A stretch of DNA of 64,000 nucleotides from Comamonadaceae bacterium (GTDB taxonomy: Bacteria; Pseudomonadota; Gammaproteobacteria; Burkholderiales; Burkholderiaceae_C): contig CANGME010000014.1 of assembly GCA_947455145.1 (NCBI GenBank), positions 1 to 64,000 of the forward strand. Reading direction: 5' to 3'. Shown in pieces: positions 1-64,000 of this stretch. Made by a program: the position numbers and the translations under genes. Each line of letters starts with the position of its first letter. Positions within the stretch are counted from its first letter, which is position 1. Under the pieces are notes generated by a model. That model was not told where the DNA came from. It was given only the letters and a program-made list of their open reading frames with translations, and did not search any database.

Positions 1-402
1 AGCATCAAACGAGTGACCGACATCATGGGAGAAATCAGCGCGGCCAGTGCCGAGCAAAGCGCCGGTGTAGCACAAGTCGGTGAAGCCATCACCCAGATGG
101 ACCAAGCCACCCAGCAAAACGCAGCCCTGGTGGAGGAGAGCGCCGCAGCGGCAGAGAGCCTCAAAGGCCAAGCCCAGCAACTGGTGGGGGCGGTGGCGGT
201 GTTCAAGCTCAGTGGCAATGAATCCAGCTACGCACCAACACCCGTAGCTTACGCCCCGGTGGCAAGCAACAGCAACTACAGTGCCGAGCGGCGTGGCCCA
301 GCCCGTGCCAAGAACGTGACACGGCCCAACTTCAAGGCCAAAGACCAAACCACCACCGCGCTCAAGAAGACGGGTACGGATGATGAGTGGACGAGTTTTT
401 GA
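1..402 (+). CDS. methyl-accepting chemotaxis protein, C-terminal part
   Basis: The frame is open from the first base, so this is the 3' end of a gene that starts before the window. The visible ~133 residues hold the end of the cytoplasmic MCP signalling coiled coil: the segment GEISAASAEQSAGV followed by AITQMDQATQQNAALVEES is the usual tail of Tar/Tsr-type receptors that contact CheW and CheA. After it comes a low-complexity Ala/Ser/Pro-rich linker and a basic tail ending DDEWTSF. A CheR/CheB-tethering pentapeptide (WxxF class) is plausible in the last residues, WTSF, but this is inference. The ligand cannot be told because the sensor domain lies outside the window. Confidence 0.9.
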   Translation, partial: SIKRVTDIMGEISAASAEQSAGVAQVGEAITQMDQATQQNAALVEESAAAAESLKGQAQQLVGAVAVFKLSGNESSYAPTPVAYAPVASNSNYSAERRGPARAKNVTRPNFKAKDQTTTALKKTGTDDEWTSF

Positions 403-455
403 GGGATGTAGTCGAAGGCATTCAGAAGGCAATTAGCTTCTAGACTCAAAACGCG

Positions 456-494
456 AAGGCCGCTAGATTGAGGTTTCCTCGTTCTAGTGGCCTT
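456..494. repeat. long hairpin downstream of the chemotaxis receptor gene
   Basis: Bases 456-467 pair with 483-494 (AAGGCCGCTAGA against TCTAGTGGCCTT, one G-T wobble). An inner stem GAGG/CCTC (470-473/477-480) closes on a TTT loop. It lies 53 bases after the receptor stop codon and could end its transcript, but there is no run of T after the stem, so a standard rho-independent terminator is not shown. Its 3' arm contains the GTG proposed as start of the next ORF. Confidence 0.6.
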
Positions 495-726
495 TGTCAT
501 CCGCGTAAAAATCACACCCCAAAATGAAATCACCCAGTCAGGCGACGCCGTGCGTGACAAGCTGGCTGAACTCGGCGTAAGTGAGTCAGACATAGCAGAG
601 GCGGTAAGTTGGGCTCGGTTGTCGCTGGAGGTGTACACGCCGGAGCGTGTGAGCGAGTTTGAAGAGGCCGAAGCCGACCTGAAGAATGCTCTGGAAATCA
701 AGTTTCAAAATTCCTTTCGTTCATAA
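487..726 (+). CDS. small hypothetical protein (79 aa)
   Basis: I do not recognise this protein for certain. The frame has no ATG; the only usable start is GTG at 487, inside the 3' arm of the 456-494 hairpin. The N-terminus (VIRVKITPQNEIT) is a short beta-rich stretch reminiscent of AbrB-type antitoxin swapped hairpins. The rest is acidic and helical (AVRDKLAELGV, EEAEADLKNALE). No partner toxin gene is seen beside it. The protein-like composition and a proper stop argue for a real gene, but the odd start leaves it uncertain. Confidence 0.4.
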   Translation: MAFVIRVKITPQNEITQSGDAVRDKLAELGVSESDIAEAVSWARLSLEVYTPERVSEFEEAEADLKNALEIKFQNSFRS

Positions 727-822
727 ATTGTGAACATGGCGTAATTTTGAACACATGATTCCCCTATGCTGATTAGCGACGGTTTTGTTGGGTGACTTGC
801 AAGAAGCCGATAATCACCCCTC

Positions 823-1140
823 ATGAAAAAAACATTCAAACTTAATCTCGAAGGCAAAAACCGTGACCGCGTGCTCGAAGCGGTGAAACACGAAATCCGA
901 AAATACGTGGCGCGGGAGCGTCGGCGTGAATTGCCAAAAGGCGTGGATTTTTGGGACTTTGACTGCAAGTTCGGTCTGACGGCTGAGGCCGCCGTGGTGG
1001 TGCACTTTGCCACGATCACCGAGCACATCAATGCGGTGGCCGAAGGCGGTGGCGAGCAGTTTTACCTGGAAATCTTGGCCAAACACGGCGTGCGCCAGCC
1101 GCGCCCACCGTCTGAGATGGACATTGCGACGGACGCTTAA
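823..1140 (+). CDS. DUF6172 family protein
   Basis: A 105-residue soluble protein of unknown function. The N-terminal block MKKTFKLNLEGKNRDRVLEA, the basic stretch after it (EIRKYVARERRR) and the WDFDCKFG motif near residues 46-53 are the conserved features I associate with the DUF6172 family of Proteobacteria. There is no signal peptide or membrane segment. It is preceded by a 96-base gap and converges on the helicase gene, the two stop codons overlapping by four bases. No function can be given. Confidence 0.7.
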   Translation: MKKTFKLNLEGKNRDRVLEAVKHEIRKYVARERRRELPKGVDFWDFDCKFGLTAEAAVVVHFATITEHINAVAEGGGEQFYLEILAKHGVRQPRPPSEMDIATDA

Positions 1141-2402
1141 GTCGGTTTGACTTGGGCCGCTGCGGCCCGCAACTTGTCTTTCTTACTGGGCCGCTTGCCC
1201 TTCACACCGCCCGTGCCGGGCTCTTGCGCGGCCACGGTGGGGGCTTCTACTTCTTCCGGCTCAAAACCGGCGATTTGCTCACGCGGCAGGCTCAGGTGTT
1301 GGCGCTTTTCGATCAGGCGAAAGTGCGCCTCGGTGCCCGCACTCACAAAGCTGATGGCCTGACCTGTCTCGCCCGCGCGACCGGTGCGGCCAATGCGGTG
1401 CAGGTAGTCCACCGGGGAGCGGGGCAGGTCGTAGTTCAGCACCACGGGGAGTTGCGCGATGTCGATGCCGCGTGCGGCCAGGTCGGTGGTGACCACCACC
1501 TCCCAACGCTCGGCTTTGAATTCGTCCAGTACTTGTGTGCGTGCGCCTTGGCTCAGGCCCCCGTGAAACGGAGTGGCGAAGATGCCGGTTTTATAGAGCT
1601 TGTCTGCTACCCGTTCGGCGTCGTATTGGGTGGCCACAAACACCAGCACGCGCTGCCAGCCCTCGGTTTTAACGAGGTGGCGCAGCAGGGGCGTGCGCTG
1701 GGTGGCGTCCACTTGAATGACGCGCTGCTGAATAGCAGGTGTAGTGTCGGGTGTGGCGGCAACTTCGATGCGCACGGGCTCGCTCAGCAACTGGTCGGCC
1801 AGCGCTTGTACCGCCTCTGGGAAGGTGGCGGAGAGCAACAGGGTTTGCCGTTTCGTAGGCAGCAAAGCCAGCACTTTGGCCAGCTCATCGGCAAAGCCCA
1901 AATCCAGCAGGCGGTCGGCTTCGTCCAGCACCAGGGTGTTGACGGATGAGAGCTTGAGCGCGTTGTGCGCCACCAGGTCCAGCAAGCGCCCCGGCGTGGC
2001 CACCACCAGATCGGCCCCACCGCGCAGGCCCATCATTTGCGGGTTGATCGACACACCACCAAACACCACCACCACTTTGAGCGGCTGGGGCAGGTGCTGG
2101 GCCAGGCTGCGCAGCACCTCGCCCACCTGGGCCGCCAGCTCACGCGTGGGCACCAGGATGAGGCCACGCACGCGGCGCGGCGTGTGCGCAGGCTGCTCTT
2201 GCAGGCGCTGGAGCAGGGGCAGGGCGAAGGCTGCCGTCTTGCCCGAGCCGGTTTGCGCACAGGCTTGCAGATCCGCGCCGCGCAGCACGGCAGGGATGGC
2301 CTCTAGTTGTATCGGCGTGGGCGTGACGAAGCCGAGCTCCGTGGCCGCGCGCACCAGCGCGGGGGAGAGTTGCAGTGCGGTGAAGCCAGTGGAGTCGGTC
2401 AA
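1137..2402 (-). CDS. DEAD-box ATP-dependent RNA helicase (RhlE-like)
   Basis: A 421-residue DEAD-box helicase that would unwind RNA duplexes in ribosome assembly or mRNA decay. All core motifs are visible: the Q motif (FVTPTPIQ, ~25-32), Walker A AQTGSGKT (49-56), PTREL (~85), ATPGR (~135), DEAD at 160-163, SAT in LLLSATFPEA, and the C-terminal HRIGRTGRAG. The tail is short and basic, ending in a Lys-rich stretch, like RhlE rather than the longer DbpA or CsdA, which carry an extra RNA-binding domain. The start at MTDSTGFTALQLSP places the Q motif at the usual distance. It stands alone, convergent with the DUF6172 gene. Confidence 0.93.
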   Translation of the reverse strand: MTDSTGFTALQLSPALVRAATELGFVTPTPIQLEAIPAVLRGADLQACAQTGSGKTAAFALPLLQRLQEQPAHTPRRVRGLILVPTRELAAQVGEVLRSLAQHLPQPLKVVVVFGGVSINPQMMGLRGGADLVVATPGRLLDLVAHNALKLSSVNTLVLDEADRLLDLGFADELAKVLALLPTKRQTLLLSATFPEAVQALADQLLSEPVRIEVAATPDTTPAIQQRVIQVDATQRTPLLRHLVKTEGWQRVLVFVATQYDAERVADKLYKTGIFATPFHGGLSQGARTQVLDEFKAERWEVVVTTDLAARGIDIAQLPVVLNYDLPRSPVDYLHRIGRTGRAGETGQAISFVSAGTEAHFRLIEKRQHLSLPREQIAGFEPEEVEAPTVAAQEPGTGGVKGKRPSKKDKLRAAAAQVKPT

Positions 2403-2425
2403 ATGGGGCAGTCAGTTCAAGGGAT

Positions 2426-3820
2426 TTAAGGACGGGCCAAGGCTGTCAGTGTGCTCAGCTTATCGGTCTTGCTCACGGCCCAGCAGGCGGCGATCAAGGT
2501 GTCGGTTTTGGCCTTGCCCAGAACGCGGTCGCACATGCCGTGGAACTTGCCTTCCAGCATGGCGTCGGTCATTGGGTTTTCCAGTGAGCCGATGGCGTGC
2601 TTGACGAAGATGTGAACGCTGCGGCCATCTTTCAAGAATGCCGTCACGTCAGCGCTGGCTTCGTCAATGCTGTCATCCACCGTGGCCACCACTTTGCGGC
2701 GCAGGGCCACGTTGTCAGGGGCGGTAACGAATTCGTCGTGGTACTCGTCTTCGGTGGCTTGGCCCACGGTGAGCCCGGCCACGCAGCCGTGGTAGACGCT
2801 GAACTTGGCTTGCAGCCCGTCTTGCGGCTCTTTCTTGCCGGTGAGTTCTAGCACCAGCGAGTGCACTTTGAGCTCGATGCGCTCGATCTGATCGGGCGTG
2901 ATGCCTTGCGCGCGCAACTGTGAGCAGGCGTCGATGCTGGGGTGGATCACGATGCCGCAGGCAAAGGGCTTGTAGGTGTTGAAGGAGATCTCAAAACGCT
3001 GGCCCAGCTCGTGAGTGATCTCGTTCCAATCGTTCTTGAGCGAGATGGTTTGCATCATGCCGCGTGGCGCTTCAATCGCCTTGGGGCTGGCGGTGAAGCC
3101 CTGGCTGGCCAAGAGCGCCGACATCATGCCCGCGCGCGCCGCACCACCGGGGTGAAAAGGCTTGGTCATGCTGCCAAATTGCTCGCGCATGCCAATGGGT
3201 TGCGAGGCGGCAATGCCCAGCGCCATGGCGGTCTTTTGCACGTCGAGTTGCAGCAGGCGCGCGCAAGCGGCGGCAGCACCCAGCGTGCCGGTGGAGCCGG
3301 TGATGTGCCAGCCACGGTCGTAGTGGTCGGGGTACATGGCGTTGCCCACGCGGCAAGCCACGTCAATGCCGATGACCAGCGCGTCGATCAAGGCACGACC
3401 GGTGAAGTTGCCAGGCATAGCGCCTGACGTGCCCATGTGCTCGGCCAGCGCCAAGATGGCGGATGCCACGGGGCCAGCGGGGTGGATGATGGTTTTGAGG
3501 TGGGTGTCGTCAAAGTCAAAGGTGTGGGAGGTGATGCCGTTGATCAACGCGGCGCTGGCCATGTCCACCTTCTCGGCGCGGCCCAACACGCTGGCCTGTG
3601 CTGCGGGTTGCAGCAGTTGCACGGCGGCCAGGGCGGCATGGGCCGACTCGTGCTGAGCCGCACCGACGGCGCAGCCAAACCAGTTGACGAAGGTGCGGTG
3701 CGCCTCATGGTCCACCGCGTCGCTCCAGCCCTTGGAGGGGTGAGTGGCAACAAACTGAGCGAGGATTTGCGTGATAGCGGGGGCGTTGTGGTCAGCGGCG
3801 ACCTGGGTATTGCGGGCCAT
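2426..3820 (-). CDS. MmgE/PrpD family protein
   Basis: A 464-residue cytoplasmic protein of the MmgE/PrpD family, whose known members are 2-methylcitrate dehydratase, cis-aconitate decarboxylase and iminodisuccinate epimerase. Family marks are GSTGTLGAAAACARLL, GIAASQPIGMREQFG and FKPFACG-like NTYKPFACGIVIHPS. The ATG at 3820 (MARNTQVAADHN) is preferred. The open frame runs 34 codons further upstream, but that part would overlap the preceding binding-protein gene. It follows that gene by 25 bases and is probably co-transcribed with it. No other methylcitrate-cycle gene is nearby, so the substrate is unknown; the pairing suggests an imported carboxylic acid. Confidence 0.88.
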   Translation of the reverse strand: MARNTQVAADHNAPAITQILAQFVATHPSKGWSDAVDHEAHRTFVNWFGCAVGAAQHESAHAALAAVQLLQPAAQASVLGRAEKVDMASAALINGITSHTFDFDDTHLKTIIHPAGPVASAILALAEHMGTSGAMPGNFTGRALIDALVIGIDVACRVGNAMYPDHYDRGWHITGSTGTLGAAAACARLLQLDVQKTAMALGIAASQPIGMREQFGSMTKPFHPGGAARAGMMSALLASQGFTASPKAIEAPRGMMQTISLKNDWNEITHELGQRFEISFNTYKPFACGIVIHPSIDACSQLRAQGITPDQIERIELKVHSLVLELTGKKEPQDGLQAKFSVYHGCVAGLTVGQATEDEYHDEFVTAPDNVALRRKVVATVDDSIDEASADVTAFLKDGRSVHIFVKHAIGSLENPMTDAMLEGKFHGMCDRVLGKAKTDTLIAACWAVSKTDKLSTLTALARP

Positions 3821-3845
3821 GGGGAGGGTCTTTCTTTTAAAAAAA

Positions 3846-4817
3846 TCAGTTGTCCAGATGAATGTTGCGGTCGCGTGCCAGCTTGGTCCAGCGGGCGATG
3901 TCAGTCTTGATGAAGGCTGCAAACTGATCAGGCGACATGGGCATGGGCTCCACGGCTTCGACCGAAAGCTTCTCGCTCAGGTCGGGTGAACGCAGCACGC
4001 TGTTGAGCGACTCGTTGAGTTGTTTGACGATGGGTGCGGGCATGCCTGCAGGCCCCACAACACCGTACCACTGCATGGCGTCAAAGCCCTTAAAGCCCGA
4101 CTCGTCTAGCGTGGGCAAGTCTTTGAACAGCGGGTGACGCTTCAGGCCCGTGACGGCCAACGGGCGCACGCGGCCCGATTTGATGTGAGGGATGGCCGCT
4201 GCCAAGCCGGGGAACATGGCCTGCGTTTGCCCGCCCATCAGGTCGGTAAAGGCCGGGGCGATGCCACGGTAGGGGATGTGCACCATGAAGGAGTTGACCT
4301 GCTGCTTGAACAGCTCCATGGTCAGGTGCGTGAGCGAGCCCGCGCCCGCCGAGCCGTAGCTCACGCGTCCGGGGTTCTTGCGCAGGTATTCCACCAATTC
4401 CTTGATATTTTTCACGGGGAGCGCGGCGTTGACCACCAGCACATTGGGCGTGCCGCCAATCATGCCAATAGGCGTGAAGTCTTTGATAGGGTCATAGGTC
4501 AGCTTGCGCGTGGCCGGGCTGGTGCCGTGGGTGGCCACGTAGCCTTGCATCAGGGTGTAGCCATCTGGTGCGGACTTGACGGTGTTTTGGCTGGCAATAA
4601 CGCCGCCGCCGCCGCCCTGGTTGTCCACGATCATGGGCTGGTTGAGCACTTTGCTCCAGCGCTCGGTCACGGTGCGTCCAATCATGTCGGCCCCGCCGCC
4701 TGCGGAGACGGGCACGATGTAGCGAATGGCCTTGTTGGGGTAAGCCGCCTGGGCGTGGACGAGAGCTGAAGGTAACAATAGCGCGGGCGCACTGCCCAGT
4801 AGGGTACGACGTTTCAT
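3846..4817 (-). CDS. Bug/TctC tripartite tricarboxylate transporter binding protein
   Basis: A 323-residue periplasmic solute-binding protein of the Bug (TctC) family, which delivers carboxylates or other small polar acids to TctAB-type permeases or senses them. The ATG at 4817 gives MKRRTLLGSAPALLLPSALVHAQA, a Sec or Tat-like signal peptide ending at AQA. The conserved YPNKAIRYIVPVSAGGGADM, the GGGGGVIASQ loop and the GYTLMQG region are typical. No tctA or tctB permease gene is close, which is common for the many orphan Bug proteins in this bacterial group. It leads a two-gene unit with the MmgE/PrpD gene. Confidence 0.92.
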   Translation of the reverse strand: MKRRTLLGSAPALLLPSALVHAQAAYPNKAIRYIVPVSAGGGADMIGRTVTERWSKVLNQPMIVDNQGGGGGVIASQNTVKSAPDGYTLMQGYVATHGTSPATRKLTYDPIKDFTPIGMIGGTPNVLVVNAALPVKNIKELVEYLRKNPGRVSYGSAGAGSLTHLTMELFKQQVNSFMVHIPYRGIAPAFTDLMGGQTQAMFPGLAAAIPHIKSGRVRPLAVTGLKRHPLFKDLPTLDESGFKGFDAMQWYGVVGPAGMPAPIVKQLNESLNSVLRSPDLSEKLSVEAVEPMPMSPDQFAAFIKTDIARWTKLARDRNIHLDN

Positions 4818-4909
4818 GGTAGAGGTTTCCTTGTGGCAGACTGTGAAATCAAAGACTTCCATTGTCGCACTGGGGCGCTCACTCGGGAGAAGCGCGTTTG
4901 TGAGTAAAA

Positions 4910-5656
4910 CTAAAGGCTGTTTAACCGTTTGCTGAGCGCATCGGCACTTTCTTTGCGCTCGCTATAGCGATCCACCAAGTACGGCGACACCCCTCGCGTC
5001 AAGAGTGTGAACTTCATCAATTCTTCCATGACATCGACTACGCGGTCGTAATAGGGCGAAGCGTTCATTCGCCCGGCCGCATCAAACTCCTGAAAGGCTT
5101 TGGCAACAGAAGACTGGTTTGGAATCGTGATCATGCGCATCCAACGCCCCAAAATGCGCATTTGGTTGACGGCATTGAAGGACTGGGAGCCGCCCGACAC
5201 CTGCATCAGGGCCAAGGTCTTGCCCTGCGTTGGTCGTACAGCACCGACATTCAGGGGAATCCAGTCGATTTGTGATTTCATGATGCCCGTCATCGCGCCA
5301 TGGCGTTCAGGGGAAGTCCACACCATGCCTTCGGCCCACTGCGCCAAGGCCCTTAACTCCTGCACCTTGGGGTGGGTGTCCGGCGCGCCATCCGGTTGGG
5401 GGAGGCCAGCAGGGTCGTAAATGCGGGTCTCGGCCCCCATGGCAGTCAGCAATTTGGAGGCCTCCTCGGTCAACAACCGACTGTAGGAGCGCTCACGCAA
5501 CGAGCCATACAGCAACAAAATGCGAGGGGGATGCGCTGGCGTTTTGCTATTTAGAAAATCACCATAAACAGGCGATTTGAAAAGTAGGGCGTCGAGGTTG
5601 GGCCGCTCAGTAGTGGGTGGCTGGCTAGGGGGTGTCAACACGCTGCCCCTTCGCAT
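4910..5656 (-). CDS. arsH: arsenical resistance NADPH-dependent FMN reductase ArsH
   Basis: A 248-residue flavoprotein that oxidises trivalent organoarsenicals or reduces quinones. The flavodoxin-like fold is seen from [15 protein letters not shown] (FMN phosphate loop, ~49-63) to [12 protein letters not shown] (~113-124), with the ArsH marks SQIDWIPL and [10 protein letters not shown]. The ATG at 5656 overlaps the arsC reading frame by 32 bases. A GTG at 5641 preceded by AAGGGG is an alternative start. Its tight coupling to arsC supports the arsenic role. No arsR, arsB or acr3 gene is in the window, so the set is partial or split. Confidence 0.92.
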
Positions 5657-6068
5657 TTATCAATTTCTCACCGTCCTCTTTGGTGAATTCACCTTGTTGG
5701 GGATTGGGCAAAATAGCCAGAACCTCCTCGGATGGGCGACACAGCCGGGTACCCTGGGCGGTCACCACAATCGGGCGGTTGATGAGGATGGGGTGTACCA
5801 GCATGTGCCCAATCAACTCGTCGTCCGTCCACTGGGGGGCGTCCAAGTTGAGTTCGTCATAAGGCGTTCCTTTGCGCCGCAGCAGTTCGCGCGGGGGGAT
5901 GCCCATGGCGGACAACAGAACCGCCAGAGTTTCCCGGTTCGGTGGCGTTTGAAGGTAGAGAATGACCTCGGGCTCCACGCCGCTGTTGCGGATCAAGGCC
6001 AAGGTGTTGCGCGAGGTGCCGCAATTGGGGTTGTGGTAGATCACAACGCGATCTTGGGAGTTGGTCAT
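5625..6068 (-). CDS. arsC: glutaredoxin-type arsenate reductase
   Basis: A 147-residue cytoplasmic enzyme reducing arsenate to arsenite with glutaredoxin and glutathione. The catalytic cysteine is Cys16 in [11 protein letters not shown]. The downstream arginines that bind the oxyanion fit ELLRRKG (~62-68) and LINRPIVV (~93-100), as in plasmid R773 ArsC. The length is typical. It is the first gene of an arsC-arsH pair read leftward, and its start codon is 84 bases from the divergent photolyase gene, so the two share a promoter region. No ArsR operator is obvious there. Confidence 0.93.
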
Positions 6069-6152
6069 GGCTTGAGCTTTCAGTCAATCTTCAATCCCCA
6101 TTATTACGCGTGGATTTGCACGGGATCTGAAATCAAAACTAAACTTCGGGCC

Positions 6153-7592
6153 ATGTCAATAAATCATGCTTGTTTTTGGTTCCGCCGTGATCTACGCGTA
6201 CGAGATAACGCGGCGCTCTACCACGCGCTGAAAAATCACCCCTCAGTCTATGGCGTGTTCGTGCTGGACACTGATATCTTGCAGGGTCTGCCGCGTGCTG
6301 ACCGACGGGTCGAATTCATCCTCGAATCTTTGCGCGATTTAGACGCGCAAATGCAGGCCCTGAGCGCAGGCCGCGCGCGGCTTATCGTTTTGCACGGTCG
6401 CGCCGTGGATGAAATTCCGCGTATCACCCAGCAATTGGGTGTGAATGCGGTGTATGCCAATCACGACGATGAACCGCAGTCTTTAGCGCGTGACGCTTCG
6501 GTCCGAACGTCCTTGCAAGCCACGGGCGTGGCGCTGCACACCTTCAAAGACCATGTGGTGTTGGAGCGCCAAGAGTTGCTGACCCAACAGGGCAAGCCCT
6601 ACACCGTGTTCACGCCGTACAAAAATGCTTGGCTGAAGAAGTTGGATCAAGTCGGGGGTGACTTCTATCTCAAGCCTTACCCTACTGAAAAATACGCGTC
6701 GCATTGGGCCGATGTGTCGCAGATGATGCCCGCCACACAAAACAGCGTGCCCCGCTTGCAAGACATCGGGTTTGAACCCACCAAACTCAAGGCCTTGAAC
6801 ATCCCAACCGGTGCCACCGGCGCGCAAACCTTGTTGCACAATTTTCTGGAGCGCATCGACCGCTACCAAGCCACACGCGATTTCCCGGCGGTCAAAGGCC
6901 CGAGTTATTTGAGTGTGCATTTGCGCTTTGGCACGGTGTCGATCCGCGAGCTGGCTGGCCTGGCGCACCAGCGCATGTTCGCCAGCCACGTCACCGGGTC
7001 AGCTGGTGCGGCAACTTGGTTGTCCGAGTTGATTTGGCGTGATTTTTATGCCCAAATTTTGGCCAACTTTCCCCATGTGGTGCAGGGCGCATTCAAGCCG
7101 GAATACGACCGCATCGAGTGGGAGCAAGGCGCGCAGGCCGATGCGCTGTTTGCCGCTTGGTGCGAAGCCCGCACCGGCTACCCGCTGGTGGACGCGGCCA
7201 TGCGCCAGCTCAACCAGAGTGGTTACATGCACAACCGTTTGCGCATGGTGGTGGCGAGTTTTTTGACCAAAGATTTGGGTTTGGATTGGCGTTGGGGTGA
7301 GCGTTATTTTGCCGAGAAGCTGATCGACTTTGACTTGTCCGCCAACAACGGTGGCTGGCAATGGGCGGCGTCCAGCGGTTGTGACGCACAGCCTTACTTT
7401 CGTATTTTCAACCCGACCACGCAGAGTGAGAAGTTTGACGCCGAGGGTAAATTTATTCGCCGCTACATGCCGGAGTTAGCGCACCTGAGTGCTAAGGAAA
7501 TTCACCTGCCTAGGCAGCCTATCGTTGACCACGCTGAGGCACGGGTGAAGACATTGGCGCGCTATGCGGTGGTTAAAACTGCGCTGGGTTGA
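6153..7592 (+). CDS. phrB: deoxyribodipyrimidine photolyase (class I)
   Basis: A 479-residue light-driven DNA repair enzyme that splits cyclobutane pyrimidine dimers. The N-terminal antenna domain begins HACFWFRRDLRVRDNAALYH; the FAD-binding domain shows TWLSELIWRDFYAQ, GYPLVDAAMRQL, MHNRLRMVVASFLTKDL and the NNGGWQWAASSG/DAQPYFRIFNP blocks that hold flavin and lesion. The open frame extends to 5577, but that stretch is antisense to arsC; ATG 6153 matches the family start. No clear Shine-Dalgarno sequence is seen. A palindromic repeat begins 33 bases after the stop codon. Confidence 0.96.
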   Translation: MSINHACFWFRRDLRVRDNAALYHALKNHPSVYGVFVLDTDILQGLPRADRRVEFILESLRDLDAQMQALSAGRARLIVLHGRAVDEIPRITQQLGVNAVYANHDDEPQSLARDASVRTSLQATGVALHTFKDHVVLERQELLTQQGKPYTVFTPYKNAWLKKLDQVGGDFYLKPYPTEKYASHWADVSQMMPATQNSVPRLQDIGFEPTKLKALNIPTGATGAQTLLHNFLERIDRYQATRDFPAVKGPSYLSVHLRFGTVSIRELAGLAHQRMFASHVTGSAGAATWLSELIWRDFYAQILANFPHVVQGAFKPEYDRIEWEQGAQADALFAAWCEARTGYPLVDAAMRQLNQSGYMHNRLRMVVASFLTKDLGLDWRWGERYFAEKLIDFDLSANNGGWQWAASSGCDAQPYFRIFNPTTQSEKFDAEGKFIRRYMPELAHLSAKEIHLPRQPIVDHAEARVKTLARYAVVKTALG

Positions 7593-7625
7593 GCATTTCG
7601 CGGTTCACGACGTCCATGGGGTTTT

Positions 7626-7738
7626 GTACGCCTCGGCACTTGGGGTAAGTGGCTCCGCGGCTGTCCCCCGCCCTTCGGGCTCCTCCTTGATGCCGCTACG
7701 CCACTCACCCCAAGCGCCGAGGCATCGAGCAGGGTGGG
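7626..7738. repeat. palindromic intergenic repeat, copy A
   Basis: Two arms of 23 bases, 7631-7653 and 7700-7722, are inverted repeats with two differences. Between them lie a GTCCCCCG block, a small GCCC-TTC-GGGC hairpin and CTCCTCCTTGATGCCGCT. Much of this sequence recurs near 46519-46685, partly in the opposite orientation. It lies between the photolyase and egtD genes and has no coding sense. It resembles the REP-type intergenic elements of Comamonadaceae; calling it one element of a family is inference from the two copies. Confidence 0.75.
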
Positions 7739-7835
7739 AGTTCGGCATTCAAACACCCGACCCGATCCCGCGAAGCAGAAGACCGTGAAGAAGACCGTGC
7801 CAAACAGATCCCGCCTCACTGCTATATTGCCCCAC

Positions 7836-8804
7836 ATGCAAAACGCCATCCCCCGCCAACCGCAGTTCATCCAACTGCACCGAGAAGACCACGCGGCAGT
7901 GCGCGCAGAGTTGATCGCAGGCCTACTCGCCCCAACAGCCACCACCGCACCCAAATACCTGTACGACGCGCTCGGATCGCGCCTGTTTGAAGCCATTACC
8001 GAGCTGCCCGAGTACTACCCCACGCGCACCGAAGCGGCCTTGTTCACCGAGCATAAAGATGCCATCGCCGCAGCCCTGCCTGCGGGTGCCACGCTGGTGG
8101 ACTTGGGCGCAGGTAATTGCGAAAAAGCAGCGCGGTTGTTTGAGGCTTTGCAACCCAGCCGTTACGTGGCGGTGGACATTTCGGTGGAATTTTTACGTGG
8201 CGCTTTGCTGCGCTTGCAACGTCAACACCCGGCGTTGGAAATGATCGGCGTGGGGCTGGATTTTTCAAGCACGCTGGCCCTGCCACCCGAGGTGGGCGAT
8301 GGCCCGCGTGTTTTGTTTTATCCTGGTTCGAGCATTGGCAACTTCACACCCACTGAGGCGTTGGCGTTTTTGACGCAAGCGCGCGCGGCCTGCCAGGGTG
8401 GTGGCCTGTTGATCTGTGTCGATCTGGTCAAACCCACTTCGATTTTGGAGCCCGCTTACGACGACGCGCTGGGTGTGACTGCGGCCTTCAACAAAAACCT
8501 GCTGCTCTACATCAACCGCCTGATTGGCAGTGATTTTGCTGTTCAAGACTGGGCGCATCAGGCATTTTTCAACACGGAACAGTCACGCATTGAGATGCAA
8601 CTGCAAGCGCTACGCGACGTCACCGTTCGCTGGCCCGGCGGGCAGCGCATTTTTGTTGCAGGCGAACGGATTCACACCGAAAATTCTTATAAATACCAGG
8701 GGGCAGATTTCGACGCATTGCTGCGTCAAGCCGGTTTCCAGCACACCCGTGTTTGGCAAGATGCACAGGGTTGGTTTGCGGTTTTTTGGGCGCAAGGAAT
8801 TTAG
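7836..8804 (+). CDS. egtD: L-histidine N-alpha-methyltransferase EgtD
   Basis: A 322-residue SAM-dependent enzyme that trimethylates histidine to hercynine, the precursor of ergothioneine and selenoneine. Visible marks: ELPEYYPTRTEAALF (~50-64, substrate tyrosine region), the SAM loop LVDLGAGNCEKA, VAVDIS, FYPGSSIGNF, the AFNKN motif that binds the imidazole, and IHTENSYKY near the C-terminus. ATG 7836 is chosen because it gives the usual family length; the 34 codons upstream come from the repeat-flanking spacer. Its stop is two bases before the senB start, so the three-gene set is one operon. An egtB-type sulfoxide or selenoneine synthase is not beside it. Confidence 0.93.
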   Translation: MQNAIPRQPQFIQLHREDHAAVRAELIAGLLAPTATTAPKYLYDALGSRLFEAITELPEYYPTRTEAALFTEHKDAIAAALPAGATLVDLGAGNCEKAARLFEALQPSRYVAVDISVEFLRGALLRLQRQHPALEMIGVGLDFSSTLALPPEVGDGPRVLFYPGSSIGNFTPTEALAFLTQARAACQGGGLLICVDLVKPTSILEPAYDDALGVTAAFNKNLLLYINRLIGSDFAVQDWAHQAFFNTEQSRIEMQLQALRDVTVRWPGGQRIFVAGERIHTENSYKYQGADFDALLRQAGFQHTRVWQDAQGWFAVFWAQGI

Positions 8805-8806
8805 CC

Positions 8807-9805
8807 ATGTTGCTACCGCTGGTCTTGATCGTCAGCCCCGGCTTGGCCGCTGACAACAATGGCAACTGGCAGACCGCGCGGCGCTGGTCTCAGATGCTGC
8901 GTGGCCATGCCCGCACCCGCATCCTCTCGCATTGGCCTGTAGCGGGTGAGAGCACAGGTGAAGTGACGGAGGCGGTGGCTATGCTGGCTCTGCACGCGCG
9001 CCGCTCGGCTGACTCTATTGAGGCTTGGGCCAGCGCCCATCCCGCTCAAGGTCTGGCGGTTGTGCTCACGGGCACTGATCTTTACCAGGACATCCTTGAT
9101 GACGCTACGGCGCAGCGCTCTTTAGAACTGGCGCAGCACCTGGTGGTCTTGCAAGACCAAGGTCCGCAGGCAGTTCCACCGCAATATCGGGATAAAACTC
9201 GCGTGATGTTTCAGTCCACCACTACACGTAAGAGCCTGCCCAAAAATCCCAAATTTTTAAAGGCCACCATGGTGGGCCATTTGCGTGAGGTGAAGTCGCC
9301 GCAAACCCTGTTTCAAGCCGCAAGACTGCTGGCCATGCGAGCGGACATTCACATCGACCATATTGGTGTCGCGTTAGAAACTTCGCTCGGTGTGCAGGCG
9401 CGGCTGGCTGAGGCCGACAATCCCAAGTACCGCTGGTTGGGTGGGGTGGCCCATGAGTCCACGCGCTGGCACATCCAGCGCGCCGATGTGCTGGTGCATT
9501 GCAGCCGCATGGAAGGCGGCGCGCACGTGGTGATGGAGGCCGTGTGCAGTGGCACGCCGGTGCTGGCGTCCCGTGTGGACGGAAATGTGGGCATGCTGGG
9601 CGACGACTATGCGGGCTACTTTGCTTGGGGTGATGCCAAAGGCCTAGCCGATTTGATGGTGCGTTGCCGTGACGACGCGGCTTTTCTAACCCACCTGCGC
9701 GCACAATGCGAGGCACGTGCACCCTTGTTTCAACCGGCCAAAGAGCAGGCCGCGCTGATTGAATTGATCAAAGCATTGACCCGAAAAACCAACCTGAAAA
9801 ACTGA
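8807..9805 (+). CDS. senB: selenosugar synthase SenB (TIGR04348 glycosyltransferase)
   Basis: A 332-residue GT-B type glycosyltransferase. SenB of the selenoneine pathway couples selenophosphate with a UDP-sugar to make a selenosugar. The N-terminal VSPGLAADNNGNWQTARRW and the C-terminal nucleotide-sugar site (SRMEGGAHVVMEAVCSGTPV, then ASRVDGNVGMLGDDYAGYF) match the family as I know it. ATG 8807 has AAGGAAT seven bases upstream. The frame stays open to an earlier TTG at 8753 inside egtD, which is less likely. The position between egtD and selD is the main support for selenoneine rather than another sugar pathway. Confidence 0.85.
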   Translation: MLLPLVLIVSPGLAADNNGNWQTARRWSQMLRGHARTRILSHWPVAGESTGEVTEAVAMLALHARRSADSIEAWASAHPAQGLAVVLTGTDLYQDILDDATAQRSLELAQHLVVLQDQGPQAVPPQYRDKTRVMFQSTTTRKSLPKNPKFLKATMVGHLREVKSPQTLFQAARLLAMRADIHIDHIGVALETSLGVQARLAEADNPKYRWLGGVAHESTRWHIQRADVLVHCSRMEGGAHVVMEAVCSGTPVLASRVDGNVGMLGDDYAGYFAWGDAKGLADLMVRCRDDAAFLTHLRAQCEARAPLFQPAKEQAALIELIKALTRKTNLKN

Positions 9806-9815
9806 CACTTCAGCC

Positions 9816-10883
9816 ATGACCACACTTACACCTTTCCCCACTGAACCGCGCCTCAGCTCCCTTTCCCATGGCGGCGGCTGCGGCTGCAAAATTGCCCCCG
9901 GCGTTTTGACCGAGATTTTGAAAGGCACCAAGGGCATGCCCATGCCACCCGAGCTGCTGGTGGGCATTGAAACCGCTGACGACGCGGCTGTGTACAAGCT
10001 CAACGAAGAGCAAGCGCTGATCGCCACCACCGACTTTTTCATGCCCATCGTGGACGACCCGTTTGACTTTGGCCGCATCGCCGCCACCAACGCCATCTCC
10101 GACGTGTACGCCATGGGTGGCACGCCCATCCTGGCGCTGGCACTGGTGGGCATGCCCATCAACGTGCTGTCCACCGAGACCATTGGAAAAATTTTGGCCG
10201 GTGGTGAGGCGGTGTGCCGCGCCGCAGGCATCCCGATTGCGGGTGGCCACACCATTGATTCGGTGGAACCGATTTACGGCCTGGTGGCGCTGGGCCTGGT
10301 GCACCCCAAGCGCGTCAAGCGCAATGCCGATGCACGCGTGGGAGACCGGCTCATTTTGGGCAAACCGATTGGTGTGGGCATCATGTCGGCCGCGTTGAAA
10401 AAAGAGAAGCTCAGTGCCGATGGCTACGCGCAGATGATTGCGGTGACCACCAAGCTCAACACGCCCGGCCCCGAGCTGGCCGCGCTAGACGGTGTGCACG
10501 CGCTGACCGATATCACTGGTTTCGGCCTTGCGGGGCATGCGCTGGAGCTGGCACGCGGTGCCAAGTGCACGGTGCAGATTGATTGGGCCCGCGTGCCGCT
10601 ACTAGACGGCGTGCGCGAGATGGCCGCGCAGGGTATGGTTACTGGCGCATCAGGGCGCAACTGGGTGGGCTATGGGTTTGATGTGGCCTTGGCTGACAAC
10701 TTCTCTTCAGTCGATCAAGACTTGTTGACCGACCCGCAAACCAGCGGTGGTTTGCTGGTGTCGTGCGCGCCTGAAGCCGTGGACGAAGTGCTGGCTATTT
10801 TCCATCGGCACGGGTTTGCGGCGGCGGCCGATATTGGTGAAATCTTGCCTGCGGGTGGGTTGAAGCCGCTGGTTGTGCGCTGA
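9816..10883 (+). CDS. selD: selenide, water dikinase (SelD/SenC)
   Basis: A 355-residue enzyme that makes selenophosphate from selenide and ATP. The active-site loop LSHGGGCGCKIAP carries Cys22 and Lys25, equivalent to Cys17 and Lys20 of E. coli SelD; no selenocysteine codon is needed. The PurM-like ATP fold is seen in TTDFFMPIVDDPFDFG, NAISDVYAMGG and AGGHTIDSVEP, and the late DLLTDPQTSGGLLVSC block is intact. It starts 10 bases after senB. In that context it may act as SenC, feeding SenB. It could also serve tRNA selenation, but no mnmH/selU gene adjoins it. Confidence 0.94.
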   Translation: MTTLTPFPTEPRLSSLSHGGGCGCKIAPGVLTEILKGTKGMPMPPELLVGIETADDAAVYKLNEEQALIATTDFFMPIVDDPFDFGRIAATNAISDVYAMGGTPILALALVGMPINVLSTETIGKILAGGEAVCRAAGIPIAGGHTIDSVEPIYGLVALGLVHPKRVKRNADARVGDRLILGKPIGVGIMSAALKKEKLSADGYAQMIAVTTKLNTPGPELAALDGVHALTDITGFGLAGHALELARGAKCTVQIDWARVPLLDGVREMAAQGMVTGASGRNWVGYGFDVALADNFSSVDQDLLTDPQTSGGLLVSCAPEAVDEVLAIFHRHGFAAAADIGEILPAGGLKPLVVR

Positions 10884-10958
10884 TCGGGTTTAGTGAGTAC
10901 GGTTGGTCAAGATGAATCTGTACGGAACTCGCAACCAACAGGCCGATGACAACAGGGA

Positions 10959-11741
10959 CTAAGGAGTATTCGGCGCGACCAGCGTCAACTCCACATCCCC
11001 GATATATCCCAAACTACTGCCCCCCGTGTTATCGGCATCGGCCCCAATTGCCAAGCCGATGAGGGGCGGGACGGTGTCGGTCTCCTCGCCAAAGGCGCGG
11101 CGGAAATCGCTCACCAGATCGCGATCATGCGAGACCCAGGTTCGGAGTTGCCTGTCGCCGGAATTCAGCACAATGAACCGGACTCGGCGGGTGAACGCGT
11201 TGGGTAGTTCGGTGTTGACGGGGAGCTTGTGATCCCACACGTAGCACAGGGTGGCGGCTGGAATGTACTGACCACTGATGGATCGCGCGGCGTGCAGAAA
11301 GCCTCGTTCGAACACGCCAAGGCTTGTTGTGGGCATGTCAAACAGGGCACAGACTTTCAAGGGGGAATCGTCCCCGTTTTTTTTCCTTAGATCGGCGTCG
11401 GGCAGGGCTTGATCCAGCCGCCAGCGCCAGCTCAGCCGGCTGCCTTTGGGCACGACCCTGCGGGGCAGGTCATGCTGGAGCGTGGCATAGGATTTGTCAG
11501 CCACCACGCGCAGCACGCGCTCACCGTCCAGGTTGATGATGTCGAACTGGCTGATGGGCTTGGCGGAGCCGGGGAAAGGTTGCACTTTCCAGGGGGCGGG
11601 TGGCTCTTCCGCGCTTGATTTGGAGAAGGCTGTGATGGGCTGGGCTTGCGAGAGGTGAGCATGCGTGAGCAACAGGCCCGCCAGCAGCCCAAGCCAGCAC
11701 GTGGGCTTAGTCAAGCAAGGCTTGTGCGAATTCCCGCGCAT
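10959..11741 (-). CDS. DUF3047 domain-containing exported protein
   Basis: A ~260-residue protein with a signal peptide (hydrophobic [18 protein letters not shown]) followed by a DUF3047 domain. Its core shows [20 protein letters not shown], then PLKVCALFD and the [15 protein letters not shown] and [15 protein letters not shown] blocks. The function is unknown; the domain looks like a beta-sandwich binding module. Two starts are possible: ATG 11741, overlapping ftsY by 35 bases, or TTG 11714, overlapping by eight bases. ATG is listed. The overlap indicates translational coupling to ftsY. Confidence 0.8.
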
Positions 11742-12780
11742 TGAAAGTCTCCAGTTCCTCCAGTTTCTCGCCGACGCCGATGAAGTACACCGGCACAGGG
11801 CGTTCACGCGCAATGGCTGCTAAAACGCCACCCTTGGCTGTACCGTCCAGCTTGGTGACGATCAGGCCTGTCAGGCCCAGCGCATCGTCAAAAGCGCGCA
11901 CCTGGGCCAGGGCGTTTTGGCCGGTGTTGCCGTCTATGACGAGCAGCACTTCATGGGGGCCAGTGTGATCCGCTTTTTGCACCACGCGTTTGATCTTGCG
12001 CAACTCTTCCATCAAATGCAGCTGCGTGGGCAGGCGGCCGGCTGTGTCCACCAGCACCACGTCTTTGCCGCGCGCCTTGCCCGCGCTCACGGCGTCAAAG
12101 CAGACGGCAGCGGGGTCGCCGCCTTCTTGGCTGATGATCTCCACCGTGTTGCGGTCGGCCCAGACCACGAGCTGCTCACGCGCTGCCGCGCGGAAGGTGT
12201 CGGCCGCCGCCAGCAGCACGCTGGCCCCGTGGTTGGCCAAGTGGTGGGTGAGCTTGCCGATGGAGGTGGTTTTGCCAGCGCCGTTGACACCCACCACCAT
12301 GATGATGGTGGGGTGGTGCGCGCCGATTTGCAGCGGTTTTTGCAGCGGTGTTAGCAGCTCGGTCAAGCCTTGCGCCAGCAGCGCTTTGACGGCTGAGGGC
12401 TCGGTGGTTTTGCTGTCTTTGACGCGGCGTTTGAGGTCGTCCAGCAAATACTGCGTGGCCTTGACGCCCGTGTCTGCCATGAGCAGAGCGGACTCCAGGT
12501 CTTCATAGAGCTGATCGTCAATGCGGGTGCCGGTGAAGACGGTGGTGATGCTGCTGCCGGTCTTGCGCAGGCCGGCTTTGAGCTTGGCTAGCCAGGATTG
12601 GCGCTCGGGGGCGGGGGCGGCTGGAGCATCAAGTGCAGCAGGTGCCGTAGCAGATGTAACCTGAGTCGTGGGCAGTCGTGCAGGCTCTGGCGTCAGAGTG
12701 GGAGTGGGCGCAGATTCGCTGACCTGGGGCGCATCAGGCGGGGGAGAGGAAAAGAGTTTTTTTTTGAAAAAGCTGAACAT
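11707..12780 (-). CDS. ftsY: signal recognition particle receptor FtsY
   Basis: A 357-residue GTPase that docks SRP-ribosome complexes at the membrane for co-translational insertion. A short N-terminal Lys/Pro/Ala-rich tail (~60 residues, FFKKKLFSS near the start) stands in for the long acidic A domain of E. coli. It is followed by the N domain and the G domain: [14 protein letters not shown], the insertion-box region [30 protein letters not shown] and the GVGEKLEEL closing motif. It is divergent from the M16 peptidase pair with 29 bases between starts, the usual order in this bacterial group. Confidence 0.96.
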
Positions 12781-12809
12781 AGTGGACGTTCTTAGAATCA
12801 GAGCATTCT

Positions 12810-14243
12810 ATGAAACGTCTCACCCACCAAATCCCCCCGCTTTTATTAACCCTGATTGCCCTTGTGGCTGGCACCTTGGCGCAGGCGCAAAGCCAGCCAG
12901 CACCCCGCGCCCAGGCTCAGCAATTCACCCTGCCCAACGGCATGACGCTCATCGTCAAGCCCGACCGGCGCGCCCCGACCGCCGTGCACATGCTGTGGGT
13001 GCGGGTGGGGTCTATGGATGAGGTGGACGGCCACTCGGGCCTGGCCCATGTGCTGGAGCACATGCTGTTCAAGGGCACGCCCACACTCAAACCGGGTGAG
13101 TTTTCACGCCGAGTGGCGGCCTTGGGCGGGCGCGAAAACGCCTTCACCAGCCTGGACTACACCGGCTACTTCCAGCAAATCCCGGCCACGCGGCTGGCCG
13201 ACGTGATGAAGCTGGAGGCGGATCGGTTTGCCCACAACCAGTGGAAAGACGAAGAGTTCAAAAAAGAGATTGAGGTGGTTAAAGAAGAGCGCCGCATGCG
13301 CACCGAAGACAACCCGCGTTCCCTCTTGCATGAGGCCTTGAGCGCCGCCACCTTTGTGGCCTCGCCCTACCGCCGACCGATCGTGGGTTGGATGAGCGAC
13401 CTGGACGCGATGACGCCCAACGACGCGCGCGAGTTCTTCAAGCGCTGGTACACCCCCGCCAACGCCGTGGTGGTGGTGGCTGGTGACGTGGATGTGGCCC
13501 AGGTGCGCCAACTGGCCGAGCGCTATTACAGCCCCGTGCGACAGCGCGCCGTGCCCGTGCGCAGAACCCCAATTGAGCCGCCGCAAATGGGCCTGCGCCG
13601 ATTTGACTTTAAAGCTCCGGCCGAGCAGGCTTATGTAGCGATGGCCTTTAAAGTACCGGGCTTGAAGTCATTGAGCGCTCCAAGTCCGCAGGACGAGGAT
13701 GCCTTAGCTTTGACGGTGCTCGCTGCTGTGCTGGACGGCTACAGCGGTGCGCGCTTAGACCGGGCCCTGACACAGGGCGCAGACCGGGTGGCCGACAGCG
13801 CGGGCGCCTCCAACGGCCTCCTAGGGCGTGGGCCGCAGCTCTTTTACTTGGACGGCGTACCTGCCAAAGGTAAGACGACCGAACAGTTGGAAGCGGCCCT
13901 GCGCGAGCAGGTGGCGCGGGTGGCAAGTGAAGGCGTGTCTGAGGCCGAGCTGCAACGCGTCAAAACCCAGTGGGTGGCCAGCGAGGTCTACAAGCTGGAC
14001 TCGGTGTTCAACCAGGCGCGGGAGTTGGCCAGCTACTGGATACAGGGCTTGCCGCTGGACGCGGGTGAGCAACTGATCGCGCGTTTGCGTACCGTCACGG
14101 CTGAGCAAGTGCGGGCCGTGGCTGCGAAATACTTTGGGGACGACCAGCTCACCGTGGGTGTGCTGCGGCCCCAGCCGCTGGACGCCAAAACGTCCGCCAA
14201 GGGCAAGCCCAAGGCGGCGGCTGCATCGGGTCAACGGCAATGA
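12810..14243 (+). CDS. M16 family zinc metallopeptidase, catalytic subunit
   Basis: A 477-residue exported pitrilysin-type peptidase. A Sec signal peptide occupies residues 1-27 (LLLTLIALVAGTLAQAQ). The inverted zinc motif HxxEH is present as H80-V-L-E83-H84, and the distal glutamate lies in EIEVVKEERR around residue 160. Lengths and domain order match the processing peptidase group. It overlaps the next M16 gene by four bases (ATGA), so the two products are probably made in equal amounts and form a heterodimer, one catalytic and one not. The substrate is unknown. Confidence 0.93.
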   Translation: MKRLTHQIPPLLLTLIALVAGTLAQAQSQPAPRAQAQQFTLPNGMTLIVKPDRRAPTAVHMLWVRVGSMDEVDGHSGLAHVLEHMLFKGTPTLKPGEFSRRVAALGGRENAFTSLDYTGYFQQIPATRLADVMKLEADRFAHNQWKDEEFKKEIEVVKEERRMRTEDNPRSLLHEALSAATFVASPYRRPIVGWMSDLDAMTPNDAREFFKRWYTPANAVVVVAGDVDVAQVRQLAERYYSPVRQRAVPVRRTPIEPPQMGLRRFDFKAPAEQAYVAMAFKVPGLKSLSAPSPQDEDALALTVLAAVLDGYSGARLDRALTQGADRVADSAGASNGLLGRGPQLFYLDGVPAKGKTTEQLEAALREQVARVASEGVSEAELQRVKTQWVASEVYKLDSVFNQARELASYWIQGLPLDAGEQLIARLRTVTAEQVRAVAAKYFGDDQLTVGVLRPQPLDAKTSAKGKPKAAAASGQRQ

Positions 14244-15634
14244 AAGACATGATGATTCCTCTTAAAAAACTGGGCTCTTACGCTATTGCATATTGGGTTG
14301 TGGCCGTCGTCGTCACACAAACTGCATACGCAGCCCTGCCCATCCAACATTGGATGCAGCCCTCAGGCGTGGCTGTGTATTTGGTGGAAAGTCCGGCCAT
14401 TCCCATGGTGGATGTGCAGGTGGACTTTGATGCCGGTAGCCGCCGAGACCCCGCCGATAAAGCCGGGCTGGCTTCAGTCATGGCGGGGATGACGGCCAAA
14501 GGGGTGAAGGGCGTGGGGGCCGCAGCCCTTGACGAGAACGCATTGAGCGAAGCTTGGGCTGATCTGGGGGCTTCTTTCGGGGCCAGCGCCAGCAGCGACC
14601 GCATGAGTTTTTCCCTGCGCTCACTCACCTACCTTGATCTGTTGCCCAAAGCCGTGGCACTGGCAGCGCGTCAAATGGGCGAGCCCGCGTTTCCCTCCGA
14701 CGTGTGGGAACGCGAGCGGGCGCGCATGAGTGCCTCCATCCGAGAGGCCAACACCCGCCCCGCCACCTTGGCGGGCAAGGCCTTTGCGGCGGCGGTGTAT
14801 GGCGATCACCCTTATGGCTATGACACGACCGAGGCTACGCTGGCCCGCATCTCGGTGGCCGACATGCAAGCCTTGCATGCACGCCTGCTGGCCCCGTGCC
14901 GCGCCCGGGTGAGCGTGGTGGGGGCCGTCACACGGGCGCAGGCCGATGCACTGGTGACGGCTTTGTTTGCACGCTTAGCTGCGAACGTTGACACGTGTGC
15001 CACGCTGCCAGCGGTGCCCGAAGTTGCCGCGCTGACTCAGGCGGTGGATCAGCGCATCGCCTTCGATTCGGCCCAGGCCCATGTGCTGATTGGTCAACCT
15101 GGCTACCGGCGCAGTGACCCCGATTTTTTCGCCCTGACGGTGGGTAACTACATCTTGGGCGGTGGCGGTTTTGTCTCGCGCCTGACCGAAGAGGTGCGTG
15201 AGAAGCGCGGCCTGAGCTACAGCGTGTACAGCTACTTTGCACCGGGTTTGCACGCGGGCGCTTTCACACTGGGACTACAGACGCGGCCTGACCAAGTGGA
15301 GCAGGCCGTGAAGGTTTCGCGCGATGTACTGGCGAGCTTTGTGGCCCAGGGGCCGACCGCAAAGGAGCTCAAAGCGGCCAAAGACAACCTCATCGGCGGC
15401 TTTGCCCTGCGCATTGACAGCAACCGCAAGCTGCTGGACAACGTGGCCAACATCGCCTGGAACCGCTTAGCCCTGGACTACCTAGACACCTGGACGCAAC
15501 AGGTAGAACGAGTCAGTTTGACCGACATTCGCGCTGCTTTTGCGCGCAAATTGCAACCTGAAAAAATGGTGACCGTGGTGGTGGGTGGCGCACCTGCCGC
15601 TGCGACCCCTGCTACAGCGGGAGCAACGAAATGA
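14240..15634 (+). CDS. M16 family peptidase, non-catalytic partner
   Basis: A 464-residue exported M16 homologue. The N-terminal hydrophobic segment (AIAYWVVAVVVTQTAYA) is a signal peptide. At the place of HxxEH the protein reads ASVMAGM, so zinc cannot be bound and the subunit is inactive by itself. The second-domain motif REKRGLSYSVYSYF, carrying the Arg/Tyr pair that holds substrate in M16B heterodimers, is intact. The start overlaps the catalytic gene by ATGA, and the stop overlaps rsmD in the same way. Confidence 0.92.
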   Translation: MKDMMIPLKKLGSYAIAYWVVAVVVTQTAYAALPIQHWMQPSGVAVYLVESPAIPMVDVQVDFDAGSRRDPADKAGLASVMAGMTAKGVKGVGAAALDENALSEAWADLGASFGASASSDRMSFSLRSLTYLDLLPKAVALAARQMGEPAFPSDVWERERARMSASIREANTRPATLAGKAFAAAVYGDHPYGYDTTEATLARISVADMQALHARLLAPCRARVSVVGAVTRAQADALVTALFARLAANVDTCATLPAVPEVAALTQAVDQRIAFDSAQAHVLIGQPGYRRSDPDFFALTVGNYILGGGGFVSRLTEEVREKRGLSYSVYSYFAPGLHAGAFTLGLQTRPDQVEQAVKVSRDVLASFVAQGPTAKELKAAKDNLIGGFALRIDSNRKLLDNVANIAWNRLALDYLDTWTQQVERVSLTDIRAAFARKLQPEKMVTVVVGGAPAAATPATAGATK

Positions 15635-16248
15635 AAAAAATCAAATCTTCGGCCACCAACAAACCCAAGCCGGCGCCTGTTAAAAAAGCAGTGCTACCGG
15701 GCGAAATCCGCATCATCGGCGGCCTGTGGAAACGCAGCAAACTGCCTGTGGCCACCCAACCCGGCCTGCGCCCCACGCCCGACCGCGTGCGCGAGACCCT
15801 GTTCAACTGGTTGGGCGCTGACGTGCAAGGCGCGCATTGCTTAGATGCCTTTGCCGGCACCGGCGCACTCGGTTTTGAAGCCGCCTCGCGCGGGGCGACC
15901 CAAGTTCGGCTGGTGGAGCATGACAGTGCCCTGGTGGCGCAGCTCCAGCGCATGCAGGCGCAATTCAAGGCTGACATGGTGGAGGTGGTGCGCGGCGACG
16001 GCTTGGCCGCTCTCAAGTCGGCTCAGGCAGAAAGTTTGGATTTGATTTTTTTAGACCCTCCGTTTGAAGCGACGTGGTTTGAAGCCGCCTTAGCAGCAGC
16101 CACCAAAGCCCTCAAGCCCGAAGGCAGCCTTTACCTGGAAGCCCCCATGGCCTGGAGTGAAGAACCACTGGCAGCGATTGGCCTGCATTTGCACCGATAC
16201 ATGAAGGCCGGTGCCGTGCACGCACACCTCTTGCGCCGCATAATCTAA
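15631..16248 (+). CDS. rsmD: 16S rRNA (guanine966-N2)-methyltransferase
   Basis: A 205-residue SAM methyltransferase modifying G966 of 16S rRNA during small-subunit assembly. The N-terminus is basic. The GLRPTPDRVRETLFNWL block (~45-61), the SAM loop DAFAGTGALGFEAASRGA (72-89) and the catalytic DPPF at 142-145 define the family. ATG overlaps the stop of the M16 gene by four bases. It is followed 19 bases later by coaD, an arrangement kept in many bacteria. Confidence 0.95.
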   Translation: MKKIKSSATNKPKPAPVKKAVLPGEIRIIGGLWKRSKLPVATQPGLRPTPDRVRETLFNWLGADVQGAHCLDAFAGTGALGFEAASRGATQVRLVEHDSALVAQLQRMQAQFKADMVEVVRGDGLAALKSAQAESLDLIFLDPPFEATWFEAALAAATKALKPEGSLYLEAPMAWSEEPLAAIGLHLHRYMKAGAVHAHLLRRII

Positions 16249-16267
16249 AAACCAAAGAGGACTCACC

Positions 16268-16768
16268 ATGGCACGCCACATCACCGCCATCTACCCCGGC
16301 ACTTTCGACCCCATGACCTTGGGCCACCTGGACATGGTGGCGCGCGCCAGCCTGATGTTTGACAAAGTCATCGTGGCGGTGGCCACCGCACATCACAAAA
16401 AAACCATGTTCTCGGTGCATGAGCGCATCGACATGGTGAGTGAACTCGTCAAGCCCTACCCCCAGGTGTCGGTCGAGCATTTCTCTGGCTTGGTGATTGA
16501 TTTTGCGTCGGCGCATAAAGCCACCGTCATGCTGCGCGGCCTGCGCTCTGGCACTGACTTTGATTACGAATTCCAACTGGCCGGTATGAACCACAGCCTC
16601 AAGCCCGATGTGGATACTGTGTTTCTGACCCCCGACGCTAAATACCAATTCATCTCCAGCACCTTGGTGCGCGAAATTTCCACCCTAGGGGGCAACGTAG
16701 ACCAGTTTGTGCACCCTGTGGTGGCGCGGAGTTTGCGTGCGAAGTTGCGAAGTCTGGGCGAAGCTTGA
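16268..16768 (+). CDS. coaD: phosphopantetheine adenylyltransferase
   Basis: A 166-residue enzyme for the fourth step of coenzyme A synthesis, adding AMP to 4'-phosphopantetheine. GTFDP (11-15), the TLGH nucleotide-binding motif (17-20), LRGLRSGTDFDYE and the ISSTLVREI signature are all in place. The length is standard. AGAGGA lies just before the ATG. It is a housekeeping gene coupled here to rsmD. Confidence 0.97.
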   Translation: MARHITAIYPGTFDPMTLGHLDMVARASLMFDKVIVAVATAHHKKTMFSVHERIDMVSELVKPYPQVSVEHFSGLVIDFASAHKATVMLRGLRSGTDFDYEFQLAGMNHSLKPDVDTVFLTPDAKYQFISSTLVREISTLGGNVDQFVHPVVARSLRAKLRSLGEA

Positions 16769-16806
16769 TGGCGGATGAACCGCAACCCAACTGGAGTTGA
16801 AATGTC

Positions 16807-17397
16807 ATGAACGATCAAATCCGGGAACTACTTGCACAAATCAAAGTGCTGGAAGACGAGTTGCAAACGGCGGTACACGCACAAGAGCACCGCATGTTTT
16901 TTCAGATCAAGGGCAAGCGGGTGGAATTTGAGCAGACCATCCGGCAGACCCATCTGCGTTTAAAGACCGGGTTTTTCCTTTGGCTGGTGACGAATCGCCC
17001 CCAGAACTTGATCACTGGCCCCATCATCTACAGCATGTTGTTGCCGCTGCTGGTGCTGGATGTGTGTGTGAGTTTTTACCAAGCGACGTGCTTCCCAATT
17101 TACCGTGTGGCCAAGGTGCGCCGTGCGGATTACATCGTGCTGGACCGGCAACATTTGGACTACCTGAATTTCATTGAGAAATTCCATTGCACCTATTGCG
17201 CATATGGCACGGGATTGCTGGCCTATGTGAGTGAGATCGTGGCGCGTACCGAGCAGTACTTTTGTCCCATCAAACATGCCCGCAAGGTGTTGGGCACGCA
17301 TGCACGCTACGCGCATTTTCTGGATTATGGGGATGCTGCTGACTATGCAGCTCGGGTTGAAGAATTTCGTTGTTCACTAGAGGAGAAAAAACCATGA
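16807..17397 (+). CDS. conserved hypothetical protein with membrane segment
   Basis: A 196-residue protein I cannot assign. Residues 1-50 are a charged helix, probably coiled coil (IRELLAQIKVLEDELQ). One strongly hydrophobic stretch (ITGPIIYSMLLPLLVLDVCVSFYQ, split here only by prolines) suggests one or two membrane passes around residues 68-95. A later CTYCAYG motif gives a CxxC pair, and the C-terminal third is rich in Tyr, His and Arg. It overlaps the universal stress protein gene by ATGA. A similar unassigned protein sits in this place in related genomes, as far as I recall. Confidence 0.65.
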   Translation: MNDQIRELLAQIKVLEDELQTAVHAQEHRMFFQIKGKRVEFEQTIRQTHLRLKTGFFLWLVTNRPQNLITGPIIYSMLLPLLVLDVCVSFYQATCFPIYRVAKVRRADYIVLDRQHLDYLNFIEKFHCTYCAYGTGLLAYVSEIVARTEQYFCPIKHARKVLGTHARYAHFLDYGDAADYAARVEEFRCSLEEKKP

Positions 17398-17879
17398 AAA
17401 TACTGCTACCGGTAGATGGTTCTGAGGTCTCGATGGAGGCGGTGCGTTTTGCCGTGGGTCTGGTGCGCCAAGGCTTGCAGGCCGAAGTGGTGCTGGCCAA
17501 TGTGCAAGAGCCCGCGTCTTTATACGAAATGATGGTGGCGCATGACCCCGACATGATTGAACGCATCTGCGCCGAGGCCGGCTCCCACGCGCTGGAGCCC
17601 GCGCAGGCACTGCTGGATCAGGCAGGCATTGCGTATGAGAGCGAAGTGGCCAAGGGCGACCCGGCGCACACTTTGATTGATATTTTGGAGCGCTACGGCT
17701 GTGATCTTGTGGTGATGGGCGCGCGCGGCCAGGGCACTTTGCGCAGTGCGTTGCTGGGCTCGGTGTCGCATGAGGTGCTGCACGCGGCGGGTGTGCCGGT
17801 GATGATCGTCAAGCCTGTGCAAGCCGATACGGCGCGTGACACAGCCAACGAAAGCAATGAGGAAATAAGCGAAGCATGA
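17394..17879 (+). CDS. universal stress protein (UspA family)
   Basis: A 161-residue single-domain Usp. The start MKILLPVDGSEVSMEAV and the ATP-binding signature GARGQGTLRSALLGSVS, followed by VPVMIVKP, are typical, so it should bind ATP. ATG 17394 has AGGAG ten bases upstream and overlaps the previous stop. It is joined to the phosphatase gene by another ATGA overlap, so three genes here are translationally chained. The role is stress survival in general; no specific signal can be named. Confidence 0.92.
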   Translation: MKILLPVDGSEVSMEAVRFAVGLVRQGLQAEVVLANVQEPASLYEMMVAHDPDMIERICAEAGSHALEPAQALLDQAGIAYESEVAKGDPAHTLIDILERYGCDLVVMGARGQGTLRSALLGSVSHEVLHAAGVPVMIVKPVQADTARDTANESNEEISEA

Positions 17880-18550
17880 CTGAGTTGATTCTGATCCGCC
17901 ACGGCGAGACCGACTGGAACCGCGAACTGCGCTTTCAAGGGCAAATAGATGTGCCGCTCAACGCCACTGGCCAAGAGCAGGCGCGCCGCATTGGGTTGCG
18001 CTTGGCTCAGGAGGAAGTGCACACCCTGGTGTGCAGTGACTTGATGCGGGCACAGCAAACGGCCATCCCCGTTGCACAGAACAGACCGACCAATCAGGCG
18101 CTGATGCCCGTATTGGACATAGCCCTGCGCGAGCAAAGCTTCGGTGTGATTGAGGGCCTGCTGGTGGCCGACATCAAGGCGCAATTCCCCGATGAATGGG
18201 CGCAGTGGATGCAGTTTGATGCGGACTATGCCTTTGCAGGCGGCGAGAGCGTGCGGCAGTTCCACACCCGGGTTTTGGCAGCCGTGCGTGCGCTGGCCCT
18301 GGCCTACCCGCAGCAAACCGTGGCAGTGGTGACGCATGGCGGCGTGCTGGACATGATTTACCGCTCCGCCAAGGCGCTGCCGCTCTCCGGCCCACGCCAA
18401 AGCCTGATCCCCAATGCGGGGCTGAATCGGGTGCGCATAGAGGGTGAGGCGATCAACATCCTGGAATGGGCCGACATCAAGCACCTGTCCGACATGCCGC
18501 CCCAGCCGGTGTACGACCAGCGCAAACGGATTCAGACAACATGTCCCTGA
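17876..18550 (+). CDS. histidine phosphatase family protein (GpmB-like)
   Basis: A 224-residue member of the phosphoglycerate mutase-like superfamily. The catalytic motif LIRHGETDWNRELRFQG supplies the RHG nucleophile His at residue 9. The second-site histidine is in VVTHGGVLDM (~150). Members act as broad phosphatases; cofactor-dependent mutases are longer, so phosphatase is more likely than glycolytic mutase. It overlaps the Usp gene by four bases and the ferredoxin gene by ten. Confidence 0.9.
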   Translation: MTELILIRHGETDWNRELRFQGQIDVPLNATGQEQARRIGLRLAQEEVHTLVCSDLMRAQQTAIPVAQNRPTNQALMPVLDIALREQSFGVIEGLLVADIKAQFPDEWAQWMQFDADYAFAGGESVRQFHTRVLAAVRALALAYPQQTVAVVTHGGVLDMIYRSAKALPLSGPRQSLIPNAGLNRVRIEGEAINILEWADIKHLSDMPPQPVYDQRKRIQTTCP

Positions 18551-18813
18551 TCATCACCGACGAGTGCATCAACTGCGATGTGTGCGAGCCCGAGTGCCCG
18601 AACGAAGCCATCTTTCTTGGCCCAGAAATCTACGAGATCGACCCCCACCGTTGCACCGAATGCGTGGGGCATTTTGACGAACCTCAGTGCGTGCAGGTCT
18701 GCCCCGTGGCGTGTATTCCTGTGAACCCGCAGTTTGTCGAAGACAAAGAGACGCTGTGGCAAAAGTACCGGCGTTTGCAGGCGCAAGCTAAGCCTGGGCC
18801 TACCCTAGCCTAG
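18541..18813 (+). CDS. 2[4Fe-4S] ferredoxin, YfhL type
   Basis: A 90-residue ferredoxin. The first cluster motif is CINCDVCEPECP; the second is a CTECVGHFDEPQCVQVCP insertion-type motif, characteristic of YfhL/Allochromatium-type ferredoxins with eight extra residues between the second and third cysteines. ATG 18541 lies inside the end of the phosphatase gene, with CAAACGGATT upstream and no strong ribosome site. A low-potential electron carrier in the cytoplasm; the partner is unknown. Its linkage to coaD is conserved in Burkholderiales. Confidence 0.93.
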   Translation: MSLIITDECINCDVCEPECPNEAIFLGPEIYEIDPHRCTECVGHFDEPQCVQVCPVACIPVNPQFVEDKETLWQKYRRLQAQAKPGPTLA

Positions 18814-18821
18814 CCACACAC

Positions 18822-18853
18822 CACGTCATTCCCGCCTGCGCGGGAATGGCGGG
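18822..18853. repeat. short GTCATTCCCGC palindromic repeat
   Basis: ATTCCCGC (18828-18835) and GCGGGAAT (18840-18847) form a perfect eight-base stem with a CTGC loop. CGTCATTCCCGC...GCGGGAAT is a widely scattered intergenic repeat in Beta- and Gammaproteobacteria. It sits between the convergent ferredoxin and DUF4124 genes, where it may also serve as a transcription end for both strands. Confidence 0.7.
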
Positions 18854-18885
18854 TGAGTGATCGCCCGAGATGTTCCTCTGTGAAC

Positions 18886-19317
18886 TTATTGAGTGCTAGT
18901 GGTGCGGGCTTTCTTCTTTTTGTTCTTATCGCTTGGTGCTTTTGCCGTGAAGTTGTCCGGGTTCTTCGGATAGTGTTTTCTGACCTGCCGCACAGGTTGA
19001 GCGACTTTCTTCTCGGTATTGGGGTTCTTGCTGGCCTGCACTGGCGCAACGCTGCCCTGCTGACGTCGCAAAGCCTCTTCCTCTTGGCGTCGTGACTTTT
19101 CCATGCTGTCCCCGGTTGCCTTGTCGCGCTGAATCACTGCGTCGGATTGCGCTTTTTGCGCGCCGCTGCGGTTGTCAGCCGTGTCCACTGCAACGCCGCC
19201 GGGGCAGGGGGTTTGGCTGTAGCTGTTGCCACATCGGTAGGCATTTTGACCGTGGGCCTTGAATTGAATAGCGCAGAGTGCTACTAAAACAAGAGCAATA
19301 CTGGACAAGCGTGTCAT
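18886..19317 (-). CDS. DUF4124-like small exported protein
   Basis: A 143-residue protein with a Sec signal peptide ([18 protein letters not shown]). The short mature N-terminus [16 protein letters not shown] resembles the start of DUF4124 domains with two cysteines. The rest is a charged, Lys/Arg/Gln-rich low-complexity tail ([13 protein letters not shown] and a run of five lysines near the end). Its function is unknown; a periplasmic or wall-associated role is guessed. It overlaps the pth stop by four bases and shares its transcript. Confidence 0.7.
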
Positions 19318-19970
19318 GCGGGGTCTCCCTGTTCATTGTTTTTTGGATCGGCGATGGCGGCGTCAGCGCTGGTGAGCCTGGGGGGCTTGGGGCGGGGCGG
19401 CTTGCTGGTGTGGATCAAGAGGGTGGCCTTGTCCATCTCGCCGGCCAGCAGGGGCGGCAGGGCCTTGAGGGTGCGGTGCACGGTGTCTTCAATGGCCTCA
19501 CGGTGTTCGGGCGAGGGTTTTTTTAATACCCAGTGGATGACTTCAGATTTGACGCCGGGGTGGCCCACGCCCAGGCGCAAGCGCCAGTAATCGCCAGTGC
19601 CGAGTTGGGCGTGGATATCGCGCAGGCCGTTGTGGCCCGCATGGCTGCCTGCGAACTTGAGTTTGGCTTGGCCGGGGATGATGTCCAACTCGTCATGCGC
19701 AACCAAAATTTCATCAGGCTGGATTTTGTAAAACCGCGCCAGTGCGGCGACTGACTTGCCCGACACGTTCATGAAGGTCTGCGGCTTGAGCAGCCACACA
19801 GTTTGGCCGTGCAGGCTGGTGCGTGCCACAAAGCCGTGAAAATTTCTGTCGGGCTGTAGGCTGACTTTGAGCTCGCTGGCCAGCGCGTCTATCCACCAAA
19901 ACCCGGCGTTGTGGCGGGTCGCTTCATACTCAGGGCCGGGGTTTCCTAGGCCTACAAATAACTTGATCAT
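19314..19970 (-). CDS. pth: peptidyl-tRNA hydrolase
   Basis: A 218-residue enzyme that frees tRNA from stalled peptidyl-tRNA. [20 protein letters not shown] carries the catalytic His (~20). [13 protein letters not shown] and HDELDIIPG, with [12 protein letters not shown], are intact. The ATG at 19970 is preferred over an upstream in-frame start at 20012, which lies against the rplY terminator. The C-terminus carries an extra ~25-residue Pro/Lys-rich tail. It follows rplY, the usual neighbour. Confidence 0.96.
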
Positions 19971-20012
19971 GGACAAATTATCCAGTATGAAAACAGCAAT
20001 GAATTCGCCCAT

Positions 20013-20042
20013 GAAAAAGGCCCACCGAGGTGGGCCTTTTTG
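20013..20042 (-). terminator. rho-independent terminator after rplY
   Basis: AAAAAGGCCCACC and GGTGGGCCTTTTT form a strong symmetrical hairpin (20016-20040) with a short CGA loop and runs of T on either strand. It lies 16 bases after the rplY stop and before the pth start at 19970, so pth needs read-through or its own promoter. Confidence 0.85.
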
Positions 20043-20057
20043 CAGAGCTAAGAAGAA

Positions 20058-20726
20058 TTACTTTTTGGCGGCTGGTGCTTTTGCTGCTGGTGCCTTGGCT
20101 GGGGCTTTGCCGCCAGCTTTAGCGTCGGCAGCAGGAGCTGCAGCCGCGTCAGGCGCTGGCTCAGCGCCAGCCACCATCACCACCGAGACGAGCACGGGGT
20201 TGTTTTTGCCGTGGGTTACAGCCGTCACGCCTTTGGGCAGGACGACATCGTTGAGGTGTAGTGAGTGGCCTTTCTTCAGACCGCTCAAATCAACGGCGAT
20301 GAACTCAGGCAGGTCGGAAGGCAGACACAGCACTTCGATCTCGGTCACGACGTGGTTGGCAATGCAACCTTCGGTCTTGACAGCCGGAGAATTCTCGTCA
20401 CCGCTGTAGTGCAGTGGCACTTTCATGTGCAGCTTGGTGGTGGCGTCAACGCGCTGGAAGTCAATGTGCAGCACGAGTTGCTTGAACGGGTGCATTTGCA
20501 CGTTGCGCAGCAAAACTTTGTTGACTTGACCGGCGATTTCCATGTCCAGCACGCTGGAGTGGAAAGCCTCTTTTTTCAGGGCGTGCCACAAGGCGTTGTG
20601 ATCGAGTTCGATCATGGCGGGCTCGGTTGCTCCACCGTAAACGATACCGGGCGTACGACCGGTGATGCGGAGACGGCGGCTCGCACCCGTGCCCTGCTTA
20701 GCGCGCTCAAAAGCGACAAAATTCAT
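20058..20726 (-). CDS. rplY: 50S ribosomal protein L25/general stress protein Ctc
   Basis: A 222-residue two-domain Ctc-type L25 binding 5S rRNA. The N-terminal domain starts [20 protein letters not shown], then TPGIVYGG; the C-terminal TL5-like domain shows [15 protein letters not shown] and [15 protein letters not shown]. The last 35 residues are a run of Ala, Lys and Pro, common in this bacterial group. CAGGAG precedes the start. It follows prs by about 100 bases and likely shares its promoter. Confidence 0.96.
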
Positions 20727-20825
20727 AACTTACTCCTGGAGGAGTCCACCGCGACCAGTGTGACTCCGGTTTTAAAAAGGCCCGACACGCTCAAACGGCA
20801 TGCACGAGCCCACTTTTTGTCTGGA

Positions 20826-21803
20826 TCAGAAAAGGTCTTCCTGCTCCGCGAACAAACTCATGACAGACTCACCCTTGGCAATGCGCCGGATGGTCTCAGC
20901 AATCAAAGGGGCCACATTCACCTGGCGAATTTTGGCGCAGTTGTTTGCGGCCTCGCCCAGGGGAATGGTGTTGGTGACGACCACTTCGTCCAGAGCGTCT
21001 CCTTTGGAAATACGCTCGATGGCGGGGCCGGAAAAGATGGGGTGCGAGCAGTAGGCATAGACCTTTTTGGCACCGCGCTCCTTAAGTACTTCTGCGGCCT
21101 TGACCAGCGTGCCAGCGGTGTCGATCATGTCGTCCATGATGACGCAGTTGCGACCATCAATCTCGCCAATGACGTGCATCACTTCGCTGACGTTGGCCTT
21201 GGGGCGACGCTTGTCGATGATGGCCAAGTCGCAGTTGAGCTGTTTGGCCAGCGCACGGGCGCGCACCACGCCGCCGACGTCAGGCGACACAACAATCAGG
21301 TCTTCGTAGTTCTTCTGGCGCAGATCGCCCAGCAGCACGGGCGAGGCATAAATATTGTCCACCGGGATGTCAAAGAAGCCTTGGATTTGGTCGGCATGCA
21401 AATCCATGGTGAGCAGGCGGGTGACGCCCACGGCTTGCAGCATATTGGCCACCACTTTGGCCGTGATGGGCACGCGCGAAGAGCGGGGTCGACGGTCTTG
21501 GCGGGCGTAGCCAAAGTAAGGCATGACGGCGTAGATGCGTTCGGCCGAGGCACGCTTCAAAGCGTCCACCATGACCAGCAGTTCCATCAGGTTGTCATTG
21601 GTGGGGGCGCAGGTGGACTGAACGACAAAGACGTCGCGGGCACGTACGTTTTGGTTAATCTCGACCAGCACTTCGCCGTCTGAGAAGCGGCCTACTGTGG
21701 CAGCACCGAGCGAGACGCCGAGGTTGCGAGCAATGTCGGCGGCCAAGCCAGGATTGGCATTGCCGGTAAAAATCAAATAGTCAGAAGCTTGTACGGCCTG
21801 CAT
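20826..21803 (-). CDS. prs: ribose-phosphate pyrophosphokinase
   Basis: A 325-residue enzyme making PRPP from ribose 5-phosphate and ATP for nucleotide, histidine and NAD synthesis. [38 protein letters not shown] and the PRPP loop [20 protein letters not shown] are intact. The ATG at 21803 ([18 protein letters not shown]) gives the family start; a longer frame to 21845 reaches towards the tRNA gene. tRNA-Gln lies just upstream on the same strand, as in most Burkholderiales. Confidence 0.96.
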
Positions 21804-21860
21804 GATCGTCCCAGCGGTCAAGAGTGAGAAAAACGGGTCAGGCAAATGACCCGAAAATTT

Positions 21861-21937
21861 TGGCAGGGGAAGAAGGACTCGAACCTTCGCATGCTGGAAT
21901 CAAAATCCAGTGCCTTAACCAACTTGGCGACTCCCCT
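21861..21937 (-). tRNA. tRNA-Gln (TTG)
   Basis: The minus strand folds into a full cloverleaf. The acceptor AGGGGAG pairs with TTCCCCT, discriminator G, and the CCA end is encoded. The anticodon stem CTGGA/TCCAG closes the loop TTTTGAT with anticodon TTG. The T arm GAAGG-TTCGAGT-CCTTC is standard. It lies between ispE and prs, an arrangement kept in the order. Confidence 0.97.
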
Positions 21938-21980
21938 ACACGGGTGAATCGTTTACACGACTCACCGATAAACCAATTTC

Positions 21981-22817
21981 TCAAGAGGCCCATTCAGCCA
22001 AAGGGTGAACCTCAAGATTGCTGCACAACCTGAGTTCTAGTGCTTGCGGCACTTTGCCCAACTTAAATAGATTGGGCACACGCGCAAAAACAGCACTTCC
22101 AGAACCTGTCATTCGACCTTGAAGTCCAAGTGAATCAAGCCAATCAAGGGCTTTTGTCACATCGGGGCAAAGTCTTTGCGCAACTGACTGTAAGTCGTTG
22201 CAGCCAAAGCCAAATGGGTTAGCAGCGAAGCCTTCGAGTATAGCGGGATTCGTGTCCCTTTTTAAGTCCGGGGCTGAAAAAATCGCCTGGGTTTGCAATC
22301 CGGCGGCGGGTTTAACGACCAAAAACTGGGCTCGCGGTAGGGTTAAGGGCGTGATTTGCTCTCCGATGCCTTCGACCCAAGCGTTGTGGCCACTCAAAAA
22401 GAAGGGTACATCGGCCCCCAGGCTTAAGCCAATGCAGGTAAGTTGTTTCCGGCTTAACTGTAGTCCCCATAGTTGGTTAAGTGAGAGCAGGGTGGATGCA
22501 GCATCAGACGAGCCTCCGCCCATGCCGGCTTGCGCGGGCACACGTTTTTCAACGCGGATATGCGCGCCTTGTGAAGTACCCGTTGCAGTTTGCAGGGCAC
22601 GGGCAGCACGTAGGATAAGGTCGTCTTCAGGCAGGGGTACGGTCAAGTCTTCTCGGCTGATTTTTGACTGAGGGCGCAACTCAAAATGCAGCGTGTCATG
22701 CCAGTCAATGAGCATGAAGGCGGACTGCAAGAGGTGGTAGCCGTCGGCCCTACGACCGGTGATGTGCAAAAACAGGTTGAGCTTGGCGGGGGCCGGGATG
22801 TCGTATAGCACCTTCAT
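21981..22817 (-). CDS. ispE: 4-diphosphocytidyl-2-C-methyl-D-erythritol kinase
   Basis: A 278-residue GHMP kinase of the MEP isoprenoid pathway. DIPAPAKLNLFLHITGRRADGYH is split by a proline turn and carries the substrate lysine; VEKRVPAQAGMGGGSSDAAS is the ATP-binding GHMP motif; the third motif is GRMTGSGSAVFA. Its length is normal. The order lolB-ispE-tRNA-Gln-prs is conserved. Confidence 0.96.
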   Translation of the reverse strand: MKVLYDIPAPAKLNLFLHITGRRADGYHLLQSAFMLIDWHDTLHFELRPQSKISREDLTVPLPEDDLILRAARALQTATGTSQGAHIRVEKRVPAQAGMGGGSSDAASTLLSLNQLWGLQLSRKQLTCIGLSLGADVPFFLSGHNAWVEGIGEQITPLTLPRAQFLVVKPAAGLQTQAIFSAPDLKRDTNPAILEGFAANPFGFGCNDLQSVAQRLCPDVTKALDWLDSLGLQGRMTGSGSAVFARVPNLFKLGKVPQALELRLCSNLEVHPLAEWAS

Positions 22818-22897
22818 GGCTGGATTATCGCAAGCGACTCGCAGGCTTTTGTAAATCTAAATTGAGCCCCCAAGTTGATCGCAGGTGGGTTCAGCAC

Positions 22898-23398
22898 TCA
22901 GGGCTCAATTACGAGGCGCAGTTCTGCACTGGGTTGGGGGTAATCGCGGCGTGCGGTGAGTCGGTTTTGGCTTAGTTGAGTCAGATCAGCTTGCCAGCCC
23001 GGCACGGTTACGTTTTTACCGGACAGCCAGTCAAACAGTGCGGCGATGGGCAAATCAGTGCCAGTGGCTTGTAGGGCCAGATCGCGCAGCGAGTTGAAGT
23101 TGCGCACCGTGCCATTGCTGCGCAGGGTGGCGGCGTCGGGCGTCCAGTTCAGATGTGCGGCGGTGCTGCCCAAAGGGCCGTAGAGAATGAGTTCGCCCGC
23201 ATTGGCTTGGCCGATGAGATCGAAGCTGGCCGAAAAGTACTGAGCAGGCGTATCTCTGACCCCGTCGATGTTCACCGCCAAGCGACCAGTCCATGCGCGA
23301 GTTTCGGGATCATATTGGTGGATAAGCTTTGCGGGACCAGCACAACCTGCTATTAAAAATATAGCAAATAGATAGCAATAAAAGAATCTGCGTGGCAT
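22898..23398 (-). CDS. lolB: outer-membrane lipoprotein LolB
   Basis: A ~166-residue lipoprotein that accepts lipoproteins from LolA and inserts them in the outer membrane. The signal peptide ends in the lipobox LIAGC. The mature part has WTGRLAVNIDG, the hydrophobic ELILYGPLGST loop and WLSGK, typical of LolB. An in-frame GTG three codons upstream is another possible start. It follows the TPR protein gene by ~18 bases, so the two are co-transcribed ahead of ispE. Confidence 0.92.
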   Translation of the reverse strand: MPRRFFYCYLFAIFLIAGCAGPAKLIHQYDPETRAWTGRLAVNIDGVRDTPAQYFSASFDLIGQANAGELILYGPLGSTAAHLNWTPDAATLRSNGTVRNFNSLRDLALQATGTDLPIAALFDWLSGKNVTVPGWQADLTQLSQNRLTARRDYPQPSAELRLVIEP

Positions 23399-23416
23399 TG
23401 ATATCACAACTTTGAA

Positions 23417-25171
23417 TTACAACTTCACTTGCAACCGCTTGAGGGTTTCGTTCAGAGTTTCGTTGTCCGCATTGATTTTCATACCTTCGCGCCAGATATT
23501 GAGTGCCTGTTCGCGTTGGCCCAGGCTTAGTAGCACTTCGCCCAGGTGGGCGGCGATTTCGGCATCTGGTCGGGTTTTGTAGGCATCTTGCAGGATTTTC
23601 AAAGCTAGAGGCTTGTTACCGCTTTTAAATTCGACCCAAGCCAAGCTGTCGGAGATGAAGGGGTCACCCGGAGCAAATTCAAGCGCTTTGAGGATGAGTT
23701 CGCGGGCTTCGTCCAGCCGAATGTTGCGCTCGGCCAAAGAGTAGCCCAATGCGTTGTACGCGTGATGGTAATCGGGTTTTCCCGCAATGAGCTGTCGCAA
23801 CAAGCGCTCCATGCCAGCGGTATCCCCCAGCTTTTCGGCTAGCGTGGCTTGGTCATAGAGCAAGTCAAAGTCTGCGGGGTTGTTCAGGGTGGCTTGCGCC
23901 AAGAGGTCATAGGCGGCTTGGTAGTGCTTATTCTCACGCAGCAGTTGGACTTGGGTCATCAGTTTGCTGCGCGCTTGGGCAGGTGTACTTTCGGGCAAGC
24001 TGGACAAGAGCTTTAGGGCCTCAGCCATTCGACCTTGACGCGCCAAAATGCCGGCACGTCGAGTTTGGGTTTGAACCAGGTCTTCAGCGCTGGTGATTTT
24101 GCTCAGCCACTGTTCGGCCTGCTCAAAGTTTTTTCGTTGCTCGGCCACTTGAGACAACATCAAATAGGCGTGTACTAAGCTGCGGTCTTGAGTTGCGTTG
24201 ACTTTGCTGGGTGCGATGGTGCTGAGATCGAGATATTTTCGCAAAGACTTTTCAGCCAATTCGCTACGTTTGTCCTGTAATGCCAGTGCCCCTTGGATCA
24301 ACCAGGGCTCTGCCAGGTCTGGCGTCTCTTGGGTGAGGATTTGGATTTGAGCCTCTGACTCCGCGTAGCGCTGCGTATCCAATAAGACCCTGGCATATGC
24401 CAAACGGACTTTGGGTTGATTTTGAGCCGTTAGGTATTTTTTTACCATCGGTTCGGCCAGAATTTGTCCGGCCCCAATCAAGTTCAATGCCAGCAATGCG
24501 GGGCCTTCGGCGCGTACATTTAGGGCTTGACCACGGCGAGCCGCTTCAAGAGCTCCGTCTCGATCACCAGCAATCAGCCGCATGCGACCCATTGTGGTCC
24601 AGGCGGACACCGCAAGGTCAGTGCTTGTGTCAGGTCGGGTCATGAAGGCGGACAGAGCTTTTTCAAGCGCCTGGGCGGCGGCTTGTTTATTCGCCGCCCT
24701 AGCGAAGTAGTCGGGCAGCGTGGCGATCGATGCCGAGCGTTCTTGATCGCTAGCCAGTGCCACCTCTCGCTTCATGGGCTCTACGGTGTCGGTCAATCGG
24801 TTTAGACCGATCAAGATTTGCAGGACGAAGCGATTGGCTTCTCGCGATTTTGGAAGTGCTTGTCGCCACGCGCGGGCTGCTTGTAGCGCTGATTCGCCAG
24901 AGCGGGCTTGTAAGGCGATTTCAACGGCGCGTTGAAAAAGTTGGGGGTCAACCGTCTTGCGCGCCGCATCCAGGATGAGTGAGTAACCCAAACTTGGATC
25001 TGCCCCTTGGGCATTGAGCTCGCCCAGAAGCAATTGGTAAAACAACTCGGCATCAAGTGCAGACGAGGCTGTAGGTCTGTCTGGGGCTTTAGGGCTTTGG
25101 GCGTGCGCGCCGAGCGCAGCCACCATAACCAGTGCACCAAGGTGCTTCAGAAATCTTTGAGATGAACGCAT
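23417..25171 (-). CDS. exported tetratricopeptide-repeat protein
   Basis: A 584-residue protein with a signal peptide (FLKHLGALVMVAALGAHAQ) and a mature part made almost wholly of TPR-like helical pairs. The clearest is near the C-terminus: HHAYNALGYSLAERNIRLDEA, then DPFISDSLAWVEFKSGNKPLA. It is probably periplasmic or outer-membrane attached, a scaffold for envelope assembly. The fixed position ahead of lolB suggests a link to lipoprotein or envelope biogenesis, but that is inference. ATG 25171 leaves 38 bases to the divergent mutM; the longer frame would run into the mutM start. Confidence 0.9.
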   Translation of the reverse strand: MRSSQRFLKHLGALVMVAALGAHAQSPKAPDRPTASSALDAELFYQLLLGELNAQGADPSLGYSLILDAARKTVDPQLFQRAVEIALQARSGESALQAARAWRQALPKSREANRFVLQILIGLNRLTDTVEPMKREVALASDQERSASIATLPDYFARAANKQAAAQALEKALSAFMTRPDTSTDLAVSAWTTMGRMRLIAGDRDGALEAARRGQALNVRAEGPALLALNLIGAGQILAEPMVKKYLTAQNQPKVRLAYARVLLDTQRYAESEAQIQILTQETPDLAEPWLIQGALALQDKRSELAEKSLRKYLDLSTIAPSKVNATQDRSLVHAYLMLSQVAEQRKNFEQAEQWLSKITSAEDLVQTQTRRAGILARQGRMAEALKLLSSLPESTPAQARSKLMTQVQLLRENKHYQAAYDLLAQATLNNPADFDLLYDQATLAEKLGDTAGMERLLRQLIAGKPDYHHAYNALGYSLAERNIRLDEARELILKALEFAPGDPFISDSLAWVEFKSGNKPLALKILQDAYKTRPDAEIAAHLGEVLLSLGQREQALNIWREGMKINADNETLNETLKRLQVKL

Positions 25172-25209
25172 CGGGCCATAATAATCCAAGCCAACGATAC
25201 TGAATTGAC

Positions 25210-26022
25210 ATGCCCGAATTACCTGAAGTTGAAGTGACCCGTTTGAGTTTTGCAAGCCGAATTGCCGGAGCGCGAATCATTTCAGCGTATGTTGGCAAGC
25301 CTTTACGCTGGCCTATGGGTGTGGAGGTACAGCAGTTGGCAGGGCGTGAGGTGTGCGCGGTACGTCGACGCGGCAAGTATTTACTGCTGGATCTGGATGA
25401 TGGCTTGCTGCTTATTCATCTGGGCATGTCTGGCAGTTTGAGTTTTTCTGGTCTTAGTTCGGCATTGGGGAAGCACGACCATTTTGAGCTGGTAACCAGC
25501 CAGGGCACCTTGCGACTCAATGACCCACGTCGCTTTGGTGCTGTGGTATTTGCGCCAAGTGAAGACTCAACCGTGGCCCAAAAGTTGCTGGGTAAGTTGG
25601 GGGTGGAGCCCTTAACTGATGAGTTTGAAGCGCGCTCGTTTCACGAGAGCCTTATGCGTCGCCATTCTGTCATTAAGCAGGTGTTGCTGGCGGGCGATGT
25701 AGTGGTGGGAGTAGGCAATATTTATGCTTGTGAGGTCTTGTTTTTGGCGGGAATTCGACCGACATTGAGGGCGGAACGTCTGAGTTTTCCGCGCACCGTG
25801 AAGTTGCATGCAGCCATAAAAAAAGTCCTGACTCGAGCGGTCGAGCAAGGAGGTAGCACGCTGCGGGATTTTTCAAACGCAAGTGGCGAGGCTGGCCATT
25901 TTCAACTGGAGGCTCGGGTATATGGGCGTGCAGGTCAAGCTTGTCAAGCATGTGGCGTACCTATTAAGATGATCCGCCAAGGTCAGCGATCGACGTTTTT
26001 TTGCCCAACTTGTCAGCGCTGA
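25210..26022 (+). CDS. mutM: formamidopyrimidine-DNA glycosylase
   Basis: A 270-residue base excision repair enzyme removing 8-oxoguanine and formamidopyrimidine. The catalytic N-terminal MPELPEVEV places Pro2 and Glu3 exactly; Lys in [16 protein letters not shown] and the QGGSTLRDF block bind DNA. The C-terminal zinc finger has four cysteines: CQACG and CPTC. It is divergent from the TPR gene and followed directly by the dynamin-like gene and mutY, the partner enzyme of the GO repair system. Confidence 0.97.
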
Positions 26023-26096
26023 TTGCGATCCGAATTTCAGCATTAAGTGTAAGTCACGAATGCGATGCTATATTGAATCCAGACTTGGGGAATAAA

Positions 26097-28061
26097 TTGC
26101 AATCATCATTCAACGAACAATTCCAGCAGCACGAGTCGTGGCGACATGGCTTTGTTCTGCGTCTGAAATTACTTGTCGAATGGCTGAAAGATCAGGACTT
26201 GCTGGACGCTGCGATTGAAGAGCGGCTCAAACGCTTGGATCAACGGGTCAAGACAGACAAAGTCATGGTGGCTTTTGTAGCCGAATTTTCTCGAGGTAAG
26301 TCGGAGCTGATCAACGCCATTTTCTTTTCTACCTATGGTCGGCGCATCATGCCGGCCAGTGCGGGACGTACCACCATGTGCCCGACTGAAATGAGCTTTG
26401 ATGCTAACGTTCCACCTTGCTTGAGATTGCTGCCCATAGAGACTCGACTGGAATCGCAGTCCCTGATGGAGTGGCGCATGGTGCCCGAAAAGTGGACGCA
26501 GTTTGAGTTGAACGTAAATGACCCGGATAAACTCGCACACGCACTGGAGCCATTGGCGCAAACACGTCGAGTGACACAAGACGAAGCCCATGCATTGGGG
26601 TTTTGGCACAAGCAATCACTTGACGACAACCCTTTGGTTGATGCTCAAGGACTGGTGGAAGTCCCCCGCTGGCGACATGCATTGATCAATATCGAGCACC
26701 CATTGCTCAAAGATGGCCTGGTGATTCTTGACACGCCTGGGCTTAACGCCATAGGCGCTGAGCCCGAACTGACCGTCAGTCTGATTCCGCAAGCTCACGC
26801 TGCGGTGTTTGTGCTGGGGGCTGACACCGGGGTTACGAAGTCAGATCTTTCTATTTGGCGGGAGAACCTTGTCTCAGAAACGGGTGACACTGATACCCGC
26901 TTGGTAGTGTTGAACAAGATCGATGCACTGTGGGACCCATTGAGTTCGCCTGTGCAAATTCAAGCTCAGATTGAACGCCAATGTAACAACACGGCAGAAA
27001 TATTGGCGGTACCTCGATCCCATGTGTTTGCGGTGTCTGCCCAAAAAGGTTTGGTGGCCAAAGTCACCAATGACGCAGATCTTTTGAAGGCTAGTTGTCT
27101 GATTGATCTTGAACAAGCCCTTGCCGAACGCATCATGGCACAGCGTCAGAAAATTTTGGTTGCAGCGGTGTCCAAAGGGGTTGCAGAGCTGCAAGTGGAG
27201 GCGGGGCGAATGCTCCATATTCGCCGTCGCGATTTGACAGAGCAAATGCAGGAGCTCAAAAGTTTAATGGGTAAAAACGCCACCGTCATTAGGCACATGC
27301 GTATCCGCATTTCGCGAGAGCAGACCGAGTTTGACATGGGTGGGGCCAAAATTCATGCAGTGAGATCGGTTCATCTAAAACTGTTGCGCGACATATTTAG
27401 GTTGCTTGGAGCCACGAGTCTGCGTCATGAGATGGCGCAGCTCAAGTTGACTTTGAAACAAAAAGGACTCAAGTTGGGTATCAAACGGGCTTACGGAGAA
27501 ACCTTTGAGCGGCTTCGCGAAAACTTACGACAAGTTCAAACTCTCACTCAAGAAATTCAGGCGATGCTGAGTGCCTCCTTTAGACAGCTCAATGCGGAGT
27601 ATGGGTTTTCGTTGCAGTCGCCCATCGAGCCAAAAATGTTTGATTTTTTCATTGAATTGGATCGTGTGGAGCAGGGTCATCTCCAGTATTTGGGTGTTGG
27701 CAATGCCTTCAGGCTGGCTCAGCCTGAGTTCACGGATAGGCTAGTTCGTGCATTGGCGACTCAGTTGCGAGTTTTGCGCCATACCTTGCTGGGCGCTGTT
27801 GAATTGTGGAGCAAATCGGCCGCCGCGCAACTTGATGTTCAACTTAGGGAGCGGCATCGCAACTTTGCGCGCCGCATTGAGGCGATTGATCGTATTCAAC
27901 AGGCAGCTGGCGGGCTTAAAGAGCGCTGTGCTGAGATTGACGGACAAATTTATGTGTCAGGTCAAAATGAGCAAAAATTATTGGAACAAATTCGCCTATT
28001 GTTAAAGGCGTTAGAGGTTTCCCCTGGAATTAAAACTGAGCCTGAACTCAGCACTATTTAA
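26097..28061 (+). CDS. dynamin-family GTPase
   Basis: A ~654-residue bacterial dynamin-like protein. G1 is FSRGKSELINAIFF, G2 the TTMCPTE stretch, G3 DTPGLNAIG and G4 LNKIDALW. After the G domain come long amphipathic helices, as in membrane-remodelling stalks; no transmembrane segment is obvious. The start is unclear: the frame opens at TTG 26001 inside mutM, but TTG 26097, preceded by TTGGGGAAT, matches the conserved start of the protein better; no ATG exists in this region. The gene lies between mutM and mutY, six bases before mutY. Membrane surveillance or cell-envelope integrity is a guess. Confidence 0.85.
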   Translation: MQSSFNEQFQQHESWRHGFVLRLKLLVEWLKDQDLLDAAIEERLKRLDQRVKTDKVMVAFVAEFSRGKSELINAIFFSTYGRRIMPASAGRTTMCPTEMSFDANVPPCLRLLPIETRLESQSLMEWRMVPEKWTQFELNVNDPDKLAHALEPLAQTRRVTQDEAHALGFWHKQSLDDNPLVDAQGLVEVPRWRHALINIEHPLLKDGLVILDTPGLNAIGAEPELTVSLIPQAHAAVFVLGADTGVTKSDLSIWRENLVSETGDTDTRLVVLNKIDALWDPLSSPVQIQAQIERQCNNTAEILAVPRSHVFAVSAQKGLVAKVTNDADLLKASCLIDLEQALAERIMAQRQKILVAAVSKGVAELQVEAGRMLHIRRRDLTEQMQELKSLMGKNATVIRHMRIRISREQTEFDMGGAKIHAVRSVHLKLLRDIFRLLGATSLRHEMAQLKLTLKQKGLKLGIKRAYGETFERLRENLRQVQTLTQEIQAMLSASFRQLNAEYGFSLQSPIEPKMFDFFIELDRVEQGHLQYLGVGNAFRLAQPEFTDRLVRALATQLRVLRHTLLGAVELWSKSAAAQLDVQLRERHRNFARRIEAIDRIQQAAGGLKERCAEIDGQIYVSGQNEQKLLEQIRLLLKALEVSPGIKTEPELSTI

Positions 28062-28066
28062 GTCTC

Positions 28067-29152
28067 ATGTTGGTTGATTTAGCCACGCCAGTAATGCTCT
28101 GGCAAAAAGAGTTTGGTCGTAATAGTTTGCCTTGGCAAAATACCATTGATCCTTACCGCGTATGGTTGTCAGAAATCATGCTGCAGCAAACCCAAGTGGT
28201 CACGGTGTTGGAGTACTTCCCCCGCTTCATGGCGCAATTCCCTGATATCCGATCTTTGGCTAAAGCGCATTTAGATGAGGTTTTGTCTTTATGGAGTGGT
28301 TTGGGCTACTACAGCCGTGCGCGCAATCTTCATGCGTGTGCAATTCAGGTTGTGGCACTTCATGGGGGCGAATTTCCTAGTAATGCAAAACTGTTGATGA
28401 GCTTGCCCGGCATTGGTCGTTCAACTGCTGCAGCCATTGCGTCCATCTGCTTCGGTGAGCGGGCTGCGATTTTGGATGGCAATGTCAAACGTGTGCTGAC
28501 ACGCTTCCTGGGATTTGGTGAAGACCTGGCCAAAGCGGCCAACGAGCGCGCTTTATGGGACTTGGCCACCCAAGTGCTGCCGGAGCATGACCTCAAACGC
28601 AGCATGCCCCGCTATACCCAGGGCATGATGGATTTGGGGGCCACGGTGTGCCTGAGTAAAAAACCGCTGTGCATGGCTTGCCCGCTGCAGCAAACCTGCC
28701 TGGCCCACGCAGAAGGCGCGCCGCAAAAGTACCCTGTTAAGACCCGCAAACTCAAACGCAGCTCGCAGTCGATCTGGATGCTGTGGGTGCAAACGCCTCA
28801 GGGTGACGTGCGGCTGAGCCGCAGGCCCACGCCGGGCGTGTGGGCCGGGCTGTATTGCTTTGATCTTTTTGACAGCCGTGAGGCGCTTGAAGCAGCTGTG
28901 CCGACCCCCTACCACGCCGCGCTGATGGACGAAGCTGTGGTGTCTCACGTGCTCACGCACAAAGACCTTTTCTTGCACCCGGTTCGGCTATGCCTGCCTG
29001 CTGACGTGCAGACGGCAGACACCAAGGCGCAATCGCCTGGAGCTTGGTTCGCCGCTGATCAGTGGCCGGGCCTGGGTTTGCCTGCACCCGTGCGCAAGTT
29101 GCTAGTGCTCGCTGCCCAAGTCGCGGTGCCGCTTGAGGGTGCGCCACTGTGA
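28067..29152 (+). CDS. mutY: A/G-specific adenine glycosylase
   Basis: A 361-residue enzyme removing adenine opposite 8-oxoguanine. [24 protein letters not shown] holds the catalytic Glu (here written in two parts: [16 protein letters not shown] and IMLQQTQV). The helix-hairpin-helix is [17 protein letters not shown] with catalytic Asp in ILDGNVKRV. The cluster CX6CX2CX5C is complete, and the NUDIX-like C-terminal domain reads the oxidised base. Its last 51 bases overlap the convergent rapZ gene. Confidence 0.97.
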
Positions 29153-29980
29153 TTCGAAGCGCGCTGCGAGCTGCTCCACCAAATAAACCGAGCGGTGCTG
29201 CCCACCCGTGCAGCCTATGGCCACGGTGACGTAGCTGCGGTGGTTGCGCGAGAGCGGCTCCAACCAATGGCTGAGGAACTGGGCAATCTGCTCCTGCATT
29301 TGCCGTACCTCGGGTTGTTGCTTTAAAAACTCGGCTACCGGCTCATCTTTGCCGCTGAGCGCCTTGAGTGCCGTTTCGTAATAAGGGTTAGGCAGCATTC
29401 GCACATCAAACACATAATCTGCCGCGCCAGGAATGCCGCGTTTAAAAGAGAAAGACTCAAACACCAGCGTCAATTGGTCACCTGACACAGAGACCAGTGA
29501 TTTCACCTGGTCTTGCAGTTGCGCATGGCGCAGCAAGGTGGTGTCGATGACGTGCGCATGCTCGCGCAAGTTGCTGAGCAGTTGGCGTTCTAGCTCAATG
29601 GCATCGACCAGCGCGCGGCTCAGGTCATGGTGGGCTGAGCCGGGGTTGATTTGCGAAAGTGGATGCTTGCGCCGGGTTTCAGAAAATCGCCGCACCAGCG
29701 CGTCGGTACTGGCATCCAAAAACAAGAACTTCACGTCCATGCCTTGGTGTCGCATATTGGCCAGCAAGGCAGGCACTTGGGCCAGGGAAGATGAACTGCG
29801 CACGTCCATAGCAATGGCCAGACGGGTGCCATTTTTTTTTCGCTCCAGTTCGACCAGTGGCTGCAGCAGATCAGGCGGCAAGTTGTCCACGCAGAAGTAG
29901 CCAGCGTCCTCCAACACACGCAGCGCAACAGTCTTGCCCGAGCCCGACATGCCGGTGATGAGGACAATTTCCATGGACAT
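29102..29980 (-). CDS. rapZ: RNase adapter protein RapZ
   Basis: A 292-residue nucleotide-binding protein that in enterobacteria guides RNase E to the GlmZ small RNA; in Burkholderiales the target is not known. Walker A is GMSGSGKT (10-17), followed by [10 protein letters not shown]; the C-terminal [14 protein letters not shown] and [20 protein letters not shown] regions are intact. It follows recN by 11 bases. Its end overlaps mutY by 51 bases on the opposite strand, so both C-termini are encoded by the same DNA. Confidence 0.95.
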
Positions 29981-29991
29981 CGTTATAGCCT

Positions 29992-31641
29992 CTAGCCCTG
30001 TGTTTGCAGCATTTCTTTGGCGTGGGCTAGGGTTGTGCCCAGTAGGCGCTCACCGCCCAGCATACGCGCGATCTCCGCTACCCGCTGCTCACCCTGCACG
30101 GCGCTGACCATGCTGAGCGTGGCCGCGCCTTGTAGCTGCTTGGCCACCACCAGGTGATGGTCGGCGCAAGACGCCACTTGCGGAAGATGCGTCACCGCCA
30201 GCACTTGCCGATCCAGGCCGAGCTGCTTCATGAGTTGCCCCACAGTCTCTGCCACCGCCCCACCCACGCCCGCATCCACCTCGTCAAAAATCAGGGTTTG
30301 CGCCGTGCCCAGACGGCTGGTCGTCACGGCGATGGACAGGGCCATGCGCGATAACTCCCCGCCCGAGGCCACCTTGCTGACCGGGCGCGGTGTGCTGCCC
30401 GCATGGCCTGCCACCAAGAAACTCACCTCTTCCAGGCCGCTTTGTTGTGGCTCCGGCGTGGCTTGCAACGCCACTTCAAAGCGTCCGCCCTGCATGCCAA
30501 GGCCTTGCATAGCTTGGGTGATGGACTTGGCCAAGAGCGGCGCGGCTTTGGTTCGTGCACGCGATATTTTTTTAGCTTCTTCGGTGTAAGCGATTTGCGC
30601 GGTTTGAGCTGCGGTTTGCAGACCGGCCAAATCACTGGCGGCATCCAGTCGGGTCAGCTCTTCTTTCCAAGTGGCCAACAAAGTAGCCAGTTCAGAAGGA
30701 GCGCGCTTGTAGCGCCGTGCCAGCGAGACCCACTGCGTCATGCGCGCGTCCAACTCAGCCAAGCGCTCGGGGTCCAGGTCGGTGCGGCGCAGATAGGTGT
30801 GCAGGGAGTGCACTGCGTCTTCCACCTGCGCCAGGCTGGAGGCCAGCACCTCGCTCATGTCCTTGAAGTCGGGCTCCAGGTGGGCCTGCTTTTGCAGCAA
30901 TTGCTGGGCGGAGTTCAGTGCACTTAAAGCGCTGACTTCATCGCCCTCTAGCGCGGCAACGGCCCCCTGCGCGGCATCCAGCAGCGCTTGCACATGCGAC
31001 AAGCGACCGTGGTCGGTGTTGATTTCTTCCCATTCGCCTGCCTGGGGTGCGAGTTTTTCAAGCTCACCAATTTGCCAGCTTAGTCGCTCGCGCTCTTGGT
31101 CTAAAGAGTCTTGCGCGGCGCGGGCTTCGGCCAAGGCAGATTGGGCACGCCGCCAGCCTTGCCAAAGTGAGCTCAGCGTTGCTGTGCTGCACTGCGCATA
31201 GGCATCCAGCAGGCCGCGCACGGCGTCAGGGCGGGTCAGGCTTTGCCAGGCATGCTGGCCGTGAATGTCAAGCAACTGCTCGCCCAACTCACGCAACTGC
31301 GTAGCCGTGGCGGGGCTGCCGTTGATCCAGGCACGGCTTTTGCCTTGGGTGTCCACGGTGCGGCGCAGCAGCAGGGTTTCACCGGCGTCAAAGCCCGCGT
31401 CTTCCAGCCAGGTATGCAAGCCCACAGGGTTGTCGAATTCGGCGCTGACCTCGGTGCGTGTGGCCCCTTCACGGATCACGCCGCTATCTGCCCTAGCCCC
31501 GGTGACCAGTTGCAGCGCGTCAATCAGTATGGACTTGCCCGCGCCGGTTTCACCCGTTAGCACGGTGAAGCCGCTCTCCAAATCAAGCTCCAGCTCACGG
31601 ACGATGACGAAATCCCGCAGGGCAATGCGTTTGAGGCTCAT
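29992..31641 (-). CDS. recN: DNA repair protein RecN
   Basis: A 549-residue SMC-like ATPase for double-strand break repair. [19 protein letters not shown] is Walker [11 protein letters not shown] follows the ABC signature VASGGE, and [12 protein letters not shown] is Walker B. Between them is a coiled coil (~155-370). ATG 31641 ([14 protein letters not shown]) is the family start; a longer frame upstream overlaps nadK. The nadK stop is two bases before it, so nadK-recN-rapZ form one operon. Confidence 0.96.
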
Positions 31642-31643
31642 GG

Positions 31644-32540
31644 TCAGGCCATCCCTTCGTTCCAATGAAGTTTTTGCCGCAGGGTGTGAAAGTAAGTCCA
31701 ACCGATGGGGTGCAAAAATCGCACCCGGTGTGCAGAGCGCTTCACGATGATGCGGTCGCCAATCAACAAAGAGGCGAGCGACTGCATATCGAAATTGGCA
31801 CTGGCGTCGCGCCCTGAGACGATCTCAATGGCGATCTCTGATTCGTTGGAAACAACGAAGGGTCGATTCGACAAAGTGTGTGAGGCAATCGGTGCTAGCA
31901 CCCAGCCCGCAATCGAGGGGTGCAAGATAGGCCCACCCGCTGACAGCGAGTAGGCGGTGGAGCCCGTGGGTGTGGCAATGATCAAGCCATCAGCCCGCTG
32001 GTTGGCTACAAAGTTCCCGTCAATTTCGACTCGCAACTCCACCATGCCCGAGGTGGTGCCCCGGTGCACGACCACATCGTTCATGGCAAGTGCGTCAAAC
32101 ACGCATTGACCATCCCGCATCACGCGGGCATGCATCAGGCTGCGGTGGTCTTCTGCATACTCGCCGCCAAGAATGGGCGTCAGGGTGGTTTCAAAACTGC
32201 CAAAGGGAATGTCGGTGATGAAGCCCAGGCGACCGTGGTTGATGCCCACCAGCGGCACGTCAAAACGGGCCAGCTGGCGACCAATGCCCAGCATGGTGCC
32301 GTCGCCCCCCACCACCAGACCCAGATCGCAGTGCGTGCCGATGGTGGGCACGTCCATGACGGCGTAGCCGGTGAGGCCGGTGTTGTTGGCGGTCTGCGCC
32401 TCCAGCACCACCTCGCAACCTTGAGCGTGCAGGAAATGGGCAATCTCTTGCAGCGCTGAGCGTGTCGAAGCGGCCTGAGCCCCCGCGCCAGAGGTCAGGT
32501 ACTTGCCAATCAGCGCAACCTTGTGGAATTTGGACTTCAT
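31644..32540 (-). CDS. nadK: NAD kinase
   Basis: A 298-residue enzyme phosphorylating NAD to [16 protein letters not shown] is the diacylglycerol-kinase-type GGDG motif, [10 protein letters not shown] the conserved helix, and [17 protein letters not shown] the signature. The start at 32540 ([14 protein letters not shown]) leaves 28 bases to the divergent hrcA; an ATG two codons earlier is possible. It heads the nadK-recN-rapZ operon. Confidence 0.96.
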
Positions 32541-32568
32541 GTGCAAATTACATCATTAAAATGAACCC

Positions 32569-33573
32569 ATGCTGGATGATCGTGCCAAGTTGTTGTTGAA
32601 AGCGTTGGTCGAGCGCTATATCGCCGACGGGCAACCTATCGGCTCGCGTACCTTGTCGCGTGCCAGCGGGCTTGAGTTGTCGCCTGCCACCATCCGCAAT
32701 GTCATGTCTGATCTAGAGGAACTGGGCCTGATTGCCAGCCCACACACCTCCGCCGGACGCATACCCACAGCGCGCGGTTACCGCCTGTTTGTGGACACCA
32801 TGCTCACCGTGCAGCAAGGCCAGTTTGCACCGCAAAGCCTGGCCCCAGATCAGCCGCAAAAAGTCATCTCCAACGCGGCCAACCTGCTGTCCAGCTTGTC
32901 CAGCTTTGTGGGTGTGGTCATGTCGCCCAGGCGAAGCTCGGTGTTTCGACAGATCGAGTTTTTACGCCTGTCAGAGCGGCGCTTGCTGGTCATCATCGTC
33001 TCGCCCGAAGGCGACGTGCAAAACCGCGTTATCTTTACCGAGCAGGACTACACGCAAGACCAATTGGTGGAAGCCGCCAACTACCTCAACGCCAACTACA
33101 AAGGTCTGACCATCGAGCAGGTGCGCGAGCGGCTGAAAAATGAAGTGGAGACCTTGCGCACCGAGATTGCCACCCTGATGCAGGCTGCGGTGGCCGCCAG
33201 CTCTGAGGCCATGTCTGACACCAAGGACGAGGTCGTCATCTCAGGCGAGCGCAACCTGCTGGCCGTGACAGATTTCTCCAGCGACATGGGCCACCTGCGC
33301 CGGGCCTTTGATTTGTTTGAAGAAAAGGCGCAGCTCATGCGCTTGCTCGATATTGCGGGTCAGGCCGAGGGTGTGCGCATTTTCATTGGTGGTGAAAGCA
33401 AGGTTGTTCCGTTTGAAGACCTTTCCATCGTCAGCGCGCCTTATGAGGTGGACGGCCAGATCGTCGGCACCCTCGGCGTTATCGGCCCCACCCGAATGCC
33501 CTATGACCGCATGATCCAGATTGTGGACATCACCTCCAAGCTGGTCAGCAACGCGCTGAGCCATCACAAGTAG
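32569..33573 (+). CDS. hrcA: heat-inducible transcription repressor HrcA
   Basis: A 334-residue repressor of groESL/dnaK-type genes that binds CIRCE operators and senses GroEL. The winged helix is at the N-terminus ([21 protein letters not shown]), followed by [33 protein letters not shown] and the late [12 protein letters not shown] motif. No CIRCE inverted repeat is present near this gene or elsewhere in the window, so its targets lie outside. The divergent nadK-hrcA arrangement is usual here. Confidence 0.95.
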
Positions 33574-33578
33574 CCGCT

Positions 33579-33584
33579 TACAAT
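33579..33584 (+). promoter_or_regulatory. -10 element for tRNA-Met
   Basis: TACAAT lies 13 bases before the tRNA-Met gene, just after the hrcA stop. A weak -35 (CTGAGC, 33556-33561) sits 17 bases upstream inside hrcA. Good fit for a sigma-70 promoter at the -10 only. Confidence 0.5.
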
Positions 33585-33597
33585 CGACGCTTCGGTT

Positions 33598-33674
33598 GGG
33601 GCGTTAGCTCAGTTGGTTAGAGCAGAGGACTCATAATCCTTTGGTCGAGTGTTCAAGTCACTCACGCCCTACCA
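33598..33674 (+). tRNA. tRNA-Met (CAT), elongator type
   Basis: A full cloverleaf: acceptor GGGGCGT pairs with ACGCCCT (first pair G-T), discriminator A, encoded CCA. The anticodon stem AGGA/TCCT closes CTCATAA, anticodon CAT. The paired first base of the acceptor and the absence of three G-C pairs at the anticodon stem base argue for elongator rather than initiator; a tRNA-Ile with modified CAT (k2C34) cannot be wholly excluded. Confidence 0.93.
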
Positions 33675-33686
33675 TTTAAATTAGGC

Positions 33687-33692
33687 TATAAT
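33687..33692 (+). promoter_or_regulatory. consensus -10 box before tRNA-Arg
   Basis: A perfect TATAAT stands 10 bases before the tRNA-Arg gene, in the 28-base spacer between the two tRNAs. No -35 hexamer is found at 16-18 bases because that stretch is the 3' end of tRNA-Met. It may give the second tRNA an extra start, or be chance. Confidence 0.4.
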
Positions 33693-33702
33693 TCAAAGCT
33701 TC

Positions 33703-33779
33703 GCGGCTGTAGCTCAGTTGGATAGAGTACTTGGCTACGAACCAAGGGGTCGTGGGTTCAATTCCTGCCAGCCGCACCA
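33703..33779 (+). tRNA. tRNA-Arg (ACG)
   Basis: Acceptor GCGGCTG pairs with CAGCCGC, discriminator A, encoded CCA. The anticodon stem TTGG/CCAA closes CTACGAA, anticodon ACG (read as ICG after deamination). D and T arms are standard. It lies 28 bases after tRNA-Met. Confidence 0.96.
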
Positions 33780-33786
33780 AAAAGAT

Positions 33787-33819
33787 AAAGCCTGCAACTG
33801 AAAAGTTGCAGGCTTTTTT
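33787..33819 (+). terminator. rho-independent terminator after the tRNA pair
   Basis: A 13-base perfect stem, AAAGCCTGCAACT with AGTTGCAGGCTTT, closes a GAAA tetraloop and ends in a run of six T. It begins eight bases after tRNA-Arg and separates the tRNAs from greB. Confidence 0.93.
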
Positions 33820-33863
33820 CTTGGTCGTAAACTGTCCTGAGGTCAGTCTTAAGGGAAGCCGAC

Positions 33864-34424
33864 ATGAGCAAGGCATTTACCAAAGAAAGCGATGCCGCAG
33901 ACGATGATGAGCTGCAGCTCCCGCCATTGCCAGCGGGTGGTAAAAACTACATCACACCGCAAGGCTATGCACGTTTGCGCACTGAACTGCTCGATCTCAT
34001 AGACAACGAGCGCCCCAAGATCGTCGATGCCGTTTATTGGGCGGCCAGTAATGGTGATCGTTCAGAAAACGGCGACTACATCTACGGCAAAAAACGCCTG
34101 CGTGAGATTGACAGGCGTATTCGCTTTCTAACTAAACGTCTGGAAATTGCCGAGGTGGCCGAGCCTAGCTTGCACCATGGCATTGATCAAATCTTTTTTG
34201 GAGCTACCGTCACCTACGTCGATGACGCGGGGTTAGAGCGCACCATCACCATACTGGGCATTGATGAGGCCGATAGCTCGCAGGCCCAGGTGAGTTGGGT
34301 GTCGCCGATTGCGCGCACTCTGCTCAAGGCGCATGTGGGCGATGTGCTTCGGTTGGTCACGCCTACTGGCGTTGACGAGTTGGAGGTACTGGCGGTGCAT
34401 TACCCGGCTACGCCTTTGGTTTGA
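33864..34424 (+). CDS. greB: transcription elongation factor GreB
   Basis: A 186-residue factor that rescues backtracked RNA polymerase by stimulating transcript cleavage. The GreA/B coiled coil begins NYITPQGYARLRTELL and its tip NGDRSENGDYIYGKKRLREI holds the acidic residues (Asp/Glu) that carry the Mg ion. The C-terminal FKBP-like domain ends with LRLVTPTGVDELEVLAVHY. The extended N-terminus and the YIYGKKRLREID run fit GreB rather than GreA. AAGGGAAG precedes the ATG. Convergent with spoT, with no gap. Confidence 0.94.
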   Translation: MSKAFTKESDAADDDELQLPPLPAGGKNYITPQGYARLRTELLDLIDNERPKIVDAVYWAASNGDRSENGDYIYGKKRLREIDRRIRFLTKRLEIAEVAEPSLHHGIDQIFFGATVTYVDDAGLERTITILGIDEADSSQAQVSWVSPIARTLLKAHVGDVLRLVTPTGVDELEVLAVHYPATPLV

Positions 34425-36698
34425 TCAGAAGTGGCCCCGGATGCGGCTGGCATGCAGCACCGAGGGTGCACGTTTGAGGCTGCGCAGAGCAGTCTCCAAA
34501 TGCGCGGTGTCTCTTACGGCGATAACAAAGCGCAAATCAGTGGTGTCTTGTGCCGAGTCTTCGCCCATGTCGATGTGGGCGATGTCAGCCTCGGCGGATG
34601 CCAATGCCGAGGCAACGCGGGCCAGTACCCCTTTGCCGTTGGTGACGGTGACGAGAATGCCGGCCTCAAAGGTGCGCACGGGTTCATCAGACCACTCGAC
34701 GCTGATGAAGCGGTCGCTGTCTTTGTTTTGGAGTTTTTGAGCCACGATGCAGTCATCTGTGTGCACAGCTAGGCCTTCACCGCGCCCCAAGTAGCCCAAG
34801 ATGCTATCCCCGGGTATCGGGCGGCAGCAGGTTGAAAATTGAACCGAGGCGTTTTCGCTACCGTCGATGGTGACCGTGTCTTGAGTTTGGGACTCGTGCG
34901 GCGCAAAGCGCTCTAGGGTCAATAGCAAGGGGTCGGGTTTTTGGCCACTTTCCACCAAGAGTTTCAATAAGCGTTTGGCAACAATGGTGGCAATACGTTT
35001 GCCTAATCCAATGTCGGTCAGTAGTTCATCCCGAGTCTTGTTGCCGGTAAAGCGCAGAACTTTGTCCCATAGGCCTTGTGGAGCATCATTCTCGTCAGGC
35101 AGTTTTTCAATGCCTTCGGCGCGCAACGCTTGGGTCAGTAATTTTTGACCGAGCAACTCAGACTCGTTTTGCGCCATGGTTTTCAGGTGATGCCTGATTT
35201 TGGAGCGTGCACGTGCGGTGCGCACAAAGCTGAGCCAGGCCGGGTTGGGTGTAGCGTCGGCTGAGGTGACAACCTCCACGACGTCGCCATTTTTGAGTTT
35301 GTTGCGCAGGGGTGCTTGATCGCCGTTGATCTTGGCCGCCACAGCGTGGTCGCCTACATTGCTGTGGATGGCGTAGGCAAAGTCCACCACTGTGGCGCCA
35401 CGCGGCAGGGCCATGATGCGGCTCTTTGGAGTGAACACATAGACCGCATCGGGAAAGAGATCCACCTTGACGTGATCCCAAAATTCGGCGGCGTCGCGGG
35501 TCTCCACCTGGATGTCCAGCAAAGACTGCAACCACTTGACGCCAAGCCGGTCCGTTGAAGCGCTGTTGGACTCTGCGGTTTTGTACAGCCAATGGGCGGC
35601 GACGCCTGAATCCGCCACAACGTTCATGGTTTCGGTGCGAATTTGAAACTCAATGTTGACACCAGAAGGGCCCACCAATGTAGTGTGCAGCGACTGGTAG
35701 CCATTGGGTTTGGCAATGGCAATGTGATCTTTGAACTTGCCCGGCACGGGCTTGTAGAGTTGGTGTAGGACGCCTAGCGCGGTGTAGCAATCGATCAGAT
35801 TGGGCACCAGCACGCGAAAGCCGTAAATATCTGTGATCTGGGCAAACGTGAGATGCTTGTCATCCATTTTTTTGTAAATGGAGTAGAGCGTTTTTTCGCG
35901 GCCCGTTATTTGCACAGATATGCCTGGCGTTTTAAATGAAGCTTCTACTTCACGCTCAACTTTCTGAAATAAATCGCGTCGTCGACCGCGAGCCCTGGCA
36001 ATGGCTTTGGACAAGGTGGCGTAGCGCCACGGGAACAGGTGGCGAAAAGACAGGTCCTGCAGTTCTTGATAGGTTTGATTCAGGCCCAAGCGGTAGGAAA
36101 TGGGGGCATATATCTCCAAGGTCTCTGAGGCGATGCGGGCCCACTTGTCACGCGGTGCGTCCGAGAGCGTGCGCATATTGTGAGTGCGGTCAGCCAACTT
36201 GATCAGAATGACACGCACATCGCGCGCCATGGCCAAGAGCATCTTGCGAAAAGACTCGGCCTGGTTTTCTTCGCGGGTGGAGAAGTGCAATTTCTCCAGC
36301 TTGGTCAAGCCGTCCACCAACTCGGCCACGGGGGATCCAAAGCGCTCAATCAACTCGGTTTTGGTCACGCCGCAGTCTTCCAGCGCGTCATGCAGCAGGG
36401 CGGCCATCAGGGCTTGTGCATCCAGCTTCCATTCGGCGCACTGGGCCGTTACTGCGATGGGATGCGTGATGTAGGGCTCACCACTGTTGCGCAATTGGCC
36501 CAGATGCGCCTCATCGGCGAAGCGGTAGGCTTGACGGACTTGCTCTAAATCAGCGGGGGAGAGATAGTCCAGCTTGGCAATGAGACTGGCAAAGCTGGCG
36601 GCTGTTGCGTTGGCCGCAGCAGGGTTGGAGACGGATTTCCCTTTTCCCGATTTGATGTGCTCAGGTTTGTTTGTTGGGGTATTGCTTCCGTTGTCCAT
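34425..36698 (-). CDS. spoT: bifunctional (p)ppGpp synthetase/hydrolase SpoT
   Basis: A 757-residue RSH enzyme setting the alarmone level. The hydrolase HD motif is intact (LLHDALEDC, His103-Asp104, with RFADEAHLGQLRNSGEPYITHP before it), so it can degrade ppGpp, unlike RelA. The synthetase domain shows IAIAKPNGYQSLHTTLVGP. Then come TGS (DAVYVFTPKSRIMALPRGAT), a helical region, a zinc-finger-like CCRPIPGD and the C-terminal ACT domain. It follows rpoZ, as usual, but with a terminator between them. Confidence 0.95.
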   Translation of the reverse strand: MDNGSNTPTNKPEHIKSGKGKSVSNPAAANATAASFASLIAKLDYLSPADLEQVRQAYRFADEAHLGQLRNSGEPYITHPIAVTAQCAEWKLDAQALMAALLHDALEDCGVTKTELIERFGSPVAELVDGLTKLEKLHFSTREENQAESFRKMLLAMARDVRVILIKLADRTHNMRTLSDAPRDKWARIASETLEIYAPISYRLGLNQTYQELQDLSFRHLFPWRYATLSKAIARARGRRRDLFQKVEREVEASFKTPGISVQITGREKTLYSIYKKMDDKHLTFAQITDIYGFRVLVPNLIDCYTALGVLHQLYKPVPGKFKDHIAIAKPNGYQSLHTTLVGPSGVNIEFQIRTETMNVVADSGVAAHWLYKTAESNSASTDRLGVKWLQSLLDIQVETRDAAEFWDHVKVDLFPDAVYVFTPKSRIMALPRGATVVDFAYAIHSNVGDHAVAAKINGDQAPLRNKLKNGDVVEVVTSADATPNPAWLSFVRTARARSKIRHHLKTMAQNESELLGQKLLTQALRAEGIEKLPDENDAPQGLWDKVLRFTGNKTRDELLTDIGLGKRIATIVAKRLLKLLVESGQKPDPLLLTLERFAPHESQTQDTVTIDGSENASVQFSTCCRPIPGDSILGYLGRGEGLAVHTDDCIVAQKLQNKDSDRFISVEWSDEPVRTFEAGILVTVTNGKGVLARVASALASAEADIAHIDMGEDSAQDTTDLRFVIAVRDTAHLETALRSLKRAPSVLHASRIRGHF

Positions 36699-36741
36699 GC
36701 CTTAAATGTAGCGTGCAGATAAGCGCTTAGCTGCGCCCCAT

Positions 36742-36771
36742 AAAAAAAGCACCGTGAACGGTGCTTTTTTT
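36742..36771 (-). terminator. rho-independent terminator between rpoZ and spoT
   Basis: AAAAAAAGCACCG and CGGTGCTTTTTTT form a symmetrical stem with a TGAA loop and T runs on both strands, 18 bases after the rpoZ stop. Transcription of spoT thus depends on partial read-through or on a promoter in 36699-36741. Confidence 0.88.
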
Positions 36772-36788
36772 ATGTAGTGCGAGGGCGT

Positions 36789-36992
36789 TTAGAGCGGAAC
36801 TTTTTTCAGCATCTCAATGCCAACTTTGCCTTCCGCAATTTCTCGCAGGGCGGTGACGCAAGGTTTGTTTTTGCTCTCAATTTTGGACGCGTGGCCTTGG
36901 CTGAGCATGCGGGCGCGGTATGTGGCTGCCAGCACGAGTTGGAAACGATTAGGGATCTGCGTGAGGCAGTCTTCGACAGTGATACGGGCCAT
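36789..36992 (-). CDS. rpoZ: RNA polymerase omega subunit
   Basis: A 67-residue omega subunit. [20 protein letters not shown] and the RARMLSQG region match the family. It stabilises beta-prime and forms part of the ppGpp site, which fits the linkage to spoT. It follows gmk by 16 bases. Confidence 0.96.
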
Positions 36993-37008
36993 GGGGTGCT
37001 CCAGAAGG

Positions 37009-37629
37009 CTAGGGGATATTCAGTGCTTGGAACGTTTCAGCTCTGGCGCGACGTTGCGCAGAATACTTGAGTCGTTGAGAGTGAACAATCGCTTTAAGGT
37101 CAAAAAGCGCGCGGTCAAACAGCTCGTTGATTATAACGAAGTCGAATTTATGTGCCTGAGCCACTTCAATGGCCGCATTTTTCAGGCGCAACTCAATCAC
37201 CTCGGGCGCGTCTTCACCCCGCCGCTCTAGCCGTGAGCGCAACTCTTCCCAACTGGGGGGCAAGATAAAAATGGAGATGGCGTTGGCAAATGTTTTCTTG
37301 ATTTGTACAGCACCCTGGAAATCAATTTCCAAAATGACATCGCTCCCCTGGGCCATGCGGTCTTCAATGGCTCGCTTGGAGGTGCCATAGCGCTGCGAAT
37401 GCACATGCGCCCACTCCACAAAGGCATCGGCCTGCACCATGGCATCAAATTCGACAGGAGAGACAAAGAAGTATTCCCTGCCATTTTTTTCCTGACCACG
37501 CGGCGCACGCGTGGTGTGCGAGATGGAGAGCTGCAGGTGCGAGTCCAACTCCATCAAAGCCTTGACCAGGCTTGACTTGCCTGCCCCGCTAGGGGCTGCG
37601 ATGACATAGAGATTTCCGGGGTAATCCAT
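37009..37629 (-). CDS. gmk: guanylate kinase
   Basis: A 206-residue enzyme turning GMP into GDP. The P loop is [16 protein letters not shown]; the GMP-binding block [20 protein letters not shown] is intact, and the lid [15 protein letters not shown] follows. It lies 12 bases after yicC and before rpoZ; GMP kinases are a known target of ppGpp in many bacteria. Confidence 0.96.
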
Positions 37630-37641
37630 AAGGGTGGCGTC

Positions 37642-38559
37642 CTACTCGATGTTTTGCACCTGCTCGCGCATCTGCTCGATCAGCACTTTCATGTCCACAG
37701 AAATGTGGGTTAACTCCAAGGCAGCTGATTTCGAGCCCATGGTGTTGGCCTCGCGGTGCATTTCCTGGATCAAGAAATCAAGCCGTTTGCCGATTTCGCC
37801 GCCTTTGGTCACGAGCCGCTCCACTTCGTCCAAGTGGGAGTTGAGGCGGGTGATTTCTTCGTTCACGTCAATGCGAATGGCAAAGGCGGTGGCCTCAGTC
37901 AACGCGCGGTCGCGAGCCGATTCGGGCGTGGCCCCGCCTTCGGTCAAGGCCATGGCCTCCTTCCATCGCTCCAGAAAACGCTGGCTCTGCTGGGCCACGA
38001 GTTGCGGTACCAGAGGCCCCGCTTTTTGTGCCAGCGCTCGCAGCTGGGCGATACGTTCCAACAACATGGTGGCCAGTCGTGCACCTTCACGTTGACGGGC
38101 CGAGAGCAGGTCTTTCAACGCTTTTTCTGCCAACGGCAGCACTGCGTCACCCCAGTCACGTGCGCTTGTCTGAGTGTTGGAGGCCAGTTTGAGGATGTCT
38201 GCCACGCTCAGGGCTTGGGCCTGGGGCAGCCAAGCCATGACGTTGTCTTGAACACTGTTGAGCCGCTGGAGCAATGCCGGGGTGGGGTCAGGCACCGGGT
38301 TGGCGGCCCCTCCCTCCACGGCGGCCCTTACTTCGACCTTGCCGCGTTTGAGTTTGCCGGTGAGTAACTCGCGCAAGGCGGGTTCATGCTGGCGCAAGTC
38401 TTCGGGCAGCCGAAACGAGAGATCCAGAAAGCGACTGTTAACCGAGCGAATTTCCAGGCCTAGATGACTACCCGTCAGCTCTTTTCCCTCTGATGTAGTC
38501 GAGGTGTTCGCATTGGTATTTTGGACGCTGGCATAGCCAGTCATGCTGTAAACTGGCAT
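37642..38559 (-). CDS. YicC/YloC family endoribonuclease
   Basis: A 305-residue protein of the YicC family, a ribonuclease shown in E. coli to degrade the RyhB small RNA. MPVYSMTGYA, EIRSVNSRFLDLSFRLPE, KRGKVEVR and the C-terminal LIQEMHREANTMGSKS carry the conserved acidic and basic residues. It heads yicC-gmk-rpoZ and is divergent from the kinase gene by 79 bases. Confidence 0.94.
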   Translation of the reverse strand: MPVYSMTGYASVQNTNANTSTTSEGKELTGSHLGLEIRSVNSRFLDLSFRLPEDLRQHEPALRELLTGKLKRGKVEVRAAVEGGAANPVPDPTPALLQRLNSVQDNVMAWLPQAQALSVADILKLASNTQTSARDWGDAVLPLAEKALKDLLSARQREGARLATMLLERIAQLRALAQKAGPLVPQLVAQQSQRFLERWKEAMALTEGGATPESARDRALTEATAFAIRIDVNEEITRLNSHLDEVERLVTKGGEIGKRLDFLIQEMHREANTMGSKSAALELTHISVDMKVLIEQMREQVQNIE

Positions 38560-38638
38560 GGCAATTCTTGGGTCAGTTGAGAAACAGCCTCAAGAATAAC
38601 CCGGTTGCGCCGCTTCATTCAGTACCTGGTCAGAAAAT

Positions 38639-39646
38639 ATGTCAAAGGTCAAACCCGCGCCTCTCGCGCCTAACACCGTTATCGGTGGTTATAAGATTAT
38701 CCGCAAGGTTGCAGCGGGTGGCTTTGGCGTGGTTTATTTGGCGCTGGATACGGATGGTCTTCAAGTAGCCATAAAAGAGTACTTGCCTGCATCACTTGCA
38801 ACTCGAGAGCCGGGCGAGATGACGCCTCGTGTTCAGCCTGAAAAGTTATCTTTGTATCGTCTGGGTTTGAAAAGTTTTTTCGAGGAAGGACGTTCACTGG
38901 CCCAAATCTCTCACCCCTCGGTTGTGAGTGTGCTGAACTTCTTCCGTGAAAACGAAACTGTTTATATGGTGATGAACTATCTGGAGGGGGCTTCCCTACA
39001 AGATTTCATCATCATTGCCAAAGACCTCAAAAATCAAAAGGTGTTTCGCGAATCCACGATTCTTTCCCTTTTTGATGAGATTTTGCGAGGCTTGCGGATC
39101 GTGCATCAGCACAAGATGCTGCACTTAGACATTAAGCCGGCTAACATTTTTGTAACCGATGACAACCGGTCGGTACTTATTGATTTTGGCGCTGCACGTG
39201 AAGTGCTAAGCAAAGAAGGTAACTTCATTCGACCTATGTACACGCCGGGCTTTGCAGCACCCGAAATGTATCGACGTGACACCCCAATGGGTCCGTGGAC
39301 TGATATTTATGCCATAGGTGCCTGTATATATTCCTGTATGCAAGGGTACCCTCCCAATGAGGCGCCACAACGCAAGGAGAAAGACCGGTTTTCTACAGCC
39401 TTGGCTCGACTGCGAGGTACTTATTCCGATAATTTGATTGAAGTTGTGGAATGGTGCATGGCGCTGGATCCATTGTCCCGTCCGCAGTCGGTTTTTGCCT
39501 TGCAAAAAGAAATGAATCGTGAGGGTGAACGAAGGTACACAAAATTGACAGTGGGGGAAAAAGTACGCATGCAGTTTGATAGCATGATGTCGGATAACAA
39601 AAAGGGCGCTAATGGTCCTGCAGGTGTTGGTGGAAGAAATCAATGA
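38639..39646 (+). CDS. serine/threonine protein kinase
   Basis: A 335-residue Hanks-type kinase. The Gly-rich loop is KVAAGGFGVVY (23-33), catalytic Lys46 in VAIKEYLP, catalytic loop HLDIKPANIF (Asp164, Lys166, Asn169) and DFG at 182-184, with PEMY in the activation segment. All key residues are present, so it should be active. The usual Arg before Asp is Leu (HLD), a non-RD kinase, so activation-loop phosphorylation may not be required. No transmembrane or sensor domain: cytoplasmic. It overlaps the phosphatase gene by ATGA. The two genes are clearly richer in A and T than their neighbours. Confidence 0.93.
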   Translation: MSKVKPAPLAPNTVIGGYKIIRKVAAGGFGVVYLALDTDGLQVAIKEYLPASLATREPGEMTPRVQPEKLSLYRLGLKSFFEEGRSLAQISHPSVVSVLNFFRENETVYMVMNYLEGASLQDFIIIAKDLKNQKVFRESTILSLFDEILRGLRIVHQHKMLHLDIKPANIFVTDDNRSVLIDFGAAREVLSKEGNFIRPMYTPGFAAPEMYRRDTPMGPWTDIYAIGACIYSCMQGYPPNEAPQRKEKDRFSTALARLRGTYSDNLIEVVEWCMALDPLSRPQSVFALQKEMNREGERRYTKLTVGEKVRMQFDSMMSDNKKGANGPAGVGGRNQ

Positions 39647-40557
39647 AATTCTCTGTGTTTCAGCTCAGTCGTATAGGCGGGCGGGTGACCAACCAAGACC
39701 GCACGGGTTATTCCTACACACGCAATGCGGGATTTTTTCTTGTTGCTGACGGTCTGGGTGGACATCCACAAGGTGAGGTTGCATCGCAAATGGCCTTACA
39801 AGTCATGACGGGACTGTTCCAAAACGATGCCAAAACCGGCATAAAAAATCCACACGATTTTTTAGAGACCGCAATCAAAATTGCGGATCGTCGGATTCAC
39901 CAGTATTCGATTGAAAAGGGTATGTCCGATTCGCCACGAACCACGTTGGTAGCGGCTTTGATTCAAGAAGGTGGCGTTAGTTGGATTCATTGTGGTGATT
40001 CGCGTTTGTATTTGGTGCGTGATGGGGAACTTTTGGCAAAAACGCGAGACCACTCCTACTTTGAACAAAAGCAGGGTCACTCTACCGACGAAAAATTGAG
40101 TGTAGATGTTAATCGCAATATGCTTTTCACTTGCTTGGGTTCCCCTATCCCGCCAGTTTTTGAAATTTCCGGGCCAGTAGGATTGAAGGAGGGGGACAAA
40201 ATATTGCTCTGCTCCGACGGCCTTTGGGGTAGCTTGAGCGATGTCGAAATTGTCTATGATTTGGTCAATAAAACCGTAGCTGATGCCGTTCGTGATTTGG
40301 TGAATAAAGCGCTGACTAAAGCAGGTAGCAACAGTGATAACGTGACAGCTTTGGCCATCGAGTGGGAGACGCCCGACATGTTTGAGACCACTCGCGTCAG
40401 TGTCTCAACACAAAGCCTAGATGCGGGCGTTTTCGCATCCACCGTGCAAGCTAGTGGTTTTGAGAATTTGTCTGATGATTTGAACGACGAAGAAATTGAG
40501 CGCTCTATTGCTGAAATCAACGATGCCATCCGGCGTTCTGCGGTTAAGAAAAAATAG
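39643..40557 (+). CDS. PP2C-family serine/threonine phosphatase
   Basis: A 304-residue phosphatase. Metal-binding motifs are NQDRTG (18-23), VADGLGGH (34-41), HCGDSRLYLVRDG (~115) and LLCSDGLWG with SDNVTALAI at the end of the domain. A ~55-residue acidic C-terminal tail (NDEEIERSIAEIND) follows. It is translated with the kinase and should oppose it. Their substrates are not in view; rph, rdgB and hemW downstream are housekeeping genes with their own order. Confidence 0.93.
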   Translation: MKFSVFQLSRIGGRVTNQDRTGYSYTRNAGFFLVADGLGGHPQGEVASQMALQVMTGLFQNDAKTGIKNPHDFLETAIKIADRRIHQYSIEKGMSDSPRTTLVAALIQEGGVSWIHCGDSRLYLVRDGELLAKTRDHSYFEQKQGHSTDEKLSVDVNRNMLFTCLGSPIPPVFEISGPVGLKEGDKILLCSDGLWGSLSDVEIVYDLVNKTVADAVRDLVNKALTKAGSNSDNVTALAIEWETPDMFETTRVSVSTQSLDAGVFASTVQASGFENLSDDLNDEEIERSIAEINDAIRRSAVKKK

Positions 40558-40640
40558 CCACCTTCGGTGGACACCCGTGATGTCTGTCTGCCACTGCCTG
40601 TTCACATGGCCCTTATGGTCTGCATTTAATTGCCCGATAT

Positions 40641-41372
40641 ATGACTGATTTTTCGAGACACAACGCGCGCGCCACAAACCAGTTGCGCCCAGTGCGCATC
40701 ACGCGCGGCTACACCCTGCACGCTGAAGGTTCGGTGCTGATTGAATTTGGCAACACCCGCGTGCTTTGCACCGCATCTGTCGAAGACAAAGTGCCACCTC
40801 ACCAGCGCGGCACCGGCCAGGGCTGGGTCACCGCCGAGTACGGCATGCTGCCGCGCGCCACGCACAAGCGCAATGACCGCGAGGCCGCACGCGGTAAGCA
40901 AAGCGGGCGCACACAAGAGATTCAACGCCTGATTGGCCGATCCCTGCGCGCCGTGTTTGATTTGAGCAAGCTGGGTGAACGCACCATAGCCCTGGATTGC
41001 GATGTGCTGCAAGCCGACGGCGGCACCCGCACAGCGGCCATCACGGGCGCGTTTGTGGCCGCGCAAGATGCGATCAACCTTCTCATCAGCCAAGGCAAGC
41101 TGACCGAGTCACCCATCACCGGCCACGTGGCCGCCATCTCGGTCGGGCTCATGCAAGGCACGGCTTTGCTGGACCTAGACTACACCGAAGACGCAGCTTG
41201 CGACACCGACATGAATGTGGTGATGACGGCCGCCGGCCATTTTGTGGAAGTGCAAGGCACGGCGGAAGGCGCGGCTTTTACTCGTGCGCAGATGGACAGT
41301 TTGCTGGCTTTGGCCGAACAAGGCATTGCCGAACTGGTGCAACTGCAAATCAACTCGCTATTAAATATATAG
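40641..41372 (+). CDS. rph: ribonuclease PH
   Basis: A 243-residue phosphorolytic exonuclease trimming tRNA 3' ends. [19 protein letters not shown], the [19 protein letters not shown] block, [10 protein letters not shown] and [18 protein letters not shown] are intact, as is [20 protein letters not shown] split across the C-terminal half. Full length, unlike the frameshifted copy in laboratory E. coli. Confidence 0.97.
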
Positions 41373-41408
41373 CTTGCTGCGTCATGCTACTAAGGGACCC
41401 CAGTCATT

Positions 41409-42014
41409 TTGATTAAGAAGATCGTTCTCGCATCGAACAACCTCGGCAAGTTGAGCGAGTTGCAGGCCATGCTGGGTAGTACCGGCCTGCAACTGGTGCG
41501 CCAGTCTGAGCTGGCTATCCCCGAGGCCGAAGAGCCCCACCGCACCTTTGTTGAAAACGCCCTGGCCAAGGCGCGCCATGCTGCTCGCTTGAGTGGCCTG
41601 CCTGCGCTGGCGGACGATGCGGGGCTGTGTGTCTATGCCTTTGGCGGCCTGCCCGGCGTGGACACGGCTTTTTACGCCACCCAATTCGGCTACGCCAAAG
41701 GTGATGACAACAATGTGAGCGCCTTGTTGGAGCAGATGCAAGGCATCAACAATCGCCGCGCTGCTTTGGTTAGCACCTTGGTCGCACTGCGTTCGGCCGA
41801 TGACCCGGAGCCGCTGATTGCGGTGGGTCGCGTGGTGGGTGAGATTGCCCGTGAGCCCGTTGGCACGAACGGCTTTGGCTTTGACCCGGTGATGTACATT
41901 CCCGCCTTTGGGCAAACCTTTGCGCAGTTGCCGACCGAGGTGAAGAACCAACACAGCCACAGAGGCCAAGCCGCCCAGGCCATGGTTAACTTAATTCGCG
42001 AGCGTTGGTTGTGA
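41409..42014 (+). CDS. rdgB: non-canonical purine NTP pyrophosphatase (RdgB/HAM1)
   Basis: A 201-residue house-cleaning enzyme hydrolysing dITP and XTP. VLASNNLGKLSELQAML, the ENALAKARHAARLSGLPALADD block and GTNGFGFDPVMYIP define the family. The start is TTG 41409 with AAGGGACC upstream; no ATG lies near. It is followed by hemW with a four-base GTGA overlap. Confidence 0.95.
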   Translation: MIKKIVLASNNLGKLSELQAMLGSTGLQLVRQSELAIPEAEEPHRTFVENALAKARHAARLSGLPALADDAGLCVYAFGGLPGVDTAFYATQFGYAKGDDNNVSALLEQMQGINNRRAALVSTLVALRSADDPEPLIAVGRVVGEIAREPVGTNGFGFDPVMYIPAFGQTFAQLPTEVKNQHSHRGQAAQAMVNLIRERWL

Positions 42015-43264
42015 CTGTCCCTGTGAAAGTGCCGGTGACCATTCCTGTTGTCTCGGCAATACAGCAGCCCTTGGCTGACATCCAGCACTACCTGCGCCCC
42101 GGCACGCTGCAACTGACCGCGTTGCCGCCACTCTCGCTTTACGTGCATCTGCCCTGGTGCTTGAAGAAGTGTCCCTATTGCGACTTCAATTCGCATGAGG
42201 TGAGCACAGGTGAAATGCCCGAGCAGCGCTATCTGGATGCGCTCATTGCCGATCTGGAGGCCGCGCTGCCGCTGATCTGGGGCCGTACCATCCACACCGT
42301 CTTCATTGGCGGCGGCACGCCCAGTCTGTTCTCGCCGCAAGCCATCGAGCGCCTGCTTAGCGACATTCGCGCGCGTCTCAAACTCTCAGCCCAGTGCGAG
42401 ATCACGCTTGAGGCCAACCCCGGCACCTTTGAGAAAGACCGCTTTCGCGCCTACCGCAGCGCGGGCGTCACGCGCTTGTCGATCGGTGTGCAAAGCTTCA
42501 ATGACGAACACCTGAAGGCGCTAGGCCGCGTGCATGACCGCGCCCAAGCCATTGCTGCGCTTGAAGAGGCTGCGCATGCCTTTGATACCTTCAATTTGGA
42601 TCTGATGTACGCGCTGCCCGGCCAGACCATGGCGCAGTTGAAGCAAGACGTGGATCAGGCGCTGGCCCTGGCCCCGCCGCACCTCTCCATCTACCACCTC
42701 ACCATCGAGCCCAACACCTATTTCGCCAAGTACCCACCCGTGATTCCGGAGGACGACACCGCTTACGCCATGCTTGACCTCATCACCGAGCGCACTGCAT
42801 TGGCGGGCTTGGCGCGCTACGAGGTGTCAGCCTACGCGCGCACAGCTCACCACAGCCGCCACAACCTCAACTATTGGCAGTTTGGTGACTATTTAGGTAT
42901 TGGCGCCGGGGCACACAGCAAGCTCAGCTTTGCGCATCGCATCATGCGCCAGGTGCGCTTTCGCGACCCGAAGCTTTACATGGAAAAAGCTTTGCTGGGT
43001 CAGGCTATCGCTCAAGAGACCGAGGTTGGCCGCTCGGATCTACCGTTTGAGTTCATGCTCAACGCGCTACGCCTGCGCCAAGGCTTTTCGCTGGCCGAAT
43101 TTTCAGAGCGCACCGGTCTGGCCATCACCGCCATCCAAGCCGGGCTGCAAGAGGCTGAAACCAAAGGCCTGATTGAGCGCGACTTTCAGCGCGTCTGGCC
43201 GACCGAGCGCGGATTTGATTTTTTAAGTGACCTGCAAACCCTGTTTCTGAACGATCCGGCCTAG
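42011..43264 (+). CDS. hemW: radical SAM family haem chaperone HemW
   Basis: A 417-residue radical SAM protein that inserts haem into target enzymes; once annotated as oxygen-independent coproporphyrinogen oxidase. The SAM cluster motif CX3CX2C is Cys50, Cys54, Cys57 (PWCLKKCPYCDF). The fourth cysteine of true HemN is absent from that motif. FIGGGTPSLF and GVQSFNDEHLKALGR are typical. The GTG start at 42011 overlaps rdgB; a 35-residue leader precedes the radical SAM domain. Confidence 0.93.
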   Translation: MTVPVKVPVTIPVVSAIQQPLADIQHYLRPGTLQLTALPPLSLYVHLPWCLKKCPYCDFNSHEVSTGEMPEQRYLDALIADLEAALPLIWGRTIHTVFIGGGTPSLFSPQAIERLLSDIRARLKLSAQCEITLEANPGTFEKDRFRAYRSAGVTRLSIGVQSFNDEHLKALGRVHDRAQAIAALEEAAHAFDTFNLDLMYALPGQTMAQLKQDVDQALALAPPHLSIYHLTIEPNTYFAKYPPVIPEDDTAYAMLDLITERTALAGLARYEVSAYARTAHHSRHNLNYWQFGDYLGIGAGAHSKLSFAHRIMRQVRFRDPKLYMEKALLGQAIAQETEVGRSDLPFEFMLNALRLRQGFSLAEFSERTGLAITAIQAGLQEAETKGLIERDFQRVWPTERGFDFLSDLQTLFLNDPA

Positions 43265-43289
43265 TCAGGCTACCCATTCGGAGGAACGT

Positions 43290-43952
43290 ATGTTTTCTGT
43301 TTACGGTGTGAGGGGTAGGGAATTCACAGGGTCTGCAGAAGAGCTGCGACAGGTTTCTTCCGTTAACGCTGCCGTGCGTGCGCGTTTGATCAACCCCTTG
43401 TCGCACGATTCGCCGTCTCCTGACTGGACGGCAGCCCTGAAGAACGCCAAAGAGGGGCCGGTTTCCGCAGCTCCATTGACTGCCTATGCCCAAACGGGGC
43501 AGATGCACCTGCCACGGCACCCATTGACGCTGGTAAGCGAGATGATGAACCGCAACGTCTTCACTATTCCTTTAGAAAGCACTGTGTTGGAGGCTTGGCA
43601 GTTTCTGGCGAATCGGGGTGCGGGGCAGGCCCCAGTCGTGTCTGCATCGGGTTTTCTGGTGGGGTTGGTGTCGCGGGCGGATCTGCTTCGGCCGGACCGA
43701 CTTCCCGTGCCAGGTGAAAGTGCCTTAATCTGGCAAGCTTTACTGGCCCAGCCGGTTAGCGAAATCATGTGGACGCCCATACCTGGCGTGGCAGACGGTA
43801 CCGATATTCGGCGTGTGGCGCAGGTGTTGCTTGACACAGGTTTGCCTGGACTACCCGTGGTGGATGAAGAAGGAACTGTGACCGGATTTGTGTCGAGAAC
43901 TGACATATTGCGAGCCGTGGTGAGAGACCCGCCGCTTGATCTCTGGACTTGA
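43290..43952 (+). CDS. CBS-domain protein
   Basis: A 220-residue protein with a ~75-residue N-terminal part of unknown fold and two CBS domains: VSEMMNRNVFTIPLESTVLE, then VVSASGFLVGLVSRADLL; and VSEIMWTPIPGVADGTDIRR, then PVVDEEGTVTGFVSRTDIL. CBS pairs bind adenine nucleotides as energy sensors. GGAGG lies seven bases before the ATG. It is followed by a weak hairpin (43966-43986). The regulated partner is not known. Confidence 0.85.
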   Translation: MFSVYGVRGREFTGSAEELRQVSSVNAAVRARLINPLSHDSPSPDWTAALKNAKEGPVSAAPLTAYAQTGQMHLPRHPLTLVSEMMNRNVFTIPLESTVLEAWQFLANRGAGQAPVVSASGFLVGLVSRADLLRPDRLPVPGESALIWQALLAQPVSEIMWTPIPGVADGTDIRRVAQVLLDTGLPGLPVVDEEGTVTGFVSRTDILRAVVRDPPLDLWT

Positions 43953-43965
43953 CGCGATCAAAACG

Positions 43966-43986
43966 AAAGGGCCTTAATGGCTCTTT
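43966..43986 (+). terminator. weak terminator-like hairpin after the CBS gene
   Basis: AAAGGGCC pairs with GGCTCTTT (one G-T pair) across a TTAAT loop, 14 bases after the stop. Only three T follow, so termination efficiency is uncertain. Confidence 0.4.
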
Positions 43987-44070
43987 GGCTTGGGATGCTT
44001 GGCGCAAGCGCTTTCCGTCTTCGTCGAGCGTGACTGGCCTACTGAGCCTCATCACGGGGTTAACCCGTAT

Positions 44071-44106
44071 TTGCCAGTTGTGTGATGAAAACTAAAATCA
44101 TCACAC
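44071..44106 (+). promoter_or_regulatory. NiCoT promoter covered by a NikR-like operator
   Basis: TTGCCA (44071-44076) and TAAAAT (44093-44098) with 16 bases between are a good sigma-70 promoter. GTGTGATGA (44080-44088) and TCATCACAC (44098-44106) are a perfect nine-base inverted repeat with nine bases between. In outline it is GTGTGA-N15-TCACAC, close to the E. coli NikR site GTATGA-N16-TCATAC. It covers the spacer, the -10 and the expected start point. The regulator gene nikR is 0.9 kb away. Binding by NikR is inferred. Confidence 0.72.
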
Positions 44107-44107
44107 T

Positions 44108-44965
44108 ATGGATGCCGCTTCATCTTCACTTTGGGCCACGCTTGGTCTGCTTGTTGCCCTTGGCTTTCGGCACGGCATGGATCCGGACCATATCGCCACG
44201 ATTGATGGGCTGACCCGGTTGCGGTATCAAGCGCATGCCTACTGGGCTGCGCGTTTGACGGGGTTTCAATTTGCCTGTGGCCATAGCCTGACGATCTTGC
44301 TGGCTACCTCTGTTTTTTACTGGCAAGGCGTCCAGTTGCCCGCATGGTTGGATGAACTGGGCTTGTGGGTGTCGAGCGCGTTCTTGCTATGGCTGGCGGT
44401 GGTTAATCTGCGGCACTGTGCTTTGGGTCGTGCCCACGCGCACACGCATGGCCCGGCGGCTGGCTCCTTCGCTGCACTGGTTTTACGCGTCATGGGGCCG
44501 CTGGCCCATCCCGTGGGCGTGGGCTTTGCCTTTGCAATTTCATTGGACACCTTGGCGCAGGCTGGCTTGATGGCCGCCAAAGGCCATGAGTTGGGCGGCT
44601 TTGGAATGGTGTTTTTACTGGCGGGTTGTTTTGGCTTGGGCATGATGCTGGCCGATACAGGCAACGGCTTGCTCATGCACTGGCTGGTACGCCGCAGTGA
44701 GCTCATGGCCCAGCATGCCGGGCGCATCATGAGTGGAGTGGTTGCAGGTCTGGCTTTGTTGGTGGTGGGGGTAAGCCACAGCAAAGCGCACTTTGCCCCG
44801 TTAGAGGCCGCGTGGGAGGCTTATGGCCTATGGATTGGCACGGGCATCACGCTCACCTTGTTGGGTGTGTATGCCGTCAGCCGTTGGCGCTTTCAGCGTC
44901 AAATACGCCATAGTGCCAAAACGCTTAACGCAAGCACCCTGAACGGCTTAAACCTCAGTGCTTAA
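44108..44965 (+). CDS. NiCoT-family nickel/cobalt permease
   Basis: A 285-residue inner-membrane transporter. The NiCoT signature HX4DH is His22-Asp27-His28 in GFRHGMDPDHIATID. Further family marks are CGHSLTILLA in the next helix and FAISLDTLAQAG. A His-rich cytoplasmic loop AHAHTHG follows. About seven or eight membrane helices are visible. ATG 44108 starts one base after the operator-like palindrome and has no Shine-Dalgarno sequence; the mRNA may be leaderless. Nickel rather than cobalt is inferred from the convergent nikR gene. Confidence 0.88.
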   Translation: MDAASSSLWATLGLLVALGFRHGMDPDHIATIDGLTRLRYQAHAYWAARLTGFQFACGHSLTILLATSVFYWQGVQLPAWLDELGLWVSSAFLLWLAVVNLRHCALGRAHAHTHGPAAGSFAALVLRVMGPLAHPVGVGFAFAISLDTLAQAGLMAAKGHELGGFGMVFLLAGCFGLGMMLADTGNGLLMHWLVRRSELMAQHAGRIMSGVVAGLALLVVGVSHSKAHFAPLEAAWEAYGLWIGTGITLTLLGVYAVSRWRFQRQIRHSAKTLNASTLNGLNLSA

Positions 44966-44990
44966 CGCGCAGCGGCTCCGCATTTCTTTC

Positions 44991-45461
44991 TTAACTCGCT
45001 GGTTGCAAGTGCACATGGTGCAGACCGTCACCATGGCTATGACGTTTGCCACCGTTATCCAAGGTCACCGGAATGATGTGGACTGAGCCATGGCGCACGC
45101 CCGTCAATGCCACCACGCGGTTGGCGTATTGGCGCACCTCTTGGGTCAAGCCACGCAAAAACGCCACCTCCAAACAATTGTCATGGTCCAGGTGCAGGTG
45201 CATGCTGGACACCGTGAGATGGTGGTGCTCGTGCGCGATGTTGGCAATGCGCTCTGCCATGGTACGGTCATGGTGCTTGTACACATAGCCAATGTGGGCA
45301 ATACAATGTTCGCTCTCTTCATGGCGCAACGCTTCTTGCGAGTGCCAGCCGCGAATCAGATCGCGCAGCGCCTCAGAGCGCGAGCTGTAGCCATTTTTCT
45401 CGGTCAATTGATCGAGCACTGCCGCAAGCTCGGGCTCAATTGAAATGGTGATACGTTCCAT
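44991..45461 (-). CDS. nikR: nickel-responsive regulator NikR
   Basis: A 156-residue ribbon-helix-helix repressor with an ACT-like nickel domain. The N-terminus MERITISIEPELAAVLDQL is the DNA-binding strand and helix. The high-affinity nickel ligands align with E. coli as His77, His88, His90 and Cys96 (SSMHLHLDHDNCLEV). About 17 residues longer than the E. coli protein, with a C-terminal His-rich tail (KRHSHGDGLHHVHLQ) that may bind further metal. It is convergent with the NiCoT gene and divergent from the CobW-family gene. Confidence 0.94.
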   Translation of the reverse strand: MERITISIEPELAAVLDQLTEKNGYSSRSEALRDLIRGWHSQEALRHEESEHCIAHIGYVYKHHDRTMAERIANIAHEHHHLTVSSMHLHLDHDNCLEVAFLRGLTQEVRQYANRVVALTGVRHGSVHIIPVTLDNGGKRHSHGDGLHHVHLQPAS

Positions 45462-45494
45462 GCGAATATTCCTTCACTGCCCAGCAAACCGCGT

Positions 45495-46541
45495 ATGAAC
45501 CCGACTGTCCCGCCGCTTGTCACTGACCTACGCATTCCAGTGTATCTGCTCACCGGTTATCTTGGCAGTGGCAAAACCAGCTTGCTCAAAGCCTGGCTGG
45601 CACAGCCCGAGTTGGCCGAGGCAGCACTCATCATCAACGAGTTGGGCGAGGTGGGGCTGGACAACCAGTTGCTCAGCGTGGCAAGCGAGTCATCGGCCTT
45701 GGTGGCCAATGCCTGCGTCTGCTGCACCGGCTTGCCGGGCTTGGCCGAGGCGATGGAAGATTTGTTTTGGGCCCGGTTGCACCGGCGCATGCCGCGCTTC
45801 CCCAGCTTGGTGATTGAGACCACCGGCCTGGCCGAACCCGCCCCGGTGGTGCAGGCCCTGCAAGGCAGTGACTTGCTGCGCGAGCGCTATCGGCTGGCAG
45901 GCGTCATCACCTGCCTGAGTGCCGCCACGGCGGATGCGGTGCTGGGTCAACACGCCGAGGCGCGTGCGCAACTGAGCGGGGCGAATGTGTTGGTGCTGAC
46001 CAAGACAGATTTGGTGGGCGATGCGGCTCTGAGCCGTTTGAAACAACGCTTGGAACACCAACTCGCACACCAGGGGATGCAAGTCGCAATTGCCACCTCA
46101 GCGCAAGCCAGTTTGTCGGCTGCGCAGGTACTGCGCTGTTTGCAAGAGGTCGCTGGTCGTGCGTCCCTAGCACCGCATCACGCGCATGACCATGAGTCAG
46201 CGCAGGGTCATACACACACGCATGATCACAACCATTCAGCCCAAGCGCATTGGTGGCCTTTGCCCGATAAGGTGAATGGTCAAACGTTGCTGACGCAAAT
46301 CCAGTCGCTACAAACTAGCCTAGGCCCCGCATTGCTGCGCCTCAAAGGCCGAGTGCTGACCGAGCAAGGGCCGCAGATTGTGCAACTCGCACCCTTTGAG
46401 ACGTTGCCTGAAGTGGTGCCTGACACGCTGCCTTTAGACACAGAGGCTCAACGTGGTTTGACGGTGATTGTGGCTTTGCCATTGAGTGCTGCTCAGTCCA
46501 TGACACTGAGTAGCTTGTGTACGCCCGGACACTTGAGGTAA
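45495..46541 (+). CDS. CobW/COG0523-family GTP-binding metallochaperone
   Basis: A 348-residue G3E GTPase. Walker A is GYLGSGKT (21-28), the metal site CVCC at 74-77, the Asp/Glu strand ETTGLAEP and the specificity motif LTKTD. Residues ~225-245 are rich in His (HHAHDHESAQGHTHTHDHNH). With nikR and NiCoT as neighbours, nickel delivery to an enzyme such as urease or hydrogenase is the best guess; CobW proteins may also serve zinc or cobalt. The stop codon TAA is supplied by the palindromic repeat that begins at ~46519, so the last seven residues (TPGHLR and the codon before) are repeat-encoded. Confidence 0.88.
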   Translation: MNPTVPPLVTDLRIPVYLLTGYLGSGKTSLLKAWLAQPELAEAALIINELGEVGLDNQLLSVASESSALVANACVCCTGLPGLAEAMEDLFWARLHRRMPRFPSLVIETTGLAEPAPVVQALQGSDLLRERYRLAGVITCLSAATADAVLGQHAEARAQLSGANVLVLTKTDLVGDAALSRLKQRLEHQLAHQGMQVAIATSAQASLSAAQVLRCLQEVAGRASLAPHHAHDHESAQGHTHTHDHNHSAQAHWWPLPDKVNGQTLLTQIQSLQTSLGPALLRLKGRVLTEQGPQIVQLAPFETLPEVVPDTLPLDTEAQRGLTVIVALPLSAAQSMTLSSLCTPGHLR

Positions 46542-46685
46542 GTGGCTACGCGAATGTCCCCCGGCCTTTGGCCTCCTCCTCGGTGGGGCGCTCAGCGCAG
46601 CGGCATCAAGGAGGAGTAGGTGGCCCTAGGCCACCACGGGGGACAGCCGCGGAGCTGAGTGCGCCGCCGAGTTGGTCCTGTACAA
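46519..46685. repeat. palindromic intergenic repeat, copy B (double, inverted)
   Basis: The left part (GTACGCCCGGACACTTGAGG, then TAAGTGGCTACGC and GTCCCCCGGCC) matches the left part of copy A at 7626. The right part, read on the other strand, gives CTCCGCGGCTGTCCCCCG and CTCCTCCTTGATGCCGCTGC, matching copy A's centre. So copy B is two elements head to head, with their CTCCTCC ends inward. It overlaps the 3' end of the CobW-family gene and fills the space to the alcohol dehydrogenase gene. No ORF is likely in it. Confidence 0.75.
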
Positions 46686-46719
46686 ACGTAAGCTCGTAAG
46701 GAGTCAAGTCTGGAGGCCT

Positions 46720-47829
46720 TCAACGCCAGGGGTCAATCGTCATGTGCACCACATCGTCGGCCCCTTGACCCACCAGCGAACGCAAGGCGTACTCGGTTTG
46801 ATCCAGACCAAAGCTGTGGGTGCTCATGTCGCGCACGTTGTGGCGGTTGCCTGCGATCAATTGCAGGGCCAACTCGACGGACTCAAAACTGTGACCGCGC
46901 ATACCTTTGACGGTGAGGAAACGGGCGATGATCATGTCGCTGTCGAACTCGGGGATTTTTTTGCGTTTGATGCCGCCCAGAATCACACGCCCACGTTTGC
47001 GTGCCAGCTGCATGGCGCTGATCACCGAGCCGGGTCCGCCCGACGCGCAGTCGATCACCAAATCAGCCATCTGGCCGTTGGTGAGATCGGCCACGGTTTC
47101 CAGTAGGTCTTGCTCACCAATGGCCACCGTGTGGTGCGCGCCTAAACGCTTGGCCATGGCCAAGCGTTTAGCGTCGGTTGGGTTGGCTAAACCGGTGACG
47201 ATTATTTTCTCAGCACCGGCCTCACGCGCTGCTACTACGCAAGACAAACCCTGCTGCCCCGGCCCTTGGATCAACACAGTTTGTCCAGGGCCAGCACCGC
47301 CTTGCAGGTAAGTCCACTCAATGCCGTTGGACATGGGCAGGGCCAGCGCTGCGTACTTGGGCTCAAGCCCTGCGGGCACTTTGTGGAACACAGTGTTCAG
47401 GTGCAGCTCTTGGTACTGGCTGTAGCCGCCCCACAGGCCGTTGCCAACGTTAACGCCAGTGGCCCCGTAGCGCAGGCCGCCCAAGCGCCAGTCGGTGGCG
47501 TTGCACAGGCGAAAGTCGCCGCTGCGGCAAAAGTCGCAGTGGCCGCAGGGCAGGTACTCTTCCAGCGCCACCAGGTCGCCTTCTTTAACGCCCCACTTCG
47601 GGCCTGCGATAGCACCCACCTGCTCCACATAGCCCACGGTTTCATGGCCGAGGATGGCCGGGCCGCGCAGCTTGGGGATGTCTTGGAAAAACATCCAATC
47701 GCTGCCGCACACACCTGTGGTTGCTACCTTGAGCAAGCCCGTGGTGGGGCTGGGCTCGGGCGTGTCAAAGGTTTGAATTTCGATGGTGTTGCCAGGCAGG
47801 GCAACGGCGGCTTTGAATGTTGTGGCCAT
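46720..47829 (-). CDS. zinc-binding medium-chain alcohol dehydrogenase
   Basis: A 369-residue MDR-family oxidoreductase. Catalytic zinc ligands: Cys in TTGVCGSDWMFF and His in GHETVGYV. The structural zinc lobe has four cysteines in CGHCDFCRSGDFRLC. The Rossmann loop is LIQGPGQQGLSCVVAA. Substrate unknown. Three bases separate it from the stop of the Rieske oxygenase gene, so both are on one transcript and the alcohol or dihydrodiol dehydrogenase step probably follows that oxygenase. Confidence 0.9.
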   Translation of the reverse strand: MATTFKAAVALPGNTIEIQTFDTPEPSPTTGLLKVATTGVCGSDWMFFQDIPKLRGPAILGHETVGYVEQVGAIAGPKWGVKEGDLVALEEYLPCGHCDFCRSGDFRLCNATDWRLGGLRYGATGVNVGNGLWGGYSQYQELHLNTVFHKVPAGLEPKYAALALPMSNGIEWTYLQGGAGPGQTVLIQGPGQQGLSCVVAAREAGAEKIIVTGLANPTDAKRLAMAKRLGAHHTVAIGEQDLLETVADLTNGQMADLVIDCASGGPGSVISAMQLARKRGRVILGGIKRKKIPEFDSDMIIARFLTVKGMRGHSFESVELALQLIAGNRHNVRDMSTHSFGLDQTEYALRSLVGQGADDVVHMTIDPWR

Positions 47830-47832
47830 TCT

Positions 47833-49119
47833 TTAGACCGACGATTGCGGCTTGCCCGGCTCGGCCCGCAAAGCGTCTTTGGCCGCTTCTTTGAAGGGCA
47901 GGTCCCGGCGCAACAGCAGGGCAACCGAGCGCACGCGTTGCACCTCGGGTTCCGTTCCAGGTGGGGGCACACCCTTTTCGGCCAGCGCTTTGGCGGCCTT
48001 GATCAGGCGGTGGCGCATCATGATGACGCCATTGTCAGTGGAGGTAAGGTTCTCTTTCGTGCGGTCTTGAATCGCGCCCATGCTCTCTTGCAGCGACGCG
48101 TCTTGCATACCAATGCCGTCGATGCCGCTGTAGCTCACACCGGACTTTTGTTTGGCCCGGTCCATCAGGTAATCGTTGGTTTTGTTTTGAATCGGGATGT
48201 AGGTGCCGGGGATGGTGCTGACGTGAATGCCCTTGCCGTCTTTCATGGCCTGCAACTCGTGGTCGCTCAAGGGACGAGTAGGGTGGTAGTCAAAGCTCCA
48301 AGCCCAGTTGTTGTGGTCGTTGATGGGCACCCAGAAATGGCCGTGCATCGGGTGGTCGCCACGCGGGGGCACCATGGTGAAGCAGGGCATGAGCCAGGGC
48401 GTGATGCGCCAGTAGTACTGGTCGTCCTCGGCATTGCGCCGCACGCCCACGTACAGGCCGCCTTCCGTGTCTTGCACATCAAACACAGGCTTCTTGTCGC
48501 TGGTGTTGTACTGGTTGCCCTTGGCCCCTTTGAAGAGCGGGTCAGAGTTCAAGCTGCCGCTGTGCAGCCAAGACACGTGGCTGGAGTCAATGCCGCCCTC
48601 CAGCGCTTGCAGCCAATTGCATTCCTGTATGCGCTTGGAGGTGTAGCTCTGGTTGGCGGGCACGGTGGCAAATTCATACTCGGGCAAGGGAGGCTGCAAC
48701 TCGGGCGGCCCCATGTAGATCCAAATCACGCCGCCACGCTCGATCAGCGGGTAGGACTTGAGTTTGATTTTTTTACAGAAACCACTCTCCACCGATTCGG
48801 ACGGCACGTCCAGGCACTGGCCGTTGATGTCGTACTTCCAGCCATGATAGGGGCAGCGAATGCCACCTTCTTCATTGCGGCCAAACCAAAGCGAGACACC
48901 CCGGTGCGCGCAAAACTCGTCGATCACACCCAGGCGCCCTTCGGTGTCGCGAAAGGCCAGCATTTTTTCGGAAAGCAACTCCAGCCGCACCGGTGCACCG
49001 TCGCGTTCAGCCACTTCTTCGGCCAAAAGGGCCGGCAACCAATAGCGCCGAAACATGTCGCCCATGGGCGTGCCCGGACCGGTTTGTGTGACGAAATCGT
49101 TCTGTTCTTTTTTCAGCAT
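47833..49119 (-). CDS. Rieske ring-hydroxylating oxygenase, alpha subunit
   Basis: A 428-residue non-haem iron oxygenase of the phthalate/vanillate-type (homomeric alpha) group. The Rieske cluster ligands are Cys70, His72, Cys89 and His92 (CAHRG and CPYHGWKYD). The mononuclear iron site is GGIDSSHVSWLH. The substrate is probably an aromatic or cyclic acid, from the family; it cannot be named. The ferredoxin gene is divergent, 110 bases from its start. No reductase gene is in the window, so electrons must come from elsewhere. Confidence 0.92.
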   Translation of the reverse strand: MLKKEQNDFVTQTGPGTPMGDMFRRYWLPALLAEEVAERDGAPVRLELLSEKMLAFRDTEGRLGVIDEFCAHRGVSLWFGRNEEGGIRCPYHGWKYDINGQCLDVPSESVESGFCKKIKLKSYPLIERGGVIWIYMGPPELQPPLPEYEFATVPANQSYTSKRIQECNWLQALEGGIDSSHVSWLHSGSLNSDPLFKGAKGNQYNTSDKKPVFDVQDTEGGLYVGVRRNAEDDQYYWRITPWLMPCFTMVPPRGDHPMHGHFWVPINDHNNWAWSFDYHPTRPLSDHELQAMKDGKGIHVSTIPGTYIPIQNKTNDYLMDRAKQKSGVSYSGIDGIGMQDASLQESMGAIQDRTKENLTSTDNGVIMMRHRLIKAAKALAEKGVPPPGTEPEVQRVRSVALLLRRDLPFKEAAKDALRAEPGKPQSSV

Positions 49120-49229
49120 GAGGGCTTCTCCAAGAGTGGTTCTTTAGTGTCCCGTATGAAGGAACGCTGTTCTTTCATTGGAAACGAGGTTATCATTTCA
49201 AGCTTGTGATTGTCAACAGGAGTTTTCAT

Positions 49230-49547
49230 ATGTCCGGTCCTTGCAAATACCTCGCCCTGTGCCAAGCGTCTGACGTGGCCCCCGGTAAGGTCATCAAGGT
49301 AGAGAAAGAGGGGCTGACGCTGGCGGTGTTCAATATCGACGGCGAATTTTTCGTCACCGATGACGCCTGCACCCACGGCCCTGGTTCGCTCTCAGAAGGT
49401 GAGGTCGATGGCGACTACGTGGAGTGTGATTTCCACAATGGTGGTTTCAACATCCGCACCGGCGAGGCCGTGGTGGCCCCTTGCATGATCCCGATCAAAA
49501 CCTACAAAGCCCTGCACGAGGCGGGTGCTATCTCTATCGAGGCCTGA
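49230..49547 (+). CDS. Rieske [2Fe-2S] ferredoxin
   Basis: A 105-residue Rieske ferredoxin of the type that passes electrons to ring-hydroxylating oxygenases. Ligands: Cys47 and His49 (CTHGPGSLSEGEV), Cys66 and His69 (CDFHNGGFN). ATG 49230 has ACAGGAG in front; an upstream in-frame start would lack one. Divergent from the oxygenase gene, so both can be switched together. Confidence 0.93.
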   Translation: MSGPCKYLALCQASDVAPGKVIKVEKEGLTLAVFNIDGEFFVTDDACTHGPGSLSEGEVDGDYVECDFHNGGFNIRTGEAVVAPCMIPIKTYKALHEAGAISIEA

Positions 49548-49565
49548 AACGGCGCGCATTCCTGA

Positions 49566-50543
49566 TTAGTCGGATTTGATATTCCTGACCATCGGCGTCC
49601 ACCGATTGATCTCATCGCTAAAGAACTGGTTCACGCGAGCCACATCCCAGTCAAAAGTTTCCATCGATGTTTTAGCGAGTTGCTCTTGCGCATGCGGCGA
49701 ATTCATGGTCTTGCGCACCGCTACGTTAATACGGTTCACCAAGGTAGGTGACATACCTGCCGGGCCTGACAAAGAAAACCATGTAACCGACGTAAGCTTG
49801 GGATAGCCCAGTTCAGCAAACGTTGGCACATTTGGAAAATCAGGCAGACGCTTACTGGCCGATATGGCCAAAGCACGCAGGCGCCCCGATTGAATATGCG
49901 TGCTGGCTGTACTGAGGGTAGTAAACGAAGCGGGAATGTGTCCCGCTACTAAGTCTGCGACTGCAGGCGCGGCACCCTTGTAGGCAACGTGCACCATGGG
50001 AGTTTTTGTCAGTACTTCAAAGCTTTCCCCAATCAGATAGCCGTGAGTGCCCTTGCCTGGGGAGCCCCAGCTTATGCCTGCTGGATTGCGTTTTGCGTAC
50101 TCCAGAAAACTCTTGATATCGGTGATGGGTAAGTCCGCATTGACCGCAAGCACAATTGGCGGCCCACCGAGGATGGCTATGTGGGTGAAGTCCTTCATTG
50201 GGTCAAAGGCCTTGGGATTGTCTGCTGGTGCAATCACATGTGAGCCTACGCCAGAGACCACTAGGTTGTAGCCATCGGGCGCGGTCTTTGCCACCTGTTG
50301 TGAACCAATCACACCGCCAGCGCCCCCCTTGTTCTCAATCACAAAGGGCTGCTTGAACGTCTCGGCTAATCCCAAGGCAGCTAGGCGTCCCAAGGTGTCA
50401 GAGCTGCCACCAGCAGCGTAAGGCACCACGACTTTCACCGCGCGCTGTGGCCAGCTAGCATCTTGCGCGTGCAGCAACGCTGGGGTGACCATCAGACCGA
50501 GACACGAAAAAGTCAGTGAAGTTAAAAAGCGATATTGAAGCAT
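49566..50543 (-). CDS. Bug/TctC periplasmic binding protein
   Basis: A 325-residue Bug protein. The signal peptide runs to LLHAQ (FLTSLTFSCLGLMVTPALLHA). WPQRAVKVVVPYAAGGSSDT, NKGGAGGVIGSQQVAKTAPDGY and the late LSGPAGMSP are typical. ATG 50543 has GAGGATC before it. It converges with the ferredoxin gene and is divergent from the dehydrogenase gene. In this setting it may bind the substrate of the oxygenase or of the dehydrogenase. Confidence 0.9.
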   Translation of the reverse strand: MLQYRFLTSLTFSCLGLMVTPALLHAQDASWPQRAVKVVVPYAAGGSSDTLGRLAALGLAETFKQPFVIENKGGAGGVIGSQQVAKTAPDGYNLVVSGVGSHVIAPADNPKAFDPMKDFTHIAILGGPPIVLAVNADLPITDIKSFLEYAKRNPAGISWGSPGKGTHGYLIGESFEVLTKTPMVHVAYKGAAPAVADLVAGHIPASFTTLSTASTHIQSGRLRALAISASKRLPDFPNVPTFAELGYPKLTSVTWFSLSGPAGMSPTLVNRINVAVRKTMNSPHAQEQLAKTSMETFDWDVARVNQFFSDEINRWTPMVRNIKSD

Positions 50544-50604
50544 GTGATCCTCGAAAAAAACGCGGTTAGAGTCCTGCATTATTCCCAACTTTTAAGGAGC
50601 CCCT

Positions 50605-51672
50605 GTGAAGACTTACAAAATCGCCTGCATTCCTGGCGACGGTATCGGTAAAGAAGTAGTGCCTGCGGGCCAAACCGTGCTGGCCGCATTGGCCAAGACC
50701 GATGGCAGCTTTAATTTTGATTTCGAGAGCTTCGGCTGGGGCGGTGACTGGTACCGCGCCCACGGCGAGATGATGCCCGCCGACGGCCTGGAGCCGCTGC
50801 GAAACAAGGACGCGATTCTGTTCGGTTCTGCCGGTGACCCGCACATCCCCGACCACATCACGCTGTGGGGTTTGCGCTTGAAGATTTGCCAGGGCTTCGA
50901 TCAGTACGCCAACGTGAGGCCCACGCGCATCTTGCCAGGCATTGACGGCCCATTGAAAAACTGCAAACCCGAAGACCTCAACTGGGTCATCGTGCGTGAA
51001 AACACAGAGGGTGAATACTCTGGCATAGGCGGCCGAGCACACCAAGGTCACCCGATTGAAGTGGCCACCGATGTGAGCATGATGACCCGCGTGGGCGTTG
51101 AGCGCGTGATGCGCTTCGCCTTCAAGCTGGCCCAGTCGCGCCCACGCAAGCTGCTCACCGTCGTCACCAAATCCAACGCACAGCGCCACGCCATGGTGAT
51201 GTGGGACGAGATAGCTTTGCAAATCAGCAAAGAGTTCCCCGGCGTGACGTGGGACAAAATTTTGGTCGACGCCTGCACCGACCGCATGGTCAACCGCCCC
51301 GCATCGCTAGACACTTTGGTGGCCACCAACCTGCATGCCGACGTGCTCAGCGACTTGGCTGCCGCACTGGCCGGTAGCTTAGGGATAGCCCCCACCGGCA
51401 ACGTCAATCCCGAACGCATTTACCCCAGCATGTTCGAGCCTATCCACGGTTCGGCCTTCGACATCATGGGCAAGGGGCTGGCCAACCCGATTGGGACGTT
51501 CTGGTCTTGCGTGATGATGTTGGAGCATCTGGGTGAGCCTGTGGCTGCGGCTAAGTTGATGGCGGCGATTGAGGCTGTTACGGCGGACAAGTCTTTGCAT
51601 ACTGCGGACTTGGGTGGCACGGCGACTATGGATCAGGTCACGGCTGCTGTTTGTTCTCGTATCTCGCTTTGA
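50605..51672 (+). CDS. tartrate dehydrogenase-like isocitrate/isopropylmalate dehydrogenase family enzyme
   Basis: A 355-residue NAD-dependent beta-decarboxylating dehydrogenase. IACIPGDGIGKEVVPAG, the RENTEGEYSGIGGR loop and NLHADVLSDLAAALAGSLG, FEPIHGSAFD are family marks. The FGSAGDPHIPDH and QYANVRPTRILPG stretches fit the tartrate/malate subgroup (TtuC/YeaU) better than LeuB. It could act on tartrate, malate or a ring-fission acid. AAGGAG lies before the ATG. It is divergent from the Bug gene, a common pairing. Confidence 0.88.
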   Translation: MKTYKIACIPGDGIGKEVVPAGQTVLAALAKTDGSFNFDFESFGWGGDWYRAHGEMMPADGLEPLRNKDAILFGSAGDPHIPDHITLWGLRLKICQGFDQYANVRPTRILPGIDGPLKNCKPEDLNWVIVRENTEGEYSGIGGRAHQGHPIEVATDVSMMTRVGVERVMRFAFKLAQSRPRKLLTVVTKSNAQRHAMVMWDEIALQISKEFPGVTWDKILVDACTDRMVNRPASLDTLVATNLHADVLSDLAAALAGSLGIAPTGNVNPERIYPSMFEPIHGSAFDIMGKGLANPIGTFWSCVMMLEHLGEPVAAAKLMAAIEAVTADKSLHTADLGGTATMDQVTAAVCSRISL

Positions 51673-51734
51673 CGGTTTAAGACCAAGTCCGCTTGGTTTG
51701 TGTTCTGCCTTGGTCGCGAGTCACCGCCCTCGCT

Positions 51735-51810
51735 GCACGATTGGGCTTGCCTCGCCCGACCGATTTGTGGTACCCCACCATAAGGGCGGGCGAGGCAAGC
51801 CCAATCGTGC
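51735..51810. repeat. 24-base perfect inverted repeat
   Basis: Bases 51735-51758 and 51787-51810 are exact reverse complements (GCACGATTGGGCTTGCCTCG and four more bases). The 28-base loop holds a second small stem, GTGG-TACC-CCAC. It lies in the spacer between the dehydrogenase and the next Bug gene. There is no T run, so it is not a standard terminator. A mobile palindromic element or cruciform site is possible. Confidence 0.8.
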
Positions 51811-51908
51811 GTACCCACGAAGTCTGACGCAGCGCTCTTAGGGTATTCCTATCCTCACTGAGGCCAATGATCAGTTCAAAATAGCGACTTCAACCCGAGA
51901 CAAAAGCC

Positions 51909-52856
51909 ATGAAAAAACTGCTCTCAACCCTGCTCCTAGCGCTGCTGGCCCCCATGGCCCAAGCCCAAACCTGCCCCGACAAAAACCTGCTCTACTGGCA
52001 AGCCTTCCCCCCAGGCGGTGAGTCCGACTTGTCCGCACGACACCAGCAAATCATCCTGAAGAAAAAATGCGCTGCTATTGACACCATCATCCAGTACAAA
52101 GCCGGTGCGGGCGGTGGGCTCATGTGGGGGCAAATGAACCAGTTGCCCGGTGACGGCAACAACGTCGTCGGCGTTAACCTGCCGCACATCGTGTTTCAGC
52201 CACTTGAAGGCCAGGTGCAATACAAAACGGACGACATCACACCAGTGTTCTGGTTCCACTACACGCCCGACATCTTGGTCGTGCCCGAGCAAAGCCCCAT
52301 CAAAACCTTTGCTGACTTCGTGAAAGCCGCCAAGGCCGAACCCGGCAAACTCAGTTTGGGTGGCTCAGGCCTGAACTCGGCCAACCACGCCGCACATGAA
52401 CGCTTGAACGCGGCCTTTGGCGTCAAAACCAACTACATCCCCTTCAAAGGCACGGGCGACATGGCCACCGCTGTGATGGGTGCACAGGTGAGCGGTGCTA
52501 TCACCTACACCGCCTTTGCCATCAACAACAAAACCCGCATCCGCCCGCTCGCCGTGGCCATGGAAAAACGCCACCCGCTCATGCCTGATGTGCCCACCTT
52601 CAAAGAGCTGGGCGTGGACTGGGTGGATGGCGCTTACCGCGGCATTGGTGTGCCCAAATCCACCCCGCCCGAAACGCGCAAACGCATCTCCGATATGTGG
52701 CTGGCGCTGAACAACGATGCCGAGATGAAAGAGCTGGCGGCCAAGAGCGGCTTTGAGCTGGTCAACATCGGCACGGAGCAGATGGATGCTTTCATGAAAG
52801 AAAAAACCAAGCTCTACATCGAAGGCGCGCAACGCTTGGGGCTGGGTAAGAAGTAA
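51909..52856 (+). CDS. Bug/TctC-like periplasmic binding protein
   Basis: A 315-residue exported protein with signal peptide LLSTLLLALLAPMAQAQ. It is a divergent Bug member: the first mature residues are TCPDKNLLYWQAFPPGGESD instead of the usual YPNKPI block, and Cys residues (in TCPDK and KKKCAAID) could form a disulphide. YKAGAGGGLMWGQMN and ITYTAFAIN are recognisable. It lies downstream of the dehydrogenase gene beyond the inverted repeat. The ligand is unknown. Confidence 0.85.
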   Translation: MKKLLSTLLLALLAPMAQAQTCPDKNLLYWQAFPPGGESDLSARHQQIILKKKCAAIDTIIQYKAGAGGGLMWGQMNQLPGDGNNVVGVNLPHIVFQPLEGQVQYKTDDITPVFWFHYTPDILVVPEQSPIKTFADFVKAAKAEPGKLSLGGSGLNSANHAAHERLNAAFGVKTNYIPFKGTGDMATAVMGAQVSGAITYTAFAINNKTRIRPLAVAMEKRHPLMPDVPTFKELGVDWVDGAYRGIGVPKSTPPETRKRISDMWLALNNDAEMKELAAKSGFELVNIGTEQMDAFMKEKTKLYIEGAQRLGLGKK

Positions 52857-53026
52857 CGGGAAAACTGGTGAGGGTTCTTGAAGAACGTGTCACGCCAGAG
52901 CGTTGAGATTTATTTTTGTTGAGGCTGTAAGAAAGTGCTGGTTGAGGCGACTCATACCTACAAGATGGCACGAACGATGTGCTGAATTGTGACGAACCTT
53001 TATCCAACTTTCTTCAGGAGATTGAA

Positions 53027-53335
53027 ATGACCTCAACAACGACACGCCTCGCATCCGCCGCCGCTTTGACACTCGCACTGGGCGCAGCGCTGACCCTGGC
53101 CAGCGCCCCGGTGTCTGCTCAAATGGCCGACAATGAAAAATGCTTTGGCGTCGCCCTCAAAGGCAAAAACGATTGCGCTGCCGGTGCAGGCACTACTTGC
53201 GCAGGCACGTCCAAAGTCGATCACCAAGGCAACGCCTGGAAGATGGTGCCCAAAGGCACGTGCGCGAAAACTGCTTCTCCCAAGTCACCCACCGGCATGG
53301 GTCAGCTCATGGCCTTCAAAGAAAAAATGGCTTGA
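53027..53335 (+). CDS. bufA1: bufferin precursor BufA1 (DUF2282)
   Basis: A 102-residue peptide with an N-terminal Sec signal (to about VSAQ, residue 32) and a DUF2282 core. Four cysteines lie at 39, 50, 58 and 79: [26 protein letters not shown] and VPKGTC, with the family block [11 protein letters not shown]. In bufferins an MNIO enzyme oxidises core cysteines to thiooxazole-type groups, and the exported product binds copper. ATG 53027 has CAGGAG six bases upstream; an earlier in-frame start lacks one. First gene of bufA1-bufB-bufC-bufD. Confidence 0.93.
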
Positions 53336-53364
53336 TCGTTTTCTGACATCAACCCGCACTTCAG

Positions 53365-54255
53365 ATGAGCCGCGCCGTGTCCCACTGGCCCAGCTCACCC
53401 ACACTGCCCACACGGGCCGGTGTGGGTCTGAAGTCTTGCCACTTTGTTGAAATTTTTGAGACAACACCCGACATCGGATTCTTCGAAATCCATGCCGAGA
53501 ACTACCTTGTAGACGGTGGCCCGTTCCATCACTACCTCACCCGCATTCGTGAGCACTACCCGCTGTCAATACACGGCGTGGCGCTCTCCATAGGTGCCGA
53601 TGCGCCGTTAGATATTGAGCACCTGCAGGCCTTAAAGCAACTGCTAGACCGCTACCAACCCCAATCCTTTTCTGAGCACCTGGCCTGGTCCACGCATGGC
53701 GACATTTTTTTAAATGACCTGCTGCCCTTGCCCTACACCGCGCTCACTTTGCAGCGCGTGTGTGAGCACATTGACCAAGTGCAGACCCACCTGCAACGCC
53801 GCATGCTGCTGGAGAACCCGGCCACCTACGTCGAGTTTGCCGAATCCGCCATGGACGAGGCTCACTTCATCAGCGAGGTGATTCGGCGCACCGGCTGCGG
53901 CCTGCTGCTGGACGTCAACAACATCCATGTCTCTTGCGCCAATCACGGGCGCGACCCGCACGCGTACCTGCGTGCTCTGCCGCTGGATCATGTGAGCGAG
54001 ATTCATCTGGCGGGCTTTGCCGAGCAGGCCGACAGCTTGGGCGCGCCTTTGCTCATTGACAGCCACGGCGCACCCGTGAGCGATGCCGTGTGGGATCTGT
54101 ACGCTGACGCATTGAGCCTCACCGGCCCTATCGCCACCTTGATCGAGAGGGACAACGACGTACCCGCCTTCGATGTTTTGCTGCAAGAAGCCGCCATCGC
54201 AGACCTGCAATTGCAGTCCATATCGGTAGCAACAACATCGGTGGGTGCAACATGA
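53365..54255 (+). CDS. bufB: MNIO-family RiPP-modifying enzyme BufB (DUF692)
   Basis: A 296-residue multinuclear non-haem iron oxidase. The TIM-barrel metal ligands of the family can be picked out: [62 protein letters not shown] and [10 protein letters not shown]. It would modify cysteines of BufA1. It starts 29 bases after bufA1 and overlaps bufC by ATGA. Confidence 0.93.
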
Positions 54256-55007
54256 GCCCGCAAGCTGTCTTCGCCAGCGCCTTGACCAACCCCGCCCAAG
54301 CCTGCCCACCGGGCCTGACGAGTTGGAACCACTCCGACGTGGCTCAGCGCTTTTCGGTCTATCGCAACAACGTCATGGCCTCTTTGGTGGACGCGCTGGC
54401 GGATACCTTCGCGGTAACGCAAGAACTCGTCGGCACTGAGTTTTTCCGCGCCATGGCCCAGGTGTTTGTGCAAAACCACCCACCGCATACACGGGTGCTG
54501 ACCTGGTACGGCCAGCACTTCCCCGACTTCATTGCAGGCTTCGCGCCTGCCGCCTCGCTGCCCTATTTGCCCGACGTGGCGCGGCTGGAGATGCTGCGTG
54601 TGCGCAGCTACCACGCCGCCGACGTCGTGCCCATAGATGCCGCAACCTTGACCCGCGCGCTGGCCGACCCCGCCGCACTGGATCGGCTCACCCTGGTACT
54701 GCACCCGAGTGTTCACGTCCTCGCATCGCCCTACGCTGTCTATTCCTTATGGGCTGCGCATCAAGGCGCCATGGCCATTGAGAGTGTGGACACGATGCAG
54801 GCCGAATCGGTCTTGATTTACCGCCACGGCCAAGACGTTCTTACACAAGCCATCGAGCCCGCGCAGCATTGTTTTGTGCAACAGCTTCAAGCGGGTCAAC
54901 CACTGGCGCAAGCGGCCGCTGAGGCTGCTGAGCTGGATCTTGATTTCGACTTTCCCGCTATTTTTTCCACACTAATCCGCCAGCAACTGATCACCCGAAT
55001 CGAATAA
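54252..55007 (+). CDS. bufC: BufC, DUF2063 partner of the MNIO enzyme
   Basis: A 251-residue protein of the DUF2063 (putative DNA-binding) family, in fact the RiPP-recognition partner that presents the precursor to the MNIO enzyme. The N-terminus has the typical [16 protein letters not shown] and [19 protein letters not shown], then [21 protein letters not shown]. It is translationally coupled to bufB. Confidence 0.9.
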
Positions 55008-55019
55008 GGAGAGACCCTC

Positions 55020-55520
55020 ATGACAACACCCACTGGCACCACTACCCTCGCGGGCCTGACCCGCAGCTTCATCAGGCTGTGCAGCTTTATCCCCGATTCA
55101 CTCATCGCCTTCATCGCCCGCTTCTCCATCGCCGCCGTGTTCTGGAAGTCTGGGCAAACCAAAGTTGAAGGCTTCGCCATCGACATCGTCGGTGGTGAAT
55201 TCAGTCTGGGCTGGCCGCGCTTGGCGGACGGCACGGTGGCGCTGTTCAAAGAGGAGTACCACCTGCCACTTATCGCCCCCGAGATCGCCGCGCCCATGGC
55301 TGCGTTTGCAGAGCACTTCTTCCCGGTGCTGATTTTGTTCGGCCTGGCCACGCGCTTTTCAGCCTTGGCCCTGTTGGGCATGACGGCGGTGATCCAACTG
55401 CTGGTGTACCCTGGCGCGTATCCCACGCATGGCGTGTGGGCGGCTGTGCTGCTGTACCTGGTGGCGCATGGGCCGGGGAAGGTTTCTATTGACCACTGGA
55501 TGGCCCGGCGAGGTGGGTGA
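55020..55520 (+). CDS. bufD: DoxX-family membrane protein BufD
   Basis: A 166-residue protein with four membrane segments, including LIAFIARFSIAAVFWKSGQT, FFPVLILFGLATRFSALALL and WAAVLLYLVAHGPG. Family DoxX. In bufferin operons it closes the set, with an unproved role. It starts 12 bases after bufC with AAGGAGAG in front. Confidence 0.9.
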   Translation: MTTPTGTTTLAGLTRSFIRLCSFIPDSLIAFIARFSIAAVFWKSGQTKVEGFAIDIVGGEFSLGWPRLADGTVALFKEEYHLPLIAPEIAAPMAAFAEHFFPVLILFGLATRFSALALLGMTAVIQLLVYPGAYPTHGVWAAVLLYLVAHGPGKVSIDHWMARRGG

Positions 55521-55557
55521 ATGTTGCGCAAATCAATGACCAATGTCGTTGATGTAA

Positions 55558-56757
55558 TCACAGGGCCCAAGCAGGTCTAATTTTTGCGAGTTGCGATTTG
55601 AGTTCTTGCGCCGCAGTGGCGTAGCCACCCTCGCTACCATCCACAAAGTGCATATGGTTGCCGTTGTAGGAGGAGACGATGCAGGTCAACAAGGCCTCAC
55701 GCGACCTGTGCATCCCATAAACGAGGTGCCCTTGCTGATGCATATCCTCCAAATAATTCTGCAACGACAGAAACTGCGCTTCACTGCCGTCGATCACCAT
55801 GCGTAACGACCCGTCAAATTTTCTAAAATCAGAGTTGTCGAGCATCTCTTTCACGTACTTGCTCCACCGCACCCTGTGGGTGTCTTTTTTAAGGGCAATC
55901 AGGTATTGGCCGATGAGGTTGAGGAAAAATAACCGCATCGCATAGACGATTTGACCACTGAGCAAGCGTTGATGAGACCGAACGCGCCATTCATGGCGAA
56001 GGTGCAGGGGATTGAAGGTAAGCCGCATGCTTTGATTTGACAAGGGGTGGTAATCCGAAGCCTCGCCGTAAATTCGACCTATAGCGTCAAGCACGTTGCG
56101 GTAGATGGCCTGCCCCGTCTTTTCCTGGTTCGACAGCGCGACCACCACCAAGGCCAATTTGTGATCCTGAAAACTGGGAACGTTGTGCCAACGGCACTCA
56201 AACCCTTCAAAACTACCTTCACACCGCCCCTGGTTTTCATGGACCCGCAACACACCTTGCGCCTGAGGCGATTTGATCAAGCGATCAGCCTCTTTCCATC
56301 CGCGACCTGAAAAGGCGGCCTGCACAACATGCGGCGACAAATGTACTTTGGCAATACGGGTCCAAAAGCCTCGCTCAAGTAGATGAATGCCCCGAACCAG
56401 ACCGACTCGCAGTGTCAATCCGAAGCTCTCACGTGCCATGCGCTGGGCCTGACGCAAGGCCGCCATGACGCCATCTCGCATTTCATCTGGAATGGCAAAT
56501 GTGGCCCCGTCCCCACCAAAAGCAAAGGGGATATCAATACGGCGATCTACGTTAAGAACTGCAGCGATGCAAGCAACGCCAACCGTGTTGACCTCTTTGT
56601 AGGCGCCCGCTTCAATCGCCTTTGTCGAATTGATGACGTCAGCAACAATGACCCACCAATCGGACGGCATCTGCAAATGATGATTGACGTCAACGACGTG
56701 TTCAAATTCTTCCAGTACGGCCAAGTCGCGATAAAAATAGCTTGAATTCATCGGCAT
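55558..56757 (-). CDS. DUF3095 protein, nucleotide cyclase-like
   Basis: A 399-residue soluble protein. The N-terminal half resembles a class III adenylate cyclase fold: WWVIVADVINSTKAIEAGAY (first metal-binding Asp) and DIPFAFGGDGATFAIP (second). These match the DUF3095 family, whose activity is untested to my knowledge. The C-terminal half is helical and rich in aromatic and basic residues. It follows the cupredoxin-like gene by 32 bases, and so is the last gene of the DUF3034 operon. Confidence 0.8.
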   Translation of the reverse strand: MPMNSSYFYRDLAVLEEFEHVVDVNHHLQMPSDWWVIVADVINSTKAIEAGAYKEVNTVGVACIAAVLNVDRRIDIPFAFGGDGATFAIPDEMRDGVMAALRQAQRMARESFGLTLRVGLVRGIHLLERGFWTRIAKVHLSPHVVQAAFSGRGWKEADRLIKSPQAQGVLRVHENQGRCEGSFEGFECRWHNVPSFQDHKLALVVVALSNQEKTGQAIYRNVLDAIGRIYGEASDYHPLSNQSMRLTFNPLHLRHEWRVRSHQRLLSGQIVYAMRLFFLNLIGQYLIALKKDTHRVRWSKYVKEMLDNSDFRKFDGSLRMVIDGSEAQFLSLQNYLEDMHQQGHLVYGMHRSREALLTCIVSSYNGNHMHFVDGSEGGYATAAQELKSQLAKIRPAWAL

Positions 56758-56789
56758 ATTTTTCGACTCGAAAGTGCATTTGTAGTGAC

Positions 56790-57434
56790 TTAAATCCGCC
56801 GACGTCGGGGCACAACGCTCAGTTTCACTGTCTGATTTAGGGCTGCATCGTTGACTTGCAGAACTTGTGGCGCTAGGTCAAGCAATTGGTCTGGGTGCCA
56901 CACACGCATCTTGACTGCCCCGCTGGGAACGTTGGCGAACTGTGCCAAGCCATCAGCGTTGGTTTTCAGTGTCCAGTCCGAGTCCGTGACAAAGATCGTG
57001 CCTCGCATAGACCCGTGAATATGGCAGCTTAGGAACGTCGCCCCAGGTTTGTCCATCGTAACGTCAGACGAACTGGCAGTTTTTCCATCTACTTTGCCTG
57101 CCAAACGCATTTCAAACCCATCAGTGGTGGGCGCAGCTACCAAGCCAGCCGTGCTGCCACGCAAATGGTGATCCCAGCGGTCTTGATTGGTAAAGCGTAC
57201 CGAAGTCCCAGTCGTCACGACGGTCACCTCAGGCACGAAACGCATTTTCTCTTGCACAACAGTGGCAGTGCGGGGCACCAGCGCTGGGTTGGGGGTGGCA
57301 GTACCTGGGTACATCACCACCACGGCATCGACCACAGGCTTCCCCTCTTTGTCAAGCACTAAAATTTGAACGTTCCCTGCGCTAGCGCTCGAATATAAAG
57401 CGTACGCAGCTATTAAAGCGATAGCATTTTTCAT
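56790..57434 (-). CDS. exported cupredoxin-like protein (methylamine-utilisation MauL-like)
   Basis: A 214-residue exported protein; signal peptide IALIAAYALYSSASAG. The first beta domain has VLDKEGKPVVDAVVVMYPGT, then TSVRFTNQDRWDHHLRG and FLSCHIHGSMRGTIFVTD. The spacing of His (DHH), Cys-His-x-His and Met (CHIHGSM) is that of a type I copper site in plastocyanin-like proteins. ATG 57434 is used. It overlaps no gene but begins only five bases after the haemoglobin stop, so it is co-transcribed with it. Confidence 0.82.
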   Translation of the reverse strand: MKNAIALIAAYALYSSASAGNVQILVLDKEGKPVVDAVVVMYPGTATPNPALVPRTATVVQEKMRFVPEVTVVTTGTSVRFTNQDRWDHHLRGSTAGLVAAPTTDGFEMRLAGKVDGKTASSSDVTMDKPGATFLSCHIHGSMRGTIFVTDSDWTLKTNADGLAQFANVPSGAVKMRVWHPDQLLDLAPQVLQVNDAALNQTVKLSVVPRRRRI

Positions 57435-57438
57435 GATG

Positions 57439-57882
57439 TTAATGGAGTGTGATGACATCTCGGTGCATGGGAGCGAGTAGCGCCAAGAGTCGATTTTGCT
57501 GGGTGAATGGAATGCCCCGTGCTTCCATGGCGGATTGTAGGTTCTCCACCAAGGCGTGAAAATCTCCTTTGTTGATGTCCATAGCCTCGTGGGCTGACTT
57601 CATGTCTGCGCCCTTGTAGATGCAAGGACCACCAGTGAGTTGACATACCTGATCGGTCAGTTGGGCTTTGAGCATCGGTGGTTTGGCGTCCTTGAAGTGG
57701 GTGCCAATTCGTGGGTCTTTGATGACACGGTTGACGAAATCATCCATCAGCAGGGTGATGCCATTTTTTTCACCGAATGCCTTGTACAGCGTATCGTTGG
57801 CGGGGGCAATGTTTTGTGCCGTGCCAGTGGTGCAAATTAAACTGGTGCAAGCCAGTAGCAGCAACATCAGTAATTTTTTCAT
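57439..57882 (-). CDS. exported group 1 truncated haemoglobin
   Basis: A 147-residue truncated haemoglobin. The globin part begins LYKAFGEKNGITLLMDDFVN and carries the proximal histidine His98 in MKSAHEAMDINKGDFHALV, after GPCIYKGADM. Unusually it has an N-terminal signal (LLMLLLLACTSLICTTGTAQ), so it should act outside the cytoplasm; LLAC could also be a lipobox with Cys12. Two more cysteines (80, 87) may form a disulphide. Role inferred: ligand or redox chemistry of NO, O2 or peroxide in the periplasm. Confidence 0.85.
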   Translation of the reverse strand: MKKLLMLLLLACTSLICTTGTAQNIAPANDTLYKAFGEKNGITLLMDDFVNRVIKDPRIGTHFKDAKPPMLKAQLTDQVCQLTGGPCIYKGADMKSAHEAMDINKGDFHALVENLQSAMEARGIPFTQQNRLLALLAPMHRDVITLH

Positions 57883-57918
57883 GATTGGTTCTCCAGAAAA
57901 GGGATAAAAATAAATGGC

Positions 57919-58854
57919 TTAAAACGCAAACTGTGCGGACAAATAGGTGCCGGTTTGGTTACGGTTTCCTGTAACACCAGGAACCACCTTACCCAAATCC
58001 ACATAAGCCAGCGTCAGAGAGACGTTTTTAGTGGGTGCCCAAGCTATAAAGATGTCCTTCCAGTCATCGGCATGCAGGGCATTACCCAAACCGGCAGCCG
58101 AACCAACGGACCCTAGGTTGTTGGTCATCACACGGTACTCGGCACCGATGGCCAACTTTTTATTGACCAAATAGGCGATGGCAACCTCAGGCACCACGCT
58201 ACGGCTGCTGGTGCCAGTGTTGCCCGCACCGAATCCTAAGAGGCCCCCTTGGTTGGCGTTGGTGGAACGCAGGGTGCCATTGATCAAAAAGCTCTTGTCC
58301 AAGAAAAGCTTGGTGGCGCTCACATAGAAATCAGTGCCATTGTTTTTCACACCCATAAAGTCAAACACGGACTGCAAAGACCCGGGGCGCACAGCCTTGT
58401 ACTCCAGACCGACAGAAATCTGCGGCATCCAACTGTCGCTGTCCAGCACCGCGTCACCCGCGACCTTGACCTTGACGCCCAGCACGTCCATCTGAATGTG
58501 TTGACCCGCTGAAATACCAAAAGGTGCAATACCGTTCAAGGCCACGGCAGGTGAGGCATCAAAATCTTGTTGAGCCACTGATAGCTCTACCCGGTCATTG
58601 ATACCCATAGCCAGGCCGTAGCTGTTCAGGCTGTAGTCTTGTGTGTTCGCACGTGATGCGTAGGCGCTCAGGCCCACTTCCCCTTCAGTGGCATTGCTAC
58701 CAATCACCGCCCAGGGGGATAGACCACCCCCGGCAGATCCTGCAATGGTGCTCACCCCGCCAGTGAGGAGCAGCTTGCCGGTATCGGCCTGGGCCAGGCT
58801 TGCACCCAAGGCCAAACCGATCAGCGCGGTGGTTTTTGAGAGTTTATGAATCAT
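57919..58854 (-). CDS. DUF3034 family outer-membrane-like protein
   Basis: A 311-residue protein with signal peptide ALIGLALGASLAQA. The mature part alternates hydrophobic and polar residues and ends in YLSAQFAF, with a terminal Phe, typical of outer-membrane beta barrels. GGVSTIAGSAGGGLSPWAVIG is the DUF3034 start. AAGGAG six bases before ATG 58854 decides the start; that site directly abuts an alternative ATG at 58860. It heads an operon with the haemoglobin, cupredoxin and DUF3095 genes, behind a sigma-factor-type promoter. Confidence 0.85.
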   Translation of the reverse strand: MIHKLSKTTALIGLALGASLAQADTGKLLLTGGVSTIAGSAGGGLSPWAVIGSNATEGEVGLSAYASRANTQDYSLNSYGLAMGINDRVELSVAQQDFDASPAVALNGIAPFGISAGQHIQMDVLGVKVKVAGDAVLDSDSWMPQISVGLEYKAVRPGSLQSVFDFMGVKNNGTDFYVSATKLFLDKSFLINGTLRSTNANQGGLLGFGAGNTGTSSRSVVPEVAIAYLVNKKLAIGAEYRVMTNNLGSVGSAAGLGNALHADDWKDIFIAWAPTKNVSLTLAYVDLGKVVPGVTGNRNQTGTYLSAQFAF

Positions 58855-58898
58855 GTGCATCTCCTTGAATGGATTTAAAACAGGTACTTCCACCACGC

Positions 58899-58926
58899 TA
58901 TACGCAGTGGACTGTGGGGTGGATTC
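58899..58926 (-). promoter_or_regulatory. ECF-type promoter of the DUF3034 operon
   Basis: On the minus strand: GAATCC (58921-58926), 16 bases, CGTATA (58899-58904), 45 bases before the start codon. The same pattern stands in front of the sigma factor gene and the DUF3455 operon. See those entries. Confidence 0.75.
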
Positions 58927-58951
58927 AACTTTTGCAAAGTTAAACAATAAT

Positions 58952-59341
58952 TCACAGCGTGGACAGGTAAGCGACCAGGTCCAGCCGGTCTTGAACCTCC
59001 TCCACTTGAAAGCCCATCTGCTGTCCGGGAATCAAAGCCTCGGGGTCTTTCAGCCAGGCCTGAAGCGTCTCGCGGCGCCACACCAAAGTGCTACCTCGCA
59101 ATGCATCCGAGTAGGCGAAGCCGGGCGTTGTACCAGCCCGCCGCCCCAGCACACCGCGGTGCATAGGCCCAACCCTGTTGGCGTCCACACTGTGGCAAGC
59201 AACGCAGCGTTCCCCATACAAGGCCTTGCCGCGCGCCACCGAACCTGTCTCAGCCAGCGCTGGCGATGATCCGAAAATCACTACCAACGCCCCGCTAAGG
59301 ACTAGGCCGTGTAAACGCTGCCCTTCATACGCGAACATCAC
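58952..59341 (-). CDS. class I c-type cytochrome
   Basis: A 129-residue exported cytochrome. Signal peptide to SSPALA (residue 30). Haem motif Cys46-V-A-Cys49-His50, and Met109 in GQQMGF is the likely second ligand. GPMHRGVLGRRAGT and FAYSDALRG resemble mitochondrial/cyt c2-type proteins. It overlaps the ferritin-like gene by four bases and ends the DUF3455 operon. Confidence 0.92.
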   Translation of the reverse strand: MMFAYEGQRLHGLVLSGALVVIFGSSPALAETGSVARGKALYGERCVACHSVDANRVGPMHRGVLGRRAGTTPGFAYSDALRGSTLVWRRETLQAWLKDPEALIPGQQMGFQVEEVQDRLDLVAYLSTL

Positions 59342-59910
59342 GCACCAAAACTCAGTGCACCAGCGGGTAACGGACGACCTAGCGCGTTGGTGAGGATGGA
59401 GAAGTGCATAGCCTCATCCGCCGCCAATCGAGCCGCCACTTTTGCCAGGTCTTTGCTACCAAAGGCTGGAATGACACCGATGTACGCATTGGTCGCCCCC
59501 ATCTCCAAGCGGGCCGCCAAGTCCAACACGTCCCCTTGGTTTTTCAGCATGTCAGCCTTCAGTGCCTTGGCATAGTCGCCGAGTGATTTTTCGGCGACAG
59601 GTGTGCCGCCCATTTTTTGAATGGTGGCGATCAGCGCGTCGCGGTGGCCCTTGTGGTGGCTCTGGAACAGCACCGCCACATCAAGCACGCCTTTTTGCAA
59701 CAGACCGCTGCCTGCACCCAACTGGTAGGCGTTGATGGCCTCGTGCTCCAGCCCCAGTGCCACGTTCAGAATGGACACGTCCTTGGACATGTCGCTCCCC
59801 ATGCCCTGCGCCAGTGACTCTTTACCCGCCAGCATGGCCACGGCCATGGCCGACAAAGTTCCTGATGTGCCCAAAAACGAACGACGATTGGTGATGATGG
59901 TATTGCTCAT
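59338..59910 (-). CDS. Tat-exported ferritin-like protein
   Basis: A 190-residue protein. The N-terminus has twin arginines, TNRRSFLGTSG, then a hydrophobic stretch to ESLAQG, a Tat signal. The rest is a four-helix bundle: LGLEHEAINAYQLG, FQSHHKGHRDALI, RLEMGATNAYIG and RLAADEAMHFSIL supply Glu and His for a di-iron site as in ferritin-like proteins. A folded metal-loaded protein would fit Tat export. ATG 59910 has GGAGA before it; the longer frame upstream has no support. Confidence 0.88.
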   Translation of the reverse strand: MSNTIITNRRSFLGTSGTLSAMAVAMLAGKESLAQGMGSDMSKDVSILNVALGLEHEAINAYQLGAGSGLLQKGVLDVAVLFQSHHKGHRDALIATIQKMGGTPVAEKSLGDYAKALKADMLKNQGDVLDLAARLEMGATNAYIGVIPAFGSKDLAKVAARLAADEAMHFSILTNALGRPLPAGALSFGA

Positions 59911-59968
59911 GGAAATCTCCTTGAAGTTAAAAAATTGATCCGAAAAGTTGATTGAGAACGATTTGGAA

Positions 59969-60520
59969 TCAAACGGCGCGCCAAAAGATGTAGTCAGCCT
60001 GGTACTGCACGGTTTGCTTCTGGCCCGTGTTGCCCGTGGCGCAAGCCATGGCCGGTGCCACGCCACCACGTGTGGCAACGCGCTGAATGAAACTCACGCC
60101 TTGCATGGCACCCATGCTCACTGCGGGGTTGGCTTTGACAAGCTGGAGTGGAATATTGCCGTCCCCACCGGGGGCCACGGCCAGTTGCGTGCCTGTCACT
60201 TTGGAGCCATCGTTTGCCTCCCAGCTGGCAGGAGGCCCGTAGTAACGGCCTACCGTCTTGCCACTGCGATCCGCCAGCGTCGCGCTAGGCCCCACGAACG
60301 CCCATTCAAACTGACCTGCAGTGTCTTTCTTGGCACGGCATTCATAGTTAATGCTGCCGATGCCCACGGTTTCCATGACCACGCTATGCCCCATCGGCAC
60401 CTTGACCGCCTCCGGCAAAGTGGCCTGACTGAACATAGTCCGCACGCCTGCCGAGCCGCCTGCACAGCCCGCCAAAATGGCCACACTGACAACACCTAAA
60501 ACCTTTGTGACTTGCTTCAT
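59969..60520 (-). CDS. DUF3455 lipoprotein
   Basis: A 183-residue protein with a lipoprotein signal: VVSVAILAGC gives lipobox LAGC. The mature part holds VETVG-like VMETVGIGSINYECRAK, FEWAFVGPSATLADRSG and GRYYGPPASWEANDGSKV, marks of DUF3455. Function unknown. ATG 60520 has AAGAGGTG in front. First gene of a three-gene operon with the ferritin-like protein and the cytochrome, behind an ECF-type promoter. Confidence 0.85.
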   Translation of the reverse strand: MKQVTKVLGVVSVAILAGCAGGSAGVRTMFSQATLPEAVKVPMGHSVVMETVGIGSINYECRAKKDTAGQFEWAFVGPSATLADRSGKTVGRYYGPPASWEANDGSKVTGTQLAVAPGGDGNIPLQLVKANPAVSMGAMQGVSFIQRVATRGGVAPAMACATGNTGQKQTVQYQADYIFWRAV

Positions 60521-60595
60521 GACACACCTCTTTTTTGATGACATGGGGTCGGGCAGCAACCCCTTTATGAATTGCCCGTCTTCTCTGCATACTTA

Positions 60596-60623
60596 AATAC
60601 GCAGCTACGGGTTAGATGGATTC
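60596..60623 (-). promoter_or_regulatory. ECF-type promoter of the DUF3455 operon
   Basis: On the minus strand: GAATCC (60618-60623), 16 bases, CGTATT (60596-60601), 75 bases before the DUF3455 start. The extended -35 TGAATCCA is shared with the two sister promoters. Confidence 0.75.
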
Positions 60624-60654
60624 AGATTTCATTCACTTATTTTTGCCCTGGCTT

Positions 60655-60682
60655 GAATCCACGTCACGGCTTTGCACGTACT
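60655..60682 (+). promoter_or_regulatory. ECF-type promoter of the sigma factor gene
   Basis: GAATCC (60655-60660), 16 bases, CGTACT (60677-60682), 25 bases before the ATG. Same -35, same spacing and same CGTA core as the promoters at 60596-60623 and 58899-58926, which points to autoregulation by the sigma factor it drives. Confidence 0.75.
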
Positions 60683-60707
60683 AGCTTCATGAGCCACAAT
60701 CTTCACC

Positions 60708-61283
60708 ATGAATCACATTGCAACTGATGACCAACTGCACACATTGATCAACCAGATAGGGTTGGGAGATGAAGCTGCCATGAAACGTCTGTATGACTTG
60801 ACCTCGCCCCGCCTGTACGGGCTGGCCTTGCGCGTGGTCAGAAAGCCCGAGTGGGCTGAAGACGTGCTGCAAGAGGCTTATCTGAGTGTCTGGCGCAGTG
60901 CGATAGATTTCCGTAATACCCTGAGTCCACCACTGGCCTGGATGGGTCTGATCGTGCGCAGCCGCGCGTTAGACCTATTGCGACGCAGGGCCACTGACCG
61001 CAGTCACCTAACGCAAGAGCTTGACGAGTTCCTGGAAGAGACCCTAGAGGGCCCATCACCCAACCCGCAAGATATTCAACAAAACAGCCAAGTGGCGAAG
61101 GCGTTGCACCAATGCTTGAGTGGGTTAGAGCACAAGCAGCGCGAAGTTGTGAGCCTGGCCTACCTGCGTGACTTGAGTCACAGCGAATTAGCCCAGCAAC
61201 TCAGTCTGCCGCTGGGAACTGTTAAAACTTGGATACGACGGGGGTTGGACCAGTTGCGCCATTGCATGACGCGATTTGCCTGA
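60708..61283 (+). CDS. ECF-family RNA polymerase sigma factor (SigK-like)
   Basis: A 191-residue sigma factor with only regions 2 and 4. Region 2: AAMKRLYDLTSPRLYGLALR, then AEDVLQEAYLSVWRSA and PLAWMGLIVRSRALDLLRRR. Region 4: LSGLEHKQREVVSLAYLRDL and the helix-turn-helix HSELAQQLSLPLGTVKTWIRRG. It resembles the SigK/RpoE-like ECF groups that pair with an RskA-type anti-sigma factor, encoded 14 bases downstream. It probably reads the three GAATCC-N16-CGTA promoters in this region. Confidence 0.93.
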   Translation: MNHIATDDQLHTLINQIGLGDEAAMKRLYDLTSPRLYGLALRVVRKPEWAEDVLQEAYLSVWRSAIDFRNTLSPPLAWMGLIVRSRALDLLRRRATDRSHLTQELDEFLEETLEGPSPNPQDIQQNSQVAKALHQCLSGLEHKQREVVSLAYLRDLSHSELAQQLSLPLGTVKTWIRRGLDQLRHCMTRFA

Positions 61284-61297
61284 GTCGAGACACCATC

Positions 61298-62041
61298 ATG
61301 AACTTGCAAAAATACCCTGACCGACTGGACACCCTGGCCGCTCACTATGCCTTGGGCAGTTTGCGTGGTGGCGCGCGCCGCCGCTTTGAGACGCTAGCCC
61401 GAAAGCTGCCCGCTGTGCGGCTGGCCGCTCACGATTGGCACGCACGTCTGGCCAGCATGACCGAGTTGCAGATGAGCGTGCCACCCAACCCTGTGGTCTG
61501 GACGCGCATTCAAAACCTGATTGCCGCCGAGCAGGAACAAAAAAACCTGACCCTTCAGCGTGCACGCCCGACACTTGCACCCACCGGCTGGTGGCGCAAC
61601 CTGATGCTGTGGCGTGGTGCTTCACTCATTGGCACGGCGGTCAGCGTTGTGGCTGTGTTGGTCGGACTGAACCTGAACGAACAATTGCAAACCCTGCCGC
61701 GCGTTTCGTATGTTGCGGTACTGGCCGATGATCAATCAGCTGCATCCATGCTGGTGACCTTTGATCCGCTGCACCGCAAACTCACGCTGCAACGCGTAGG
61801 TGGTTACCAAGAAGCCAGCGATAAGTCGCTTCAATTGTGGGCATTGCCACCCGGCAAAGGTCCGCAATCTCTAGGCGTGTTGAGCCAAGAAAAACTACTG
61901 CGTCTGACGGTGGCCGAGTCGCAAGTGAACGCGGTGCCCACCTTGGCCATTAGCCTGGAGCCCAAAGGCGGTGTGCCCAGCGAACGCGGCCCAACGGGTC
62001 CTGTCATATTCAAAGGGACTTTGATTCAGAAGTCGCTCTAA
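61298..62041 (+). CDS. RskA-like membrane anti-sigma factor
   Basis: A 247-residue protein. The N-terminal cytoplasmic part (DTLAAHYALGSLRGGARRRFE) is the sigma-binding anti-sigma domain; no zinc HxxxCxxC motif is present. One membrane helix at ~108-127 (GASLIGTAVSVVAVLVGLNL) is followed by an RskA C-terminal domain (FDPLHRKLTLQRVGGY, SLQLWALPPGKG, SLEPKGG). ATG 61298 gives this layout. The last 114 codons are repeated at 63473-63815. Confidence 0.9.
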   Translation: MNLQKYPDRLDTLAAHYALGSLRGGARRRFETLARKLPAVRLAAHDWHARLASMTELQMSVPPNPVVWTRIQNLIAAEQEQKNLTLQRARPTLAPTGWWRNLMLWRGASLIGTAVSVVAVLVGLNLNEQLQTLPRVSYVAVLADDQSAASMLVTFDPLHRKLTLQRVGGYQEASDKSLQLWALPPGKGPQSLGVLSQEKLLRLTVAESQVNAVPTLAISLEPKGGVPSERGPTGPVIFKGTLIQKSL

Positions 62042-62096
62042 CCAAAATCGCCACCACGGTTCAACTCTTTCATCATCGCTTTGAAATGATATTTTT

Positions 62097-63467
62097 ATGT
62101 ACCTTTGCCACCCCGCAACGTTCAGCCCGATTCGGACTGACCTCAAGCTGTCTGAACTGATCGGTTCATTGAGTTATGCACTCGATATCACTGAAGGGCA
62201 ACCTCCGGGGCACTGCATCCGTTGCTGCTGGATCGGTATGCACATCGGTCGTGAGATCGGCCTGAATGAACACCAGCTATGGGAGCTTTACTACACACTG
62301 CTGCTTAAAGACCTAGGCTGTAGCAGTAATGCGGCGCGCATCTGCGAGCTCTACCTCACAGATGACCTGCAATTCAAACGCGACTTTAAACGGGTGGGTG
62401 ACAATCTGTCTCAGGTGGTGCGCTTTGTGCTCCAACATACCGGCCTCAAAGCGGGCTTGGCTGAGCGCTTCAACAGCACACTCCACATCTTCCGAGAAGG
62501 CAGTGAGATTGCGCAAGAATTGATTGAAACGCGCTGCCACCGGGGTGCTGAAATTGCCCGCTTGTTGCGGTTTTCAGAAGGTATTGCCGAAGGCATTTAC
62601 AGTCTTGACGAGCACTGGAACGGCAATGGTAAACCTGCTGGCTTGTCTGGTGAGGCTATATCAGTGTACTCCCGCATTGCATTGCTTTCCCAAGTGATTG
62701 ATGTTTTCCGGACTGATGGTTCCAGACAAGCGGCGCTAGATGAGGTGCGATCTCGTTCTGGCCAATGGTTTGATCCCTCACATGTCAGCGCATTCGAGCG
62801 TATCGCGCAATCGGAGCGTTTTTGGGACACGCTGGGATCGTCTGAGGTCGATCAAGCCGTCTCAGATCTGGAGCCTGGTCAATTTGAGGTTCAATTGGAT
62901 GAAGACTATCTTGACGATATTTCTGCTGCGTTTGCGAAAGTGATTGACTCGAAAAGTCCTTATACCAAAGGACACAGTGAGCGAGTGGCGCTCTACACAG
63001 ATTTGATTGCAGAAACATTGGGACTTGATCCACACCGTCGTCGCTGGTTAAAACGAGGTGCGCTGCTGCACGACGTGGGTAAGCTGGGCGTGAGCAATAC
63101 CGTACTTGATAAAGCGGGTCCACTTGACGCTGATGAGTGGAAGGCAGTGCAACAACATGCGGCACTGACAGAATCCATCCTGTCTCGCATTGAGGCTTTC
63201 AGTGAGTTGGCTCAGGTGGCCGGTGCGCACCATGAACGATTGGATGGTGGCGGCTATCCTAAAGGACTCAAAGCAGATGAACTTTGCATAGAAACTCGCA
63301 TCATCACCACCGCCGACATCTTTGATGCCATTACCGCAGATCGCCCTTACCGAGCGGCCATACCAATTCCAAAAGCGCTTGACATGATGACCAACATGGT
63401 GGGAACCGCGATTGATCCCGTTTGCCTTGATGCACTTAAAAAAGCCGTGGCAAGCTTGAACTCATGA
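62097..63467 (+). CDS. tandem HD-domain protein with C-terminal HD-GYP
   Basis: A 456-residue protein. The C-terminal half is a full HD-GYP domain: HDVGKLG (325-331) and HHERLDGGGYP (378-388), expected to hydrolyse cyclic di-GMP. The N-terminal half is a second, degenerate copy: the HD pair is KD in LLLKDLGC, and the GYP region reads DEHWNGNGKPAGL. There is no membrane or receiver domain. It lies between the anti-sigma gene and the broken copy of it, with 55 bases before and no promoter of the GAATCC type. Confidence 0.9.
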   Translation: MYLCHPATFSPIRTDLKLSELIGSLSYALDITEGQPPGHCIRCCWIGMHIGREIGLNEHQLWELYYTLLLKDLGCSSNAARICELYLTDDLQFKRDFKRVGDNLSQVVRFVLQHTGLKAGLAERFNSTLHIFREGSEIAQELIETRCHRGAEIARLLRFSEGIAEGIYSLDEHWNGNGKPAGLSGEAISVYSRIALLSQVIDVFRTDGSRQAALDEVRSRSGQWFDPSHVSAFERIAQSERFWDTLGSSEVDQAVSDLEPGQFEVQLDEDYLDDISAAFAKVIDSKSPYTKGHSERVALYTDLIAETLGLDPHRRRWLKRGALLHDVGKLGVSNTVLDKAGPLDADEWKAVQQHAALTESILSRIEAFSELAQVAGAHHERLDGGGYPKGLKADELCIETRIITTADIFDAITADRPYRAAIPIPKALDMMTNMVGTAIDPVCLDALKKAVASLNS

Positions 63468-63472
63468 TTCAC

Positions 63473-63815
63473 GCGCGTGTCGTACTTTGCGGTACTGGCC
63501 GATGACCAATCTGCTGCGTCCATGCTGGTGACTTTTGACCCCGTGCACCGCAAACCCACGCTGCAAGGCGTAGGTGGTTACCAAGAGGCCAGCGTCAAGT
63601 CGCTACAAATGTGGGCACTGTCAGCCGGCAAAGGACAGCAGTCTCTGGGCGTGTTGAGCCAAGAAAAACTACTGCGCTTAACTGTTGCCAAATCGCAGGT
63701 TAACACTGTGCCCATCTTGGCTATTAGCCTGGAGCCCAAAGGCGGTGTGCCCAGCGAACGCGGCCCAACCGGGCCGGTGCTGTTTAAGGGTGCGTTGATT
63801 CAGAAATCAATCTAA
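63473..63815 (+). pseudogene. 5'-truncated second copy of the anti-sigma factor gene
   Basis: Collinear without any insertion or deletion with 61699-62041, ending at the same stop codon. The 112-codon open frame (from GTG 63477) encodes only the periplasmic C-terminal RskA domain; about 96 of 112 residues equal those of the intact protein. The sigma-binding part and membrane helix are missing, no ribosome site precedes it and no signal peptide exists. The frame is still open, so it is recent or conserved. Confidence 0.8.
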
Positions 63816-63871
63816 TTAAAAGCTCAATGGTTAGGACTTGATCAGGAGTTTTTCTGGAGTTGAAAGAAAGC

Positions 63872-64000
63872 TTAGAGTTGAACCGTTGACTCTTGCGGCA
63901 CGTCAATCGCGCACACATTCACGAACTTGCCATTGCGCCAGCAACCTGCTGCAAAAGACATGCTGGTCACGGCGAGAAGAATCAGACCAATTGCGATTTT
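63872..64000 (-). CDS. small secreted Cys-containing protein, C-terminal part
   Basis: Open to the window's last base on the minus strand, 42 residues visible. It reads a hydrophobic signal-peptide core (IAIGLILLAVTSMSFAAG) and then a short mature peptide with two cysteines, CWRNGKFVNVC, ending at STVQL. The start codon is just beyond the window (the first visible residue is Lys). Function unknown. It converges on the broken anti-sigma copy. Confidence 0.55.
   Translation of the reverse strand, partial: KIAIGLILLAVTSMSFAAGCWRNGKFVNVCAIDVPQESTVQL

Follow-up and report, generated by a model that had tools for sequence, protein, structure and literature searches.

A SigK–RskA-type sigma factor locus of a Comamonadaceae bacterium and its probable regulon against envelope oxidants

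Introduction

The closest described systems are ECF sigma factors and their partners. SigK–RskA (ECF18/19), known as the mpt83-sigK-rskA cassette of mycobacteria and Yersinia, joins a sigma factor with two cysteines, numbered 133 and 183 in M. tuberculosis, to an adjacent RskA_C anti-sigma factor, and an excerpt of the same source states that its signal is still unknown (PMC7509140). Fasciclin is placed in the mycobacterial SigK regulon (excerpt of PMC10540498) and also in the 1O2 regulon of R. sphaeroides (excerpt of PMC7074977). For PSPTO_1043, a sigma factor of the RpoE–ChrR type (ECF11), the consensus is TGATCC-N16-CGTA, and three of four promoters tested respond to 1O2 and tBOOH (excerpt of PMC5507510). 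The Rhodobacter capsulatus pair RCAP_rcc00699/00698 is said to resemble SigK and RskA more closely than RpoE–ChrR and to be 1O2-induced; it adjoins genes for a glutathione peroxidase and a photolyase (excerpt of PMC7074977).

We describe a locus in which a sigma factor of the SigK type and its anti-sigma factor adjoin two operons for mostly exported proteins, and which is probably a regulon directed against oxidants of the cell envelope.

Methods

The window is the whole stretch of DNA analysed, 64,000 nt. Its genes were scanned with Pfam, and matches were judged against the curated cut-offs. The promoter motif was surveyed in 150 genomes of the same family, with the reversed motif as control. 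Around DUF3455 the motif was accepted with spacers N15–17 and with CGT[ACT], within 4 kb of the gene. Genes behind the motif were listed for the 138 distinct matches in the relatives examined, excluding those of the own genome, and each family was named from one representative.

Results

Two runs of minus-strand genes, DUF3455–Ferritin_2–cytochrome c and DUF3034–globin–cupredoxin–DUF3095, adjoin the gene of an ECF sigma factor followed by that of an RskA-type anti-sigma factor. All seven minus-strand genes and the pair are open frames between 55558 and 62041:

55558–56757, minus strand: DUF3095 protein, nucleotide-cyclase-like (Pfam, 405 bits)
56790–57434, minus: exported cupredoxin-like protein with CxxHxxM (Copper-bind, 20.7 bits)
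57439–57882, minus: exported group 1 truncated haemoglobin, trHb (Bac_globin, 43 bits)
57919–58854, minus: DUF3034 protein, predicted porin-like outer-membrane beta-barrel (Pfam, 295 bits, and structure model)
58901–58927, minus: ECF-type promoter of the DUF3034 operon, TGAATCC-N16-CGTA
58952–59341, minus: exported class I cytochrome c, CVACH motif (Cytochrom_C, 39 bits)
59338–59910, minus: exported Ferritin_2 protein, twin-arginine signal (Pfam, 92 bits)
59969–60520, minus: DUF3455 lipoprotein, LAGC lipobox (Pfam, 122 bits)
60598–60624, minus: ECF-type promoter of the DUF3455 operon, facing away from that of the sigma gene
60654–60680, plus: ECF-type promoter of the sigma gene, TGAATCC-N16-CGTA, with the sigma ATG 27 nt downstream
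60708–61283, plus: SigK-like ECF sigma factor, 191 aa, with SigK-type cysteines C136 and C186 (Pfam and PDB search)
61301–62041, plus: RskA-type anti-sigma factor (PF10099), frame read from 61301, start approximate
62097–63467, plus: HD-GYP-type phosphodiesterase (Pfam), 55 nt 3′ of the anti-sigma gene

These Pfam scores, and those of sigma-70 regions 2 and 4 (∼50 bits each), are over their cut-offs, except for the protein that the sequence-only reading called cupredoxin-like, whose Copper-bind match is borderline (20.7 against 21.2 bits). In the first run DUF3455 is followed after 58 nt by Ferritin_2, whose stop codon overlaps the GTG start of the cytochrome c gene (4-nt overlap). A gap of 97 nt, with the promoter inside, leads to DUF3034, and the second run continues with trHb (after 36 nt), cupredoxin (4 nt) and DUF3095 (32 nt). 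Families and spacing thus agree with the earlier division of the seven genes into two operons. A BufA1-BufB-BufC-DoxX operon (copper-bufferin) adjoins the locus.

The DUF3455 lipoprotein is predicted to be an 8-stranded barrel of the allene-oxide-cyclase/dirigent type. Its model (mean pLDDT 88.6) aligns with PloI4 (VIA Z 10.3 over 118 residues, rmsd 3.8) and has a best Foldseek E of 4e-3; no sequence match was found. Residues E55, H86, H89, E136, E166 and H169 of the Ferritin_2 protein are invariant in 22 sequences, and its TAT model match (16.6 bits) is slightly below the cut-off of 16.7. The DUF3034 protein, earlier called barrel-like, is modelled with 12 strands (pLDDT 76, pTM 0.77), and the model resembles OmpG (Foldseek E 2.4e-9) and VhGalP (target TM 0.68). 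The trHb retains the proximal His and a conserved Cys pair, with Val replacing the distal Tyr of the aligned solved globin. One homologue of the cupredoxin-like protein is annotated ‘methylamine utilization protein’. DUF3095, which we take from a GGDG stretch to be cyclase-like, has no visible signal peptide and is probably cytoplasmic, which corrects the earlier picture of a wholly periplasmic module.

In a PDB search the closest solved relative of the sigma factor is SigK 4nqw (E 2.9e-23), followed by RpoE 2q1z (E 9e-17). Against NCBIfam the SigK model scores 133 bits, second to a generic sigma model (137) and under its cut-off of 226. Both cysteines align with cysteines of 4nqw and are at least 90% conserved in 28 sequences, the window's included. 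The partner carries RskA_C (PF10099, 77.4 bits against a cut-off of 29.4) and one hydrophobic stretch seen by eye, in keeping with the membrane anti-sigma factor proposed earlier. Because of the RskA_C domain, the best match to 4nqw and the aligned and conserved cysteines, the pair is, as judged from sequence, of the SigK–RskA kind. As to the switch, then, the claim that no such system had been described does not hold; the output gene set was not found described in the literature searched.

As in SigK–RskA systems, the regulon is small, autoregulation is apparent, and fasciclin genes lie under the motif in relatives. The targets differ, being here DUF3455, Ferritin_2, cytochrome c, DUF3034, globin, cupredoxin and DUF3095, and fasciclin (mpt83) has no match in the own genome; fasciclin often accompanies the pair but does not define it. 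With RpoE–ChrR the locus shares the −10 element and spacer, the promoters being one inserted base apart (TGA-A-TCC), and target types overlap in relatives (fasciclin, GAF/GGDEF, esterase-like hydrolase). The locus nevertheless differs from ECF11 by an anti-sigma factor of the RskA_C type rather than the ChrR zinc/cupin type, by the lack of any ChrR match in the own genome at E 0.001, and by TGAATCC rather than TGATCC sites (no TGATCC-N15–17-CGTA in the window). The RpoE core genes cfaS and phrA are absent among recurring first genes behind the motif in relatives, where first genes only were counted. Across genomes, the presence of this anti-sigma factor does not significantly exclude ChrR (1/37 versus 12/113, p 0.19). 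An EcfF–OsrA type was also considered and rejected, as only RskA_C and no DUF1109 anti-sigma factor was found.

The R. capsulatus pair is alike by its description in the excerpt: SigK/RskA-like, singlet-oxygen-induced and beside a glutathione peroxidase; its neighbours there (BsaA1, CryB, two hypotheticals) are not named as the DUF genes found here. Plasmids of Caballeronia and Novosphingobium carry a cassette that likewise groups DUF3034, exported trHb and cupredoxin-like genes, but without a sigma factor within 6-kb flanks. The position of the window's DUF3095 is taken in Caballeronia by a dCache-HAMP-GGDEF-EAL protein.

The matching promoters seen earlier before both operons are borne out, each operon being preceded by TGAATCC-N16-CGTA, and a third copy, which had been missed, precedes the sigma gene; 29 nt separate the −35 boxes of the divergent sigma and DUF3455 promoters. 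Relatives' sigma genes are preceded by counterparts, and we infer that the sigma gene is autoregulated through its own site. With spacers N15–17 the window has four matches against 0.05 expected from shuffles; the fourth, at 219 (spacing 17), lies inside a frame resembling a chemotaxis receptor by eye. The whole 3.35-Mb genome has five such exact matches, three at the locus, and these three are its only exact copies with N16. Allowing one mismatch (N16, purine after TCC) gives 14 matches, including the three, versus 12 for the reversed control, no sign of more regulon members in the own genome.

Across the 150 genomes the motif has 176 matches versus 11 for the reversed control. The 37 genomes, own included, in which this anti-sigma factor is matched at E 1e-30 or better account for 125 versus 3, and the 113 without it for 51 versus 8; six genomes below the threshold still carry at least three motifs. 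Near DUF3455 the motif occurs in 21 of the 26 loci that have a close sigma homologue (it was not found within 4 kb in the other 5), in none of the 30 that have a distant one, and in 15 of the 24 whose flank has none. DUF3455 itself is present in 34/37 genomes with the anti-sigma factor versus 34/113 without. The promoter is thus kept in relatives and tracks the sigma/anti-sigma type, which favours the single regulon proposed earlier; at the level of sequence, neither of the conditions set earlier for refuting it (orthologues that never co-occur, independently regulated operons) counts against it.

The seven genes are not one fixed module, as had been suggested, but divisible. The trHb gene stands beside DUF3034 in 30/30 and 26/26 loci (56/56), also where this sigma factor is missing from the flank, and six Comamonas loci show nothing beyond the sigma factor, the anti-sigma factor and DUF3455 except, in four of them, Ferritin_2. 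In some lineages the regulon has recruited an older cassette, the DUF3034–exported-globin pair.

First genes behind the 138 matches in relatives include the sigma gene (19), DUF3034 (11), DUF3455 (8), DUF4331 (7), alpha/beta hydrolase (7), an exported glutathione peroxidase (GPx, 5), Ferritin_2 (4), MsrP (3), fasciclin (3) and BufA2-like genes (3). One MsrP scanned scored 480 bits (cut-off 207) and one BufA2 78 bits with NCBIfam BufA2 (cut-off 60). Another 45 matches fall in no recurring family, some inside genes. Six matches lie 190–217 bases before DUF1365, apparently inside the coding end of the preceding gene; five of them share the same small reading frame, and they may reflect coding conservation.

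Discussion

We consider it probable that the locus is a SigK–RskA-type ECF regulon against envelope oxidants, with singlet oxygen or lipid and protein peroxides as the expected agents. This reading starts from observed features: the gene set, promoters that are shared, conserved and linked to the sigma/anti-sigma type, the SigK-like sequence features, and the repair enzymes that follow the motif in relatives. At rest the sigma factor would be held by the membrane-spanning RskA-like protein. The sigma factor would be released or activated, via RskA and perhaps also via its two redox cysteines, by an oxidant at the inner membrane or beyond it, likeliest singlet oxygen or the peroxides of lipids and proteins that singlet oxygen makes. 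Active sigma factor would then read TGAATCC-N16-CGTA at its own gene, for amplification, and at the DUF3455 and DUF3034 operons, whose products would scavenge or repair. The exported di-metal Ferritin_2 protein and the haem proteins may be redox centres handling peroxide or oxygen, cytochrome c and cupredoxin electron carriers, and the DUF3034 barrel an outer-membrane pore; the DUF3455 barrel may be a binder of hydrophobic products of oxidation. Among the seven window genes there is no established antioxidant. The envelope oxidant named by the sequence-only reading fits the wider regulon, with MsrP and exported GPx in relatives. This repair-enzyme argument is drawn from relatives only, because the own genome shows neither a fasciclin match nor further motif sites, and nothing in it matches the exported GPx query, a result that says little when taken alone.

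It is unlikely that the main role of DUF3034–trHb–cupredoxin–DUF3095 is O2/NO-related signalling into cyclic-nucleotide enzymes, with control by the sigma factor only incidental. The constant company of trHb and DUF3034 would suit it, as would a GGDEF/EAL match in the flank of 21/26 loci (the one that was scanned has a dCache_3–HAMP sensor) and DUF3095 and HD-GYP at the window locus. The globin, however, has Val in place of the Tyr of the aligned solved globin, and in at least 13 of 52 genomes with DUF3034, own included, the ECF-type promoter motif lies 124–204 bp 5′ of the match to the DUF3034 profile; sigma-factor control is therefore conserved in part of the DUF3034 family.

That the same SigK–RskA regulon answers copper or general envelope metal stress, with cupredoxin, Ferritin_2 and haem proteins buffering or oxidising metals and the bufferin operon as partner, seems distinctly improbable to us. 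CxxHxxM, the operon next door and the exact motif before BufA2-like genes in relatives (3/138) speak for it, but no motif within two mismatches stands upstream of the neighbouring bufA, and MsrP, GPx and fasciclin are oxidant-type targets. The NO or copper stress named earlier lacks specific support, although relatives' BufA2-type genes have the motif.

We give little credence to a reactive-chlorine or methionine-oxidation response, to which SigF–MsrP systems bear a functional likeness. MsrP follows the motif in relatives, and a Caballeronia plasmid sigma gene, 46% identical, lies near an annotated molybdopterin oxidoreductase, cytochrome b and MXKDX-repeat protein; yet MsrP is a minority target (3/138), none was seen in the window stretches read, and the anti-sigma factor carries RskA_C, unlike OsrA, which is described as of the DUF1109 type (excerpt of PMC3420878). 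Chance neighbours with look-alike promoters, for which the genome's two other exact motif-like sites (other spacings, in or by unrelated genes) might be cited, are hardly credible against the conservation statistics and recurring target families.

On the envelope-oxidant reading, the near-identical promoters (TGA[A]TCC-N16-CGTA) and overlapping targets of SigK–RskA and RpoE–ChrR tentatively suggest, though we hold it doubtful, that SigK–RskA forms a second and widespread route by which singlet oxygen or lipid peroxides are sensed. Its outputs in this lineage would make up an unrecognised set for detoxifying the envelope, in which a barrel lipoprotein of the AOC type would deal with oxidised lipids, alongside an exported di-metal Ferritin_2 enzyme and an electron path through porin, globin and cupredoxin.

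In Comamonadaceae-type bacteria a pair of the SigK type would allow the SigK–RskA signal to be probed outside mycobacteria, its promoter being sharp, its regulon small and closed, and its targets suggestive of oxidants. Little on DUF3455 and DUF3034 was found in the literature searched (by title, one bacterial study of DUF3455, in Delftia, with DUF3034 named only in work on other subjects), and the locus gives functional context to both and to exported truncated globins. The HD-GYP gene is possibly co-transcribed with the anti-sigma gene; it is not core, being seen in 1 of 80 relatives' loci.

Locus and promoters

A sequence-only reading had proposed a seven-gene periplasmic redox module at 55558-62041, and its genes are present as described, with open frames and Pfam matches in the window. 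All seven are minus-strand genes arranged as two runs, one of DUF3455, Ferritin_2 and cytochrome c and the other of DUF3034, a truncated globin, a cupredoxin-like protein and DUF3095, both divergent from plus-strand sigma and anti-sigma genes. The match claimed between the promoters of the two runs proved closer than proposed: TGAATCC-N16-CGTA (hereafter the motif, or SigK-type promoter) precedes both runs and the sigma gene as well. Genome-wide, the exact motif at spacings of 15-17 has five matches, three of them at the locus; these three are the sole copies at spacing 16, and the remaining two (other spacings) fall in or near unrelated genes. With one mismatch tolerated, the genome has 14 matches (the three locus copies counted) versus 12 for the reversed motif used as control, so that the regulon of this genome appears to be limited to the locus.

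Plus-strand features at and beside the locus
52979-55520, plus strand: copper-bufferin operon (BufA1/DUF2282, BufB maturase, BufC-like, DoxX/HvfX-like), pointing towards the DUF3095 gene
60708-61283, plus strand: SigK-like ECF sigma factor
61301-62041, plus strand: anti-sigma factor, RskA-type by Pfam scan
62097-63467, plus strand: HD-GYP-type gene, directly 3′ of the anti-sigma gene
63393-63815, plus strand: incomplete extra copy of the C-terminal domain of the anti-sigma factor, just past the HD-GYP gene

The best solved relative of the sigma factor in a PDB sequence search is SigK, both of whose cysteines align with cysteines of the window protein that are conserved among its relatives. Such cysteines occur in 94% of ECF18, 56% of ECF19 and <2% of other-group sigma factors, according to PMC7509140, which also describes an mpt83-sigK-rskA cassette in Yersinia. 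We infer that the locus is a genuine regulon whose switch belongs to a known family. As to the claim of an undescribed system, it is not supported for the switch, and no description of the output set was found among the literature matches listed, including those for DUF3455 and DUF3034.

The bufferin operon, whose BufB maturase scores above its NCBIfam cut-off, was rejected as a regulon member: upstream of bufA, on the same strand, there is no motif at up to two mismatches. The HD-GYP gene and DUF3095 hint at second-messenger control close to the locus. The partial anti-sigma copy (74% identity to residues 108-246, one stop within the aligned stretch) is evidently a remnant of local duplication.

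Distribution in related genomes

Co-occurrence had been put forward as a check on the module, and DUF3455, DUF3034 and the anti-sigma factor are indeed associated in 150 genomes of the same family (all p values here ignore kinship). DUF3034 was found in 52 and DUF3455 in 68, the two occurring together in 37 (Fisher p 5e-6); the anti-sigma factor was found in 37 of the 150, and DUF3455 is present in 34 (p 2e-11) and DUF3034 in 22 (p 6e-4) of these 37. ChrR and the anti-sigma factor showed no significant mutual exclusion across the 150 genomes (p 0.19). The motif has 176 matches in the family versus 11 for the control, divided into 125 versus 3 in the 37 anti-sigma-positive genomes and 51 versus 8 in the other 113.

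A scan for DUF3455 gave 575 relatives, and the loci of the best 80, ranked on DUF3455 similarity and almost all labelled Burkholderiales or genera thereof, were compared. Many of these 80 run into a contig end. The gene counts are sigma homologue 56, anti-sigma 53, Ferritin_2 20, DUF3034 16, trHb (the exported truncated haemoglobin) 14, cupredoxin 11 and cytochrome c 5. The sigma genes form two groups, close (at least 50% identity) and distant. Under a looser pattern (N15-17, CGT[ACT]), 21 of the 26 loci with a close homologue have the motif no more than 4 kb from DUF3455, versus 0 of 30 with a distant one, which indicates that it tracks the close, SigK-like type. Where the flank holds no sigma gene, the motif is near DUF3455 in 15 of 24 loci, at most 200 bp upstream in 12 of the 15 and 3′ of the gene in two. 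Two sigma lineages seem to make use of DUF3455.

A distant ECF/anti-sigma pair (30-40% identity) adjoins DUF3455 in 30 of these best 80 loci, L016, L022 and L034 among them, and no TGAATCC motif was found by it in any of the 30.

Wider regulon

We examined the first genes behind 138 distinct motif matches out of the 176 (stretches L117-L245 from other genomes); 93 fell into recurring groups and 45 into none. The groups that received a name, each from one representative, are sigma (19), DUF3034 (11), DUF3455 (8), DUF4331 (7), alpha/beta hydrolase (7), DUF1365 (6), GPx (5) and Ferritin_2 (4); MsrP, BufA2-like, fasciclin, a second ferritin-like family and a DUF4148-like small protein (3 each); and transglutaminase, GAF-GGDEF and HupE (2 each). 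The MsrP and BufA2 representatives exceed curated NCBIfam cut-offs, and the GPx is exported, its signal peptide judged by eye. Exported GPx and MsrP, which stand behind the motif in relatives, argue for envelope-located oxidants.

DUF1365 is weakened as a target, since its six motif matches seem to lie inside the coding end of the preceding gene and possibly reflect coding conservation. In L177, one match ahead of an FAD oxidoreductase begins 52 bases 5′ of the frame. One genome has three near-identical SigK-type promoters (L180, L181, L182), each before a paralogous small exported DUF4148-like protein whose DUF4148 score is below cut-off.

Effector proteins

DUF3034 is predicted to be an outer-membrane barrel. 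It is adjoined by trHb in 30 of 30 family loci (a check covering 30 of the 52 DUF3034-matched genomes) and in 26 of 26 further loci from a phylum sample, and for this reason we infer that the two form an older cassette, placed in part of the family under a SigK-type promoter; that promoter precedes DUF3034 in at least 13 of the 52 family genomes. Among the best 80 of 575 DUF3455 loci, 14 of the 16 with DUF3034 have trHb, and the other two, L010 and L011, end at a contig end beside DUF3034. A GGDEF/EAL match flanks the pair in 21 of the 26 phylum-sample loci (L251-L276, mostly other families and classes), forming an apparent porin-globin-c-di-GMP cassette.

The globin keeps its proximal histidine and has Val in place of a Tyr of the aligned solved globin, at what we take to be the B10 position; given this substitution, an HbN-like NO dioxygenase activity is doubtful. 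In Ferritin_2 the invariant residues of the alignment (E55, H86, H89, E136, E166, H169) are consistent with a di-metal site. Its profile matched tardigrade RvY_06210 (8kce; E 3.5e-4); identity as a manganese peroxidase was rejected, as the published passages on the tardigrade manganese peroxidase give it as g12777, a beta-sandwich, and do not mention RvY_06210. The alignments of relatives' sequences took in 35 of 47 (A1), 40 of 92 (A2) and 20 of 21 plus one further (A3).

PDB sequence searches with the anti-sigma factor, DUF3455 and DUF3034 gave no match up to E 1. The predicted structure of DUF3455 is a confident 8-stranded barrel, closest to cyclase/Diels-Alderase barrels (e.g. PloI4), dirigent proteins and allene oxide cyclases (top Z 10.3); such likeness of a modelled fold gives no function on its own.

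Signal and published relatives

None of the listed matches on RskA with fasciclin and related topics dealt with this regulon, by title or abstract start, and no literature was found that links ECF, fasciclin and GPx to singlet oxygen, or DUF4331 to a sigma factor. PMC7509140 reports the SigK-RskA signal as unknown. The predicted signal is most likely an oxidant, and that oxidant most likely singlet oxygen or a lipid peroxide.

The Pseudomonas syringae sigma factor PSPTO_1043, of RpoE/ChrR type, has the consensus TGATCC-N16-CGTA, and three of four tested promoters were turned on under singlet oxygen and tBOOH (PMC5507510); the −10 element and spacer of this consensus are identical to those of the three locus promoters, and its −35 is one base shorter. 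A SigK/RskA-like pair of R. capsulatus is singlet-oxygen-induced and adjoins a glutathione peroxidase gene (PMC7074977). In Delftia on soybean roots, two DUF3455 genes and one fasciclin gene were strongly induced; another gene, whose product has a ferritin-like domain, was up-regulated as well (PMC7725335).

On the Caballeronia plasmid pSBC2-3 (L249), a 46%-identical sigma gene lies near genes for a molybdopterin oxidoreductase, a cytochrome b and an MXKDX-repeat protein, a set resembling methionine-based oxidant scavenging.
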